From the NCBI GenBank assembly GCA_018713205.1, contig DVFN01000089.1, forward strand, positions 1-51,160: a stretch of DNA of 51,160 nt. The letters run 5' to 3'. The stretch's first letter is position 1. Every line of letters starts with the position of its first letter. Origin of the DNA: Candidatus Avoscillospira stercorigallinarum. Its GTDB lineage: Bacteria > Bacillota > Clostridia > Oscillospirales > Oscillospiraceae. The position numbers and the translations under genes were made by a program. Positions 1-51,160 of this stretch are shown here, piece after piece. The notes under the pieces are model-generated. The model was not told where the DNA came from and did not search any database. It worked only from the letters and a program-made list of their open reading frames with translations.

Positions 1-505
1 CCCCTCAAGGGGAGCCTTCCCTCTCAGGCGACGCAGCCCAAAGCCTCCCCTTGAGGGGAGGTGGCACGGCGAAGCCGTGACGGAGAGGTGTGCCGCCGCG
101 CAGCGGCGGCGGCGCGAAAGCGCCCTCTGCACACGCCGAAACTCTGCGGGAAGCCTTCGGTGCGGTAACACCTCTCAGGCGCTTCGCGCCAGCTCCCCTC
201 AAGGGGAGCCTTCCCTCTCGGGCGACGGGCCCCCTAAGCCTCTCCTTGAGGAGAGGTGGCACGGCGAAGCCGTGACGGAGAGGTGTGCCGCCCGAAGGGC
301 GGCGGCGCGTCAGCGCCCTCTGTACAGGCCGAAGTCCTGTGGGGAAGCTTTCGGTGCGGTAACACCTCTCCAGCGGAGCTGGATGGAGAATTCTACGGGG
401 CTTCGCCCCTAGGAATCTCGGCTTACGCCGACATTCCAAGAATTCTTCAATCAGTCAGCCTTCGGCTGCCAGCTCCCCTCAAGGGGAGCCTTCCCTCTCA
501 GGCAA
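1..505 (-). repeat. Family B structured multi-hairpin repeat, tandem partial copies
   Basis: CCCCTCAAGGGGAGCCTTCCCTCTC recurs at about 1, 195 and 475. CACGGCGAAGCCGTG, GCCGCC...GGCGGC and GGCGCG..CGCC hairpins repeat in order. Opposite orientation to the copies at 36.1 and 43.8 kb. Confidence 0.85.
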
Positions 506-536
506 CCGGCCCTATGCCTCCCCCAATTCTCTGTTT

Positions 537-2345
537 TCAATCCTCGTCCAGCTTCAGGACGGCCATGAAGGCCTCGGAGGGGATGGACACGGAGCCGAAG
601 CTGCGCATCCGCTTTTTGCCCTCCTTCTGCTTTTCGAGGAGCTTCTTCTTCCGGGTGATGTCGCCGCCGTAGCACTTGGCCAGCACGTCCTTGCGGAAGG
701 CCTTGATGGTCTCCCGGGCGATGACCTTGCCGCCGATGGCCGCCTGGACCGGAATCTCGAACATCTGCCGCGGGATGTTCTCCTTGAGCTTCTCGCAGAT
801 CTTCCGCGCTCGGGGATAGGCGTTGTCCGCGAAGAGGATGAAGCTCAAGGCGTCCACAATCTCGCCGTTGAGCAGAATGTCCAGCTTCACCAGCTTGCTG
901 GGCCGGTAGCCCGAGAGGGTGTAGTCCAGGGACGCATAGCCCCGGGTCCGGGATTTCAGAGCGTCGAAGAAGTCGTAGATGATCTCATTGAGGGGCATCT
1001 CGTAGTGGAGCTCCACCCGGGTGGTGTCGAGATAGGTCATGTCCTTGAACTCGCCCCGGCGCTGCTGGCACAGCTCCATGATGTTGCCCACGTACGCCTG
1101 GGGGGCCAGAATGCTGGCCTTGACGAAGGGCTCCCGGGCCTCGGCGATCTCCGCCGGGTCGGGGTAGTTCAGGGGCGTGTAGACCTCGATCTCCGTGCCG
1201 TCGGTCTTGGTGATCTCATAGACGACGTTGGGGGCGGTGGTGATAAGGTCCAGGTTGTATTCCCGCTCCAGCCGCTCCATGATGATCTCCATGTGCAGCA
1301 GGCCCAGGAAGCCGCAGCGGAAGCCGAAGCCCAGGGCGATGGAGTTCTCCTGGACGTAGGACATGGAGGCGTCGTTGAGCTTGAGCTTTTCCAGCGCGTC
1401 CCGGAGATCGCCGTACTTGCTGCCGTCGGCGGGGTAGACGCCGGAGAAGACCATGGGCTGGACGCTCTGGTAGCCGGGGAGGGCTTCAGCGGCGGGATTG
1501 TCTTTCCCGGTGACCGTGTCGCCCACCCGGGTATCGGAGACGGTTTTGATGGAGGCGGTCAGGTAGCCCACCTCGCCTGCGCCCAGGGCGTCGCAGGGGA
1601 CCATGCCCTTGGGGTGGAGGTAGCCGCATTCCACCACCTTGTACTCGGCGCCGGTGGCCATCATTTTGATGTCCATACCCGGGGTGATGGTACCGTCAAA
1701 GACCCGGAGATAGACGATGACGCCCCGGTAGGAGTCGTACTGGCTGTCGAAGATCAAGGCCTTGAGGGGCGCGGCCCGGTCGCCGGACGGCGGGGGCACG
1801 TCCCGGACCACCAGCTCCAGCACCTCGTGGATGTTGATGCCGTTCTTGGCCGAGATTTCCGGGGCGTCCATGGCCGGGAGGCCGATGACGTCCTCCACCT
1901 CCTGCTTGACCTCCTGAGGCCGGGCGGCGGGCAGGTCGATCTTGTTGATGACCGGCAGGACCTCCAGTCCGGCGTCGATGGCCAGATAGGTGTTGGCCAA
2001 GGTCTGGGCCTCGATGCCCTGGGAGGCGTCCACCACCAGCACCGCGCCCTCGCAGGCGGTGAGGCTCCGGGAGACCTCGTAGTTGAAGTCCACATGGCCG
2101 GGGGTGTCGATCAGGTTCAGCACGTAGTCCTGGCCGTCGTCGGCGTGGTAGTTGAGCCGCACGGCCCGGGCCTTGATGGTGATGCCCCGCTCCCGCTCCA
2201 GGTCCATATTGTCGAGAATCTGGTCCTCCATCTCCCGCTTTTCCACGGTATTGCAGGCCTCCAGCAGCCGGTCCGCCAGGGTCGATTTGCCGTGGTCAAT
2301 GTGCGCGACGATGGAAAAATTACGGATGTTGGATAGATCGGTCAT
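537..2345 (-). CDS. lepA: Elongation factor 4 (LepA)
   Basis: 602 aa; [29 protein letters not shown]..., GTPase motifs DTPGHVDF and NKIDLP; LepA C-terminal region. Confidence 0.98.
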
Positions 2346-2390
2346 AGGTTGCTCCCTCGCTTGTCTGGAATATGGGAAGGTCTCAAAATG

Positions 2391-2489
2391 CGGGCGGCCA
2401 TAAAGGCCGCCCCTACGGCAATGCCGGAAGCGTGTCTGTAGGGGCGGGGTTTATCCCCGCCCGCGGGTCGATCGGAGATCGACCCCTAC
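2391..2489. repeat. Family A palindromes (three)
   Basis: GGGCGGCCATAAAGGCCGCCCCTAC; GTAGGGGCGGGGTTTATCCCCGCCCG; GGGTCGATCGGAGATCGACCCCTAC. Confidence 0.85.
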
Positions 2490-4561
2490 TGCACGGTGTT
2501 TTCGTTATAGGTGGTCTCGTATTTGCTCTCCTGGGAGAAGAAGGCGTCGAGGATGGGGCGGACGACGTTGGCCAGGTTGCCGCCCTGGGCGCCGTGCTCC
2601 ACATAGACCGCGATGGCGATCTGGGGGTCGTCGGCGGGGGCGTAGCAGACGAAGCTGGCGTTGTCCGAGCCGCCGGAGCCGTGCTGGGCTGTGCCGGTCT
2701 TGGCCGCCACGGCGATGGGATAGTCGCTGAGATAGCTGTTGGCTGCGCCAGAGTAGTCGGACACCGTCATCTTCATGCCCTCGTTGATGCAGGCGACGGT
2801 CTTTTCATCCATATCCAGCTGGCTGGCGATCTCGGGCTGGCTCTCCAGAATCAGGTCCTGGTAGTCCCAGCTGACCACCCGGCTCAGCAGCGTCGCCTTG
2901 TAGCGGGTGCCCTGGTTGGCCAGCGCCGAGACGTAGCAGGCCATCTGCAGGGGCGTGAAGGAGTTGAGGCTCTGGCCGATGGAGGCCTGGAGCTTGTCGC
3001 CGTCCACCCAGGCTGCCATGTCGGTACCGGCGAAGACCTCAGCCTTGGTCTCGGCATTGGCCCGGGTGCCGGTCTCCTCGTAGAGCTCGATGCCTGTGGG
3101 CTCGCCCAGGCCCAGGCGCTCCGCCACGTAGTCCACGTTCTCGGTGGCCACCTGGAGGCCCACCTCATAGAAATAGTAGTTGCAGGACACGGCCAGGGCC
3201 TGCATCATATTGACCGTGCCGTGGGTCCGGCCGGAGCTGCGCCAGATGTGGCAGGCCGGGGCATAGCCCTGGAGCTCGTACTTGGTAAAAACGCCCTGGT
3301 CGGTGACCTGGTAGTAGGCGCCCACATTGGCGAACTCCATGGCGGCGGTGGCCGTGACCATCTTATAGATGGAGCCGGGGGGATAGAGGCCCTGCAAGGC
3401 GTGGTTCAGCAGCGGGTTGCCGTCGGCCTCGGCCAGCTCATTGAAGTCCAGATTGTACCGGGCCGGGTCATAGGTGGGATAGGAGGCCATGGCCAGCACT
3501 TCGTTGTTGGTAGCGTCCAGCACCACCACCGCGCCGGAGTCGGCGTCCTTGCCCTCCTTCTTGGAGCCGACGCCGTTTTCCTGGAGGTTTTGGATCACCT
3601 GGGCCAGGGCGTTCTCCGCCGTCATCTGAAGGCCCAGATCAATGGTCAGCTCCACATTGTTGCCGGGCTCCGGCGTGGAGAGGTATTTCTGCTCCAGCAC
3701 CTCGCCGGTGGAGAGAATGGTGGTCTCCAGCAGGCCGTCGGTGCCGTGGAGGTACTTCTCAAAGGTATATTCCACGCCCTCCTTGCCCACCACGGCGTCC
3801 ATGGCGTAGTCGGGGTAGAGGTTTTCGTACTCGTAGGCGTCCATGGAGCCCGTGTGGCCCAGCAGGTGGGCGGCATAGGTGGTGTTGTATTCCCGGACGG
3901 TGGTGGTCTCCACCAGAACGCCGGGAACGCCCAGCTCCATCACCGCCGCCAGATCCTCCGAGGAGACGTCCCGGGCCAGAATATAGTTGTCCAGGGGCAT
4001 TCCCTCGATGGTCCGCAGCTCCAGCTCAAAGCGGACGGCGATCAGCCGGTAGGCCTCCTCCTCGGTGAGGCCGTCGGGAATATTGTAGTCCTCCCGGAGG
4101 TTGCGCATCAGGTTCTGGGCTGACATATCCGGGTCCCAGCCGCGGCTGGTGAGGAATTTCCGGAAATAGCTCTGCCATGCCTCGGAGTAGTCCTCCAGGG
4201 TGTAGGTATAGGGCCGGGTCTCGCTGACGGGGAAATCGCTCTCCACGTCAATGCCCAGCTCGTCGCAGAGGGCCAGCAGCTCCAGCAGGGACTCGTTGGG
4301 GCTGGGACCGTTGAAGAAGACGTAGCCGATCATGATTAGGTTATAGCTGGCCCGGTTGCCCACCATGACCGTACCGTTGCGGTCGAGGATTTTTCCCCGG
4401 GCGGCGTCCACGGTGGTCCAGATGGTCAGGGAGTTGGAGGTCCGAATCTCCTCCTCGGTGAGGGAGGTCTGGAGGGCATAGAGCCGGAAGGTGAACAGGG
4501 CCATGATGACCAGAATCACCGCCACAAAGACGCCGGTGCGAAAGCGCGCGCGCCGTTCCAT
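2486..4561 (-). CDS. mrdA: Penicillin-binding protein 2 (class B transpeptidase)
   Basis: 691 aa; N-terminal TM, dimerisation domain, YPPGSIYKM (SxxK), SCNYYFYEVG (SxN), KTGTAQ. Confidence 0.93.
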   Translation of the reverse strand: MERRARFRTGVFVAVILVIMALFTFRLYALQTSLTEEEIRTSNSLTIWTTVDAARGKILDRNGTVMVGNRASYNLIMIGYVFFNGPSPNESLLELLALCDELGIDVESDFPVSETRPYTYTLEDYSEAWQSYFRKFLTSRGWDPDMSAQNLMRNLREDYNIPDGLTEEEAYRLIAVRFELELRTIEGMPLDNYILARDVSSEDLAAVMELGVPGVLVETTTVREYNTTYAAHLLGHTGSMDAYEYENLYPDYAMDAVVGKEGVEYTFEKYLHGTDGLLETTILSTGEVLEQKYLSTPEPGNNVELTIDLGLQMTAENALAQVIQNLQENGVGSKKEGKDADSGAVVVLDATNNEVLAMASYPTYDPARYNLDFNELAEADGNPLLNHALQGLYPPGSIYKMVTATAAMEFANVGAYYQVTDQGVFTKYELQGYAPACHIWRSSGRTHGTVNMMQALAVSCNYYFYEVGLQVATENVDYVAERLGLGEPTGIELYEETGTRANAETKAEVFAGTDMAAWVDGDKLQASIGQSLNSFTPLQMACYVSALANQGTRYKATLLSRVVSWDYQDLILESQPEIASQLDMDEKTVACINEGMKMTVSDYSGAANSYLSDYPIAVAAKTGTAQHGSGGSDNASFVCYAPADDPQIAIAVYVEHGAQGGNLANVVRPILDAFFSQESKYETTYNENTVQ

Positions 4562-5065
4562 TTAACCAACCACCTTTCCAATGGCCCGGCACAGGAAATA
4601 GAGCACCGGGCAGGCCAGCAGCGACAGGCCCGCCGAGATCAGGGTTTGCAGACCCAGAGACCAGGGCGCGCCGGTCAGCAGCACATTGAGAAGAAATACG
4701 ATGCCGCCGTGGAACAGCAGCGCCGCCAGACTCAGAGCCAATGCCGGGAGAAACCGGCGGGGGAACATGACGTCGCAAAGATAGCCCGCCGCAATGGACA
4801 GCACGGTCCAGGTGAGGATGGCGGCCGAGCCGTCGTCTGCCCCGGACATGCACCAGAAGCACCCGGCCAGCAGGCCGAAGAGACCGCCCACCTCGTGGCC
4901 CAGATGCATGGTAATCAGCACCACGGTCATGGGCATCAGGTTCAGCTTGGCCCCGAAAAACCGCTGCCGTCCCAGGGGAATCTCCTGAATCAGCAGCACA
5001 GCCAAAAACAGCAGGGCATAGAGCCCCCACATCAGATATTTGCGATAGACTTGTGAAGCGTGCAT
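4562..5065 (-). CDS. mreD: Rod shape-determining protein MreD
   Basis: 167 aa polytopic membrane protein directly upstream of PBP2; MreD-like. Confidence 0.8.
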   Translation of the reverse strand: MHASQVYRKYLMWGLYALLFLAVLLIQEIPLGRQRFFGAKLNLMPMTVVLITMHLGHEVGGLFGLLAGCFWCMSGADDGSAAILTWTVLSIAAGYLCDVMFPRRFLPALALSLAALLFHGGIVFLLNVLLTGAPWSLGLQTLISAGLSLLACPVLYFLCRAIGKVVG

Positions 5066-5107
5066 GGAAGCTCCTTTCCGGCATCCTCCGCATATCGGGG
5101 TGCGGTT

Positions 5108-5130
5108 GGGCGCATATACAATGCGCCCCC
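5108..5130. repeat. Family A palindrome
   Basis: GGGCGCATATACAATGCGCCCC. Confidence 0.7.
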
Positions 5131-5134
5131 AGAC

Positions 5135-5287
5135 TGTCGAAAAACCTCGCTGAAAATGTCTGTGACAGAGCAGCGGGGGAAGTGTGAAGGGGGCAAAAAC
5201 CCCCCTTCGCGTTCAATCAACACGTATTTTTAAACTTTTTAGAAAGTTTAAAAATACGCACAGCGTGGCGAAAAGACTTTTTCGACA
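5135..5287. repeat. Candidate ~153 bp MITE-like element with internal hairpins
   Basis: TGTCGAAAAA (5135-5144) inverted against TTTTTCGACA (5278-5287). Internal perfect 16-bp stem CGTATTTTTAAACTTT/AAAGTTTAAAAATACG and GAAGGGGG/CCCCCCTTC stem. Confidence 0.5.
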
Positions 5288-5291
5288 CGCT

Positions 5292-5394
5292 GCGGGGCGG
5301 ATTGCATATCCGCCCCTGCCCAGCCATCAGCAACCACCGGGGCCCGGAATATAACGCAACCGGTTCGGGCGGATATATAATCCGCCCCTACGGC
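5292..5394. repeat. Family A palindromes
   Basis: GGGGCGGATTGCATATCCGCCCCTGC and CGGGCGGATATATAATCCGCCCCTAC. Confidence 0.8.
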
Positions 5395-5484
5395 ACTTCG
5401 CGCATTTCTCCACTCTTTACGTTTCACTATGCACTATCTCTTCCCGCCCCTACGAAAGCATTCCAACCGATAAGGAGTAACACT

Positions 5485-5856
5485 ATGGCATCCAATCGCA
5501 TCGGACGGATCAACGAGGAGCTCCAGCGGGAGCTCAGCGACCTGATCCGCAGTTTAAAGGACCCGCGGGTGCAGCAGTCCATGGTCTCTGTCACCAAGGT
5601 GGAGGCCACCGGCGATCTGCGCTATGCCAAGGTCTATATCAGCGTCCTGGACAAGGACAAGGCCCGGGAAGTCTTAAAGGGCCTCAAATCCGCCGGCGGC
5701 TTCCTCCGGCGGGAAATCGCCGGACGGCTCCAGCTGCGCTATACCCCCGAGCTGGTCTTCGTGGAGGACGACTCCATCGCCTACGGCGCGCGGATGTTCG
5801 ATCTTCTCAAGAGCCTGGACATCCGGGAGGACGAGAGCCATGATGAAGAGACCTGA
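5485..5856 (+). CDS. rbfA: Ribosome-binding factor A
   Basis: MASNRIGRINEELQRELSDLIR...DPRV...VTKVEATGDLRYAKVYISV; start chosen downstream of TAAGGAG rather than at the ORF-track start 5302. Confidence 0.95.
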   Translation: MASNRIGRINEELQRELSDLIRSLKDPRVQQSMVSVTKVEATGDLRYAKVYISVLDKDKAREVLKGLKSAGGFLRREIAGRLQLRYTPELVFVEDDSIAYGARMFDLLKSLDIREDESHDEET

Positions 5857-6799
5857 GGACGCGGCCCGGTGGCTCCTGGACCGGGACCGGTTTCTGATCC
5901 TGACCCACATCCGGCCCGACGGCGACACCACCGGCTGCGCCATTGCATTGTGCCTGGGGCTCCGGAGCCTGGGCAAGGACGCCTGGATCTGGGAGAACCC
6001 CCAGTTCTCCGGCCGCTTCCTGCCCCGGATGGACGGGATGCTCCGGACCGATCTGGCGGATGACGCCATCCTGGTAGCGGTGGACATGGCCACGGAGTCT
6101 CTGCTGCCCCACGGGGCCGAGGCATTTGCCGGGAAAGCCCAGCTGTGCATCGACCACCACCCCAGCAACACCTTCTATGCGGCGGATACCCTGCTGGACG
6201 CGACCTGCGCCGCCTGCGGCGAGCTGCTGTATTCCGTCCTGGAGGCCATGGGCGTGACGTTCACGCCGGCCATGGCCGAAGCCATTTATATCGCCGTCTC
6301 CACCGATACCGGCTGCTTCCGCTTCTCCAACACCTCGGCCCGGACCTTTGAGACCGCCGCGGCATGCGTGCGCCACGGGGCCGCCATCGCCCCCATCAAC
6401 CGGCAGCTCTTTGAAATCAAAACCCGGGGCCGCCTGGAGCTGGAGTCCCGGATGATTGCCTCCATGGACTTCTACTGCGGCGGCAAGGTGGCCATCTGCT
6501 GCCTGCCGCAGAGCCTGGTGGAGCAGCTGGGCGTCACCGAGGACGACCTGGACTCCATTTCCGGCTTCCCCCGGACCATCGAGGGGGTGCAGGTGGGGGC
6601 CGTAATCCGCGACTCCGAGCCGGGCAAGGTCAAATTCTCCGTCCGCACCGCGGCGGGCTACAACGCCTCCGCCTACTGCGCCGCCCTGGGCGGCGGCGGC
6701 CACGCCGCAGCCGCCGGCGCTTCCATCCCCGGCACCCTGGCCGAGGGCAAGGAAGCCTTGCTGGCCGTCCTGCGCCAGGATAAGACGCTGTGGAAGTAA
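5840..6799 (+). CDS. nrnA: DHH-family bifunctional oligoribonuclease/PAP phosphatase
   Basis: 319 aa; IRPDGDTTG, DHHPSN, GGGGHAAAAGA; overlaps the end of rbfA. Confidence 0.93.
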   Translation: MMKRPEDAARWLLDRDRFLILTHIRPDGDTTGCAIALCLGLRSLGKDAWIWENPQFSGRFLPRMDGMLRTDLADDAILVAVDMATESLLPHGAEAFAGKAQLCIDHHPSNTFYAADTLLDATCAACGELLYSVLEAMGVTFTPAMAEAIYIAVSTDTGCFRFSNTSARTFETAAACVRHGAAIAPINRQLFEIKTRGRLELESRMIASMDFYCGGKVAICCLPQSLVEQLGVTEDDLDSISGFPRTIEGVQVGAVIRDSEPGKVKFSVRTAAGYNASAYCAALGGGGHAAAAGASIPGTLAEGKEALLAVLRQDKTLWK

Positions 6800-6815
6800 C
6801 GCCCCAAACAACGTC

Positions 6816-7060
6816 GTAGGGGCGGCCTTCATGGCCGCCCGTGCCAGCCGCTGTGTCGGATGCACCACCGGCGATCGCACCGACCCGCGATTCGCCGTAG
6901 GGCGGCATGCCCACATGCCGCCGGAACAGGGTGCGTTTTGCTCTGGACCCCCGGTGGTTGCGGGGGCCCGGACGCGGCGGGGTGTGGGCACCCCGCCCTA
7001 CAGCGCGAAGCGCACTTTTTCACTATTCACGCTTCCCTATTTCATCCCCGCCCCTACGAA
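6816..7060. repeat. Family A cluster
   Basis: GTAGGGGCGGCCTTCATGGCCGCCCG; GTAGGGCGGCATGCCCACATGCCGCC; GGCGGGGTGTGGGCACCCCGCCCTAC, with the shared spacer GTCGGATGCACCACCGGCGATCGCACC. Confidence 0.85.
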
Positions 7061-7097
7061 AAAATGCGGCTTTGTCTGACACACAAAGGAGGCCCCC

Positions 7098-7973
7098 ATG
7101 CCCACTGGAATCCTGATTATTGATAAGCCAGCCGACTGGACCAGCCAGGACGTGGCCGCCAAGCTCCGGGGCGTGCTCCATGAACGGCGCATCGGCCATG
7201 GCGGCACCCTGGACCCCATGGCCACCGGGGTCCTGCCGGTCTTTGTGGGCCGGGCCACCCGGGCCGTGGAGTTCTTCGAAGCGGCGGAAAAGGAATATAT
7301 CGCCGGTCTGCGGCTGGGCGTCGAGACCGACACCCAGGACAGCACCGGCCGGGTTCTGGCCGAGGCCCCGGTCACCGTGACCAGGGCAGACGTGGAGGCG
7401 GCGCTGCGGTCCTTTGTCGGGCCTCAGCAGCAGGTGCCGCCCATGTACTCCGCCGTGAAAATCGGCGGTCAGAAGCTCTACGAGCTGGCCCGCAAGGGCC
7501 GGGAGGTGGAGCGCAAGCCCCGGGACATCGTGCTCCACGAGCTGGAGCTCCTGGAGGGCGAGGGGGTCCACTACCTGTTCCGGGTCCGCTGCTCCAAGGG
7601 TACGTACGTCCGGACTCTCTGCCACGACCTGGGGAGGGCCCTGGGCTGCGGCGGAACCATGGACAGTCTGCGCCGGACCCGGGCGGGCTGCTACGGGCTG
7701 GAGCAGGCCGTGCCTCTGGCCCAGGTGGTGGAGCATCCCGCGCCCGAGACGCTGCTGCTGCCCATCGACAGTCTCTTTGCCCATCTGCCGTCTCTGCGGC
7801 TGACGCCGCGGCAGTACAAGCCGCTTTTGAACGGCGCGCCGGTCCCCTGTGCCGGTGTTTCCGACGGCGACTGCCGGGTCTACGGACCCGACGGCGGCTT
7901 TGCGGCCCTGGGCCGGGTGGAGCGGGGCAGACTGAAGACCATCAAGAGCTTTTTTGAGGTGAACAAGCCGTGA
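7098..7973 (+). CDS. truB: tRNA pseudouridine(55) synthase TruB
   Basis: 291 aa; GILIIDKPADWTSQDV, RRIGHGGTLDPMATGVLPV, CSKGTYVRTL. Confidence 0.97.
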   Translation: MPTGILIIDKPADWTSQDVAAKLRGVLHERRIGHGGTLDPMATGVLPVFVGRATRAVEFFEAAEKEYIAGLRLGVETDTQDSTGRVLAEAPVTVTRADVEAALRSFVGPQQQVPPMYSAVKIGGQKLYELARKGREVERKPRDIVLHELELLEGEGVHYLFRVRCSKGTYVRTLCHDLGRALGCGGTMDSLRRTRAGCYGLEQAVPLAQVVEHPAPETLLLPIDSLFAHLPSLRLTPRQYKPLLNGAPVPCAGVSDGDCRVYGPDGGFAALGRVERGRLKTIKSFFEVNKP

Positions 7974-8869
7974 CACAAGACCGCGTCATCGCCCTGGGAT
8001 TTTTTGACGGCGTCCATCTGGGCCACGCCGCGCTGCTGACTCTGGCCCGGAAACGGGCCAACGCCATGGGCCTTCGGGCCGCGGCCCTGACCTTTGACAC
8101 CCACCCCGACACCCTGGTCTTTCACCAGCCGGTGCCGCTGATTAATACCATCGAGGACCGCAAGTGGCTGATGGAGACCCGCTTCGGCCTGGACGAGGTG
8201 CTGGTCGCCCACTTTGACCGGGCCATGATGGAGATGCCCTGGGAGTCCTTTGTGGACGACTATCTGATAGGGGCCCTGGGGGCCAAGCATGTGATCTGCG
8301 GCCATGACTTCTCCTTCGGCTACCGAGGCCAGGGCAGCCCCGCCCGGCTCCGCCGCCGGTGCAGCCTCCACGGCGTGGGGGTGGACGTGGTGGACAAGGT
8401 GGTCCGAGGCGGCGTCACGATCTCCTCGACCCATATCCGCCAGCTGATCCGCCAAGGCGACCTGGAGGGAGCCGCCCAGCTGCTGGGCCACTGTCATTTT
8501 CTCTCCGGTCCCGTGGCCCACGGCAAGGAGCTGGGCCGCCGCCTGGGCTTCCCCACGGCCAATCTGCCCCTGCCCGCCGGCATTCTCGCCCCGGCCTTTG
8601 GCGTCTATGCCGCCAAGGTCACGCTGCCCAACGGCGCCAGCTATCCCGCGGTCACCAATGTAGGCATTCGCCCCACGGTCCACGACAGTCTGGGCCCGCT
8701 GGTAGAGGCCTGGATCATGGACTACGACGGCCAGCTCTACGGCGAGACCATCCGGGTGGATTTTTATACCCGGCTCCGCGGCGAGCAGAAGTTCCCCGAC
8801 CTGGAGTCCCTCAAAGCCGAGGTCCTGCGCAACGCCCAGCAAACCCGCAGCTATTTCCAGCATTTATAA
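7970..8869 (+). CDS. ribF: Bifunctional riboflavin kinase/FAD synthetase
   Basis: 299 aa; LGFFDGVHLGH, GHDFSFG, KELGRRLGFPTANL, YPAVTNVGIRPT. Confidence 0.96.
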   Translation: MTQDRVIALGFFDGVHLGHAALLTLARKRANAMGLRAAALTFDTHPDTLVFHQPVPLINTIEDRKWLMETRFGLDEVLVAHFDRAMMEMPWESFVDDYLIGALGAKHVICGHDFSFGYRGQGSPARLRRRCSLHGVGVDVVDKVVRGGVTISSTHIRQLIRQGDLEGAAQLLGHCHFLSGPVAHGKELGRRLGFPTANLPLPAGILAPAFGVYAAKVTLPNGASYPAVTNVGIRPTVHDSLGPLVEAWIMDYDGQLYGETIRVDFYTRLRGEQKFPDLESLKAEVLRNAQQTRSYFQHL

Positions 8870-8878
8870 GCCTTCAAT

Positions 8879-8915
8879 CCCCGCCAAACAGACCGTTTGG
8901 CGGGGGTTGTTTGAT
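8879..8915 (+). terminator. Rho-independent terminator after ribF
   Basis: CCCCGCCAAAC-AGACC-GTTTGGCGGGG followed by a T-rich tail. Confidence 0.75.
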
Positions 8916-8946
8916 TATTTGCACCGAAGTTCGATCGTTCTGCCTC

Positions 8947-9417
8947 GTAGGGGCGACTATCAGTCGCCCGAAACCGGGTTCCGATTCGCGCCGGGCCGGC
9001 AATCAACGCACCCGTTCACGGACGCGCCATGCGCGCCCCTACGACCGGTGCGGTCGCCGGTGGTGCATCCGACGCGGCGGTGCGGCACGGGCGGCCATGA
9101 AGGCCGCCCCTACAGCGGATGCAGCCATTGGAATGCGCTGCACGCGTGGGCTTGCGGGCCGATGTGGGCATCGGCCCCTACGCTGCTCGCTCGACACCTG
9201 GTAGGGGCGGCCTGTATGGCCGCCCGGAACCGGGTCGCGCTTTCCGCTGGGCCGCCAATCAATGCGCCCCTACGACCGGGGTGCGGTCGCCGGTGGTGCA
9301 TCCGACGCGGCGGTGCGGCTCGGGCGGCTGATAGCCGCCCCTACGATGGGTGGAACCATCGGGATTGCAGTGCACGCGTGGGCTTGCGGGCCGATGTGGG
9401 CATCGGCCCCTACGGGT
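8947..9417. repeat. Family A array (about 8 palindromes)
   Basis: GTAGGGGCGACTATCAGTCGCCCG ... CGGGCCGATGTGGGCATCGGCCCCTAC, with recurring spacers (GCACGCGTGGGCTTGC twice; GGTGCGGTCGCCGGTGGTGCATCCGACGCGGCGGTGCGG twice). Confidence 0.9.
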
Positions 9418-9431
9418 GATATGTGTACGGG

Positions 9432-9466
9432 GCGCAAAAAATCCCCCGGGCGGGTGGCCCGGGGGG
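9432..9466 (-). terminator. Rho-independent terminator for the SLH/BIG2 gene
   Basis: Minus strand CCCCCCGGGCCACCCGCCCGGGGGATTTTTTG. Confidence 0.8.
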
Positions 9467-9482
9467 CGATGTGCGGGAGGGA

Positions 9483-12314
9483 TTAGTAGGTCAGCACGCG
9501 GTGCAGGATCACGGCCATTTCAGCACGGGTGATGTTGCTCTTGGGCTGGATCTTGCCATTGGTGCCGATGACAACGCCGTGGCCGATCAGGTCCTTGATG
9601 GCGGCCTTGGCGTAGGAGGAGACGGAGCTGTAATCGGAGAAGCTGGAGGTGGAGGTGGAGACGGTGTAGCTCATGGAGTAGCCGACCTCATCCAGGGTCC
9701 GATAGATCAGGGTCATGGCCTCCTCGCGGGTGATGTAGGAGGTGGGGTTGTACTTGCCATTGGAGCCCTGGGCGATGCCGAGATACTTGGCCACGCCGAC
9801 GGCCTGGTAGGTCTCCTTGGAGTAGGAGGTGGTACCCTTGACCACATCGGGGAAGTTAGAGGTGACGTTGTAGTTCCCGTAATCCTCCTCCAGGAAGGCG
9901 CGGTACAGCATCAGCATAAAGTCGCCGCGGGTGATGTTGCTCTTGGGATTGTACTTGCCGTTGGAGCCGTTGGCGACCTCTTCGTAGTACAGGAAGTCCA
10001 CGGAGTCGGCAGCCCAGGAGTAGGAAGTCGCTGTCACGTCGGAGAACACGGCGGACTTGGTCTTCTGGGTTACCTTAAAGGTAATCTTGCCCTCATAGGA
10101 GTTCTTGCCATTGACATCATAGCCGGTATACTTGATGCTCACTTCGCCATAGAGGCCGGCGCGAGGCACAAAGGCAACCTTGTCCAGATCCATCTGCGTG
10201 CCGGTGGGATCGACGTAGAACTCATACTTGGTTGTCACAGGGGTGCTGTTGAGAATATTGGAGAAATTATAGAACAGCTTGCCGCTGGAAGCGGAGACAC
10301 TGGAGAACGTCAGATAGTCCAGGTCCTTTCCGGTAGCCGCCTTGTAGTTGGCCTCGATGATCTCCGTGATACCGCCGGCGCCGAAGGCCACGCCGCGGGA
10401 AGTGATGGTGGCAGCGTCGCCTTCGCCCAGGTTGATGACAATAATACCGCTGATGCCGTCGCCCTTATCATTATAGGCGGTGAAGGGCACGGTATCGGTC
10501 AGGCCGTCATAATTCTTGGTATCCACCACATAGGTAACCTGATCCAGGTCGCAGTAGTAATTGTTGTTGGTGGCGGAGTAGTTATAGTAGGCCTTATGAC
10601 TGGTGGTCACCACCTTGGAAGCGGAGGACGTGGTATAGAGAATACCATAGTAGGGCACGGAAGTGGTAATATCAAACTTCACATAGGAGAGGCTGCCGGT
10701 GTACTTGTTGGCAGACTTGTTGTCGTTCCAGAAGCTGACAAAATCCTTCTCGTCAAAGGTAACCTTGCCGTTGGAGCCCAGATCGTACTCAATATCGCCC
10801 TCACCATCGCCAACGGTGAGCTTCAGCGTACCCTCGGCGACGACATGGTCAGTCTTGGTCTTGGAGTCAGCCCAAGCAACGGTGTATTCCGCGGTCACAG
10901 TGCCGCTGCGCACGGCAGTAAAGGTCAGCGCGGAATTATTCACAGACACCCAGCCGCTGCCGCTGGAGAAGGAGCCGACATTCTTGCCCTCGATGATGTC
11001 AAACTTAATATACGTGCCGTCAGCAGCACCCAGGGCGTTCATCAAAGAGTTCCGGCTGGCGGTATTGGAGCCATTGTCCTTGTACAGGGTCTTCAGCGCG
11101 CCCACCTCGGAGAGCTTGAGCTTCCAGCTGTCCGTCGAAGCCTCGACCGTGTGGGTCTCATAAACGCCGATATACACGGTGACAGGATCAATCTTGATGT
11201 CGCTGTTATTGGCGACGGAAGCGGTCACGGTAACGGAAGCCACACCAACGCTGGAGCCGAGTACAGACACAGCGCCCTTATTGGAGGTGCTGACACTGGT
11301 GGAGGCACCGGTAACCTTGCCGGAATCAGAGGACTTATAATCGAATGTATAGTTCACCACAGCGTCGCTGCTGAGGCCGTTCACAGTGGGAACCAGCGTA
11401 ATGGAATCCAGCCGCTCGACACTGGCAGGCGCGGAAACAGAGAGAACCACACCGCCCACGGTGATTTCACTGGATGTAACAGGGTTCGTTTTCAGCTCAT
11501 ACAGATCGTTGGTCAGCGTCACGGTGGCAGTGATGGTTGCCTTGCCAGTCGCCTTGGGCGTCAGGACACCCTTATCGTCAACCGCCAGCTTAGTCGCATC
11601 GGAGCTGGTCCAGGTCACGGAAGTGGGCTCCAAGTCTTCCACTTCCGCAAAGGAGACGGACAGAGTCTTATCCTTATCCGTCAGGTTCATGGCGGCAGGC
11701 ACGCCGTCAATCTGCGGGGTGACCTTCATCTTGGTGACGGTCACCGTGATTTCATTGCTCTTAGTTTCGCCGACCTTCGCGGAAATCGTAGCCGTGCCGG
11801 TGGCGGCCTTCGCAGTGACCACGCCGGTCTCGGAAACATCCGCAACAGCAGAATCCGAGCTGCTCCAGGCGATGCCCTCGGTGGAGCTGCCGTCGGACAT
11901 GGCAGCGGTAAACGCAGCCGTCTTAGAATACTCCAGCGTATTGGCGCCGGTAATCGTCAGAGTAGGCTTGGCAGCTTCAGCAGCAACGACATGAATCTCA
12001 TGGGTGTCGCTGATTGTCTCACCATTCTCTGTAACAGAAGCGGTAACTGTAACAGTAGTGCCGGCAGTCTCACCGGTGACAGTGTATCTTGTACTGTCGG
12101 TAGATTCTTCGCCAGTGGCGCCGTCTCCGGACATGGACCACTGGACTTTTTCGGTACCGCTGTAATCTGTTGACAGCGTAATCGTTTCTTCAACCTTGAC
12201 TTGGCTTTCGCCGCTGATGTTGATTGCATCCGCCGCCAGAGCAAACGGGGCCACGCTGACCAGCAGTGCCAGAACCAGCAGCAGCGCGCCAATTCTGGTA
12301 ATGGATTTCTTCAT
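9483..12314 (-). CDS. Secreted protein with bacterial Ig-like (BIG2) repeats and C-terminal SLH domains
   Basis: 943 aa; signal peptide; repeated IAWSSSDSAVADVSETGVVTAKAATGTATISA motifs; C-terminal SLH repeats (NITRGDFMLMLYRAF, YITREEAMTLIYR, NITRAEMAVILHR). Confidence 0.9.
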   Translation of the reverse strand: MKKSITRIGALLLVLALLVSVAPFALAADAINISGESQVKVEETITLSTDYSGTEKVQWSMSGDGATGEESTDSTRYTVTGETAGTTVTVTASVTENGETISDTHEIHVVAAEAAKPTLTITGANTLEYSKTAAFTAAMSDGSSTEGIAWSSSDSAVADVSETGVVTAKAATGTATISAKVGETKSNEITVTVTKMKVTPQIDGVPAAMNLTDKDKTLSVSFAEVEDLEPTSVTWTSSDATKLAVDDKGVLTPKATGKATITATVTLTNDLYELKTNPVTSSEITVGGVVLSVSAPASVERLDSITLVPTVNGLSSDAVVNYTFDYKSSDSGKVTGASTSVSTSNKGAVSVLGSSVGVASVTVTASVANNSDIKIDPVTVYIGVYETHTVEASTDSWKLKLSEVGALKTLYKDNGSNTASRNSLMNALGAADGTYIKFDIIEGKNVGSFSSGSGWVSVNNSALTFTAVRSGTVTAEYTVAWADSKTKTDHVVAEGTLKLTVGDGEGDIEYDLGSNGKVTFDEKDFVSFWNDNKSANKYTGSLSYVKFDITTSVPYYGILYTTSSASKVVTTSHKAYYNYSATNNNYYCDLDQVTYVVDTKNYDGLTDTVPFTAYNDKGDGISGIIVINLGEGDAATITSRGVAFGAGGITEIIEANYKAATGKDLDYLTFSSVSASSGKLFYNFSNILNSTPVTTKYEFYVDPTGTQMDLDKVAFVPRAGLYGEVSIKYTGYDVNGKNSYEGKITFKVTQKTKSAVFSDVTATSYSWAADSVDFLYYEEVANGSNGKYNPKSNITRGDFMLMLYRAFLEEDYGNYNVTSNFPDVVKGTTSYSKETYQAVGVAKYLGIAQGSNGKYNPTSYITREEAMTLIYRTLDEVGYSMSYTVSTSTSSFSDYSSVSSYAKAAIKDLIGHGVVIGTNGKIQPKSNITRAEMAVILHRVLTY

Positions 12315-12363
12315 GTTTTTACACCTCTTTCAGTTTTTCGGTCGCAAGCGGATATGTGTTTTC

Positions 12364-12420
12364 ATTCTACCATAAAACACATACAAGTGGAAGGCAAAAT
12401 CAAAGAATTCATGAATTCTT
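12364..12420 (-). promoter_or_regulatory. Putative promoter plus 18-bp palindromic operator candidate for the SLH/BIG2 gene
   Basis: Minus-strand TTCCAC-17-TAGAAT (12392-12364); perfect palindrome AAGAATTCATGAATTCTT at 12403-12420 just upstream. Confidence 0.45.
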
Positions 12421-12504
12421 AACGATTGATACCCTCGCAAGTTCCTAATATAAAGACGGAAAAACAGGCCAAAAGGTTCCCATTGATGCAAAATATTATA
12501 ATAA

Positions 12505-12540
12505 TAAGGAGCGACCCTCCATTGCTGGAGGGCCGCTTTG
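12505..12540 (-). terminator. Rho-independent terminator for the downstream SLH gene
   Basis: Minus strand GCGGCCCTCCAGCAATGGAGGGTCGC followed by TCCTTATTATTATAATATTTT. Confidence 0.7.
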
Positions 12541-12570
12541 GGTGTTTGCTATTTACAGGTTCCGTTAGGA

Positions 12571-15315
12571 TTAGTCCACAGGAACGATGACACCGTTCAC
12601 GACATGAGCATCGACGACGATGAAGATCTCATCGACCTGGCCCTGATCGTTGAAGAACAGCCAGTACACATTGTAGTCGTAGTACTCATTGTCGGAGCCG
12701 GGAACACCAGCAGAAGTGGTATCCTCGAAGTACTTGTTCAGATCTTCGACCTTCTCCAGCTTGGTGTAGGTATCCTTCGCGGTGTCGCCCACAACCACGA
12801 CGCAGTCATCGGCCACGATGTAGGAGTCGGTACGCTCGGCGATCAGGTTGCCGTTCTGGAACCACAGGCGAGTGCCGTCGATCTTGTCGGGGTTCACATC
12901 CTCCACAGCGGAGTAGACAGGCGTCACGCCGTCCACCAGGCCGATGACCTGCAGCTCAGCCTCGTACAGATACGGAATGCCAGCAGACAGGAGGGCGTTG
13001 TCAGTCACAGCCAGGATCGCGTCCTCGCCGTTGATGATGGCCTTGTAGGTCACATAGGCGCCGGCCTGCAGCTGATCGACGAACAGATCATCGGAGACCA
13101 GCTTCTGAGCGGTGCTGTACACGAAGGCTCTCTGAGCGGAGTGCTGATACAGAGCGTCGATGAAGACGTAGGTCAGCTGATCCACGCCGGCAACCTCTTC
13201 ATAGAAGTACTGGATGGTAGCCATCTTCGCGAAGATGCCATCGATCTCGTCATTGCCATAGGTGAAGCCGGCCAGAGCGACAGTCAGCTGATCGCGGGTG
13301 TAGACATTGTACTCGTAGGCCTTGGCGCTGTAGTTCCAGGTACGGACCATGTACTGGGTGGAAGCGGTGCCGTTGACCACAGCATTACCGGTACGGTCGT
13401 TCATGATGTCGCCGTCGGCATCCAGGTAGTAGTCGGGATCGGTGATATAGTCGGCGTAGTCGGAGCCGGCGACAGCGGGGGTGCCGGGAGTCGCGGCAAC
13501 GTCATTCTGATAGGGCCAGTAGTTATTGTTGTCGATGGAGGCGACACCGTTGCTGTCCACATAGCGGAGCAGGCGGCCTCTGTTGTAACCAGCCATGGCA
13601 GCGCCAGCGCGGTCGTTCAGGGCGTTCCACAGGTTGGCGTTGACAGCGGCGTCCTCCGTGAGCTTGCCGTCGAAGGTCACCAGATCGTTGGTGTAGGTGT
13701 AGGCGCGGTTGCCGTCGTAGCCGATGTTGCCGGGGATCTTCACGCCGGTCTGCTCGACAGCGTAGGCGTAAACATACTCGACGGAGTCGGAGTGGTTGGT
13801 CCAAGCCATGACGTAGCCGAACTCATCCAGGTACAGGTCGTACTCCTGGCCGTTGTCGGAGGAGGCGTCAACCTCGAACCGGGTCATCACGCCGGGCTGG
13901 GGAGCGTAGAAGTTGTTGAAGTTCTCAGCGTACTCGTAGGTCTCGCCGCCAACCTTGGTGGTGCTGCCGTTGCCGCCGGTGAGATCCTGCTCGGTGCGGG
14001 TGCAGGCGCCGGTCACGACGGGAGCGATCTTGGCGTCATGCAGCTGAGAGTTGCCGTTGTAGTTGCTGTCGGCGCTGCAGATCCAGTAGAGGACCACGTC
14101 GCCAACCTTGAAGCCGTAGCCGGTGTTGTCAAAAGCGGCGGCGGTGTTGTTCATCTTGAAGGTGCCCTCGTAGTTGCTGACGGAGGTAACTTCGCCGATG
14201 TAGGTGTTCTTGATGGTGATGATGACATGAGCGTCAGCGTCGTCCACATAGACATGAGTCTCAACGCCGTTGCCGGTGTGGTTCTGAACAGTAGCCAGAG
14301 TGGTGTTGTTCAGAGGGATCTCACCGTTCATATCGCGGCCATCCACATACCAGTTGAAGGTGTAGGCCTTGGAGCTGTCAACCTCTTCCTTCAGGTCGGT
14401 CTTGAGGGAAGCGGAAGCGGTGTAGCTGTAGTCAGCAGCAGTGGGATAGAACTTGTCGAACACCACGGTGCCCTTCGCATTGCGATAGACCCAGGAGAAG
14501 CCGGGGTTGCCATAGCAATCCTGGTCAGCAGTCAGGGTCAGGCCCTTGTAGATGCTGCCGAGCGGGAAGGGGCTGATGACGACGTTCTGGCGGGTGATCA
14601 CGATCCAGCCTTCGTTCTCGGCGTCGGGGATGGAGACATGGCCGCCGAAACGGTCAAAGTAGATGGTGTTGGTGATCTTGACCAGGTTCTCGGAGATGGT
14701 GCCGATGACGATGTTGGCCTGCAGGGCGTTCAGCATCATCTGAGCGGCTTCCTCACGGGTGATGGCCTTGTCGGGATCATAGTCGGCGGCGAAGCCGTTC
14801 AGCAGGCCATGATCCTTGGCATCGCGCAGGATGTTGGTCTTCCAGTTGGTTCCAACATAGCCCTGAGTAGCGGCATCGAAGCCCAGGACGCAGAGCAGCA
14901 TCTTGGCGGTCTCAATGCCGGTCACCTTGCCGTTGGGGTCAAAGGTGGTGGCGTTGCGGCCGGAGACGATACCGGTCTGGGCGCAGTAGGCGATGTAGCT
15001 GGCAGCCCAGTCGTTCTTGGCATCAGCAAAGGTGCAGGCGCTGGCATACAGGTCGCTGACGTCGTCACCAGCGTTGGAGAGAACAGCAATCATCTTCGCC
15101 ATCTCGGAACGCTTGATGGTGTTGGTGGGACGGAACGTGCCATCGGGATAACCGTCCAGGATACCGATGGCGGACAGGACATCGACGGCTTCAGCATAGT
15201 TGACCTTATCATAGTCAGAATAGTCGTCGGCGTCCTTGGCGCTGACCATGGCGACGAAGCTGAACAGAGTAGCAACGACCAGGATCAGAGCCAGAACTTT
15301 GCGAAAGTTCTTCAT
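12571..15315 (-). CDS. S-layer-type protein with N-terminal SLH domains
   Basis: MKNFRKVLALILVVATLFSFVAMVSAK signal peptide; SLH repeats (IGILDGYPDGTFRPTNTIKRSEMAKMIAV etc.); start at 15315 behind AGGAGGAAGA rather than the ORF-track start 15429. Confidence 0.9.
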   Translation of the reverse strand: MKNFRKVLALILVVATLFSFVAMVSAKDADDYSDYDKVNYAEAVDVLSAIGILDGYPDGTFRPTNTIKRSEMAKMIAVLSNAGDDVSDLYASACTFADAKNDWAASYIAYCAQTGIVSGRNATTFDPNGKVTGIETAKMLLCVLGFDAATQGYVGTNWKTNILRDAKDHGLLNGFAADYDPDKAITREEAAQMMLNALQANIVIGTISENLVKITNTIYFDRFGGHVSIPDAENEGWIVITRQNVVISPFPLGSIYKGLTLTADQDCYGNPGFSWVYRNAKGTVVFDKFYPTAADYSYTASASLKTDLKEEVDSSKAYTFNWYVDGRDMNGEIPLNNTTLATVQNHTGNGVETHVYVDDADAHVIITIKNTYIGEVTSVSNYEGTFKMNNTAAAFDNTGYGFKVGDVVLYWICSADSNYNGNSQLHDAKIAPVVTGACTRTEQDLTGGNGSTTKVGGETYEYAENFNNFYAPQPGVMTRFEVDASSDNGQEYDLYLDEFGYVMAWTNHSDSVEYVYAYAVEQTGVKIPGNIGYDGNRAYTYTNDLVTFDGKLTEDAAVNANLWNALNDRAGAAMAGYNRGRLLRYVDSNGVASIDNNNYWPYQNDVAATPGTPAVAGSDYADYITDPDYYLDADGDIMNDRTGNAVVNGTASTQYMVRTWNYSAKAYEYNVYTRDQLTVALAGFTYGNDEIDGIFAKMATIQYFYEEVAGVDQLTYVFIDALYQHSAQRAFVYSTAQKLVSDDLFVDQLQAGAYVTYKAIINGEDAILAVTDNALLSAGIPYLYEAELQVIGLVDGVTPVYSAVEDVNPDKIDGTRLWFQNGNLIAERTDSYIVADDCVVVVGDTAKDTYTKLEKVEDLNKYFEDTTSAGVPGSDNEYYDYNVYWLFFNDQGQVDEIFIVVDAHVVNGVIVPVD

Positions 15316-15493
15316 GAGTCTTCCTCCTTTTGAATTTGATTTAGGGCCGCTGGGGTCCAAAATCATTGTACCCGTATCATATCCGATGCCCCAAAGAATT
15401 GCAAGGGCTTGGCGGCTTTTGTTACACAACTGTTACACAGCATGGTCATGCAGAACCCGCTCCATTTTCCGCCAGCCCCCAACGTTCCCGCGT

Positions 15494-16123
15494 AGGGGCC
15501 GATGCCCACATCGGCCCGCAAGCTCCCGTGTGCAGCGCATTTCAATGGCTGCATTCGCTGTAGGGGCGGCCTGTATGGCCGCCCGTGCCGCACCGCCCCG
15601 TCGGATGCACCTCCGGCGACCGCACCCCGGTCGTAGGGGCGCATTGATTGGCAGCCCGGTGGGAAGCACGACCCGGTTCCGGGCGGCCATACAGGCCGCC
15701 CCTACGGATGCACCGCCGATTCGGTTCGTAGGGCGGGGTGCCCACACCCCGCCGAACCAGGCCGCCGGGATTGCCGGGCTAGCAAGTATCGCAGCAGCCG
15801 CCGGTCCTCTCGTAGGGGCGGGCTTCATGCCCGCCCGTGCCGCACCGCCGGGAGCAACAGGCCCTCGGTCATCGCGGCCCGGTCATCGCGGCATGTGGGC
15901 ATGCCGCCCTACGGCGTTCGGCGAAGTGCGGCAGAAACCAGAGGGCGTTCTCGGGCGGATATAAAATCCGCCCCTACGGCAGGGACAGGGGACGGTGCGG
16001 CCGGCGGGCTGCCTTGCACGCGGAGGGCTGACGGACGCGCCATGTGCGCCCCTACGGCTTTCGGCGGGGGTGCGGTGGGGGCCGGGGGCTTGTTCGGGCG
16101 GCCATACAGGCCGCCCCTACGGG
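15494..16123. repeat. Family A array (about 10 palindromes)
   Basis: Begins GTAGGGGCCGATGCCCACATCGGCCCG and ends CGGGCGGCCATACAGGCCGCCCCTAC; includes CGAT, GGCC, GGGT, GGGC, GCAT and GGAT stem variants. Confidence 0.9.
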
Positions 16124-16233
16124 TGCGCACGCTGGCCTATGGCGTTGGGCGGGGGCAAAAATCCTCTTTTCGGATTTACTTTGCCGTATTCCTGTGGTAA
16201 ACTATGTACAATGACCGAAATGGAGGTATTTCT

Positions 16234-18492
16234 ATGGTTACATACCATCCCCGGGGGGCGTACTTCGCCGACGGGAAGCTCGTTTGGGCCGACGAGGCCC
16301 AGGGGTTTGCTGCGCCGCAGGATGCGCGGCAGCAGACCATTGCCTACTCTATCTTCCGTGCCCACAACAAAAGCGCCGATCCGGACAAGCTCCGGCTGAA
16401 ATTTGACGCGCTGATCTCCCACGACATCACCTTTGTGGGCATCATTCAGACCGCCAAGGCCTCGGGCCTCAAGCAGTTCCCCATCCCCTATGCCATGACC
16501 AACTGCCACAACAGCCTCTGCGCCGTCGGCGGCACCATCAACGAGGACGATCACGCCTTCGGCCTCTCGGCTGCCCGGAAATACGGCGGCATCTACGTCC
16601 CCGCCAATCAGGCCGTCATCCATCAGTACGCCCGGGAGCGTCTCGCCGGCTGCGGCAAGATGATCCTCGGTTCCGACTCCCACACCCGCTACGGCGCTTA
16701 CGGCTGCATGGGCGTCGGCGAGGGCGGCGGCGAGCTGGTGAAGCAGCTCCTGGAAAACACCTATGACGTGGCTGCCCCCGAGGTCGTCGCCGTCTACCTC
16801 ACCGGCCAGCCCCGCAAGGGCGTCGGTCCCCAGGATGTGGCCATCGCCCTGGTCGGCGCGACCTTCCCCAAGGGCCTGGTGAAGAACAAGGTGCTGGAGT
16901 TCATCGGCCCCGGCGTCGCCTCCCTCAGCGCCGACTACCGTATCGGCATCGACGTCATGACCACCGAGACCTCCTGCCTGACCTCCATCTGGCAGACCGA
17001 CGACGTCATCCGCGCCTACTATGAAAATATCCAGCGCCCGGCGGACTTTAAGGTCCTGACCCCCGGCGAGGGCGCGTACTACGACAGTGTGGTCACCATC
17101 GACCTCTCCGCCGTGGAGCCCATGATCGCCCTGCCCTTCCACCCCTCCATCGCCTACACCATCCATGAAGTGCAGGAAAACCCCGAGAAGATCTTCGCCG
17201 AGGTCGAGGCCGCCTGCAACAAGCAGCTGGGCGGCAAGGTCACCATGGATCTCCGGCACAATATTATAGACGGAAAGGTCCACTGCGACCAGGGCGTCAT
17301 CGTCGGCTGCTCCGGCGGCATGTATGAGAACATCGTCGAGGCCGCAGCTATCCTCAAGGGCGGCAGCATCGGCAACGGCTATTTCGATATGTCCGTCTAC
17401 CCGTCCTCCACGCCCATCTCTCTGGCCATCACCAAGAACGGCGTCGCCGCCACGCTGATGGAGGCCGGCTGCGTCATGAAGCCCGCCTTCTGCGGCCCCT
17501 GCTTCGGCGCGGGCGACACCCCGGCCAACAATTCCCTGTCCATCCGCCACGCCACCCGGAACTTCGCCAACCGCGAGGGCAGCAAGCCCGCCAACGGCCA
17601 GATCGCCGCCGTGGCCCTGATGGACGCCCGCTCCATCGCCGCTACGGCCCGCAACGGCGGCGTTCTCACCGCGGCCACGGACATCGACTACGAGGCCCCC
17701 ACCGCCGAGGAGCTGGTCTACCACTACGACGGGTCCGTCTATGAAAAGCGCTGCTATGAGGGCTTCGGCAAGGCCGATCCCGCCGCCGAGCTCCGCTACG
17801 GCCCCAACATCAAGGACTGGCCCAAGATGCCCAAGCTGGAGGACAACCTCCTTGTAAAACTCTGCGCCGTGATCCGCGACCCGGTGACCACCACCGACGA
17901 GCTGATCCCCTCCGGCGAGACCTCCTCCTACCGCTCCAACCCCATCGGCCTCAGCGAGTTCGCCCTGAGCCGCCGGGTCCCCGAGTACGTGGGCCGCAGC
18001 AAGGCCGTCCGCGCCATGGAAGAGGCCCGGGAGGCCGGGCAGGTCCCCGAAGAGGCCGGGCAGGTGCTGGAAGCCCTGGGCGGCGACCTCCAGAAGACCT
18101 CCATCGGCTCCTGCCTCTACGCCAACCGCCCCGGCGACGGCTCCGCCCGGGAGCAGGCCGCCTCCTGCCAGAAGGTCCTGGGCGGCTTCGCCAACATCTG
18201 CCAGGAGTACGCCACCAAGCGCTATCGCTCCAACTGCATCAACTGGGGCATGACCCCCTTCACCCTCCCCGAGGGCGGGGACTTCCCCGGCGAGGTGGGC
18301 GACTACGTCTACATTCCCGGCCTGCGGGCCGGCATCGAGGCCGGACAGGAGGAGTTTACCGCGAAGCTGGTCCACGACGGCCAGATCTCCGAGCTGAAGC
18401 TCCTGTGCAAGGGCCTCACCGAGAACGAGCGCAAGATCCTCACCGAGGGCTGCCTGATGAACTACTACGCAGCCGGATACGGCAAGGACTGA
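16234..18492 (+). CDS. Aconitase-family hydratase (aconitate hydratase)
   Basis: Aconitase motifs ILGSDSHTRYGAYGCMGVGEGGGE, DVMTTETSC, PAFCGPCFGAGD; start after TGGAGGTATTTCT. Confidence 0.85.
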   Translation: MVTYHPRGAYFADGKLVWADEAQGFAAPQDARQQTIAYSIFRAHNKSADPDKLRLKFDALISHDITFVGIIQTAKASGLKQFPIPYAMTNCHNSLCAVGGTINEDDHAFGLSAARKYGGIYVPANQAVIHQYARERLAGCGKMILGSDSHTRYGAYGCMGVGEGGGELVKQLLENTYDVAAPEVVAVYLTGQPRKGVGPQDVAIALVGATFPKGLVKNKVLEFIGPGVASLSADYRIGIDVMTTETSCLTSIWQTDDVIRAYYENIQRPADFKVLTPGEGAYYDSVVTIDLSAVEPMIALPFHPSIAYTIHEVQENPEKIFAEVEAACNKQLGGKVTMDLRHNIIDGKVHCDQGVIVGCSGGMYENIVEAAAILKGGSIGNGYFDMSVYPSSTPISLAITKNGVAATLMEAGCVMKPAFCGPCFGAGDTPANNSLSIRHATRNFANREGSKPANGQIAAVALMDARSIAATARNGGVLTAATDIDYEAPTAEELVYHYDGSVYEKRCYEGFGKADPAAELRYGPNIKDWPKMPKLEDNLLVKLCAVIRDPVTTTDELIPSGETSSYRSNPIGLSEFALSRRVPEYVGRSKAVRAMEEAREAGQVPEEAGQVLEALGGDLQKTSIGSCLYANRPGDGSAREQAASCQKVLGGFANICQEYATKRYRSNCINWGMTPFTLPEGGDFPGEVGDYVYIPGLRAGIEAGQEEFTAKLVHDGQISELKLLCKGLTENERKILTEGCLMNYYAAGYGKD

Positions 18493-18502
18493 CGATGTGC
18501 GG

Positions 18503-18571
18503 GAGGGCATAAAGCCCTCCCCTACGCCACGCACTGGGATTTTATCGTAGGGGCGGGGTTTATCCCCGCCC
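18503..18571. repeat. Family A pair
   Basis: GGGAGGGCATAAAGCCCTCCCCTAC and GTAGGGGCGGGGTTTATCCCCGCCCG. Confidence 0.8.
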
Positions 18572-18605
18572 GTCCCCCTGTAATTCGCAACAAGGAGTGC
18601 TGACT

Positions 18606-19805
18606 TTGGAAAAAATCAAGATGACCACCCCCCTGGTGGAGATGGACGGCGACGAGATGACCCGGGTGCTCTGGGCCATGATTAAGGACAAGCTGATTCT
18701 CCCCTATGTGGACCTGAAAACCGAATACTATGATCTGGGCCTGCTGCACCGGAACGAGACCCAGGATCAGGTGACCGTGGACGCGGCCAACGCTACCAAG
18801 AAATACGGCGTGGCCGTCAAGTGCGCCACCATCACCCCTAACCGGCAGCGGATGGAGGAATACCCCCAGCTGACCCAGATGTGGAAGAGCCCCAACGGCA
18901 CCATTCGTTCCATTCTGGACGGCACGGTGTTCCGGGCCCCCATCTGCATCGACGCCATTAAGCCCGTGGTGAAGAACTGGACCAAGCCCATCACCATCGC
19001 CCGTCACGCCTACGGCGACGTCTACAAGAGCGTGGATTTCGAGACCACTGAGCCCGGCGTGTGCAAGCTGGTCTTCGAGGGCGAGAACGGCGAGCGCCAT
19101 GAGGCCGTGGTCCAGAAGACCAATGGCCCCGCCGTGTTCCAGGGCGCCCACAACACCGACAAGTCCATCCGCTCCTTCGCCCACGCCTGCTTTACCTACG
19201 CCCTGGCCACCAAGCAGGACCTGTGGTTCTCCACCAAGGACACCATCGCCAAGATCTACGACGGCAAGTTCAAGGCCGTGTTTGAAGAGGTCTTCACCGA
19301 GTACGAGGCCAAATTCAAGGAGGCCGGCATCACCTACTTCTACACCCTGATCGACGACGCCGTGGCCCGGGTCATCCGGTCCGAGGGCGGGTTTATCTGG
19401 GCCTGCAAGAACTACGACGGCGACGTGATGAGCGACATGGTCTCCACGGCCTTCGGGTCTCTGGCCATGATGACCTCGGTGCTGGTGGCCCCCGACGGCA
19501 CCACCGAGTACGAGGCCGCCCACGGCACCGTCACCAAGCACTATTATAAATGGAAGGCCGGAGAGAAGACCTCCACCAACCCCATGGCGACGATCTTCGC
19601 CTGGAGCGGCGCGCTGCGCAAGCGCGCCCAGCTGGACGGCCTTCATGACCTGGAGGCCTTTGCCGACAGGCTGGAGGCCGCCTGCTTCGCCACGCTCAAC
19701 GCCGGGATCATGACCAAGGATCTGGTGGGCCTGGTGGAGCCCGGCTTCACCGCCACGGCCGTGGACAGCGAGACCTTCCTGGACGAGATCGCCAAGCGGA
19801 TTTAA
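18606..19805 (+). CDS. icd: NADP-dependent isocitrate dehydrogenase (eukaryote-like type II)
   Basis: KMTTPLVEMDGDEMTRVLW..., CATITPNRQRMEEY, MWKSPNGTIRSILDGTVFR, EAAHGTVTKHY; TTG start behind AAGGAG (alternative GTG at 18597). Confidence 0.93.
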   Translation: MEKIKMTTPLVEMDGDEMTRVLWAMIKDKLILPYVDLKTEYYDLGLLHRNETQDQVTVDAANATKKYGVAVKCATITPNRQRMEEYPQLTQMWKSPNGTIRSILDGTVFRAPICIDAIKPVVKNWTKPITIARHAYGDVYKSVDFETTEPGVCKLVFEGENGERHEAVVQKTNGPAVFQGAHNTDKSIRSFAHACFTYALATKQDLWFSTKDTIAKIYDGKFKAVFEEVFTEYEAKFKEAGITYFYTLIDDAVARVIRSEGGFIWACKNYDGDVMSDMVSTAFGSLAMMTSVLVAPDGTTEYEAAHGTVTKHYYKWKAGEKTSTNPMATIFAWSGALRKRAQLDGLHDLEAFADRLEAACFATLNAGIMTKDLVGLVEPGFTATAVDSETFLDEIAKRI

Positions 19806-19862
19806 ACCCGGACAAACTTCACGCCGAAGCCTACGATTTCTATAAAGAAAGGAAGAACTACC

Positions 19863-20309
19863 ATGCTTTTGAACGTTCCCTCCATTCTCTCCCCCGCGCT
19901 GCTGAAGGTCCTGAGCGAAATGGGCCACGGTGACCGCCTCTGCATCGGAGACGGCAACTTCCCCGGCGCCTCCATGGCCAAGGCGAAAAACGCCGTCTTC
20001 CTCCGGGCCGACGGCCACGGCGTTCCGGCCCTGCTGGACGCCATTCTCTCGGTGATCCCCCTGGACGCCTATGTGGAGCACCCGGTGCTGCTGATGGAGA
20101 CCATGGACTGCGACAAGGACCTGGAAATCCCCATCTGGGACGAGTACAAGTCCATCATTGCCAGCCACGACGCCCGGGGCGCAGAGGCTGTGGGCCATGT
20201 AGAGCGGTTCGCCTTCTATGAGGAGGCCAAGAACTGCTATTGCATCCTCCAGTCCGGCGAAAGCGCCATCTACGCCAATGTGATCCTCCAGAAGGGCGTG
20301 ATTAAATAG
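19863..20309 (+). CDS. fucU: RbsD/FucU-family mutarotase
   Basis: 148 aa; ILSPALLKVLSEMGHGDRLCIGDGNFP...RADGHGVPALLDAILSVIPLD. Confidence 0.85.
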   Translation: MLLNVPSILSPALLKVLSEMGHGDRLCIGDGNFPGASMAKAKNAVFLRADGHGVPALLDAILSVIPLDAYVEHPVLLMETMDCDKDLEIPIWDEYKSIIASHDARGAEAVGHVERFAFYEEAKNCYCILQSGESAIYANVILQKGVIK

Positions 20310-21226
20310 TGGAAAATCTGTTCCGGATTTTACAGACGGCACTGCCGGTGCTGGCGGCCCTGGCCCTGGGCGTTCTCTGCCGGAAGCTGAACTTCCTCAC
20401 CCGGGACGGGGTGGACACGCTGAAAAAAGTCGTGGTCAACCTCACCCTCCCAGCGGTGGTCTTCGCGGCCTTCGCCACGGCGGAATACTCCCTCCAGACC
20501 ATTGCCATTCCGGTGCTGGTATTCCTGCTGTGCTGCCTGGGTCTGGTGCTGGGCAGGCTGCTGGCCCGACTGCTGCGGCTGCCGGGCCGGGTGACGCCCT
20601 ATCTGGCCGCGGGCTTCGAGGCCGGGATGCTGGGCTACGCCCTCTTTGCCCTGCTGTTCCCCCAGGCGTCCTCGGCCAAGTTCGCCATTCTGGACCTGGG
20701 GCAGACGCTCTTCGTCTTCACCCTCTACAAGGCCCTGCTCTCCGGCGGAAAGGAGACCAAGTCCCTGTGGAAGGATATCGTCAACACCCCCATCCTCTGG
20801 GGCACCTTCGCGGGCCTGCTGGTGGGGGCTACGGGCCTCTTCGCCTGGATGGTCCAAAACGGCTCCGCCGCCGTGGTGACCAGCCTCACCGACTTTCTCT
20901 CCGCCCCCACGGGCATGATGATCCTGCTGGCCGTGGGCTATGACCTGGACTTCGGCCAGATCCGCTGGCGGGAGACGGCCCGGTTCGTGGTGCTGCGGCT
21001 GGCCGCCATGGCCATTCTCTTCGCCGTGCTGCTGCTGGTCAACCGGACGCTGCTTCACGGCATCATCTTCGAGGGCGCGGCCCTGCTGCTCTTTATCCTG
21101 CCGCCGCCCTACGTCCTCCCCATCTTCGCCGACGAGCCCAGCCAGCGGGCCCAGATCTCCTCGGCCCTCTCGGCCCTGACCGTGGTCACGCTGCTCTTCT
21201 TCGCGGTGATGACCGTGGCGATGTAA
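20309..21226 (+). CDS. AEC-family transporter
   Basis: 305 aa, ~10 TM; NLTLPAVVFAAFATAE; AEC/auxin-efflux-like. Confidence 0.85.
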   Translation: MENLFRILQTALPVLAALALGVLCRKLNFLTRDGVDTLKKVVVNLTLPAVVFAAFATAEYSLQTIAIPVLVFLLCCLGLVLGRLLARLLRLPGRVTPYLAAGFEAGMLGYALFALLFPQASSAKFAILDLGQTLFVFTLYKALLSGGKETKSLWKDIVNTPILWGTFAGLLVGATGLFAWMVQNGSAAVVTSLTDFLSAPTGMMILLAVGYDLDFGQIRWRETARFVVLRLAAMAILFAVLLLVNRTLLHGIIFEGAALLLFILPPPYVLPIFADEPSQRAQISSALSALTVVTLLFFAVMTVAM

Positions 21227-21259
21227 GTTCCCAAATAAGGGAAAGATGCGCAAAAACTT

Positions 21260-21570
21260 GGTAGGGGCGGCCTGTATGGCCGCCCGCAACCGGGTCCCAC
21301 TTCCCGCCTGGGCACGATGGCCCCGCCTTCGGTCTTCTCGTAGGGGCCGATGCCCACATCGGCCCGCCCGCTGTGGGCGTAGGGCGGCATGCCCACATGC
21401 CGCCATGACCGGGTGCATGGACCGCCGGTCCAGCATATATCGCACCCGGCTCCGGACGCGCGATGCGCGCCCCTACGACGGTTGCGTTCGGCGATGGTGC
21501 ATCCGACACGGCGGCACGGGCGGCCATACAGGCCGCCCCTACGGCCCCGCCTCCGGTTTTCTCGTAGGGA
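21260..21570. repeat. Family A array
   Basis: GTAGGGGCGGCCTGTATGGCCGCCCG; GTAGGGGCCGATGCCCACATCGGCCCG; GTAGGGCGGCATGCCCACATGCCGCC; GACGCGCGATGCGCGCCCCTAC; CGGGCGGCCATACAGGCCGCCCCTAC. Confidence 0.9.
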
Positions 21571-21609
21571 CGGACCCTTTCACATTCCATAACCCGCCCG
21601 CAGGCGGCG

Positions 21610-21655
21610 CAAAATGCACAGCTCCCGAATCGGAGCTGTGCATTTTGCATTTTTA
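21610..21655. terminator. Bidirectional terminator between convergent AEC gene and guaB
   Basis: AAAATGCACAGCTCC-cgaatc-GGAGCTGTGCATTTT followed by GCATTTTTAT. Confidence 0.8.
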
Positions 21656-21660
21656 TGGAC

Positions 21661-23163
21661 TTATTTCCCGCCGTTGGTGGAGCGGAGGGTGACGTCGTGG
21701 TAGCCGCCCTCGACGATGCTGGTGGCGGAGACCAGGGTGATCTTGGCGTCCCGCTGGAGGTCGGGGATGGTGGTGACGCCGCAGTTGCACATGGTGGACT
21801 TGACCTTGTAAAGGCTCTTCTCCACGTTGTCGTGGAGGGGACCGGCGTAGGTGACGTAGCTGTCCACACCCTCCTCGAAGCTCAGGCCGGTCTTGCCGCC
21901 CAGGTCGTAGCGCTGCCAGTTCCGGGCCCGGTTGGAGCCCTCGCCCCAGTATTCCTTCACGTAGCTGCCGTTGACCATCAGCTTCTGGGTGGGGCTCTCG
22001 TCGAACCGGGCGAAGTAGCGGCCCAGCATCATAAAGTCCGCGCCCATGGCCAGGGCCAGGGTCATATGGTAATCGTGGACGATGCCGCCGTCGGAGCACA
22101 GGGGAATGTAAATACCGGTCTCCTGATAATACTCGTCCCGGGCCTGGGCCACCTCGATGACCGCCGTGGCCTGGCCGCGGCCGATGCCCTTCTGCTCCCG
22201 GGTGATGCAGATGGAGCCGCCGCCGATGCCGATTTTCACGAAGTCGGCCCCGGCCTTGGCCAGACAGAAGAAGCCGTCCCGGTCCACCACGTTGCCCGCG
22301 CCCACCTTGACGCTGTCGCCGTAGGTCTTGCGAATCCAGGCCAGGGTGTTCTCCTGCCAGCAGGAGAAGCCCTCGGAGGAGTCGATGCAGAGGACGTCGG
22401 CTCCGGCCTCCACCAGGGCGGGGACCCGGGTCTCATAGTCCCGGGTGTTGATGCCCGCGCCGACCATATAGCGCTTGTGGGAATCCAGCAGCTCCAGGGG
22501 ATGCTCCTTATGGCTGTCGTAGTCCTTGCGGAAGACGAAGTATTTCAGATGGTCCTGGGCGTCCACGATGGGCAATGCGTTGAGCTTGTGGTCCCAGATA
22601 ATGTCGTTGGCCTGCTTGAGGGTGGTCTCCTCGGGGGCGGTAATCAGCTTCTCCCGGGGGGTCATAAAGCTGGACACCTTCTCGTCGCCGGTCATGCGGC
22701 TGACCCGGTAGTCCCGGCTGGTGACGATGCCCAGGAGCTTGCCGGTGGCGGTGCCGTCGTCGGTGATGGCCATGGTGGAGAAGCCGTTCTTGGCCTTGAG
22801 GGCCAGCACGTCATTGAGGGTGTGCTCGGGGGTCAGGTTGGAGGCGCTGACCACGAAGCCCGCCTTATGGCTCTTGACCCGAGCCACCATGGCGGCCTCG
22901 GATTCGATGGACTGGGAGCCGTAGATAAAGCTCATGCCGCCCTCCTTGGCCAGAGCCACGGCCATTTTATCGTCGGAGACCGACTGCATAATGGCCGAGA
23001 CCAGGGGGATATTCAGCATGATGTCGCTCTCCTCGCCCCGGCGGAACTTCACCAGCGGCGTCCGCAGGGAGACATTGGCGGGAATGCAGTCCGGGCCGGT
23101 ATAGCCCGGCACCAGGAGATATTCGCTGAAGGTATGGGAAGGTTCGGAATAAAAGTGCGCCAA
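21661..23163 (-). CDS. guaB: IMP dehydrogenase (Tritrichomonas-type)
   Basis: [22 protein letters not shown] catalytic loop, CBS pair, [12 protein letters not shown] flap; TTG start behind GGAGGAA. Confidence 0.92.
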
Positions 23164-23194
23164 AGGGAATTCCTCCTTGTTGTATAAAAAGCAT

Positions 23195-23423
23195 CTGTAG
23201 GGGCGGCCTAAATGGCCGCCCGGAACCCGGTGCGTCATGCACCGGGCCCCTGTGGTTGCCGGGGACTGGCAGGGCGCATATTGAATGCGCCCCTACACGC
23301 GCAGCGCCAATTCCACCGCACCTGTAGGGGCGGATTATATATCCGCCCGTGGCAGTGGCGATACCCGCAAGGCCTCCGCAAAACGCAGCCCGGCACGGGC
23401 GGCCATACAGGCCGCCCCTACGG
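23195..23423. repeat. Family A array (4 palindromes) between purL and guaB
   Basis: GTAGGGGCGGCCTAAATGGCCGCCCG; GGGCGCATATTGAATGCGCCCCTAC; GTAGGGGCGGATTATATATCCGCCCG; CGGGCGGCCATACAGGCCGCCCCTAC. Confidence 0.9.
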
Positions 23424-23438
23424 TGGTCAAATGGGTGT

Positions 23439-26400
23439 TTATTTGAAGTACTCCACTGCGCCGCGGAACATACCCATCTCAAAGACGCCGGGGACGTTTT
23501 TGTAGAGCCCTTTTCCGATGCGCTCGGAGTGGCCCATCTTGCCCAGGACGCGGCCGTCGGGCGAGGTGATGCCCTCGATGGCCGAGACGGAGTTGTTGGG
23601 GTTAAAGGCGATGTCATAGGTGGGCTTGCCGTCCAGATCCACATACTGGGTGGCGATTTGGCCGTTGGCGGCCAGCTGGGCCACGACCTCGGGGGAGGCC
23701 AGGAACCGGCCCTCGCCGTGAGAAATCGGCACGGTGTACACGTCGCCCACCTGGGTATTGCGGAGCCACGGCGACCGGTTGGAGGCGATTCGCGTCCGGA
23801 CCAGCCGGGACTGGTGGCGGCCGATGGAGTTGAAGGTCAGGGTCGGGGCGTTGGCGTCGGGCTCGGTGATCTTGCCGCAGGGCACCAGGCCCAGCTTAAT
23901 CAGAGCCTGGAAGCCGTTGCAGATACCGGCCATCAGGCCGTCCCGCTGCTCCAGGAGCCGGGTGACGGCGTCCTTCACCGCCTCGCCCCGGAAGAAGGCC
24001 GTGATGAACTTGCCGGAGCCGTCGGGCTCGTCGCCGCCGGAGAAGCCGCCGGGAATAAAGATCATCTGGCTCTCGTCCACCAGCTGGGCGAATTCCTCCA
24101 CGGACCGGGCGATTCCGGCGGCGGACAGGTTGTGAATCACATAGATCTTGGCCTGAGCCCCGGCGTCCTCCAGGACCCGGGCGGTGTCATACTCGCAGTT
24201 GGTGCCCGGGAAGACCGGGATCAGCACCTGGGGCTGGGGGCACAGGATATGAGGCGCGGGCCGCTCCGTGGCCGGGGCCGAGAAGGTCTCGGGGATGTCC
24301 CGGCTCTCGGCGGCATGGGTGGGATACACCGGCTCCAGCTTGCCCTCATAGGCGGCCAGCAGGCCGGAGAGGGCCACGGTTTCGCCGCAGGTCAGGGCGG
24401 GCTCGGCCACGGTCTCGCCCAGCAGCACACCCTCCTGGATGTCCTCGGTCAGCTCCAGCAGGAAGGAGCCGTAGGCCGGGGTGAAGAGGTCGGACAGGGC
24501 CGCGCCCTCGGCGAAGCGGAAGCCGATCTCGTTGCCCAATGCCATTTTCAGCACGGCCTCTGCCACGCCGCCGGCGGTGGGGGTATAGGCGGCAGCCACG
24601 GTCCCGGCGGCCATCAGGCCGTGGACCCGGGCGTAGAGGGCCTTGAGGCTCTCGGCCTCGGGGAGGCCGTCGGGGCCGTACTGGGGCCGGAGCCAGCGGA
24701 CGGCATGGCCCGCCTGCTTGAACTCGGGGCTGACGATCTCACCGGTCTTGCCGGTGGTGACGGCGAAGGAGACCAGGGTGGGCGGCACGTCCAGATCCTC
24801 GAAGGAGCCGGACATGGAGTCCTTGCCGCCGATGGCGGCCACGCCCAGGTCCATCTGGGCCGCAAACGCGCCCAGCAAGGCGGCGGCGGGCTTGCCCCAG
24901 CGCTTGGGATCATGGCCGGGCTTTTCAAAGTACTCCTGGAAGGTGAGGTACACGTCCTCGAAGGACGCGCCGGCGGCGATCAGCTTGGAGACCGACTCCA
25001 CCACCGCCGTATAGGCCCCGTGGTAGGGGCTCTGAGAGCTGAGCGCGGGGTCGTAGCCCCAGGCCATCAGGGAACAGTCGTCGGTGTGGCCGTGCTCCAG
25101 GGAGATTTTATGGACCATGGCCTGGATGGGGGTCCGCTGGAACTTGCCGCCGAAGGGCATCAGCACGGTGCCCGCGCCGATGGTGGAGTCGAACCGCTCC
25201 GACAGGCCCTGGCGGGAGCAGCACCGGAGACTGCCGGCCAGCTCGGTCATGCCCTGGGCAAAGGAGGCGGGGACGGCAGGGGCTTCCAGCTGCGGAGCCG
25301 GAACCGCCACGGTCATATGCTTCTCCGCGCCGTTGGAGTTGAGGAACTCCCGGGAGATATCCACAATGGTATTGCCGTTCCAGGTCATGGTCAGCCGGGG
25401 CTCGGCCTTGACCTGGGCCACCACCGTGGCCTCCAGGTTCTCCCGGGCGGCCAGGGCCAGGAAGGTCTCGGCGTCCTCGGGGGCCACGACCACGGCCATG
25501 CGCTCCTGGGATTCGCTGATGGCCAGCTCGGTGCCGTCCAGGCCGTCGTACTTCCGGGGGACCCGGCTCAGGTCGATGTCCAGGCCGTCGGCCAGTTCGC
25601 CGATGGCCACGGAGACGCCGCCCGCGCCGAAGTCGTTGCAGCGCTTAATCAGCTTAGAGGCGGCGGGGTCCCGGAACAGCCGCTGGAGCTTGCGCTCCTC
25701 GGGGGCGTTGCCCTTCTGGACCTCCGCGCCGCAGGTGTGGATGGATTCCACGGTGTGGGACTTGGAGGAGCCCGTCGCGCCGCCGCAGCCGTCGCGGCCG
25801 GTGCGGCCGCCCAGCAGGATCACCTGGTCCCCGGGGGCGGGGCACTCGCGGCGGACGTTCTCCGCCGGAGCGGCGGCAATGACCGCGCCGATCTCCATGC
25901 GCTTGGCGGCGTAGCCGGGGTGATAGACCTCGTCCACCATGCCTGTGGCCAGGCCGATCTGGTTGCCGTAGGAGCTGTAGCCCGCGGCGGCGGTGGTGAC
26001 GATCTTCCGCTGGGGCAGCTTGCCGGGCAGCGTCTCGGAGATGGGCTGCAGGGGGTCCGCCGCGCCGGTGACGCGCATGGCGGCATAGACGTAGGACCGG
26101 CCCGACAGAGGGTCCCGGATGGCGCCGCCGATGCAGGTGGCCGCGCCGCCGAAGGGCTCGATCTCCGTGGGATGGTTGTGGGTCTCGTTCTTAAACAGGA
26201 GCAGCCAGGGCTCGGGCTTGCCGTCCACCTCCACGGTGATTTTCACGGTGCAGGCGTTGATCTCCTCGGACTCGTCCAGCTTGGTCAGCTTCCCGGCCTT
26301 TTTCAGCAGCTTGGCGGCGATGGTGCCCAGGTCCATCAGGTTGACGGGCTTGGTCCGCTGGAGGTCCTTACGGCCCTGGAGGTACCGCTCATAGGTCTTC

Positions 26401-27122
26401 TGGATGGCCGGGTCCTCAAAGGTGACGGCGTCCAGGGTGGTCAGGAAGGTGGTGTGGCGGCAGTGGTCGGACCAGTAGGTGTCGATCATGCGGATCTCGG
26501 TGATGGTGGGGTCCCGGCCCTCCTTTTGGAAGTAGGCCTGGCAGAACTTCAAATCGTCCAGGTCCATGGCCAGACCCAGCTGCTTGAGCAGGGCGGACAG
26601 ACCCGCCTCGTCCAGCTGCGTAAACCCCTCCTCCACGGCCACGGTGGTGGGGATGGCGTAGTCGATCTTTAACGTCTCCACCGGGGCCAGCTCGGCCTCC
26701 CGGGCCTCCACGGGGTTGATGACGTAGGACTTGACCGCGGCGATATCCGCGGGGGTCAGGTCGCCCTCCAGCACATAGACCTTGGCGGTGCGGACCAGGG
26801 GCCGCTCGCCCTGGGACAGAATCTGAATGCACTGGGCGGCGGAGTCGGCCCGCTGGTCGAACTGGCCGGGCAGGTACTCCACGGCGAAGACCGTGCCGCC
26901 GTCGGGCAGAGTCTCGGTGACGTCGTCCAGCTGGGGCTCGGAGAACACCAGGGGGATGCAGCGCTGGAACAGCTCCGGCCGGATCTCCTCCACGTCGTAG
27001 CGGTTCAGGAGCCGCAGGCCGGTCAGGCGGGTGAGGCCCAGGAGCTCCCGGAGCTCCTTCAGAAGGGACGCGGCCTCGTGGGCCAGGCCCGGTTTTTTCT
27101 CCACATAGATGCGGTATACCAT
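23439..27122 (-). CDS. purL: Phosphoribosylformylglycinamidine synthase, large single-chain form
   Basis: 1227 aa; synthetase domains plus C-terminal glutaminase domain (VLIPVFPGTNCEYDTA, GICNGFQALIKLGL). Confidence 0.96.
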   Translation of the reverse strand: MVYRIYVEKKPGLAHEAASLLKELRELLGLTRLTGLRLLNRYDVEEIRPELFQRCIPLVFSEPQLDDVTETLPDGGTVFAVEYLPGQFDQRADSAAQCIQILSQGERPLVRTAKVYVLEGDLTPADIAAVKSYVINPVEAREAELAPVETLKIDYAIPTTVAVEEGFTQLDEAGLSALLKQLGLAMDLDDLKFCQAYFQKEGRDPTITEIRMIDTYWSDHCRHTTFLTTLDAVTFEDPAIQKTYERYLQGRKDLQRTKPVNLMDLGTIAAKLLKKAGKLTKLDESEEINACTVKITVEVDGKPEPWLLLFKNETHNHPTEIEPFGGAATCIGGAIRDPLSGRSYVYAAMRVTGAADPLQPISETLPGKLPQRKIVTTAAAGYSSYGNQIGLATGMVDEVYHPGYAAKRMEIGAVIAAAPAENVRRECPAPGDQVILLGGRTGRDGCGGATGSSKSHTVESIHTCGAEVQKGNAPEERKLQRLFRDPAASKLIKRCNDFGAGGVSVAIGELADGLDIDLSRVPRKYDGLDGTELAISESQERMAVVVAPEDAETFLALAARENLEATVVAQVKAEPRLTMTWNGNTIVDISREFLNSNGAEKHMTVAVPAPQLEAPAVPASFAQGMTELAGSLRCCSRQGLSERFDSTIGAGTVLMPFGGKFQRTPIQAMVHKISLEHGHTDDCSLMAWGYDPALSSQSPYHGAYTAVVESVSKLIAAGASFEDVYLTFQEYFEKPGHDPKRWGKPAAALLGAFAAQMDLGVAAIGGKDSMSGSFEDLDVPPTLVSFAVTTGKTGEIVSPEFKQAGHAVRWLRPQYGPDGLPEAESLKALYARVHGLMAAGTVAAAYTPTAGGVAEAVLKMALGNEIGFRFAEGAALSDLFTPAYGSFLLELTEDIQEGVLLGETVAEPALTCGETVALSGLLAAYEGKLEPVYPTHAAESRDIPETFSAPATERPAPHILCPQPQVLIPVFPGTNCEYDTARVLEDAGAQAKIYVIHNLSAAGIARSVEEFAQLVDESQMIFIPGGFSGGDEPDGSGKFITAFFRGEAVKDAVTRLLEQRDGLMAGICNGFQALIKLGLVPCGKITEPDANAPTLTFNSIGRHQSRLVRTRIASNRSPWLRNTQVGDVYTVPISHGEGRFLASPEVVAQLAANGQIATQYVDLDGKPTYDIAFNPNNSVSAIEGITSPDGRVLGKMGHSERIGKGLYKNVPGVFEMGMFRGAVEYFK

Positions 27123-28397
27123 TTATTGCTCCTTCCCCGCCGCCAGGGCCCGCTGGCCGATGTCCCGGCGGCAATAGGCGTTGTCAAAGTGGACGGAATC
27201 GGCCAGGGCGTAGGCCCGGTCGATGGCCTGGGGCAGCGTATCCGCCACGGCCACGGCCCCCAGGACCCGGCCGCCGTTGGTGACCAGCCGGCCGTCCTTC
27301 CGGGCGGCGCCGGCGATATAGATGCAGCTGTCCTCCGGCTCTTCGGGCAGGGTGACGGGATAGCCCTTCTCGTAGTGGGTGGGATAGCCCTCGGAGGCCA
27401 GCACCACGCAGCAGGCGTGCTTGTGGGCGAACCGGACCTCCACCTGATCCAGGGTACCATTGGCACAGGCCTCCATAATGGTCAGCAGGTCGCTCTCCAG
27501 CAGGGGCAGCACCACCTGGGTCTCCGGGTCGCCGAAGCGGCAGTTGTACTCGATGACCTTGGGGCCCTGGGGCGTCAGCATCAGGCCGAAGTAGAGGCAC
27601 CCGGCGAAGGGGCGGCCCTCTTTTGCCATGGCGTCGATGGTGGGCCGGAAGATGGTGTCCATGCAGACTTGCGCGATTTCCGGGGAGTAGTAGGGATTGG
27701 GGGCCACGGTGCCCATGCCGCCGGTGTTGAGGCCGGTATCGCCGTCGTGGGCCCGCTTGTGGTCCATGGAGGACACCATGGGGCGGATGGTCTTGCCGTC
27801 GGTGAAGGCCAGCACCGACACCTCGGGACCGGTGAGGAACTCCTCCATGACCACCTGAGAACCGCTGTCGCCGAAGATCTTGTCCTCCATCATCTCATGG
27901 AGGGCCTTTTTCGCGTCCTCGCGGGTCTCGGCGATGATGACGCCCTTGCCCAGGGCCAGACCGTCGGCCTTGATGACCTGGGGCAGCGGGGCGGTTTCGG
28001 CGTAAGAAAGGGCGGAATCCAGGTCGGTGAAGACCCGGCAGGCCGCCGTGGGGATGTGGTACCGGGCCATCAGGTCCTTGGCAAAGACCTTGCTGCCCTC
28101 GATCAAAGCCGCGTTCTTCTTCGGGCCGAAGCAGGGAATCCCGGCCTCGGTGAGGGCGTCCACGGCCCCCAGAACCAGGGGATCGTCCGGGGCCACCACG
28201 GCAAAGTCAATGCCGTGGGTCTTGGCAAATTCCACCTGGGCCGGGATGTCCTTGGCCCCGATGGGCACGAGAATCGCATCGCCCTCCATACCGGCGTTGC
28301 CGGGGAGGGCGTAGATGGCCTCCACCCGGGGGTTCTGCTTCAGCGCCCGGATGATGGCATGTTCGCGGCCGCCGCCGCCGATGACCATGAGCTTCAT
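27123..28397 (-). CDS. purD: Phosphoribosylamine--glycine ligase
   Basis: 424 aa; MKLMVIGGGGREHAIIRALKQNP. Confidence 0.97.
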   Translation of the reverse strand: MKLMVIGGGGREHAIIRALKQNPRVEAIYALPGNAGMEGDAILVPIGAKDIPAQVEFAKTHGIDFAVVAPDDPLVLGAVDALTEAGIPCFGPKKNAALIEGSKVFAKDLMARYHIPTAACRVFTDLDSALSYAETAPLPQVIKADGLALGKGVIIAETREDAKKALHEMMEDKIFGDSGSQVVMEEFLTGPEVSVLAFTDGKTIRPMVSSMDHKRAHDGDTGLNTGGMGTVAPNPYYSPEIAQVCMDTIFRPTIDAMAKEGRPFAGCLYFGLMLTPQGPKVIEYNCRFGDPETQVVLPLLESDLLTIMEACANGTLDQVEVRFAHKHACCVVLASEGYPTHYEKGYPVTLPEEPEDSCIYIAGAARKDGRLVTNGGRVLGAVAVADTLPQAIDRAYALADSVHFDNAYCRRDIGQRALAAGKEQ

Positions 28398-28449
28398 GGG
28401 AATACCTCCAATTGTTTTTTGCTATGCACCCGTAAGTCGCAGCGCACCT

Positions 28450-28602
28450 GTAGGGGCGGATTATATATCCGCCCGAACCGGTTTCGTTCGGCGAAAGACC
28501 TGCGGGAATCGCAACTGCCTGCGGGCGCATATACAATGCGCCCCTACGGCAAAGCCAGGCGCGTGGTTGGCACGGGCGGCCATACAGGCCGCCCCTACGG
28601 CA
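28450..28602. repeat. Family A cluster between purN and purD
   Basis: GTAGGGGCGGATTATATATCCGCCCG; CGGGCGCATATACAATGCGCCCCTAC; CGGGCGGCCATACAGGCCGCCCCTAC. Confidence 0.9.
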
Positions 28603-28620
28603 AATCCGGGGCGTGGGTGC

Positions 28621-29205
28621 TTATTTTTGCAGCTTCTCCGCCACGAGTTCGGCGGCTTGGGGGAGCAAAATCCACTCGGCCTGCTCCATGACGCGGCGCT
28701 GCAGGATCTCCGGCGTGTCGCCGGGGAGGATATCCACGGCCTTTTGCAGGATGATTTCGCCGCCGTCGGGGACTTCGTTTACATAATGTACCGTGGCGCC
28801 GGTGACCTTGACGCCGTACCGGAGCGCCGCCTCGTGGACCTTGAGGCCGTAAAACCCTTCGCCGCAGAAGGAGGGGATCAGCGCCGGGTGGACGTTCAAA
28901 ATCCGGTTGGGCCACTTTCTCGTGAAATCCGCCGACAGGATCTTCAAAAATCCCGCCAGAATAATCATTTCAATCTGCGCGCTCTCCAGGGCCGCCGTCA
29001 GCCGGGCCTCGAAGTCCTTGCCCGGCAGGGCCACCGCCGGGACGCCTGCGTTTTTTGCCCGCTCCAGGGCGTAGGCGCCTTCACGGTTGGAGACCACCAG
29101 GGCGATCTCCCCGTGGGGGATGCGCCCGGCGGCCTGGGCGTCCAGCAGCGCCTGGAGATTGGTGCCGCCGCCGGAGACCAGGACCGCGATCTTCGTCTTT
29201 ACCAT
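28621..29205 (-). CDS. purN: Phosphoribosylglycinamide formyltransferase
   Basis: 194 aa; [32 protein letters not shown]. Confidence 0.96.
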
Positions 29206-30242
29206 AGGACCACCTTCTCGGCGGATTCGACGATCTCGCCCAGGACGTAGGCGTCCTCGCCGTTGGCCCGGAGAATAGAGAGGGCCTGCTCGGCGTCCTC
29301 CCGGGCCACGACCACGGTCATGCCGACGCCCATATTGAAGGTGTTGAACATCTCCCGGCGGGAGATCTTGCCGGTCTTCTCGATCAGGTCGAAAATCGGC
29401 AGGACCCGCACATCGGCCATGGCGATTTTCGCGCCCAGGCCGTCGGGGATGCTGCGGGGAATATTCTCAAAGAAGCCGCCGCCGGTGATATGGGAGATGC
29501 CCTTGACGGTCACCTCTTGCAGCAGCGCCAGAATGGGCTTTACATAGATCTTGGTGGGAGTCAGCAGCGTCTCGCCCAGGCCCTTGCCGCCCAGCTCGGG
29601 CACGGGCGCGGTGAGGTCGGCGTAGTCCACGTCGAAGACCTTCCGGACCAGGGAGAAGCCGTTGGAGTGAACGCCGCTGGAGGGCAGCGCCAGAATCACG
29701 TCTCCGGCCTTCATTTGGCTGTGGTCGATGATCTTGGCCTTGTCCACCATGCCCACGGCGAAGCCCGCCAGATCATACTCGTCGGCGGGATAGAAGCCGG
29801 GCATTTCGGCGGTCTCGCCGCCGATCAGCGCCGCGCCGGACTGGACGCAGCCCTCGGCCACACCGGAGACGATGGCGGCGATTTTCTCCGGGACGTTCTT
29901 GCCGCAGGCGATATAGTCCAGGAAGAACAGGGGCTTGGCCCCGGCGCAGATGATATCGTTGACGCACATGGCCACGCAGTCGATGCCCACGGTGTCGTGC
30001 TTATCGAGAAGGAAGGCCAGCTTGAGCTTGGTGCCCACGCCGTCGGTGCCGGAGACCAGGGTGGGGGCGGTCATACCGGCCAGATCCGGGGCGAAGAGGC
30101 CGCCGAAGCCGCCGATATCCGAGACCACGCCGGGGGTGTTGGTCCGGGCAATATGGGATTTCATCAGCTCCACGGCCTTGTAGCCGGCGGTGATATCGAC
30201 GCCGGCCTGGGCGTAGGCTTCCGAGTAGCTATTGTTATTCAT
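29199..30242 (-). CDS. purM: Phosphoribosylformylglycinamidine cyclo-ligase
   Basis: 347 aa; [37 protein letters not shown]. Confidence 0.97.
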
Positions 30243-30254
30243 GGCGGCTCCTCC

Positions 30255-31685
30255 CTATTTCTCGGAGATTTTCTTCTCGAACCGGTTTTTGTCGGCCGCC
30301 TTGGGCACGGCGGTGGGATAGTCCCCGCCGAAGCAGGCGGCGCAGAAGCCCTTGCAGTTGTTGCCGTTGCAGAGCTTATAGGCGCTGTCCAGGCTCAGAT
30401 AGCCCAGGGAGTCCACGCCGATGATCTCGGCGATCTCCTCCACCGTATGGTGGCAGGCAATCAGGTGGTCCCGGGAGTCGATGTCGGTGCCGTAGTAGCA
30501 GGGGTTCACAAAGGGCGGCGCGGAGACGCGCATATGGATCTCCTTGGCCCCGGCGTCCCGGAGCAGGCGGATGATCCGGGCGCTGGTGGTGCCGCGGACG
30601 ATGGAGTCGTCAATCAGCACCACGCGCTTGCCGCTGACCACCTGGGCGATGGGGTTGAGCTTGATTTTCACCTTGTCCTGCCGGACAGCCTGACCCGGGG
30701 CGATAAAGGTCCGGGCGATGTAGCGGTTTTTAATCAGGCCCACGGCGTAGGGGATGCCGGACTGCTGGGCATAGCCCACGGCGGCGTCGATGCCGCTGTC
30801 GGGCACGCCGATGACCACGTCGGCCTGGGCGGGGTGCTCCAGGGCCAGAAACGCACCGGCCCGGGCCCGGGCGGCATGGACGTTACAGCCGTCGATGACC
30901 GAGTCGGGCCGGGCGAAATAGATGTACTCAAAGACGCAGAGGCTCCGGGGGCACTTGCCGCAGTGGGTCGCAATGCTCCGGGGCTCCTGGCCCCGCTGGA
31001 AGACCAGGATCTCGCCGGGCTCGATGTCGCGGACAAACTTGGCGGCCACGGCGTCCAGGGCGCAGCTCTCCGAGGCCACGATATAGGTCCCGTCCTCGGT
31101 CTGGCCGTAGCAAAGGGGCCGGAAGCCGTGGGGGTCCCGGGCGGCGATGAGCTTGGAGGGCGACATGATGACCAGGGAATAGGCGCCCTCGATGCGGTCC
31201 ATGGCCTTTTCCACAGCCTCTTCGATGGACTTGCTCTGGATTCGCTCCTTGGTGATGATATAGCTGATGACCTCGGTGTCGGAGGTGGAGTGGAAAATGG
31301 AGCCCTGGAGCTCCAGCTCGGTCCGGAGCTCGGTGGAGTTGGTCAGATTGCCGTTGTGGGCCAGGGCCATGCGGCCCTTGATATGGTTGACCAGCATGGG
31401 CTGGGCGTTGCTGCGGCCGCCGGTGCCGGTGGTGCCGTAGCGGACATGGCCCACGGCCATATTGCCCTGTCCCAGGCTCTGGAGGACCGTGGGGGTGAAC
31501 ACCTCGCCCACCAGACCCACGTCCTTGAAGGACTGGAAGAGGCCGTCGTCATTGACCACGATGCCGCAGCTCTCCTGCCCCCGGTGCTGCAGGGCGAAGA
31601 GGCCGTAGTAAGTCATGCCAGCCACGTCGCAGGCTTCCCCGGCACAGACGCCGAAGACGCCGCATTCTTCATGGAGATTGCTCAT
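30255..31685 (-). CDS. purF: Amidophosphoribosyltransferase
   Basis: 476 aa; HEECGVFGV, VVLIDDSIVRGTTSARII. Confidence 0.97.
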   Translation of the reverse strand: MSNLHEECGVFGVCAGEACDVAGMTYYGLFALQHRGQESCGIVVNDDGLFQSFKDVGLVGEVFTPTVLQSLGQGNMAVGHVRYGTTGTGGRSNAQPMLVNHIKGRMALAHNGNLTNSTELRTELELQGSIFHSTSDTEVISYIITKERIQSKSIEEAVEKAMDRIEGAYSLVIMSPSKLIAARDPHGFRPLCYGQTEDGTYIVASESCALDAVAAKFVRDIEPGEILVFQRGQEPRSIATHCGKCPRSLCVFEYIYFARPDSVIDGCNVHAARARAGAFLALEHPAQADVVIGVPDSGIDAAVGYAQQSGIPYAVGLIKNRYIARTFIAPGQAVRQDKVKIKLNPIAQVVSGKRVVLIDDSIVRGTTSARIIRLLRDAGAKEIHMRVSAPPFVNPCYYGTDIDSRDHLIACHHTVEEIAEIIGVDSLGYLSLDSAYKLCNGNNCKGFCAACFGGDYPTAVPKAADKNRFEKKISEK

Positions 31686-31697
31686 GGGTTCCTCCGC

Positions 31698-32408
31698 TCA
31701 AGCGCCGAAGATCCGGCGGCGCATCTCCACATAGGCGTCTTCCACGCCGCCCAGATCCCGGCGGAAACGGTCCTTGTCCAGCTTCTCATGGGTCTTGCTG
31801 TCCCAGAAGCGGCAGGTGTCGGGGGAAATCTCGTCGGCCAGGACGATGGTGCCGTCGCTGAGGCGGCCGAACTCCAGCTTGAAGTCCACCAGATCCACGC
31901 CCACCTCGGCGAAGAAGGTCTTCATGACCTCGTTGACCTTAAAGGCCATGGTGCGGATGGTCTCGATCTCGGCGGGGGTGGCCAGCTTCAGGGCCAGAGC
32001 CTGGGCGGTGTTGATCATGGGGTCGCCCAGGTCGTCGTTCTTGTAGGAATACTCGATGGTGGGGTTCTCAAAGACGATGCCCTCTTCCACGCCGAAGCGC
32101 TTGGCGAAGGAACCGGCGGAGATGTTGCGGATGATGACCTCCAGGGGCACGATCTGGACCTTCTTCACCAGGGTGTCGCGCTCGTTGAGCTCCTGGACGA
32201 AGTGGGTGGGGACCCCGGCCTGCTCCAGCTTCTGCATCATAAAGTTGGTGACCTGGTTGTTGATGACGCCCTTGCCGGTGATGGTGCCCTTCTTCAGACC
32301 GTTGAAGGCCGTGGCGTCGTCCTTATAGTGGACCATGACGATCTCCGGGTCCTCGGTGGCGAAGACCTGCTTGGCTTTTCCTTCGTAGAGCATTTCCTTG
32401 ATTTCCAT
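31698..32408 (-). CDS. purC: Phosphoribosylaminoimidazole-succinocarboxamide synthase
   Basis: 236 aa; [32 protein letters not shown]. Confidence 0.97.
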
Positions 32409-32473
32409 GGGGGATTCCTCCTATATATCGTGATGATGATTTCGTTTTTATGCGAAAACCCGGGAGCATGTCG

Positions 32474-32500
32474 TAGGGGCGGCCTTTATGGCCGCCCGTA
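32474..32500. repeat. Family A palindrome upstream of purC
   Basis: GTAGGGGCGGCCTTTATGGCCGCCCG. Confidence 0.85.
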
Positions 32501-32580
32501 GGGCAGTCGCGATTTTTGTAAGGGCAGCACCGCACAGTTTGGCAAGAGCATTCGGCCAAAGATTTTGCCTCATACGAAAG

Positions 32581-32624
32581 TTATAAAAGGGCGGGAATAC
32601 TGTATGTATTTCCCCCTTTTATAA
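32581..32624. other. Long near-perfect hairpin upstream of the pur operon
   Basis: TTATAAAAGGGCGGGAATAC-TGTAT-GTATTTCCCCCTTTTATAA. Confidence 0.6.
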
Positions 32625-32771
32625 CTGCACGGATGGGGCAAAAGATTGGACGAAGGCCGCAGACACAATTGTGCGGTGATGCCTTTATTATAATTCGTCT
32701 TTCACAAAGCCGCAAGCCTGGAAAGCGCTGCGAACGGCCTATGCCGCCGGAAAATCCGCACGGGTCGTGGC

Positions 32772-32800
32772 TTGACTTCAAATGTTTGGTATTGTATAAT
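32772..32800 (+). promoter_or_regulatory. Sigma-A type promoter for the envelope lipoprotein cluster
   Basis: TTGACT-17-TATAAT. Confidence 0.75.
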
Positions 32801-32874
32801 GATTTCCATGTAAAAATTATACTTTTCTTGGAAATTGTGCCGGTTCCAGCCGGGAGAGAGAAAAGGGTGGTACC

Positions 32875-34377
32875 ATGAGAGCAACCACGCACAGACAGCG
32901 GGCCTGGGCGCTGGCGCTGACGGCGGCGCTGCTTTTGAGCGGCTGCGCCTCCCTGCAGCCGGAGCCTGTGCCGGAGCCGGTGCCGGAGCCGGTGAAGGAG
33001 GCCGAGGCCGCGCCGGTTCCCAAGGCGGAGGGACTGACCCTGGCTGCCGCGGCGGGCAGCATCGAGACCCGTCCCGCCTATATCCGGGGCAGCAAAGGCT
33101 TCTTTCAGCCGGACAAAACCATTACCCGGGCTGAAATTGCCCAGATTTTCTTTAATTTAGAGCTTTTCGTGCCGGGAGAGAGAACGTTTTCTGACATTGC
33201 GGCAGGCAGCTGGTATCATGACGCCGTAGCCGCCCTGTCCGGCGCCCTCAAGGGCTATACCGACGGGACCTTCCGCCCCGACAGGACGGCCACCGTGGCC
33301 GAATTTCTGGCGGTAATCTGCCGGGTGCTGACGGTGAAGCTGCCCGAGCGGGCCGAGGACGCGCCCTGGTATCAGCCCCACTGGGACACGGCGCAGGACC
33401 TGGGCTGGCTGGAGGCCTGCCCCGACGCGCTGCCCGACACGCCCCTGCGGCGGGACGCGGCCGTGACGATCCTCAACCGGGCCCTGGGCCGTGTGCCCGA
33501 TACCCGGGCCATCGACAGCCTGGAGAATCCGGTGTTCCTGGACGTGGGCCCGGAGCATCCCGCCTATTATGATATCCTGGAGGCCGCCGTGGCCCACGAG
33601 TGCGATTTGGACCGGGACACCTGGATCACCGAAACCCTGACGCCGCCGCAGCTGCGGCAAGGCCTTCACACCTTGGACGGCAGCGCCTACTACGTCCTGG
33701 AGGACGGTTCGGTCTATGTCGAACCGGGCCTGCTGGAGGCGGACGGCGCCCTGTATCTGGTGGCCGACGAGACCGGCCGGATCTATGCCGACGGAGCCCT
33801 CCACCTCTGGGGCGAGGATGTGGTCTTCGCCACGGAGACCGGCGCGCTGCTGACCGACGGCGCTTGGCATGACTTCTATTTTGACAGCCAGGGCGTCTAT
33901 ACCACCGGCGACGCCGAGCTGGACGGCTACATAGACGAGGTTCTGGCCGCCTGCACCGACGAGACCATGACCCGGGCGGAGAAGCTCCGGGCCTGCTATG
34001 ACTACGTCCGGGCCTTCGGCTACCTGGGCCGCAACAGCACCATCTACGTCAAGACCATGTCGCCGGACCAGGCGTCGGCCTACGCCAAGAAGATCTTCGC
34101 CACCGGCAAGGGCGACTGCTACAACTTTGCCGCTGCCTTCTACTATCTGGCCCGGGAGCTGGGCTATGACGCCACTGCCGTGGTCGGCACCTGCGGCTAC
34201 GTCTGGAACACCCACGCCATCCCCCACGGCTGGGTGACCATTCCCCTGGACGGCGGGACCTACCTCTTCGATCCCCAGATCGAGAACTACAACAACCGCA
34301 ACGGCATTTCCAACGACACCCACAGCGCCTACCAGGTGACCTACGCCACCGCCCCGGCCAACTACCATCCCAATTAA
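32875..34377 (+). CDS. Lipoprotein with SLH repeats and C-terminal transglutaminase-like domain
   Basis: Lipobox LLLSGC; SLH-type FxPDKTITRAEIAQIFF and YTDGTFRPDRTATVAEFLAVI; catalytic-like GDCYNFAAAFYYLA, HGWV, FDPQ. Confidence 0.85.
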   Translation: MRATTHRQRAWALALTAALLLSGCASLQPEPVPEPVPEPVKEAEAAPVPKAEGLTLAAAAGSIETRPAYIRGSKGFFQPDKTITRAEIAQIFFNLELFVPGERTFSDIAAGSWYHDAVAALSGALKGYTDGTFRPDRTATVAEFLAVICRVLTVKLPERAEDAPWYQPHWDTAQDLGWLEACPDALPDTPLRRDAAVTILNRALGRVPDTRAIDSLENPVFLDVGPEHPAYYDILEAAVAHECDLDRDTWITETLTPPQLRQGLHTLDGSAYYVLEDGSVYVEPGLLEADGALYLVADETGRIYADGALHLWGEDVVFATETGALLTDGAWHDFYFDSQGVYTTGDAELDGYIDEVLAACTDETMTRAEKLRACYDYVRAFGYLGRNSTIYVKTMSPDQASAYAKKIFATGKGDCYNFAAAFYYLARELGYDATAVVGTCGYVWNTHAIPHGWVTIPLDGGTYLFDPQIENYNNRNGISNDTHSAYQVTYATAPANYHPN

Positions 34378-34409
34378 AGAATCCGAAATGAGAGAAAAGA
34401 GGAACCACT

Positions 34410-35012
34410 GTGAAGAAATTGCTTGTTATTCTGACGGCCTGCCTGCTGGCGCTGAGCCTGCTGGCGGCCTGCGGCGAGACCGTCACGCCGGAGTCCCAGG
34501 AAACCGCTTCCGAGGCAGATCCGGCCCCCGTCCCCGAGGAAGCGGAGACCGCTCCGGCCCAGGAGGATACCGCGGAGGAGCCTGTCGATGAGACGCCGGC
34601 GGTTGAGAAACCCGCCGCCGGTGAGACGGAGGCGCAGACCGATGCTGACACCCCGGAGCCGGTCACCGATTTGGAGCCCGTGGCCAAGCCCGAGCCCTCC
34701 ACGGAGCCCGAGCCCTCCACGGAGCCCGAGCCCGCGGTCGAGCCCGAGCCCACCGACGACCAGACATCTGCCTCCACCGGGTCCCAGCCCCCGACGGAGG
34801 GCCCTGCCGCAGCCACCCTGGAGGATGTCCAGGCCCTGGTGGGTCAGGACGTGGCCAATCTCTATGCCATTGCCGGTCAGCCTCAGGACAGCCACTATGA
34901 GTACTCCTGCTCCGGCCCCGGCGACGACGGCATTCTCTACTACCAGAACTTCATCGTCTTCACCTATGTGGAGGACGGCGTGGAGACCATTGTGGACGCG
35001 GAGGCGGCATAA
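34410..35012 (+). CDS. Lipoprotein with Pro/Glu-rich linker and small C-terminal domain of unknown function
   Basis: Lipobox SLLAAC; (EPEPST)n linker; LYAIAGQPQDSHYEYSCSGPGDDGILYYQNFIVFTY. Confidence 0.8.
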   Translation: MKKLLVILTACLLALSLLAACGETVTPESQETASEADPAPVPEEAETAPAQEDTAEEPVDETPAVEKPAAGETEAQTDADTPEPVTDLEPVAKPEPSTEPEPSTEPEPAVEPEPTDDQTSASTGSQPPTEGPAAATLEDVQALVGQDVANLYAIAGQPQDSHYEYSCSGPGDDGILYYQNFIVFTYVEDGVETIVDAEAA

Positions 35013-35506
35013 TGAAGAAATGGATCGTAATTTCCGCGCTGCTGGCCCTGCTGCTGGCGGGCTGCGGCGGCAAAGCCGCGCCGGTGGACCCGGCGCTGAC
35101 CATTGACGGCGTGACCTTCACCCCCGAGAGCGCCGTGGCCGATGTGCTGGAGACCCTGGGCGAGGACTATGAATACTATGAGGCCATTTCCTGCGTCTAT
35201 GACGGCATGGACAAGACCTACAGCTACGGCGACGTGACCCTCTATACCTATCCCGACGGCGAAACCGACCGGCTGATGGAGCTCTACTGCACCGGCGGCA
35301 GCGTATCGGCGGGGGATGTGACAATCGGGTCCACCGCCGAGGACGTGAAGGCCGCCTTTGGCAGCGGCTATACCGAGGCCGGGTCGGTGCTGACCTACGC
35401 CCTGGAGCCGGAATCCGAGCAGAACACCCCGGCCTCCCTCTACTTTGAGCTGGAGGACGGCAAGGTCTGCGCCATAGCCATGACGGCGGAGCACCGGGCC
35501 GAATGA
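35012..35506 (+). CDS. Small lipoprotein of unknown function
   Basis: Lipobox LLLAGC; VADVLETLGEDYEYYEAISCVYDGMDKTYSYGDVTLYTYPDGETDRL; start overlaps the previous stop. Confidence 0.8.
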   Translation: MKKWIVISALLALLLAGCGGKAAPVDPALTIDGVTFTPESAVADVLETLGEDYEYYEAISCVYDGMDKTYSYGDVTLYTYPDGETDRLMELYCTGGSVSAGDVTIGSTAEDVKAAFGSGYTEAGSVLTYALEPESEQNTPASLYFELEDGKVCAIAMTAEHRAE

Positions 35507-36081
35507 GAAAACATCTGGTACTGACGGCGCTGGTGCTGGCGCTGCTGGCGGGCTGTGCCGCCGCCCCCTATGAACCGGCCGGAGCCCCCACCGGCGACGA
35601 GGTCCTGGACGGCCAGGTGCTGACGCTGCTCCAGGAGATCTGCGACCCCCGGGCCTCGGAGGAAGAGAATCTCCGGGCCGCCTACGACTGGGTCTGCAAT
35701 GAGATCACCTACCGGGCCGGGACTGCCGATACCACCGGCGGCTTTACCGAGGACCTGATTCAAGCGCTGGCCAGGGAGGCCCTGGAGAAGCGCAAGGGCA
35801 ACTGCGACAGCGAGGCCGCGCTGATGGCCGTGCTGCTCCAGCGGCTGGGCTGCCAGGCCCAGGTGGTCCAGGGCCAGTTCCTCCGGGAAGGGGACGACGA
35901 GGCCATCTGGGTGGACCACGCCTGGGTGGTGGCGGAAGTGGAGGGACAGTATTACCACTTCGACCCCCTCTATGGCCGCTATTACACCGAGGACCGGGCC
36001 GAGGACTACTTTATGCAGCCCGCTTCCGCCCTGGAACCCACCCATACCTGGGACCGGGAGACCGTCCCAGCCTGCCCCTAG
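35503..36081 (+). CDS. Transglutaminase-like lipoprotein
   Basis: Lipobox LLAGC; KGNCDSEAALMAVLLQRLG, DHAWVVAEV, FDPLYG triad pattern; start overlaps the previous stop. Confidence 0.85.
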   Translation: MRKHLVLTALVLALLAGCAAAPYEPAGAPTGDEVLDGQVLTLLQEICDPRASEEENLRAAYDWVCNEITYRAGTADTTGGFTEDLIQALAREALEKRKGNCDSEAALMAVLLQRLGCQAQVVQGQFLREGDDEAIWVDHAWVVAEVEGQYYHFDPLYGRYYTEDRAEDYFMQPASALEPTHTWDRETVPACP

Positions 36082-36083
36082 GG

Positions 36084-36362
36084 GCCCTATCTCCTCAAGG
36101 AGAGGCTTTGGGGCCCGGTGCCTGAGAGGGCAGGCTCCCCTTGAGGGGAGCTGTCAGCCGAAGGCTGACTGAGAGGTGTTACCGCACCAATGGCTTGCCG
36201 CAGGGTTTCGGCGTGTGCAGAAGGCGCTTGCGCGCCGCCGCCGCTATGCGGCGGCACACCTCTCCGTCACGGCTTCGCCGTGCCACCTCCCCTCAAGGGG
36301 AGGCTTTGGGGTGCGGCATGTGCAGAGGACACGCCTCTCCGTCACGCTGCGCGTGCCCCCCA
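36084..36362 (+). repeat. Family B structured repeat between transglutaminase lipoprotein and dltA
   Basis: CTCCCCTTGAGGGGAG, TCAGCCGAAGGCTGA, GGCGCTTGCGCGCC, GCCGCCGCTATGCGGCGGC, CACGGCTTCGCCGTG, CCTCCCCTCAAGGGGAGG in order. Confidence 0.85.
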
Positions 36363-36454
36363 GATTGCCGCTTGCCTTTCCGGCCCGCGCTGTAGTCTGC
36401 CAAGGCAAATGGCTGCCCAACCGCTGCTCAATCCAACTGCAAGGGAGAACCCCC

Positions 36455-37969
36455 ATGTTTATTCTGGAACAACTCCGCCACTATGCATCCACCGGCCGCG
36501 TGGCCTTCCGCTACGGGGCCGAAACCGTGACCTATGCCCAGCTGGACGCCCGGTCCGACGCCTTTGCGGCCTGGCTGCTGGAGACCCTGGGCGACGACCG
36601 GACGCCGGTGGTCCTCTACGGCCACAAGGAGCTGAGCCTCCCGGCCTGTATGTTCGGCTGCATCAAGGCCGGCCGGGCCTATGTGCCCGTGGACACCACC
36701 TTCCCCGCCGACCGGGTGGCCCGGATTCTCGAACAGGTCCAGCCGAAGGTGCTGGTGGATCTGCGGGGGCTGGGCCTTGCCGCCCCCGTGGCGCTGGACG
36801 GCGCGGCCTTGGACGCCATTCTCCGGCGGCCCGCCGCGCCCACCCCCGAGACCTGGGTGAAGCCCGGGGACGTGGTCTATATGCTCTTCACCTCCGGCTC
36901 CACCGGCCAGCCCAAGGGCGTGCAGATCACGGCCGGGAACATCGCGGCCTTCCGGGAGGGGGTCGCGCCCCTGCTGGATTTGGACTTGGACGGCGGCGTC
37001 TTCCTCAATGAAATCTCCTATTCCTTCGACGTGTCGGTCTGCGCCCTCTACTACGCCTTGAGCCGGGGCATGACCCTCTACACCGTGGACAAGGACACCC
37101 TCAACCAGCCCAAGGCCCTCTTTGCGGCCCTGGCCGAGTCGGGCGTGGACCTGTGGGTCTCCACGCCGTCCCTCGGCGAAATCTGCTGCCAGTCGCCCAA
37201 GTTCGACCAAGCCCTGCTGCCCAAGGCCCGGAAGTTTATCTTCTGCGGCGAAGTGATGACGAAGAAGCTGGGCCTGCAAATGCTGGACCGCTTCCCCGGC
37301 GCGAAGATCTACAACGCCTACGGCCCCACCGAGACCACGGTGCTGGTGACGGCGGCGGAGATCACCCGGGAGCTCTGCGACCGGGGGCCGTCCCTGCCCA
37401 TCGGCTACGGCTTTTCCAATCTGGAGTGCCGGATTCAGGACCCGGAGACCGGCGCGATCCTCCCCGACGGCCAGGCCGGGGAGCTGGTGATTCTCGGCGA
37501 CTGCGTCAGCCCCGGCTACTTCCGGCGGCCGGACCTGACGGAAAAGTCCTTCTTCACCGAGGGGACCCGCCGGGGCTACCGCACCGGCGACCTCTGCGCC
37601 AGCCATCACGGCTCCATCGACTACTTCGGCCGCCTGGACGGGCAGGTGAAGCTCAACGGCTTCCGGGTGGAGCTGGAGGACGTGGAGGAAAATCTCCTGA
37701 AGGTCCCCAACATCGCCCGGGCCGCGGTGTTGCCGGAGACCCGGGACGGCACGGTCCAGTCTCTGACGGCCTTTGTGCTGCTGGAGGCCCCCGACGGCCT
37801 CTCCAGCCTCCAGCGGGCCCGGCAGATCAAGACCGCCCTGGGGCAGCTGCTGCCCAGCTACATGGTGCCCCGGAAGATCGTGGCCGTGGACCGCTTCCCC
37901 CTGAATACCAACGGCAAGATCGATAAAAAGGCATTGGCCGCCGGGCTCGGGGAGGGCGCGACGCCATGA
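36455..37969 (+). CDS. dltA: D-alanine--D-alanyl carrier protein ligase DltA
   Basis: AMP-binding motif FTSGSTGQPKGV, YNAYGPTETTV; followed by dltB, dltC, dltD; ATG after AAGGGAG. Confidence 0.93.
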   Translation: MFILEQLRHYASTGRVAFRYGAETVTYAQLDARSDAFAAWLLETLGDDRTPVVLYGHKELSLPACMFGCIKAGRAYVPVDTTFPADRVARILEQVQPKVLVDLRGLGLAAPVALDGAALDAILRRPAAPTPETWVKPGDVVYMLFTSGSTGQPKGVQITAGNIAAFREGVAPLLDLDLDGGVFLNEISYSFDVSVCALYYALSRGMTLYTVDKDTLNQPKALFAALAESGVDLWVSTPSLGEICCQSPKFDQALLPKARKFIFCGEVMTKKLGLQMLDRFPGAKIYNAYGPTETTVLVTAAEITRELCDRGPSLPIGYGFSNLECRIQDPETGAILPDGQAGELVILGDCVSPGYFRRPDLTEKSFFTEGTRRGYRTGDLCASHHGSIDYFGRLDGQVKLNGFRVELEDVEENLLKVPNIARAAVLPETRDGTVQSLTAFVLLEAPDGLSSLQRARQIKTALGQLLPSYMVPRKIVAVDRFPLNTNGKIDKKALAAGLGEGATP

Positions 37970-39105
37970 CGCCCTACGGAGGACTGACTTTTTTCGTCGT
38001 GCTGGCGGCGCTGCTGCTGCCGGCGGTGATTCTGGGGCTCCTGGGCCGGCGGATTCACTACTACGGCCTCTTTGCCACGCTGGCGCTGCTGTGGCTGAGC
38101 TTTGACAGCTGGGAGAGCAAGGCGCTGCTGGCGGGCTTCTGGCTCTGGGAGACCGCTCTCTGCTATGGGCTGCTGCGGCTCCGGGCCAAAGGGCCCAGCC
38201 GGGGGCTCTTCTGGACGGCGGTGGTGCTGGTCATCGCCCCGATGGTGGTCTCCAAGGTCTCGGGCCTGCTGCCGGGCTTCTCCTTCTCCCTGCTGGGCAT
38301 CAGCTATATGACCTTCCGCGCCCTGGATGTGGCGCTGGATATCTGCGACGGCCGGGTGAAGACCCTCTCCCTCTGGGAGACGGCCTACTATATCCTCTTT
38401 GCCCCGGCCATCTCCTCGGGCCCCCTGGACCGCTACCGCCGGTTCACCGCCGATCTCCACCGGGCCATCCCCCGGGAGGAGTATCTCACCCTGGTCCGGG
38501 ACGGCGTCTGGCGGCTGATGACCGGCGCGCTCTACTACTTCGTCTTCGGCAGCCTGATCTGGAAGCTCTGGATCGAGGCGCTGCCCGACGGCGGCTTCCT
38601 GGGCTGGGCCGGGTATTTCTACGGCTATACCTTCTTTATGTTCTTCAACTTCGCCGGCTACAGCCGCATGGCCGTGGGCACGGCGTATCTCCTGGGGATT
38701 CGGCTGCCGGACAACTTCAACCGGCCCTTCCTGGCCGTGGATATGAAGGATTTCTGGGCCCGGTGGCATATCTCCCTCTCCACCTTCCTGCGGGACCAGG
38801 TCTATACCCGGTTCTGCATGGCGGCGCTGCGGGGCAAGTGGTTCAAGGGCAAGCGCACCAGCTCCTACCTGGGCTACCTGCTGACCATGGGCCTGATGGG
38901 CCTGTGGCACGGGCTCAGCCTCCACTACCTGGTCTACGGCCTCTACCACGGCGGCGTCATGGGTCTCAACGACCTGCTGGACACCCGGTGGAAGCACTTT
39001 AAGAAACTGAAAAAGCAGCCCTGGTCCCGGGCGGTCTGCGTGGTGGTCACCTTCCACCTCTTCGCCTTCGGCCTGCTGCTGTTCTCGGGAAAATTACTTG
39101 GATAG
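37966..39105 (+). CDS. dltB: MBOAT D-alanyl transfer protein DltB
   Basis: 379 aa MBOAT; FFNFAGYSRMAVGTAYLLGI, FWARWHISLSTFLRD, GLMGLWHGLSLHYLVYGLYHG; overlaps the dltA stop. Confidence 0.95.
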   Translation: MTPYGGLTFFVVLAALLLPAVILGLLGRRIHYYGLFATLALLWLSFDSWESKALLAGFWLWETALCYGLLRLRAKGPSRGLFWTAVVLVIAPMVVSKVSGLLPGFSFSLLGISYMTFRALDVALDICDGRVKTLSLWETAYYILFAPAISSGPLDRYRRFTADLHRAIPREEYLTLVRDGVWRLMTGALYYFVFGSLIWKLWIEALPDGGFLGWAGYFYGYTFFMFFNFAGYSRMAVGTAYLLGIRLPDNFNRPFLAVDMKDFWARWHISLSTFLRDQVYTRFCMAALRGKWFKGKRTSSYLGYLLTMGLMGLWHGLSLHYLVYGLYHGGVMGLNDLLDTRWKHFKKLKKQPWSRAVCVVVTFHLFAFGLLLFSGKLLG

Positions 39106-39111
39106 GATGGG

Positions 39112-39351
39112 ATGACCATGGAAGAACAAATCATTGCCATGCTGGGCGACATCTGCGGCGCGGACCCCGGCGAGATTCAGCCGGACACGGCCCTCTTTGA
39201 CGAGGGAATTCTCGACTCCTTCGGCCTGGTGCAGCTGATCGTGGCCCTGGAGGAGGCCTTCGGCGTCGCCCTGGACCCGGCGGAGCTGGAGCGGGCCCAG
39301 ATGGCCACGCCGGACGCCATCGCCGCCACGGTCCGGGCGGCCCAGGGATGA
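39112..39351 (+). CDS. dltC: D-alanyl carrier protein DltC
   Basis: 79 aa; phosphopantetheine site FDEGILDSFGLVQL. Confidence 0.95.
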   Translation: MTMEEQIIAMLGDICGADPGEIQPDTALFDEGILDSFGLVQLIVALEEAFGVALDPAELERAQMATPDAIAATVRAAQG

Positions 39352-40532
39352 GGCGGGCGCTGCTGGCGGCCCTGGCCACGGTGCTGGTCTGCGCGCTGGC
39401 CTTGGCCGCGGTGCGCTGGGGCCTGGAGGCCGCCATGCCGGACTACCCGGCAGCCCTCTCGGCCGAGGCTGCCGAGGAGAAGATCACCGGCATGTGGCTG
39501 ACGGAGCAGGCGGCGGAGCGGGACAACAGCCTCTTGATTTTCGGCTCCAGCGAGCTGAAAACCACCGATATCTGCACCCACCCGGCCAACTTCTTCGCGG
39601 ATACGGGCCTCCAGGTGGATCTGATCGGCCGGGGCTCCTGCCAGTCTATCATCCATGCCATGGCCATCGGCGCCCAGGGTGAGGCGCTGCGGGGGCGGCA
39701 GATCGTGCTGATTACCGCGCCCCAGTCCTACGTCCCCGAGGGCATCGCCAGCGACCTCTTTATGGCCAACTATTCCCAGCAGCAGCTCCTGGACATCCTG
39801 GGCGACGAGACCATTCCCGATGACATCAAGACGTATCTCTCCGCCCGGACTCAGGATCTCTTCGACGCCTACGAGGCCGATACCGGCCTGACCCCCGAGG
39901 CCTACACCGCCGGAGATCTTTTAAGCACGGCCTGGGCCGAGGACGGAGCCGCGGCGTTGCTGGCGCCCTACGGCGCGGCGGCGGAGTGGCTGCTGGACAC
40001 CCGGGATCTGGCCGAAGCCAAGGACCTGGCCGAGGACTTTCCCGATGAAGCCCCGGCGGCCCTGAACCTGGCGTTCGACTGGGACGCCGAGCTGGAAGCG
40101 GCCCTGGACCAGGCGGCGGAGATGGTCACCAACAACGATTTCTATATGCAGGACAGCTACTACGCCACGTATATCGGCGCGAAGCTGGACCAGCAGGCCG
40201 GGAAGGACGCCGCCCTCTCCTACGAGACCTCGCCGGAGTACGACGACCTGCGGTGCCTGCTGGACCTGTGCAGCCTGTGGGATCTGGAGGTCCTCTTCGT
40301 CCACGTGCCCATGCACGGGGCCTGGAACGACTTCACCGGCTTCGACGCCGGACGCCGGGCCGCCTACTACCAGGCGGTGCGGGAGATTGCGGAAGACTAC
40401 GACAATGTGACGCTGCTGGATTTGACGGGCTATGAGTACGAGCCCTATTTCCTCTGCGACACCATGCATCTCGGCTGGAAGGGGTGGCTGGCAGTTGACC
40501 GGGCCATTGTGGAATTTTATCACGCAGCTTGA
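39348..40532 (+). CDS. dltD: DltD (SGNH-like D-alanyl transferase)
   Basis: IFGSSELKTTDICTHPANFF and C-terminal DTMHLGWKGWLAVD. Confidence 0.93.
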   Translation: MRRALLAALATVLVCALALAAVRWGLEAAMPDYPAALSAEAAEEKITGMWLTEQAAERDNSLLIFGSSELKTTDICTHPANFFADTGLQVDLIGRGSCQSIIHAMAIGAQGEALRGRQIVLITAPQSYVPEGIASDLFMANYSQQQLLDILGDETIPDDIKTYLSARTQDLFDAYEADTGLTPEAYTAGDLLSTAWAEDGAAALLAPYGAAAEWLLDTRDLAEAKDLAEDFPDEAPAALNLAFDWDAELEAALDQAAEMVTNNDFYMQDSYYATYIGAKLDQQAGKDAALSYETSPEYDDLRCLLDLCSLWDLEVLFVHVPMHGAWNDFTGFDAGRRAAYYQAVREIAEDYDNVTLLDLTGYEYEPYFLCDTMHLGWKGWLAVDRAIVEFYHAA

Positions 40533-40656
40533 AACCTGGGTCCGCACCCATTGGGCGCCCCGGGCAGTGTTTTATGCTTTGATCGTCGCGGCCCTCTACC
40601 TGACCTGGGTCTATACCGGCGGGGAGAGCGTGGCCTTTGTCTACAGCGAATTTTAA
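40495..40656 (+). CDS. dltX: DltX-like small membrane protein with C-terminal FVYSEF
   Basis: TTG start candidates at 40495 (AAGGGG RBS, about 10 nt spacing) or 40507; ~50 aa; one TM (AVFYALIVAALYLTWVY) and C-terminal FVYSEF like the DltX FIYNEF tail; overlaps the dltD 3' end. Confidence 0.75.
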   Translation: MTGPLWNFITQLETWVRTHWAPRAVFYALIVAALYLTWVYTGGESVAFVYSEF

Positions 40657-40669
40657 CGGGAGGTTCCCT

Positions 40670-41023
40670 ATGAAGAAAACCATGATTCTGGCCGGCGCTC
40701 TGGCTCTGGCCCTCTTGGCCGGCTGCTCCGCCGGCGTCATCTCCAGCGAGGACGGTCCCACCCAGGTGGTGGGCGTCACCACCACGGCGGATATGACCCC
40801 CGCGGAACAGGTGGAGCTGGTGAAGACCCTGATCGACGCGCCGGTGGAGGAGCTCTACGAGGCCATCGGCCAGCCTGCAGATTCCGCCTATGCCTCCTCC
40901 TGCCTGGGCGAGGGCGAGGACGGCGAGCTCTACTATGAGGGCTTCACCGTCTACACCTACCGCGACACCGACGGCAGCGAGAGCGTCTATGACGTGATGG
41001 AGGCTCCCTCCACGGAGGGCTGA
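40670..41023 (+). CDS. Small lipoprotein, paralogue of the C-terminal domain of the 34410 product
   Basis: Lipobox LLAGC; LYEAIGQPADSAYASSCLGEGEDGELYYEGFTVYTY. Confidence 0.82.
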   Translation: MKKTMILAGALALALLAGCSAGVISSEDGPTQVVGVTTTADMTPAEQVELVKTLIDAPVEELYEAIGQPADSAYASSCLGEGEDGELYYEGFTVYTYRDTDGSESVYDVMEAPSTEG

Positions 41024-41025
41024 CC

Positions 41026-42243
41026 ATGCGCCGCCTGTTGCTGTCGGCCGCTGCCTTGGCGGCCCTGGTCTGCCTGCTGATTCTGCCCGCCGGTGCGGCG
41101 GACACCGGGGTGGAGCCCCTGCTGCGGCAGGTGTCGCTGACCCATGTCTTTGGCTCGGAGACCTTCACCCTGGACGAGGTGGAGTTCCAGCGGATCATCG
41201 TCCCGGCCTACGTGCTGGAAGTCTACGACACCGACGACTACGCCATCCACCCCGGCGAGCGGGACGAGAAGGTCCGGGAGCTGAAGCGCTACCTCTATTC
41301 CAACGAAAATTTCCCCACCAACGAGTTTGTCACCTATTCCCAGGCCGACATCAAGCGGGATATGGTAGCCGACTACTTCGACGACCACCTGGCCCTGCTG
41401 ATCGAGGTCCTCTACCAGTTCTGCGGCCTGGAGGACCGGGAGCCCTGCATCGACCCGCTGACCGTCTACCTCTTCCACCAGCTGGAGGATCTGGACAAGG
41501 ATATGCGCAACGACATCGAGGTGGTCTATAAGTACCGCATGATCCAGGAGGACACCGTCGGCACCATCAGCCGCTCCGGCGAGCCCGACGGCATGTACTA
41601 CTACGCCCAGACCGACCCGGACTGGGCAGACAAGGAATTTGCCTTCGAGGGCAACGGCGCCACCCTTCGGGACCGGGGCTGCGGCACGGCCTGCATGTCC
41701 ATGGTCTTCTCCACCTACCACATGGTGGAGATCAACCCCTATTGGGCGGCAGATTACGCCCAGGACGGCAACTGGCAGGTGAGCTACGGCCTGCCCAATG
41801 AGTTTTTCCTGGGCATTGCGGAAAAGTATGCCCATCTGGAGACAAAACGCTACGGAACGGTCCTAAACCAGCCGCAGATTATCAAAAAGGCCGACGTGGA
41901 CATGGACACGCTGGCTGACCAGATTGAGAACCAGGGCTATATGGCCATCATCCACGTGGTAGCCGGCGCCTTCACCAGCCAGGAGCACTATATGGTTCTG
42001 GCCGACTACGAGGTCATTGACGGCGTGGGCTATTTCCTGGTGGCGGACCCGTATATCATGCCGGAGCGGTACTCCAGCCGGGACCAGCTGAAGGACGTCC
42101 CCGGCGACAACGAGGGCCTGATCTACGCCACCTCCAGCCTTCTCTACCGGGACATGAAGTCCATCATCCTCTTTGCCCAGGACCGGGAGGCCTTCCCGCT
42201 GGGCTGTAAGTCCGCTGCCCCGGTGCGCATCGATCACGACTAG
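41026..42243 (+). CDS. Secreted C39-like (papain-fold) peptidase domain protein
   Basis: Signal peptide; GCGTACMSMVFSTYH, EHYMVLADYEVIDG, FLVADPY pattern. Confidence 0.75.
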   Translation: MRRLLLSAAALAALVCLLILPAGAADTGVEPLLRQVSLTHVFGSETFTLDEVEFQRIIVPAYVLEVYDTDDYAIHPGERDEKVRELKRYLYSNENFPTNEFVTYSQADIKRDMVADYFDDHLALLIEVLYQFCGLEDREPCIDPLTVYLFHQLEDLDKDMRNDIEVVYKYRMIQEDTVGTISRSGEPDGMYYYAQTDPDWADKEFAFEGNGATLRDRGCGTACMSMVFSTYHMVEINPYWAADYAQDGNWQVSYGLPNEFFLGIAEKYAHLETKRYGTVLNQPQIIKKADVDMDTLADQIENQGYMAIIHVVAGAFTSQEHYMVLADYEVIDGVGYFLVADPYIMPERYSSRDQLKDVPGDNEGLIYATSSLLYRDMKSIILFAQDREAFPLGCKSAAPVRIDHD

Positions 42244-42254
42244 GAGAGTGAGCC

Positions 42255-42959
42255 ATGGCGGATCATAAACATTGGAAGCGAACCCTCAAGCGCAATACGC
42301 TGAATATTCTCCTGGTGGTGCTGGTCCTGGCGCTGCTGGCCGGCGTGGCGGCGGCGGTCTGGACCATTCTGCCCCTGTTCCAGAGGAACCACACCGAGCA
42401 GCCGCCCCAGGAGGAGGCCGAGCCAACCCTGGAGGAGCTGCTGCGGCCCGATGAGACGATCCCGGACCCGGAGGACGCCGAGCCGGGCGAGCTGCCGGTC
42501 ACCGGCGAACAGACCAAGCCCCAGGCCCCGCGCCATACCTTCGGCGGCGTGGCAGTCTACTATGAGGACGGGGCCCTGACCGATACCATTTCCCAGACCC
42601 ACGGCATTGCCCTGACCCTCCCCGGGGGCGAGGCCCTGCCGCGAATCGATCTCCAGGGTATCTCCGGCAGCTGGGGCAGCCTCTCGGATTCCGAGCGGGA
42701 GACCTTGGCTGTTGGCGTGGTCCAGAGCTACTATGTGGACGGCCCGGCCGCCGAGCAGGTGGAGGTAACGGCCGACAGCGCCGTGGAACGGGGCTATCTC
42801 GTGACGGTGCCGGAGACGGAAGACGCTCCGGCGGTGACGGCCCGGGTGAAATTCCTCCAGGTGGGACAGACCCTGTGGATTGTCTCTCTGCTGGAGACCA
42901 CCGAGGCGGCGGGAAACGAGCTGCTGCAATCGGTCTATGAGACGGCGGAGGCGGCATAA
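42255..42959 (+). CDS. Membrane-anchored extracellular protein of unknown function
   Basis: N-terminal TM (NILLVVLVLALLAGVAAAVWTIL), acidic linker; start close behind the upstream stop. Confidence 0.75.
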   Translation: MADHKHWKRTLKRNTLNILLVVLVLALLAGVAAAVWTILPLFQRNHTEQPPQEEAEPTLEELLRPDETIPDPEDAEPGELPVTGEQTKPQAPRHTFGGVAVYYEDGALTDTISQTHGIALTLPGGEALPRIDLQGISGSWGSLSDSERETLAVGVVQSYYVDGPAAEQVEVTADSAVERGYLVTVPETEDAPAVTARVKFLQVGQTLWIVSLLETTEAAGNELLQSVYETAEAA

Positions 42960-43757
42960 ATGAAGAGATTACAACCCATAGGCGCGCTGCTGGCGCTGCT
43001 GCTGTTCCTGACCGGCTGTGCGGCGGAGCCCGTTCCCACGGAGGCGCAGCAGCAGCCGCCGGTCACCGCGCCCGCGGAGACGCCGGAGCCGGTGGAGGAA
43101 CCGCCTGCGGAGCCGGACGAGGAACCGGAGAGTATGGAGCCGGAAATCGTGGAGCCGGAGCCGGAACCGCTGGAGCCGGGCTTTCACGAGGAGGCGGGCG
43201 GCCTCTACTATGTCCAGGAGGACGGAACGCTGCTGACCGACGGCAGCCTGGGTTACCTGGACTTTGACAGCGAGGGCCGCTATACCACCGGCAATGCCGA
43301 CCTGGACGCCGGAATTCAGGCCCTGCTGGCGGCGGCGTGCCCCGACCCGACGGCGGACCGGGAGACCCGGCTGCGGGAGGCCTATGTCTACATCCGGGAG
43401 AATTTCCGCTATCTCAGCATGCCCCACTACGAGGCCGGCTCCACCGACTGGGCGGAGACTGCCGCCACGGCCATGCTGGACCAGGGCAAGGGCAACTGCT
43501 ATTGCTTTACGGCCCTGTTCACCTACTGCGCCCGCCAGCTGGGCTACCAGGCCTATAACGTGGCCGGGCACGAATACAGCCCCGATAACGACCATGCCTG
43601 GACCATGATCGACTGGCCCGACGGCGAGACCTATCTCTTCGACGTCCAGCTGGAGTACGCCTATCTCTACCAATACGAAAACAAGCCCGTCATCGACATG
43701 TTCAAAGCCTCCGGCAGCGACGGAATCTACAACGGGTTTGTGTACTATTTCCCGTAG
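42960..43757 (+). CDS. Transglutaminase-like lipoprotein with Pro/Glu-rich linker
   Basis: Lipobox LTGC; GKGNCYCFTALFTYCARQLGY, DHAWTMIDW, LFDVQLEY; similar to the 32875 product. Confidence 0.85.
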   Translation: MKRLQPIGALLALLLFLTGCAAEPVPTEAQQQPPVTAPAETPEPVEEPPAEPDEEPESMEPEIVEPEPEPLEPGFHEEAGGLYYVQEDGTLLTDGSLGYLDFDSEGRYTTGNADLDAGIQALLAAACPDPTADRETRLREAYVYIRENFRYLSMPHYEAGSTDWAETAATAMLDQGKGNCYCFTALFTYCARQLGYQAYNVAGHEYSPDNDHAWTMIDWPDGETYLFDVQLEYAYLYQYENKPVIDMFKASGSDGIYNGFVYYFP

Positions 43758-43833
43758 ATGGATATACAGAGACGAAACTGAGAGCGGTTGCCGCGCCGAA
43801 GGTTCGCTACAGATCTCCAACGGGTGCAAGGGC

Positions 43834-44098
43834 GCGTCGCCTGAGAGGGAAGGCTCCCCTTGAGGGGAGCTGTCAGCCGAAGGCTGACTGAGAGGTGTTA
43901 CCGCACCGAAGGTTTGCTGCAGGGTTTCGGCCTGTGCAGAGGGCGCTTGCGCGCCGCCGCCCTTACGGGCGGCACACCTCTCCGTCACGCCCTTTGGGCG
44001 CACCACCTCTCCTCAAGGAGAGGCTTTGGGGTGCATCGCCTGAGAGGTGTTGCCGCACCGATGGCTTCCCGCAGAGTTTCGGCGTATGCAGAAGGTGC
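43834..44098 (+). repeat. Family B structured repeat between transglutaminase lipoprotein and second MBOAT gene
   Basis: Same ordered hairpins as 36084-36362, with different but still complementary stems (GCCGCCCTTACGGGCGGC; CGCCCTTTGGGCG; CTCTCCTCAAGGAGAG). Confidence 0.85.
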
Positions 44099-44152
44099 GC
44101 CCCATGAATCTCCTCTATCAAGCATTCCCAATCCACGAAAGGAGCTTTGCCC

Positions 44153-45535
44153 GTGAGCTTTGGTTCCGCGATCTTTCTCTTCGGCTTCCTGCCTCTGACG
44201 GCGGCGTTGTACCGGCTGCTGCCCTGGCGCTGGGCCCGCCGCGTCCTGGTGACGGGGGCCAGCCTCTTTTTTTACGCCTGCGGGCGGCTGTGGGATCTGC
44301 CGGTGCTGCTGCTCTCGGCGCTGCTCCACTACGCCGCCGGACGGCTGCTGCTGAGAACCCAGTCTCGCCGGGCCGTGGTGGCCGCCGTGGTGGTCCTGGA
44401 CCTGGGTCTGCTGGCCGCGTGCAAGTACCTGGATTTCTTCTGCGCTGCCGCCGGGCTGCCCGTCGGACCCCTGAATCTGCCCCTGCCTCTGGGCGTGTCC
44501 TTCTTCACCTTCCAGGGGATCAGCTACGTGGTGGACGGCAGCCGGGACCGGTCCCAGCTGAGCCGCACGTTTTTCCCGGTGCTGCAATACCTCTGCTTTT
44601 TCCCCAATCTGGTCTCCGGACCTCTGGCGCGATTTCAGGCCGTCCGGCCCCAGCTGGAGGCCGCCGTCCGGCCCGATGGGGAGACGGCCGCACTGGCGCT
44701 CCGGCGCTTCACGGTGGGCCTGGGCAAAAAGCTGCTGCTGGCCGGGACGCTGGCTCCGGCGGTGGACGCCGTCTTCGCCCTGGACGCCGCCGCCCTCGAT
44801 CTGCGCACCGCCTGGCTGGGGGCCGTGGCCTATGCCCTTCAGCTCTATTTTGATTTCAGCGGCTACAGCGATATGGCCCTGGGCCTGGGCTGCCTCTTCG
44901 GCGTGACGCTGCCGGAGAATTTCCGCTATCCCTACCGGGCCGGGTCCATCACCGACTTCTGGCGGCGGTGGCATATCTCCCTGTCCCAGTGGTTCCGGGA
45001 CTACCTGTACATCCCCCTGGGCGGCAGCCGCCGGGGCAAGGCCCGGGCTGTGGTCAATAAGCTGGCCGTCTTCCTCGCCACCGGCCTCTGGCATGGGGCC
45101 AATTGGACCTTTGTCCTCTGGGGCGCGTGGCACGGCCTCTTCGCCGCCCTGGAGACCGCCACGCCCCTGGGCCGCATCGGCAAACGGCGGTTCGGCCACG
45201 TCTATGCGCCGCTGGTGGTCCTGGTGGGCTTTACCATGTTCCGGGCCGATACCGTGACGGCTGGGCTGGCGGTGGTTTCCAACCTGTTCACAGGCTTCGC
45301 CTTCCAGGAGGCTTCGACGCTGGCCTTGGCCCACTGTCTGACGGCCCGGGTCTGGACGGCGCTGATCCTCGGCGCGTTGGGCGCGCTGGGGTTCGGCTCC
45401 TGGCTCTGGCGCAAGGTCTCGGCCCGGCGCGGGGCTCTGGCGTGCAGCCTGGGCCTGACGCTGGTCCTGCTGGTCCTCTGTGTGCTGGCCCTGGCGTCCG
45501 GTTCCTTCCAGCCCTTTATCTATCAGCAGTTCTAG
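44153..45535 (+). CDS. AlgI/PatA-like MBOAT O-acyltransferase with C-terminal FIYQQF
   Basis: FGVTLPENFRYPYRAGSITDFWRRWHISLSQWFRDYLYIPLGG, GLWHGANWTFVLWGAWHG; GTG start 8 nt after GAAAGGAG. Confidence 0.93.
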   Translation: MSFGSAIFLFGFLPLTAALYRLLPWRWARRVLVTGASLFFYACGRLWDLPVLLLSALLHYAAGRLLLRTQSRRAVVAAVVVLDLGLLAACKYLDFFCAAAGLPVGPLNLPLPLGVSFFTFQGISYVVDGSRDRSQLSRTFFPVLQYLCFFPNLVSGPLARFQAVRPQLEAAVRPDGETAALALRRFTVGLGKKLLLAGTLAPAVDAVFALDAAALDLRTAWLGAVAYALQLYFDFSGYSDMALGLGCLFGVTLPENFRYPYRAGSITDFWRRWHISLSQWFRDYLYIPLGGSRRGKARAVVNKLAVFLATGLWHGANWTFVLWGAWHGLFAALETATPLGRIGKRRFGHVYAPLVVLVGFTMFRADTVTAGLAVVSNLFTGFAFQEASTLALAHCLTARVWTALILGALGALGFGSWLWRKVSARRGALACSLGLTLVLLVLCVLALASGSFQPFIYQQF

Positions 45536-45545
45536 GAGGCAGGCT

Positions 45546-46868
45546 ATGAAGCATCTCACCCGCATCTTTTTCTGGCTCTTCTTGGGCCTCTGCGCCCTGC
45601 CTCTGGCCGCGCTGCTGGTCCTGGGCCCGGCGGAGGCCGCCTCCAACCAGGTGCTGGCTTCGGCCCCCAGCCTCACCAACCGGGACGGCAGTTTCAACGA
45701 CGGCGTTCTCACCGACCTGTCGGACTACCTCTCCGACCGCTTCGGCTTCCGGCAGGAGCTGATTACCCTCCAGGCCCGGCTGACTGCCGCGCTCTTTCAC
45801 GAATCCGCCGCGGACTCGGTGCTCCTGGGATCCGAGGGCTGGCTCTACTACGCCGACACCCTGCCGGATTACGAGGGGACCAACGCCCTGACCGACCGGC
45901 AGCTCTGGGCTGCGGCCCGGACGCTGCGGCTGATCCAGGACGCCGCCCAGGCCCAGGGGGCCCAATTTCTCTTTACCGTGGCCCCCAATAAGAACAGCCT
46001 CTATCCGGACGCCATGCCGGACCGCTATCCCCGGTCCGACACGCCGGGCAATTGGCAGCGGCTCCAGGTTCAGCTGGAGGCCCAGGGCGTGGCCTATGTG
46101 GACCTGACCGAGACGCTGACCCGGGAGGAGCCGGTCTACTACCGCACCGACAGCCATTGGAACGACTACGGCGCGGCCTTGGCCCACGACGCAATCCTGG
46201 AGGCCCTGGGTGAGAACGGTACTGCGGCCCAAGCGCCCTTCACCACTGGCACCCACCTGGGAGACCTCTATGCCATGCTGTATCCCACGGGGACCGAGAC
46301 CGAAGCCTGCCCCGTGCTGGACCGGGACCGAACCTTCACCTATACGGCCCCCTTCCGCTCTCCCGAGGACATGACCATCCGCACCGAGAGCGCCGGCGCG
46401 CTCGGGAGCCTTCTCATGTACCGGGACTCCTTCGGCAATAATCTCTATGCGCCCCTGGCGGAGTCGTTCTCGAAGGCCTGCTTCTCCCGGTCCATGCCCC
46501 TCCAGCTGGAGCTGATGGAGGAGACGCAGCCGGATCTGGTGCTCTTTGAGCTGGTGGAGCGAAATCTCAGCTGGCTGTGCACCCAGCCGCCGGTGCTGGC
46601 GGCCCTGCCCTGTGAGCCGGTGGAGGCCGAGACGACCGGGGCGTCCGTGGCCCTGACCATCCGGGAGGCTAACGGCCTGACCTGCTACAGCGGCAGCCTG
46701 GAGGCCCTGGACTGGGATTCGCCGGTCTATCTGTCGCTGGACGGCACATATTACGAGGCCACCCCTGCCGGAACCGGGGACAATCCCTTTACCCTCTATG
46801 GGCCCCGGGCCGATGTGGTGCGCGTCTACTATCGCAGCGGCGGCCGGTGGCTGGAAGCCGAGACATAA
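45546..46868 (+). CDS. AlgJ/AlgX-like (DHHW/SGNH) putative O-acetyltransferase partner
   Basis: N-terminal signal anchor; YYRTDSHWNDYGAALAHD and YRDSFGNNLYAPLAE motifs. Confidence 0.88.
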   Translation: MKHLTRIFFWLFLGLCALPLAALLVLGPAEAASNQVLASAPSLTNRDGSFNDGVLTDLSDYLSDRFGFRQELITLQARLTAALFHESAADSVLLGSEGWLYYADTLPDYEGTNALTDRQLWAAARTLRLIQDAAQAQGAQFLFTVAPNKNSLYPDAMPDRYPRSDTPGNWQRLQVQLEAQGVAYVDLTETLTREEPVYYRTDSHWNDYGAALAHDAILEALGENGTAAQAPFTTGTHLGDLYAMLYPTGTETEACPVLDRDRTFTYTAPFRSPEDMTIRTESAGALGSLLMYRDSFGNNLYAPLAESFSKACFSRSMPLQLELMEETQPDLVLFELVERNLSWLCTQPPVLAALPCEPVEAETTGASVALTIREANGLTCYSGSLEALDWDSPVYLSLDGTYYEATPAGTGDNPFTLYGPRADVVRVYYRSGGRWLEAET

Positions 46869-46912
46869 AAAAGCCGAACCCACGGCAAATGTGGGTTCGG
46901 CCTTTTATTATG
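46866..46912. terminator. Bidirectional rho-independent terminator
   Basis: AAAAAAGCCGAACCCAC-ggcaaat-GTGGGTTCGGCCTTTTATT between convergent genes. Confidence 0.9.
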
Positions 46913-46913
46913 T

Positions 46914-47849
46914 TTACAGATTGTTGAGCCGCTGGAGAACGACGGCCAGCTCGGCGCGTGTGGTGACGCGGTCGGGAGCCAAGGTCGAACTGCCGATGCC
47001 CACCAGACCCTCTCGCAGGGCCCAGACCATGGCGTCCTTCGCCCAAGAGGCGACGAGGGCCCCGTCGCGATAGCCGGCCAGCGAGCCGGAGACCTTGGGG
47101 CTGCCATACCAGCGGTAGAGCATGGTGATAAGCTCCTGCCGGGTGACTGCGGCGGTGGGGTTCTTGCCGTCGGTGATCTGGTGGTTCTTGGCCCAGGCCT
47201 GGGCGTCGGCATACCAGGGGCTGCAGTCCTCCAGGTCCCGGTTGCCGGACACACGCCCCAACACCAGCCAGGTCATGGCGCGCGTCACAGCGCCGTCGGG
47301 ATCAAAGTTGGTCTTGGAGACGCCGTCCAGGAAACCACAGGATACGGCATAGTCCACCGCCTCGTGGTACCAGGCGTCGGCCTCGACATCGGTGAAGCGG
47401 TAGCTGGGACAGCCGGGCCAGCTGCCGTCGCAGCCGTCGTCGGAGAAGCGGACCCAGACGGTGACGTCATTGTGGGGCATGGTGAACCGGTTCCAGCGGT
47501 TGACTTTGATGGTGTCGTCCGATCCCAGGTCCGGTGCGGACCAGTCCTCATCATCAAACCAGCGGCTGGGTTCAAACCAGGAGCTGTCTTCGTCCCAGGA
47601 GACCTCCCAGAGCGATTCGCCGGGGACGACGGTGATGTCCTCCAGCTCGTAGCCGGCGTCGGCACGGACGGTGATGGAAACGGTATCCCCGGCGTGGGCC
47701 CGGGAGACATTGGTCCAGGCGTCGCCGTTGCCGGTTACTACAACATGGACATCGTAGTAAGGATTGGGCAGGGCGGCGGCGGTGGAGGCGAACAGAGAGA
47801 CCACCAGGATCAGGGTGAATCCCAAAGCGGTCCAGCGAAGCTTACGCAT
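46914..47849 (-). CDS. Secreted protein with repeat domain (GYELEDITV..FTMPHNDVTVWVRF) and C-terminal SLH repeats
   Basis: Signal peptide; three SLH-like repeats ending DRVTTRAELAVVLQRLNNL. Confidence 0.85.
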   Translation of the reverse strand: MRKLRWTALGFTLILVVSLFASTAAALPNPYYDVHVVVTGNGDAWTNVSRAHAGDTVSITVRADAGYELEDITVVPGESLWEVSWDEDSSWFEPSRWFDDEDWSAPDLGSDDTIKVNRWNRFTMPHNDVTVWVRFSDDGCDGSWPGCPSYRFTDVEADAWYHEAVDYAVSCGFLDGVSKTNFDPDGAVTRAMTWLVLGRVSGNRDLEDCSPWYADAQAWAKNHQITDGKNPTAAVTRQELITMLYRWYGSPKVSGSLAGYRDGALVASWAKDAMVWALREGLVGIGSSTLAPDRVTTRAELAVVLQRLNNL

Positions 47850-47922
47850 AAAACCTCCTCCTTATTTCAAAGTTATCTAAGAAAAGTATACAGGATTCTC
47901 AGAGGAAAAACAAGAGCACCGG

Positions 47923-48531
47923 TCAATTTGCTGGCCTTGGCGGCACCCGCTGTACCAGCACCGCCGCCAGATACCCGGCGGCAAAGCCGATCAGCAGCCC
48001 CGCCAGCACGTCGGTGGGGTAGTGGACGGCCAGATAGAGCCGGGAGAGCCCCATGGCCAGGGCAAAGAGCAGACAGGCCCAGGTTTTCCGGCGGTTCCCC
48101 AGGAAGAAGAGGGCCGTCATCGCCGCGGCGGCAGCGGTGGAATGGCCCGAGGGGAAGGAGGCGTCGGATTCAAGATGGGCTCCGGCCTCCAGCCACCACT
48201 GGTAGAGCAGCCGTCCCTCGTCGGCATAGGGCCTGGGCCGGTCCACCAGGGGCTTGAGCAGGACGTTGGTGCACAGGGCTCCGATGGCCAGCGCCAGCAG
48301 AACCCCCAGCCCCAGCTTCCGGGTGGGCCGCAGCGCCAGCAGCAGCAGTCCCAATGGAATAAGCGCAATACCGCCCTTGCCCAGAAGCGCCAGCAGTACG
48401 GCCAGCGGATCGAGTACGACGTGCAGCGGCGACTGCTGCAAGGTGTGGAACGCGCCGAGAATGGCCTGGTCAAATCCGGCACAGCTTTGATCCAGCCACA
48501 GCGCGGCTGCGGAGAGAATCACGGGCAACAC
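47923..48531 (-). CDS. PAP2-family phosphatase
   Basis: KPLVDRPRP, SFPSGHSTAAAA, SRLYLAVHYPTDVLAG. Confidence 0.93.
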   Translation of the reverse strand: MLPVILSAAALWLDQSCAGFDQAILGAFHTLQQSPLHVVLDPLAVLLALLGKGGIALIPLGLLLLALRPTRKLGLGVLLALAIGALCTNVLLKPLVDRPRPYADEGRLLYQWWLEAGAHLESDASFPSGHSTAAAAAMTALFFLGNRRKTWACLLFALAMGLSRLYLAVHYPTDVLAGLLIGFAAGYLAAVLVQRVPPRPAN

Positions 48532-48884
48532 TCCTTTTCTACAGAAAGCGGAACGGCGGACTGCGAGAAGATTTGCTGTACATCGTCCCTATTTAATAGT
48601 ATAATAGCACTGATCTACGGATACAAACGGCAGAGGATATGGATGTTTTATACAAGAACTTCGGATAGACGGGATCAGACCTGCCGGCTGAACGCGCCGG
48701 ATGGAATACACCTATGATATCATCCACAGTCCGCCTGTCAATACCGGGTTTTCGGCCCGTTATCCTGGAGAAAGGGGCCGGATACACGAAACAGACGAGA
48801 GGAAACGTATGACGTGCCGTGCGCCATGCCGGTTTTGAATAGCTTCCGGGACGTGCGAGACCGGGAAAACATAAGGGGGTACCT

Positions 48885-50366
48885 ATGAAACATACGCTGA
48901 ATATGATGGCCTTTGATCTGGGGGCCAGCAACGGCCGCGCCATTTTGGGCCGGTTTGACGGAGAAAAAATCGTAATGGAGGAGCTGCACCGCTACGAGAA
49001 CGACTATGTCCGCCTGGGCGGGAAGCTCTATTGGGACTGCCTGAACCTGTACCAGCAGATGAAGCAGGGCTTCCACGCCTTCCGCCGGGCTGATGCAGGC
49101 GAGCTGGCCAGCTTCGGCGTGGACACCTGGGGCGTGGACTACGGCCTGCTGGACCGGAACGGCTGCCTGCTGGGCAACCCGCGGTCCTACCGGATGTCTG
49201 AGGACGCGGACATGGAGCGGGTCTATCAGACCGTGCCCTTCGAGACGCTCTTTGCCCGATCCGGAATCGGTGCGATGAACTTCAATACGCTCTTTCAGCT
49301 CTGCCGCCGCCGGGCCGAGGGCGACGTCGCGCTGGAGCAGGCCGAGACCATGCTGCTGATGCCGGACCTGCTGGGCTATTTCTTCACCGGCGAAAAGAAG
49401 AGCGAATACACCATCGCCTCCACAACCATGCTCTATAATCCCTCCCGGGGCGACTGGGATTGGGAGACCATCGACGCCCTGGGTCTGCCGCGGCGTATCT
49501 TCACCGAAGTAGACCGAGCCGGCAGCCTCCGCGGCGCGCTGCTGCCCGATCTGGCCCAGGAGCTGGGAATCAACCGGGCTGCATACGCGGCAGTGGGCTG
49601 CCATGACACGGCCTCGGCGGTGGCGGCGGTGCCCGGTACCGGCAGCTTTGCCTTCTGCTCCAGCGGTACCTGGTCCCTGTTTGGCGTGGAGACCGACAAG
49701 CCGATCCTGACCGACGCCGTGCGGGACGCCAATTTCTCCAACGAGGGCACCGTCCAGGGCGGCTTCCGGCCCCTGAAGAATAATATGGGCCTGTGGCTGA
49801 TTCAGGAATGCCGCCGGGATTGGATCAAGGCGGGCCGCAAGTATTCCTGGGACGAGATTGTGGTCGAAGCGCAAAAGGCCCAGCCGATGCGGTCCATCAT
49901 CGATACGGACTACGGCCCGTTCTTTGCTGCGGGACAGATGGAGGAGAAGATTCGGGCCTACTGTGCATCCACCGGCCAGCCGCAGCCCGAGACCGTGGGC
50001 GAAGTGGCGCGCTGCATCTATGAATCGCTTGCGCTCCAATACCGCTGGTCCCTGGAGCGCCTGGAGGAGATCAAGGGAGCGCGGATCGACAGCCTCAATC
50101 TTGTCGGCGGCGGCATCCAGAATAAGCTTCTCAATCAGATGGTGGCCGACGCCATTGACCGCCCTGTGGTCACCGGCCCCATTGAGGGAGCCGCCATCGG
50201 CAATCTCTTACTGCAGGCCATGGCCCTGGGCGAGCTCAAGAGCCTGGAGGAGGTCCGCCAGGTGGTCCGCAATTCCGAGTCGGTCCATACCTATGAGCCC
50301 CGCCATACCCAGGCCTGGGAAGACGCCTACGCCCGCCTGCTGGCGTACAGATCCCAGATGCAATAG
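48885..50366 (+). CDS. rhaB: Rhamnulokinase
   Basis: FDLGASNGRAILGRFDG, GVDTWGVDYGLLD, CHDTASAVAAVP, SSGTWSLFGVE. Confidence 0.93.
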   Translation: MKHTLNMMAFDLGASNGRAILGRFDGEKIVMEELHRYENDYVRLGGKLYWDCLNLYQQMKQGFHAFRRADAGELASFGVDTWGVDYGLLDRNGCLLGNPRSYRMSEDADMERVYQTVPFETLFARSGIGAMNFNTLFQLCRRRAEGDVALEQAETMLLMPDLLGYFFTGEKKSEYTIASTTMLYNPSRGDWDWETIDALGLPRRIFTEVDRAGSLRGALLPDLAQELGINRAAYAAVGCHDTASAVAAVPGTGSFAFCSSGTWSLFGVETDKPILTDAVRDANFSNEGTVQGGFRPLKNNMGLWLIQECRRDWIKAGRKYSWDEIVVEAQKAQPMRSIIDTDYGPFFAAGQMEEKIRAYCASTGQPQPETVGEVARCIYESLALQYRWSLERLEEIKGARIDSLNLVGGGIQNKLLNQMVADAIDRPVVTGPIEGAAIGNLLLQAMALGELKSLEEVRQVVRNSESVHTYEPRHTQAWEDAYARLLAYRSQMQ

Positions 50367-50408
50367 TTGTACCGTGTGGTTGTGCCCCGGTGGTATCGCC
50401 AACTGGTC

Positions 50409-50435
50409 ACGGGCGGGGGAGATCCCCGCCCGGAC
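50409..50435. repeat. Degenerate family A-like palindrome
   Basis: CGGGCGGGGGAGATCCCCGCCCG. Confidence 0.5.
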
Positions 50436-50544
50436 CGGGAGTATCCGCACAGGAAACAACCCCCCAAGAGATAGTGGTATTTCAATGGAAGAAACCACAA
50501 AATATAGGTCACGAAAAAAACCTGAAAAAATCAGAAAAAAGGTG

Positions 50545-50573
50545 TTGACAAAGGGGGAAAATGCTGGTATCAT
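50545..50573 (+). promoter_or_regulatory. rRNA promoter P1
   Basis: TTGACA-17-TATCAT. Confidence 0.8.
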
Positions 50574-50639
50574 ATGCAAGCACTCTTCGAGAGGGCAACA
50601 AATCAAGGCCGTGGGTCGAAAAAGTCAAGAAAAAAGCGC

Positions 50640-50668
50640 TTGACAAATGAGACCAAGCGTGCTAAGAT
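50640..50668 (+). promoter_or_regulatory. rRNA promoter P2
   Basis: TTGACA-17-TAAGAT. Confidence 0.85.
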
Positions 50669-50903
50669 ATAAAAGTTCCGCGCAGAGAGTTAAACCTCGA
50701 TGAAACGCAGAGCAAAACCGGAGAAAACCGCCGGGTGTACCTTGTAAATTAAACAACGTGAACACAAACAGCACCTTGGACAATTTTTAAAAGTTGTTCT
50801 TGAATGTCAGAAATGACGTGCGAGAATAGCCAACGAATTTCTTGAGTAATTGCTAGAGCAAATGCTTAATGAATGATTTTAGAGCTGCGGCTTTAAGATA
50901 CAA

Positions 50904-51160
50904 TTTATTGAGAGTTTGATCCTGGCTCAGGACGAACGCTGGCGGCGTGCCTAACACAAGCAAGTCAAACGGGGCTCTTTGGATCGAGACTTCGGTCAAG
51001 TGAAGCTGAGCTTAGTGGCGGACGGGTGAGTAACGCGTGAGCAACCTGCCTTTCAGAGGGGGATAACGTCTTGAAAAGGACGCTAATACCGCATGATATT
51101 ATGGAGCCACATGGCTCTATAATCAAAGGAGCAATCCGCTGAAAGATGGGCTCGCGTCCG
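50904..51160 (+). rRNA. rrs: 16S rRNA, 5' part (truncated by window edge)
   Basis: TTTATTGAGAGTTTGATCCTGGCTCAGGACGAACGCTGGCGGCGTGCC. Confidence 0.98.

Follow-up and report, generated by a model that had tools for sequence, protein, structure and literature searches.

The closest described relatives of the genes considered here are the MBOAT-SGNH systems PatA/PatB, which serves peptidoglycan O-acetylation, AlgI/AlgJ, which serves alginate O-acetylation, and PatA1/PatB1 of Bacillus cereus, which acts on the secondary cell wall polysaccharide, together with the Dlt system, whose genes are described in the order dltXABCD (PMC5541007). In PatA of C. jejuni the acetyl group was found on the tyrosine of a C-terminal motif, the labelling was lost when this tyrosine was changed to phenylalanine, and PatB was able to use an acetyl-tyrosine peptide as donor (PMC12148441). 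That D-Ala is carried on the tyrosine of DltX was reported in earlier work, as cited in the same paper (PMC12148441). Anderson 2025 extended the acyl-tyrosine model to MBOAT/SGNH pairs generally, and described the non-Dlt MBOAT/SGNH pathways as working without a carrier protein or a DltX-like microprotein (PMC12148441). The acyl-tyrosine shuttle mechanism proposed for the locus analyzed here is already published; the variants found outside this locus are the fresher part, and part of the variety that we call new may stand in the MBOAT-tail survey of Schultz 2023.

The window, i.e., the whole stretch of DNA that was analyzed, comprises 51,160 nucleotides of contig DVFN01000089.1 from Candidatus Avoscillospira stercorigallinarum, and all window features given below lie on its forward strand. 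It contains a dlt operon (36461-40656) together with a second acylation pair. The gene dltA (36461..37969) encodes the D-alanine--carrier ligase (NF003417, 478.7 bits, cut-off 476), and in the profile search this match begins at residue 96 of the long frame. The open frame of dltA reaches back to 36176, into a repeat. The gene dltB (37966..39105) encodes an MBOAT of 379 aa (TIGR04091, 408.6 bits, cut-off 375), which ends in LLLFSGKLLG and has no F-x-Y-x-x-F, in agreement with an earlier note made from the letters of this DNA. It is followed by dltC (39112..39351), encoding the D-alanyl carrier protein, which was recognized by its PP-binding domain (9e-14) and falls slightly under the cut-off of NF003464 (67.3 bits, cut-off 68), and by dltD (39348..40532), encoding the SGNH D-alanyl transferase (PF04914, 7.6e-80; TIGR04092, 268 bits).

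The fifth gene, dltX (40495..40656), encodes a microprotein with one membrane helix and a C-terminal F-x-Y-x-x-F. Its frame ends in ...GGESVAFVYSEF-stop at 40656; the tail is FVYSEF, with the tyrosine codon at 40642-40644, and F48, Y50 and F53 are invariant in the alignment. The match to PF12459 passes the gathering score narrowly (26.0 bits against 25, and 25.1 in the genome search), and together with the FVYSEF end it confirms the DltX-type tail that had been noticed in the small ORF after dltD. The start codon is TTG 40495, preceded by AAGGGG, and dltX therefore overlaps the 3' end of dltD. Compared with the known Dlt system, the window has all five components, including ligase, carrier, MBOAT, SGNH protein and FxYxxF microprotein, and differs in the gene order, which is dltABCDX and not dltXABCD. 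The DltX family is described as encoded upstream of dltA; here the gene is part of the operon yet follows dltD, and this position is a habit and not a functional criterion. The order dltABCDX is the norm among the related genomes examined: a dltX with the F-x-Y-x-x-F tail lies directly 3' of dltD in 20/20 dlt loci from the order and the family, counting those that extend beyond dltD.

The second MBOAT, which is of the AlgI/PatA type (44153..45535; PF03062, 1.5e-33), carries its tail fused to the protein. Its frame ends in ...SGSFQPFIYQQF-stop at 45535, and the hexapeptide F-I-Y-Q-Q-F plus the stop codon occupies 45515..45535. The claims that this MBOAT bears an F-x-Y-x-x-F tail, and that each module has one such tail, free-standing in dlt (FVYSEF) and fused here (FIYQQF), were thus borne out by the frames. 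The GTG start at 44153, likewise proposed earlier, fits the orthologues better and is preferred over TTG 44147, because most matches start at query residue 3 or later; the residues of this protein are numbered from TTG 44147. The only description that had to be corrected is "unrelated-looking", since the DltB model matches the protein with 164 bits and DltB structures match with an E of 1e-28. DltB is also the nearest solved fold to the AF2 model (pLDDT 89.3, pTM 0.90). With 462 aa versus 379 aa in DltB, the second MBOAT has extra helices up to residue 450, where the final helix of the model ends, and the tail lies beyond it with a pLDDT of about 54. H316, F457, Y459 and F462 are among the residues that are invariant in 22 diverse homologues, and His316 is the predicted catalytic histidine. 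The protein has the sequence features of a PatA/AlgI-type MBOAT, namely the MBOAT domain, the histidine, a C-terminal FxYxxF on extra helices and an SGNH neighbor.

This neighbor (45546..46868) is an AlgJ/PatB1-like SGNH acyltransferase of the ALGX family (PF16822, 1.8e-25) with an N-terminal membrane anchor and the motifs DSHWNDYGA and RDSFGN. Its closest solved structures are AlgJ (4o8v, 1e-7) and PatB1 (5v8d, 1e-5); its D-x-H-W aligns to both and its RDSF to PatB1, so that the SGNH motifs are in place. The window pair shares with PatA/PatB and AlgI/AlgJ an MBOAT with a catalytic histidine and a fused FxYxxF, as well as the DxHW and RDSF motifs of the SGNH partner, and differs from them in its Bacillota host; with PatA1/PatB1 of B. 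cereus it has in common that both are Bacillota MBOAT-SGNH pairs. Conservation of the terminal tyrosine, which the earlier note had set as a check, was assessed in the window protein and one orthologue each from 29 other genomes of the family (44-64% identity, n = 30). All 30 end exactly in F-x-Y-x-x-F, with F-6, Y-4 and F-1 invariant, whereas positions -8 and -3 and most of those upstream are variable. An AlgJ-like SGNH gene comes next on the same strand in 28/30 of these loci, each with RDSF and most with a detectable DSHW-type motif, and no SGNH neighbor was found in the other two. In IMG/VR contigs, 43 related MBOAT loci were examined, 40 of them full length, and the exact tail was present in 40/40. 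A local profile search with few queries found SGNH neighbors for just 62 of the 123 MBOATs in the order survey described below; pairing is claimed for the orthologues only, because SGNH partners are too diverse for so broad a search.

We consider it very probable that in both modules a C-terminal tyrosine carries an acyl group from one side of the membrane to the other; the covalent acyl-tyrosine is inferred from what has been published for DltX and PatA. In the Dlt module, DltA would load D-Ala on DltC, DltB would move it to the tail tyrosine of DltX, and DltX would pass it to the serine of DltD, which would esterify a teichoic-acid-like polymer. The role of the DltX tyrosine as covalent acyl carrier, mentioned in the earlier note, is indeed published (PMC12148441). 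In the second module, His316 would transfer the acyl group to Tyr459 at the outer face; this group is probably acetyl, with acetyl-CoA assumed as donor. The tail would then swing to the neighboring AlgJ-like SGNH protein, whose serine would take the acyl group and hand it to an envelope polysaccharide. The proposal that the second MBOAT carries its own shuttle for this neighbor is supported by family membership and homology. In this way, a single locus of a gut Oscillospiraceae lineage would use the published shuttle mechanism twice. It could be argued that the tail is a structural or docking element only, and that the acyl group passes from the MBOAT tunnel directly to the SGNH serine: two of the three invariant residues are phenylalanines, which suit docking, and the role of DltX and DltD has been called unclear and suggested to be regulatory (PMC11035591). 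The tyrosine, however, is as invariant as the phenylalanines, and acetyl-tyrosine on PatA, the loss of labelling upon Tyr-to-Phe exchange and the use of an acetyl-tyrosine peptide by PatB (PMC12148441) speak against docking alone, which we regard as improbable.

The two modules form one conserved locus. Between them (40649..43757, +) lie genes for a lipoprotein, a C39-peptidase-like protein, a membrane-anchored protein and a transglutaminase-like protein, the order of which is kept in related dlt loci. The dlt operon is rare in the family, with DltD over the cut-off in 7/251 genomes. The whole arrangement, dltABCDX - lipoprotein - C39 peptidase-like - anchored protein - transglutaminase-like - MBOAT - SGNH, is shared by 5/7 of the dlt-bearing family genomes (the window's own genome G000, G323, G381, G369 and G427); G324 keeps the dlt block and has the MBOAT-SGNH pair a few kb off on the opposite strand, and G252 has dlt alone. 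In loci without dlt, lipoprotein- and transglutaminase-like genes still often stand behind the MBOAT-SGNH pair. From this conserved linkage we infer that both modules may act on one polymer. The linkage also lends something to the idea that the second module is fed by a carrier, e.g., the neighboring DltC, and not by acyl-CoA, in which case both modules would transfer D-Ala, and fused-tail MBOATs with carriers do occur in the same genome and its relatives. For the same reason, a fused tail is not a proof of a CoA donor. Relatives of the second MBOAT, however, are mostly found in genomes without DltD (a match in 219/251 family genomes, versus 8/251 with a DltD match), and its immediate neighbors include no carrier gene, so that carrier feeding of this module appears unlikely in about the same degree as docking alone, and transfer of a CoA-derived acyl group through Tyr459 stays the preferred reading.

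Among 2,074 distinct ORFs of at least 150 aa in the fetched loci, 158 end in F-x-Y-x-x-F; an MBOAT signature was found by regular expression in 155 of them, and of the remaining three, two are evident MBOATs and the third is a short frame without assignment. This C-terminus is hence practically confined to MBOAT genes. A search of the own genome for the DNA pattern of F-x-Y-x-x-F-stop gave 10 hits versus 11 for the control, and 7 of the 10 are the exact C-termini of DltX and of six MBOATs; the count alone is therefore uninformative, and gene context is needed. Chance convergence of the two tails on a short aromatic C-terminus, for which the pattern being no commoner than its control could be cited, was rejected as next to impossible, because the tail is conserved, is almost limited to MBOAT genes and keeps its exact C-terminal place over wide divergence.

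The survey of the order covered 59 genomes with 123 MBOATs, 122 of them complete; after leaving out five DltB and one tail-less MBOAT of the type of contig C81 (see below), 116 were compared. Ninety-nine end exactly in F-x-Y-x-x-F, and 15 more have the tyrosine at -4 and a final phenylalanine or tyrosine, which gives a tyrosine at -4 in 114/116. One exception ends in FMYGFSF, with the tyrosine at -5. The other, the divergent paralogue G031:C5, has lost the catalytic-His motif along with its tail; it is below the family cut-off and was rejected as a true tail-less exception. Each tail comes after a hydrophobic helix that is flanked by basic residues at its N-terminal side, because of which the tails should lie outside. 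The own genome has eight MBOATs, each with a tyrosine tail, fused in six (FIYQQF of the window, FLYYRF, FLYFRF, FMYFQF, FIYFNF and FIYGQF) and free-standing in two; the two tail-less proteins, DltB and the MBOAT of contig C81, each have a separate microprotein.

Two kinds of module outside the window differ from the published arrangements. In the type of contig C34, found in 10/59 order genomes (the own genome, on contig C34, and nine others), a carrier protein lies directly before a fused-tail MBOAT, usually behind an AMP-ligase, and the serine motif of this carrier is DSL, DSI, NSI or NSL. In five such loci, ligase and carrier are separated by a decarboxylase-like protein (386-400 aa), which in one case could be assigned to the Orn/DAP/Arg decarboxylases. 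Several loci have a GDS-type SGNH-like protein after the MBOAT, and no SGNH gene was found beside the MBOAT in G007, G032 and G051.

The C81 type is a non-Dlt module with a free-standing microprotein. On contig C81, two AMP-ligases, a GNAT-like frame, a carrier protein, a tail-less MBOAT of 382 aa, an SGNH protein and a microprotein of 46 aa ending in GNGEFIYEL follow one another; modules of this type carry one or two ligases. They were found in 15 genomes; besides the own genome, these comprise ten loci from GTDB genomes and a further four from the class. L059 is apparently the same record as G146. The microprotein lies 3' of the SGNH gene in 12 genomes, counting L061, in which the operon is rearranged to SGNH, microprotein, carrier and MBOAT. 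G710 and G678 were at first candidates for modules without a microprotein, which was rejected, as the gene stands on another contig beside an FG-GAP gene; the locus of L056 is cut by the contig end and is not evaluable. The microprotein is thus present in 14/14 evaluable genomes, from Oscillospiraceae to Planococcus; Planococcus chinensis is a named isolate that bears the C81 type. An FG-GAP gene accompanies it in other genomes too. The SGNH protein of this type has no Pfam match; its Ser66, Asp271 and His274 are invariant, and its model (pLDDT 84.4) matches GDSL esterases, DltD and PatB, by which it is placed in the SGNH fold. In L055, the MBOAT and the SGNH protein form a single open frame.

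The microproteins of the C81 type end in FIYE[AG]F, or in FIYEL or FIYEGV, with FIYE invariant in nine aligned sequences; the shortened FIYEL, seen in the own genome and in Ca. Avoscillospira, overlaps the start of the next gene. The contig C81 protein reaches 14.5 bits against the DltX profile (cut-off 25), and profile comparison with DltX gave an E of 0.021 and a probability of 2%. As homology with DltX is not shown by these scores, the protein is described as DltX-like in its presumed working and not as a member of the family. Since these microproteins, of 35-60 residues, score below the DltX profile, automatic annotation would miss them.

It is likely that shuttle tails occur in more combinations than published, with free-standing tails in the C81 type and carrier-fed fused tails in the C34 type, and, judged jointly with this, that in our sample the position of the tail tracks MBOAT ancestry rather than donor type. 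In their gene content, both types contradict the statement on non-Dlt pathways in PMC12148441, and at this level the rule that reserves a carrier protein and a shuttle microprotein for Dlt fails. No description of either type was found in the open-access papers searched; if the reading is right, they would be uncharacterized systems by which surface polymers receive carrier-bound, perhaps aminoacyl, groups. In a quick maximum-likelihood tree, which is unrooted, includes long branches and keeps the tail columns, DltB and the C81 type group together in a single clade (SH-aLRT 99), which suggests that the free-standing arrangement arose once; the carrier-fed fused MBOATs stand elsewhere in the tree, and their own grouping is weak (51).

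The dlt operon and the second MBOAT-SGNH pair, composed of the fused-tail MBOAT and its AlgJ-like partner, constitute one conserved locus (window 35503-46868; related loci L243-L247), which also includes the lipoprotein, C39-like and transglutaminase-like genes. Despite the conservation of this locus, dlt is rare in the family and was detected in only 7 of 251 genomes. The two genes dltD and dltX together span 39348-40656, with dltX beginning inside the 3' end of dltD at a TTG start codon; therefore, dltX is likely overlooked by gene callers. The dlt-to-MBOAT block is flanked by an interspersed intergenic repeat, with a 132-bp unit in two copies sharing 92% identity (36111-36242 and 43830-43961) and a 40-bp unit in three copies (36090-36129, 36288-36327 and 44008-44047).

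Besides dlt, a second ligase-carrier-MBOAT-SGNH module, of a non-Dlt type, was found on another contig of the genome, C81 (L017:3192-9450), and it has its own shuttle microprotein with the C-terminus FIYEL. The C81 module and its microprotein were kept in all 14 evaluable genomes, including Planococcus chinensis. In genomes G710 (L311) and G678 (L312), the microprotein is encoded on a different contig from its MBOAT, and a gene for a large FG-GAP-like protein is located directly downstream of it. The C81-type MBOAT and SGNH proteins form a single 717-aa open frame at L055:482-2635, which could be a genuine gene fusion or could have arisen during assembly.

The C34-type operon of the same genome, on contig C34 (L018:3180-9111), encodes a ligase, a GNAT-like protein, a carrier protein, an MBOAT with a fused FIYGQF tail, and a 615-aa protein in which an SGNH-like and a polysaccharide deacetylase domain are fused. 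In five other C34-type operons (L192, L193, L195, L197 and L199), a decarboxylase-like gene (386-400 aa) is present between ligase and carrier, and the copy in L195 has a match to the Orn/DAP/Arg decarboxylase family. The presence of this gene suggests that the acyl group is an unusual one derived from an amino acid. The partner protein of a C34-type MBOAT at L191:6464-7534 contains GDC where other partners contain GDS, and Cys possibly replaces the SGNH Ser.
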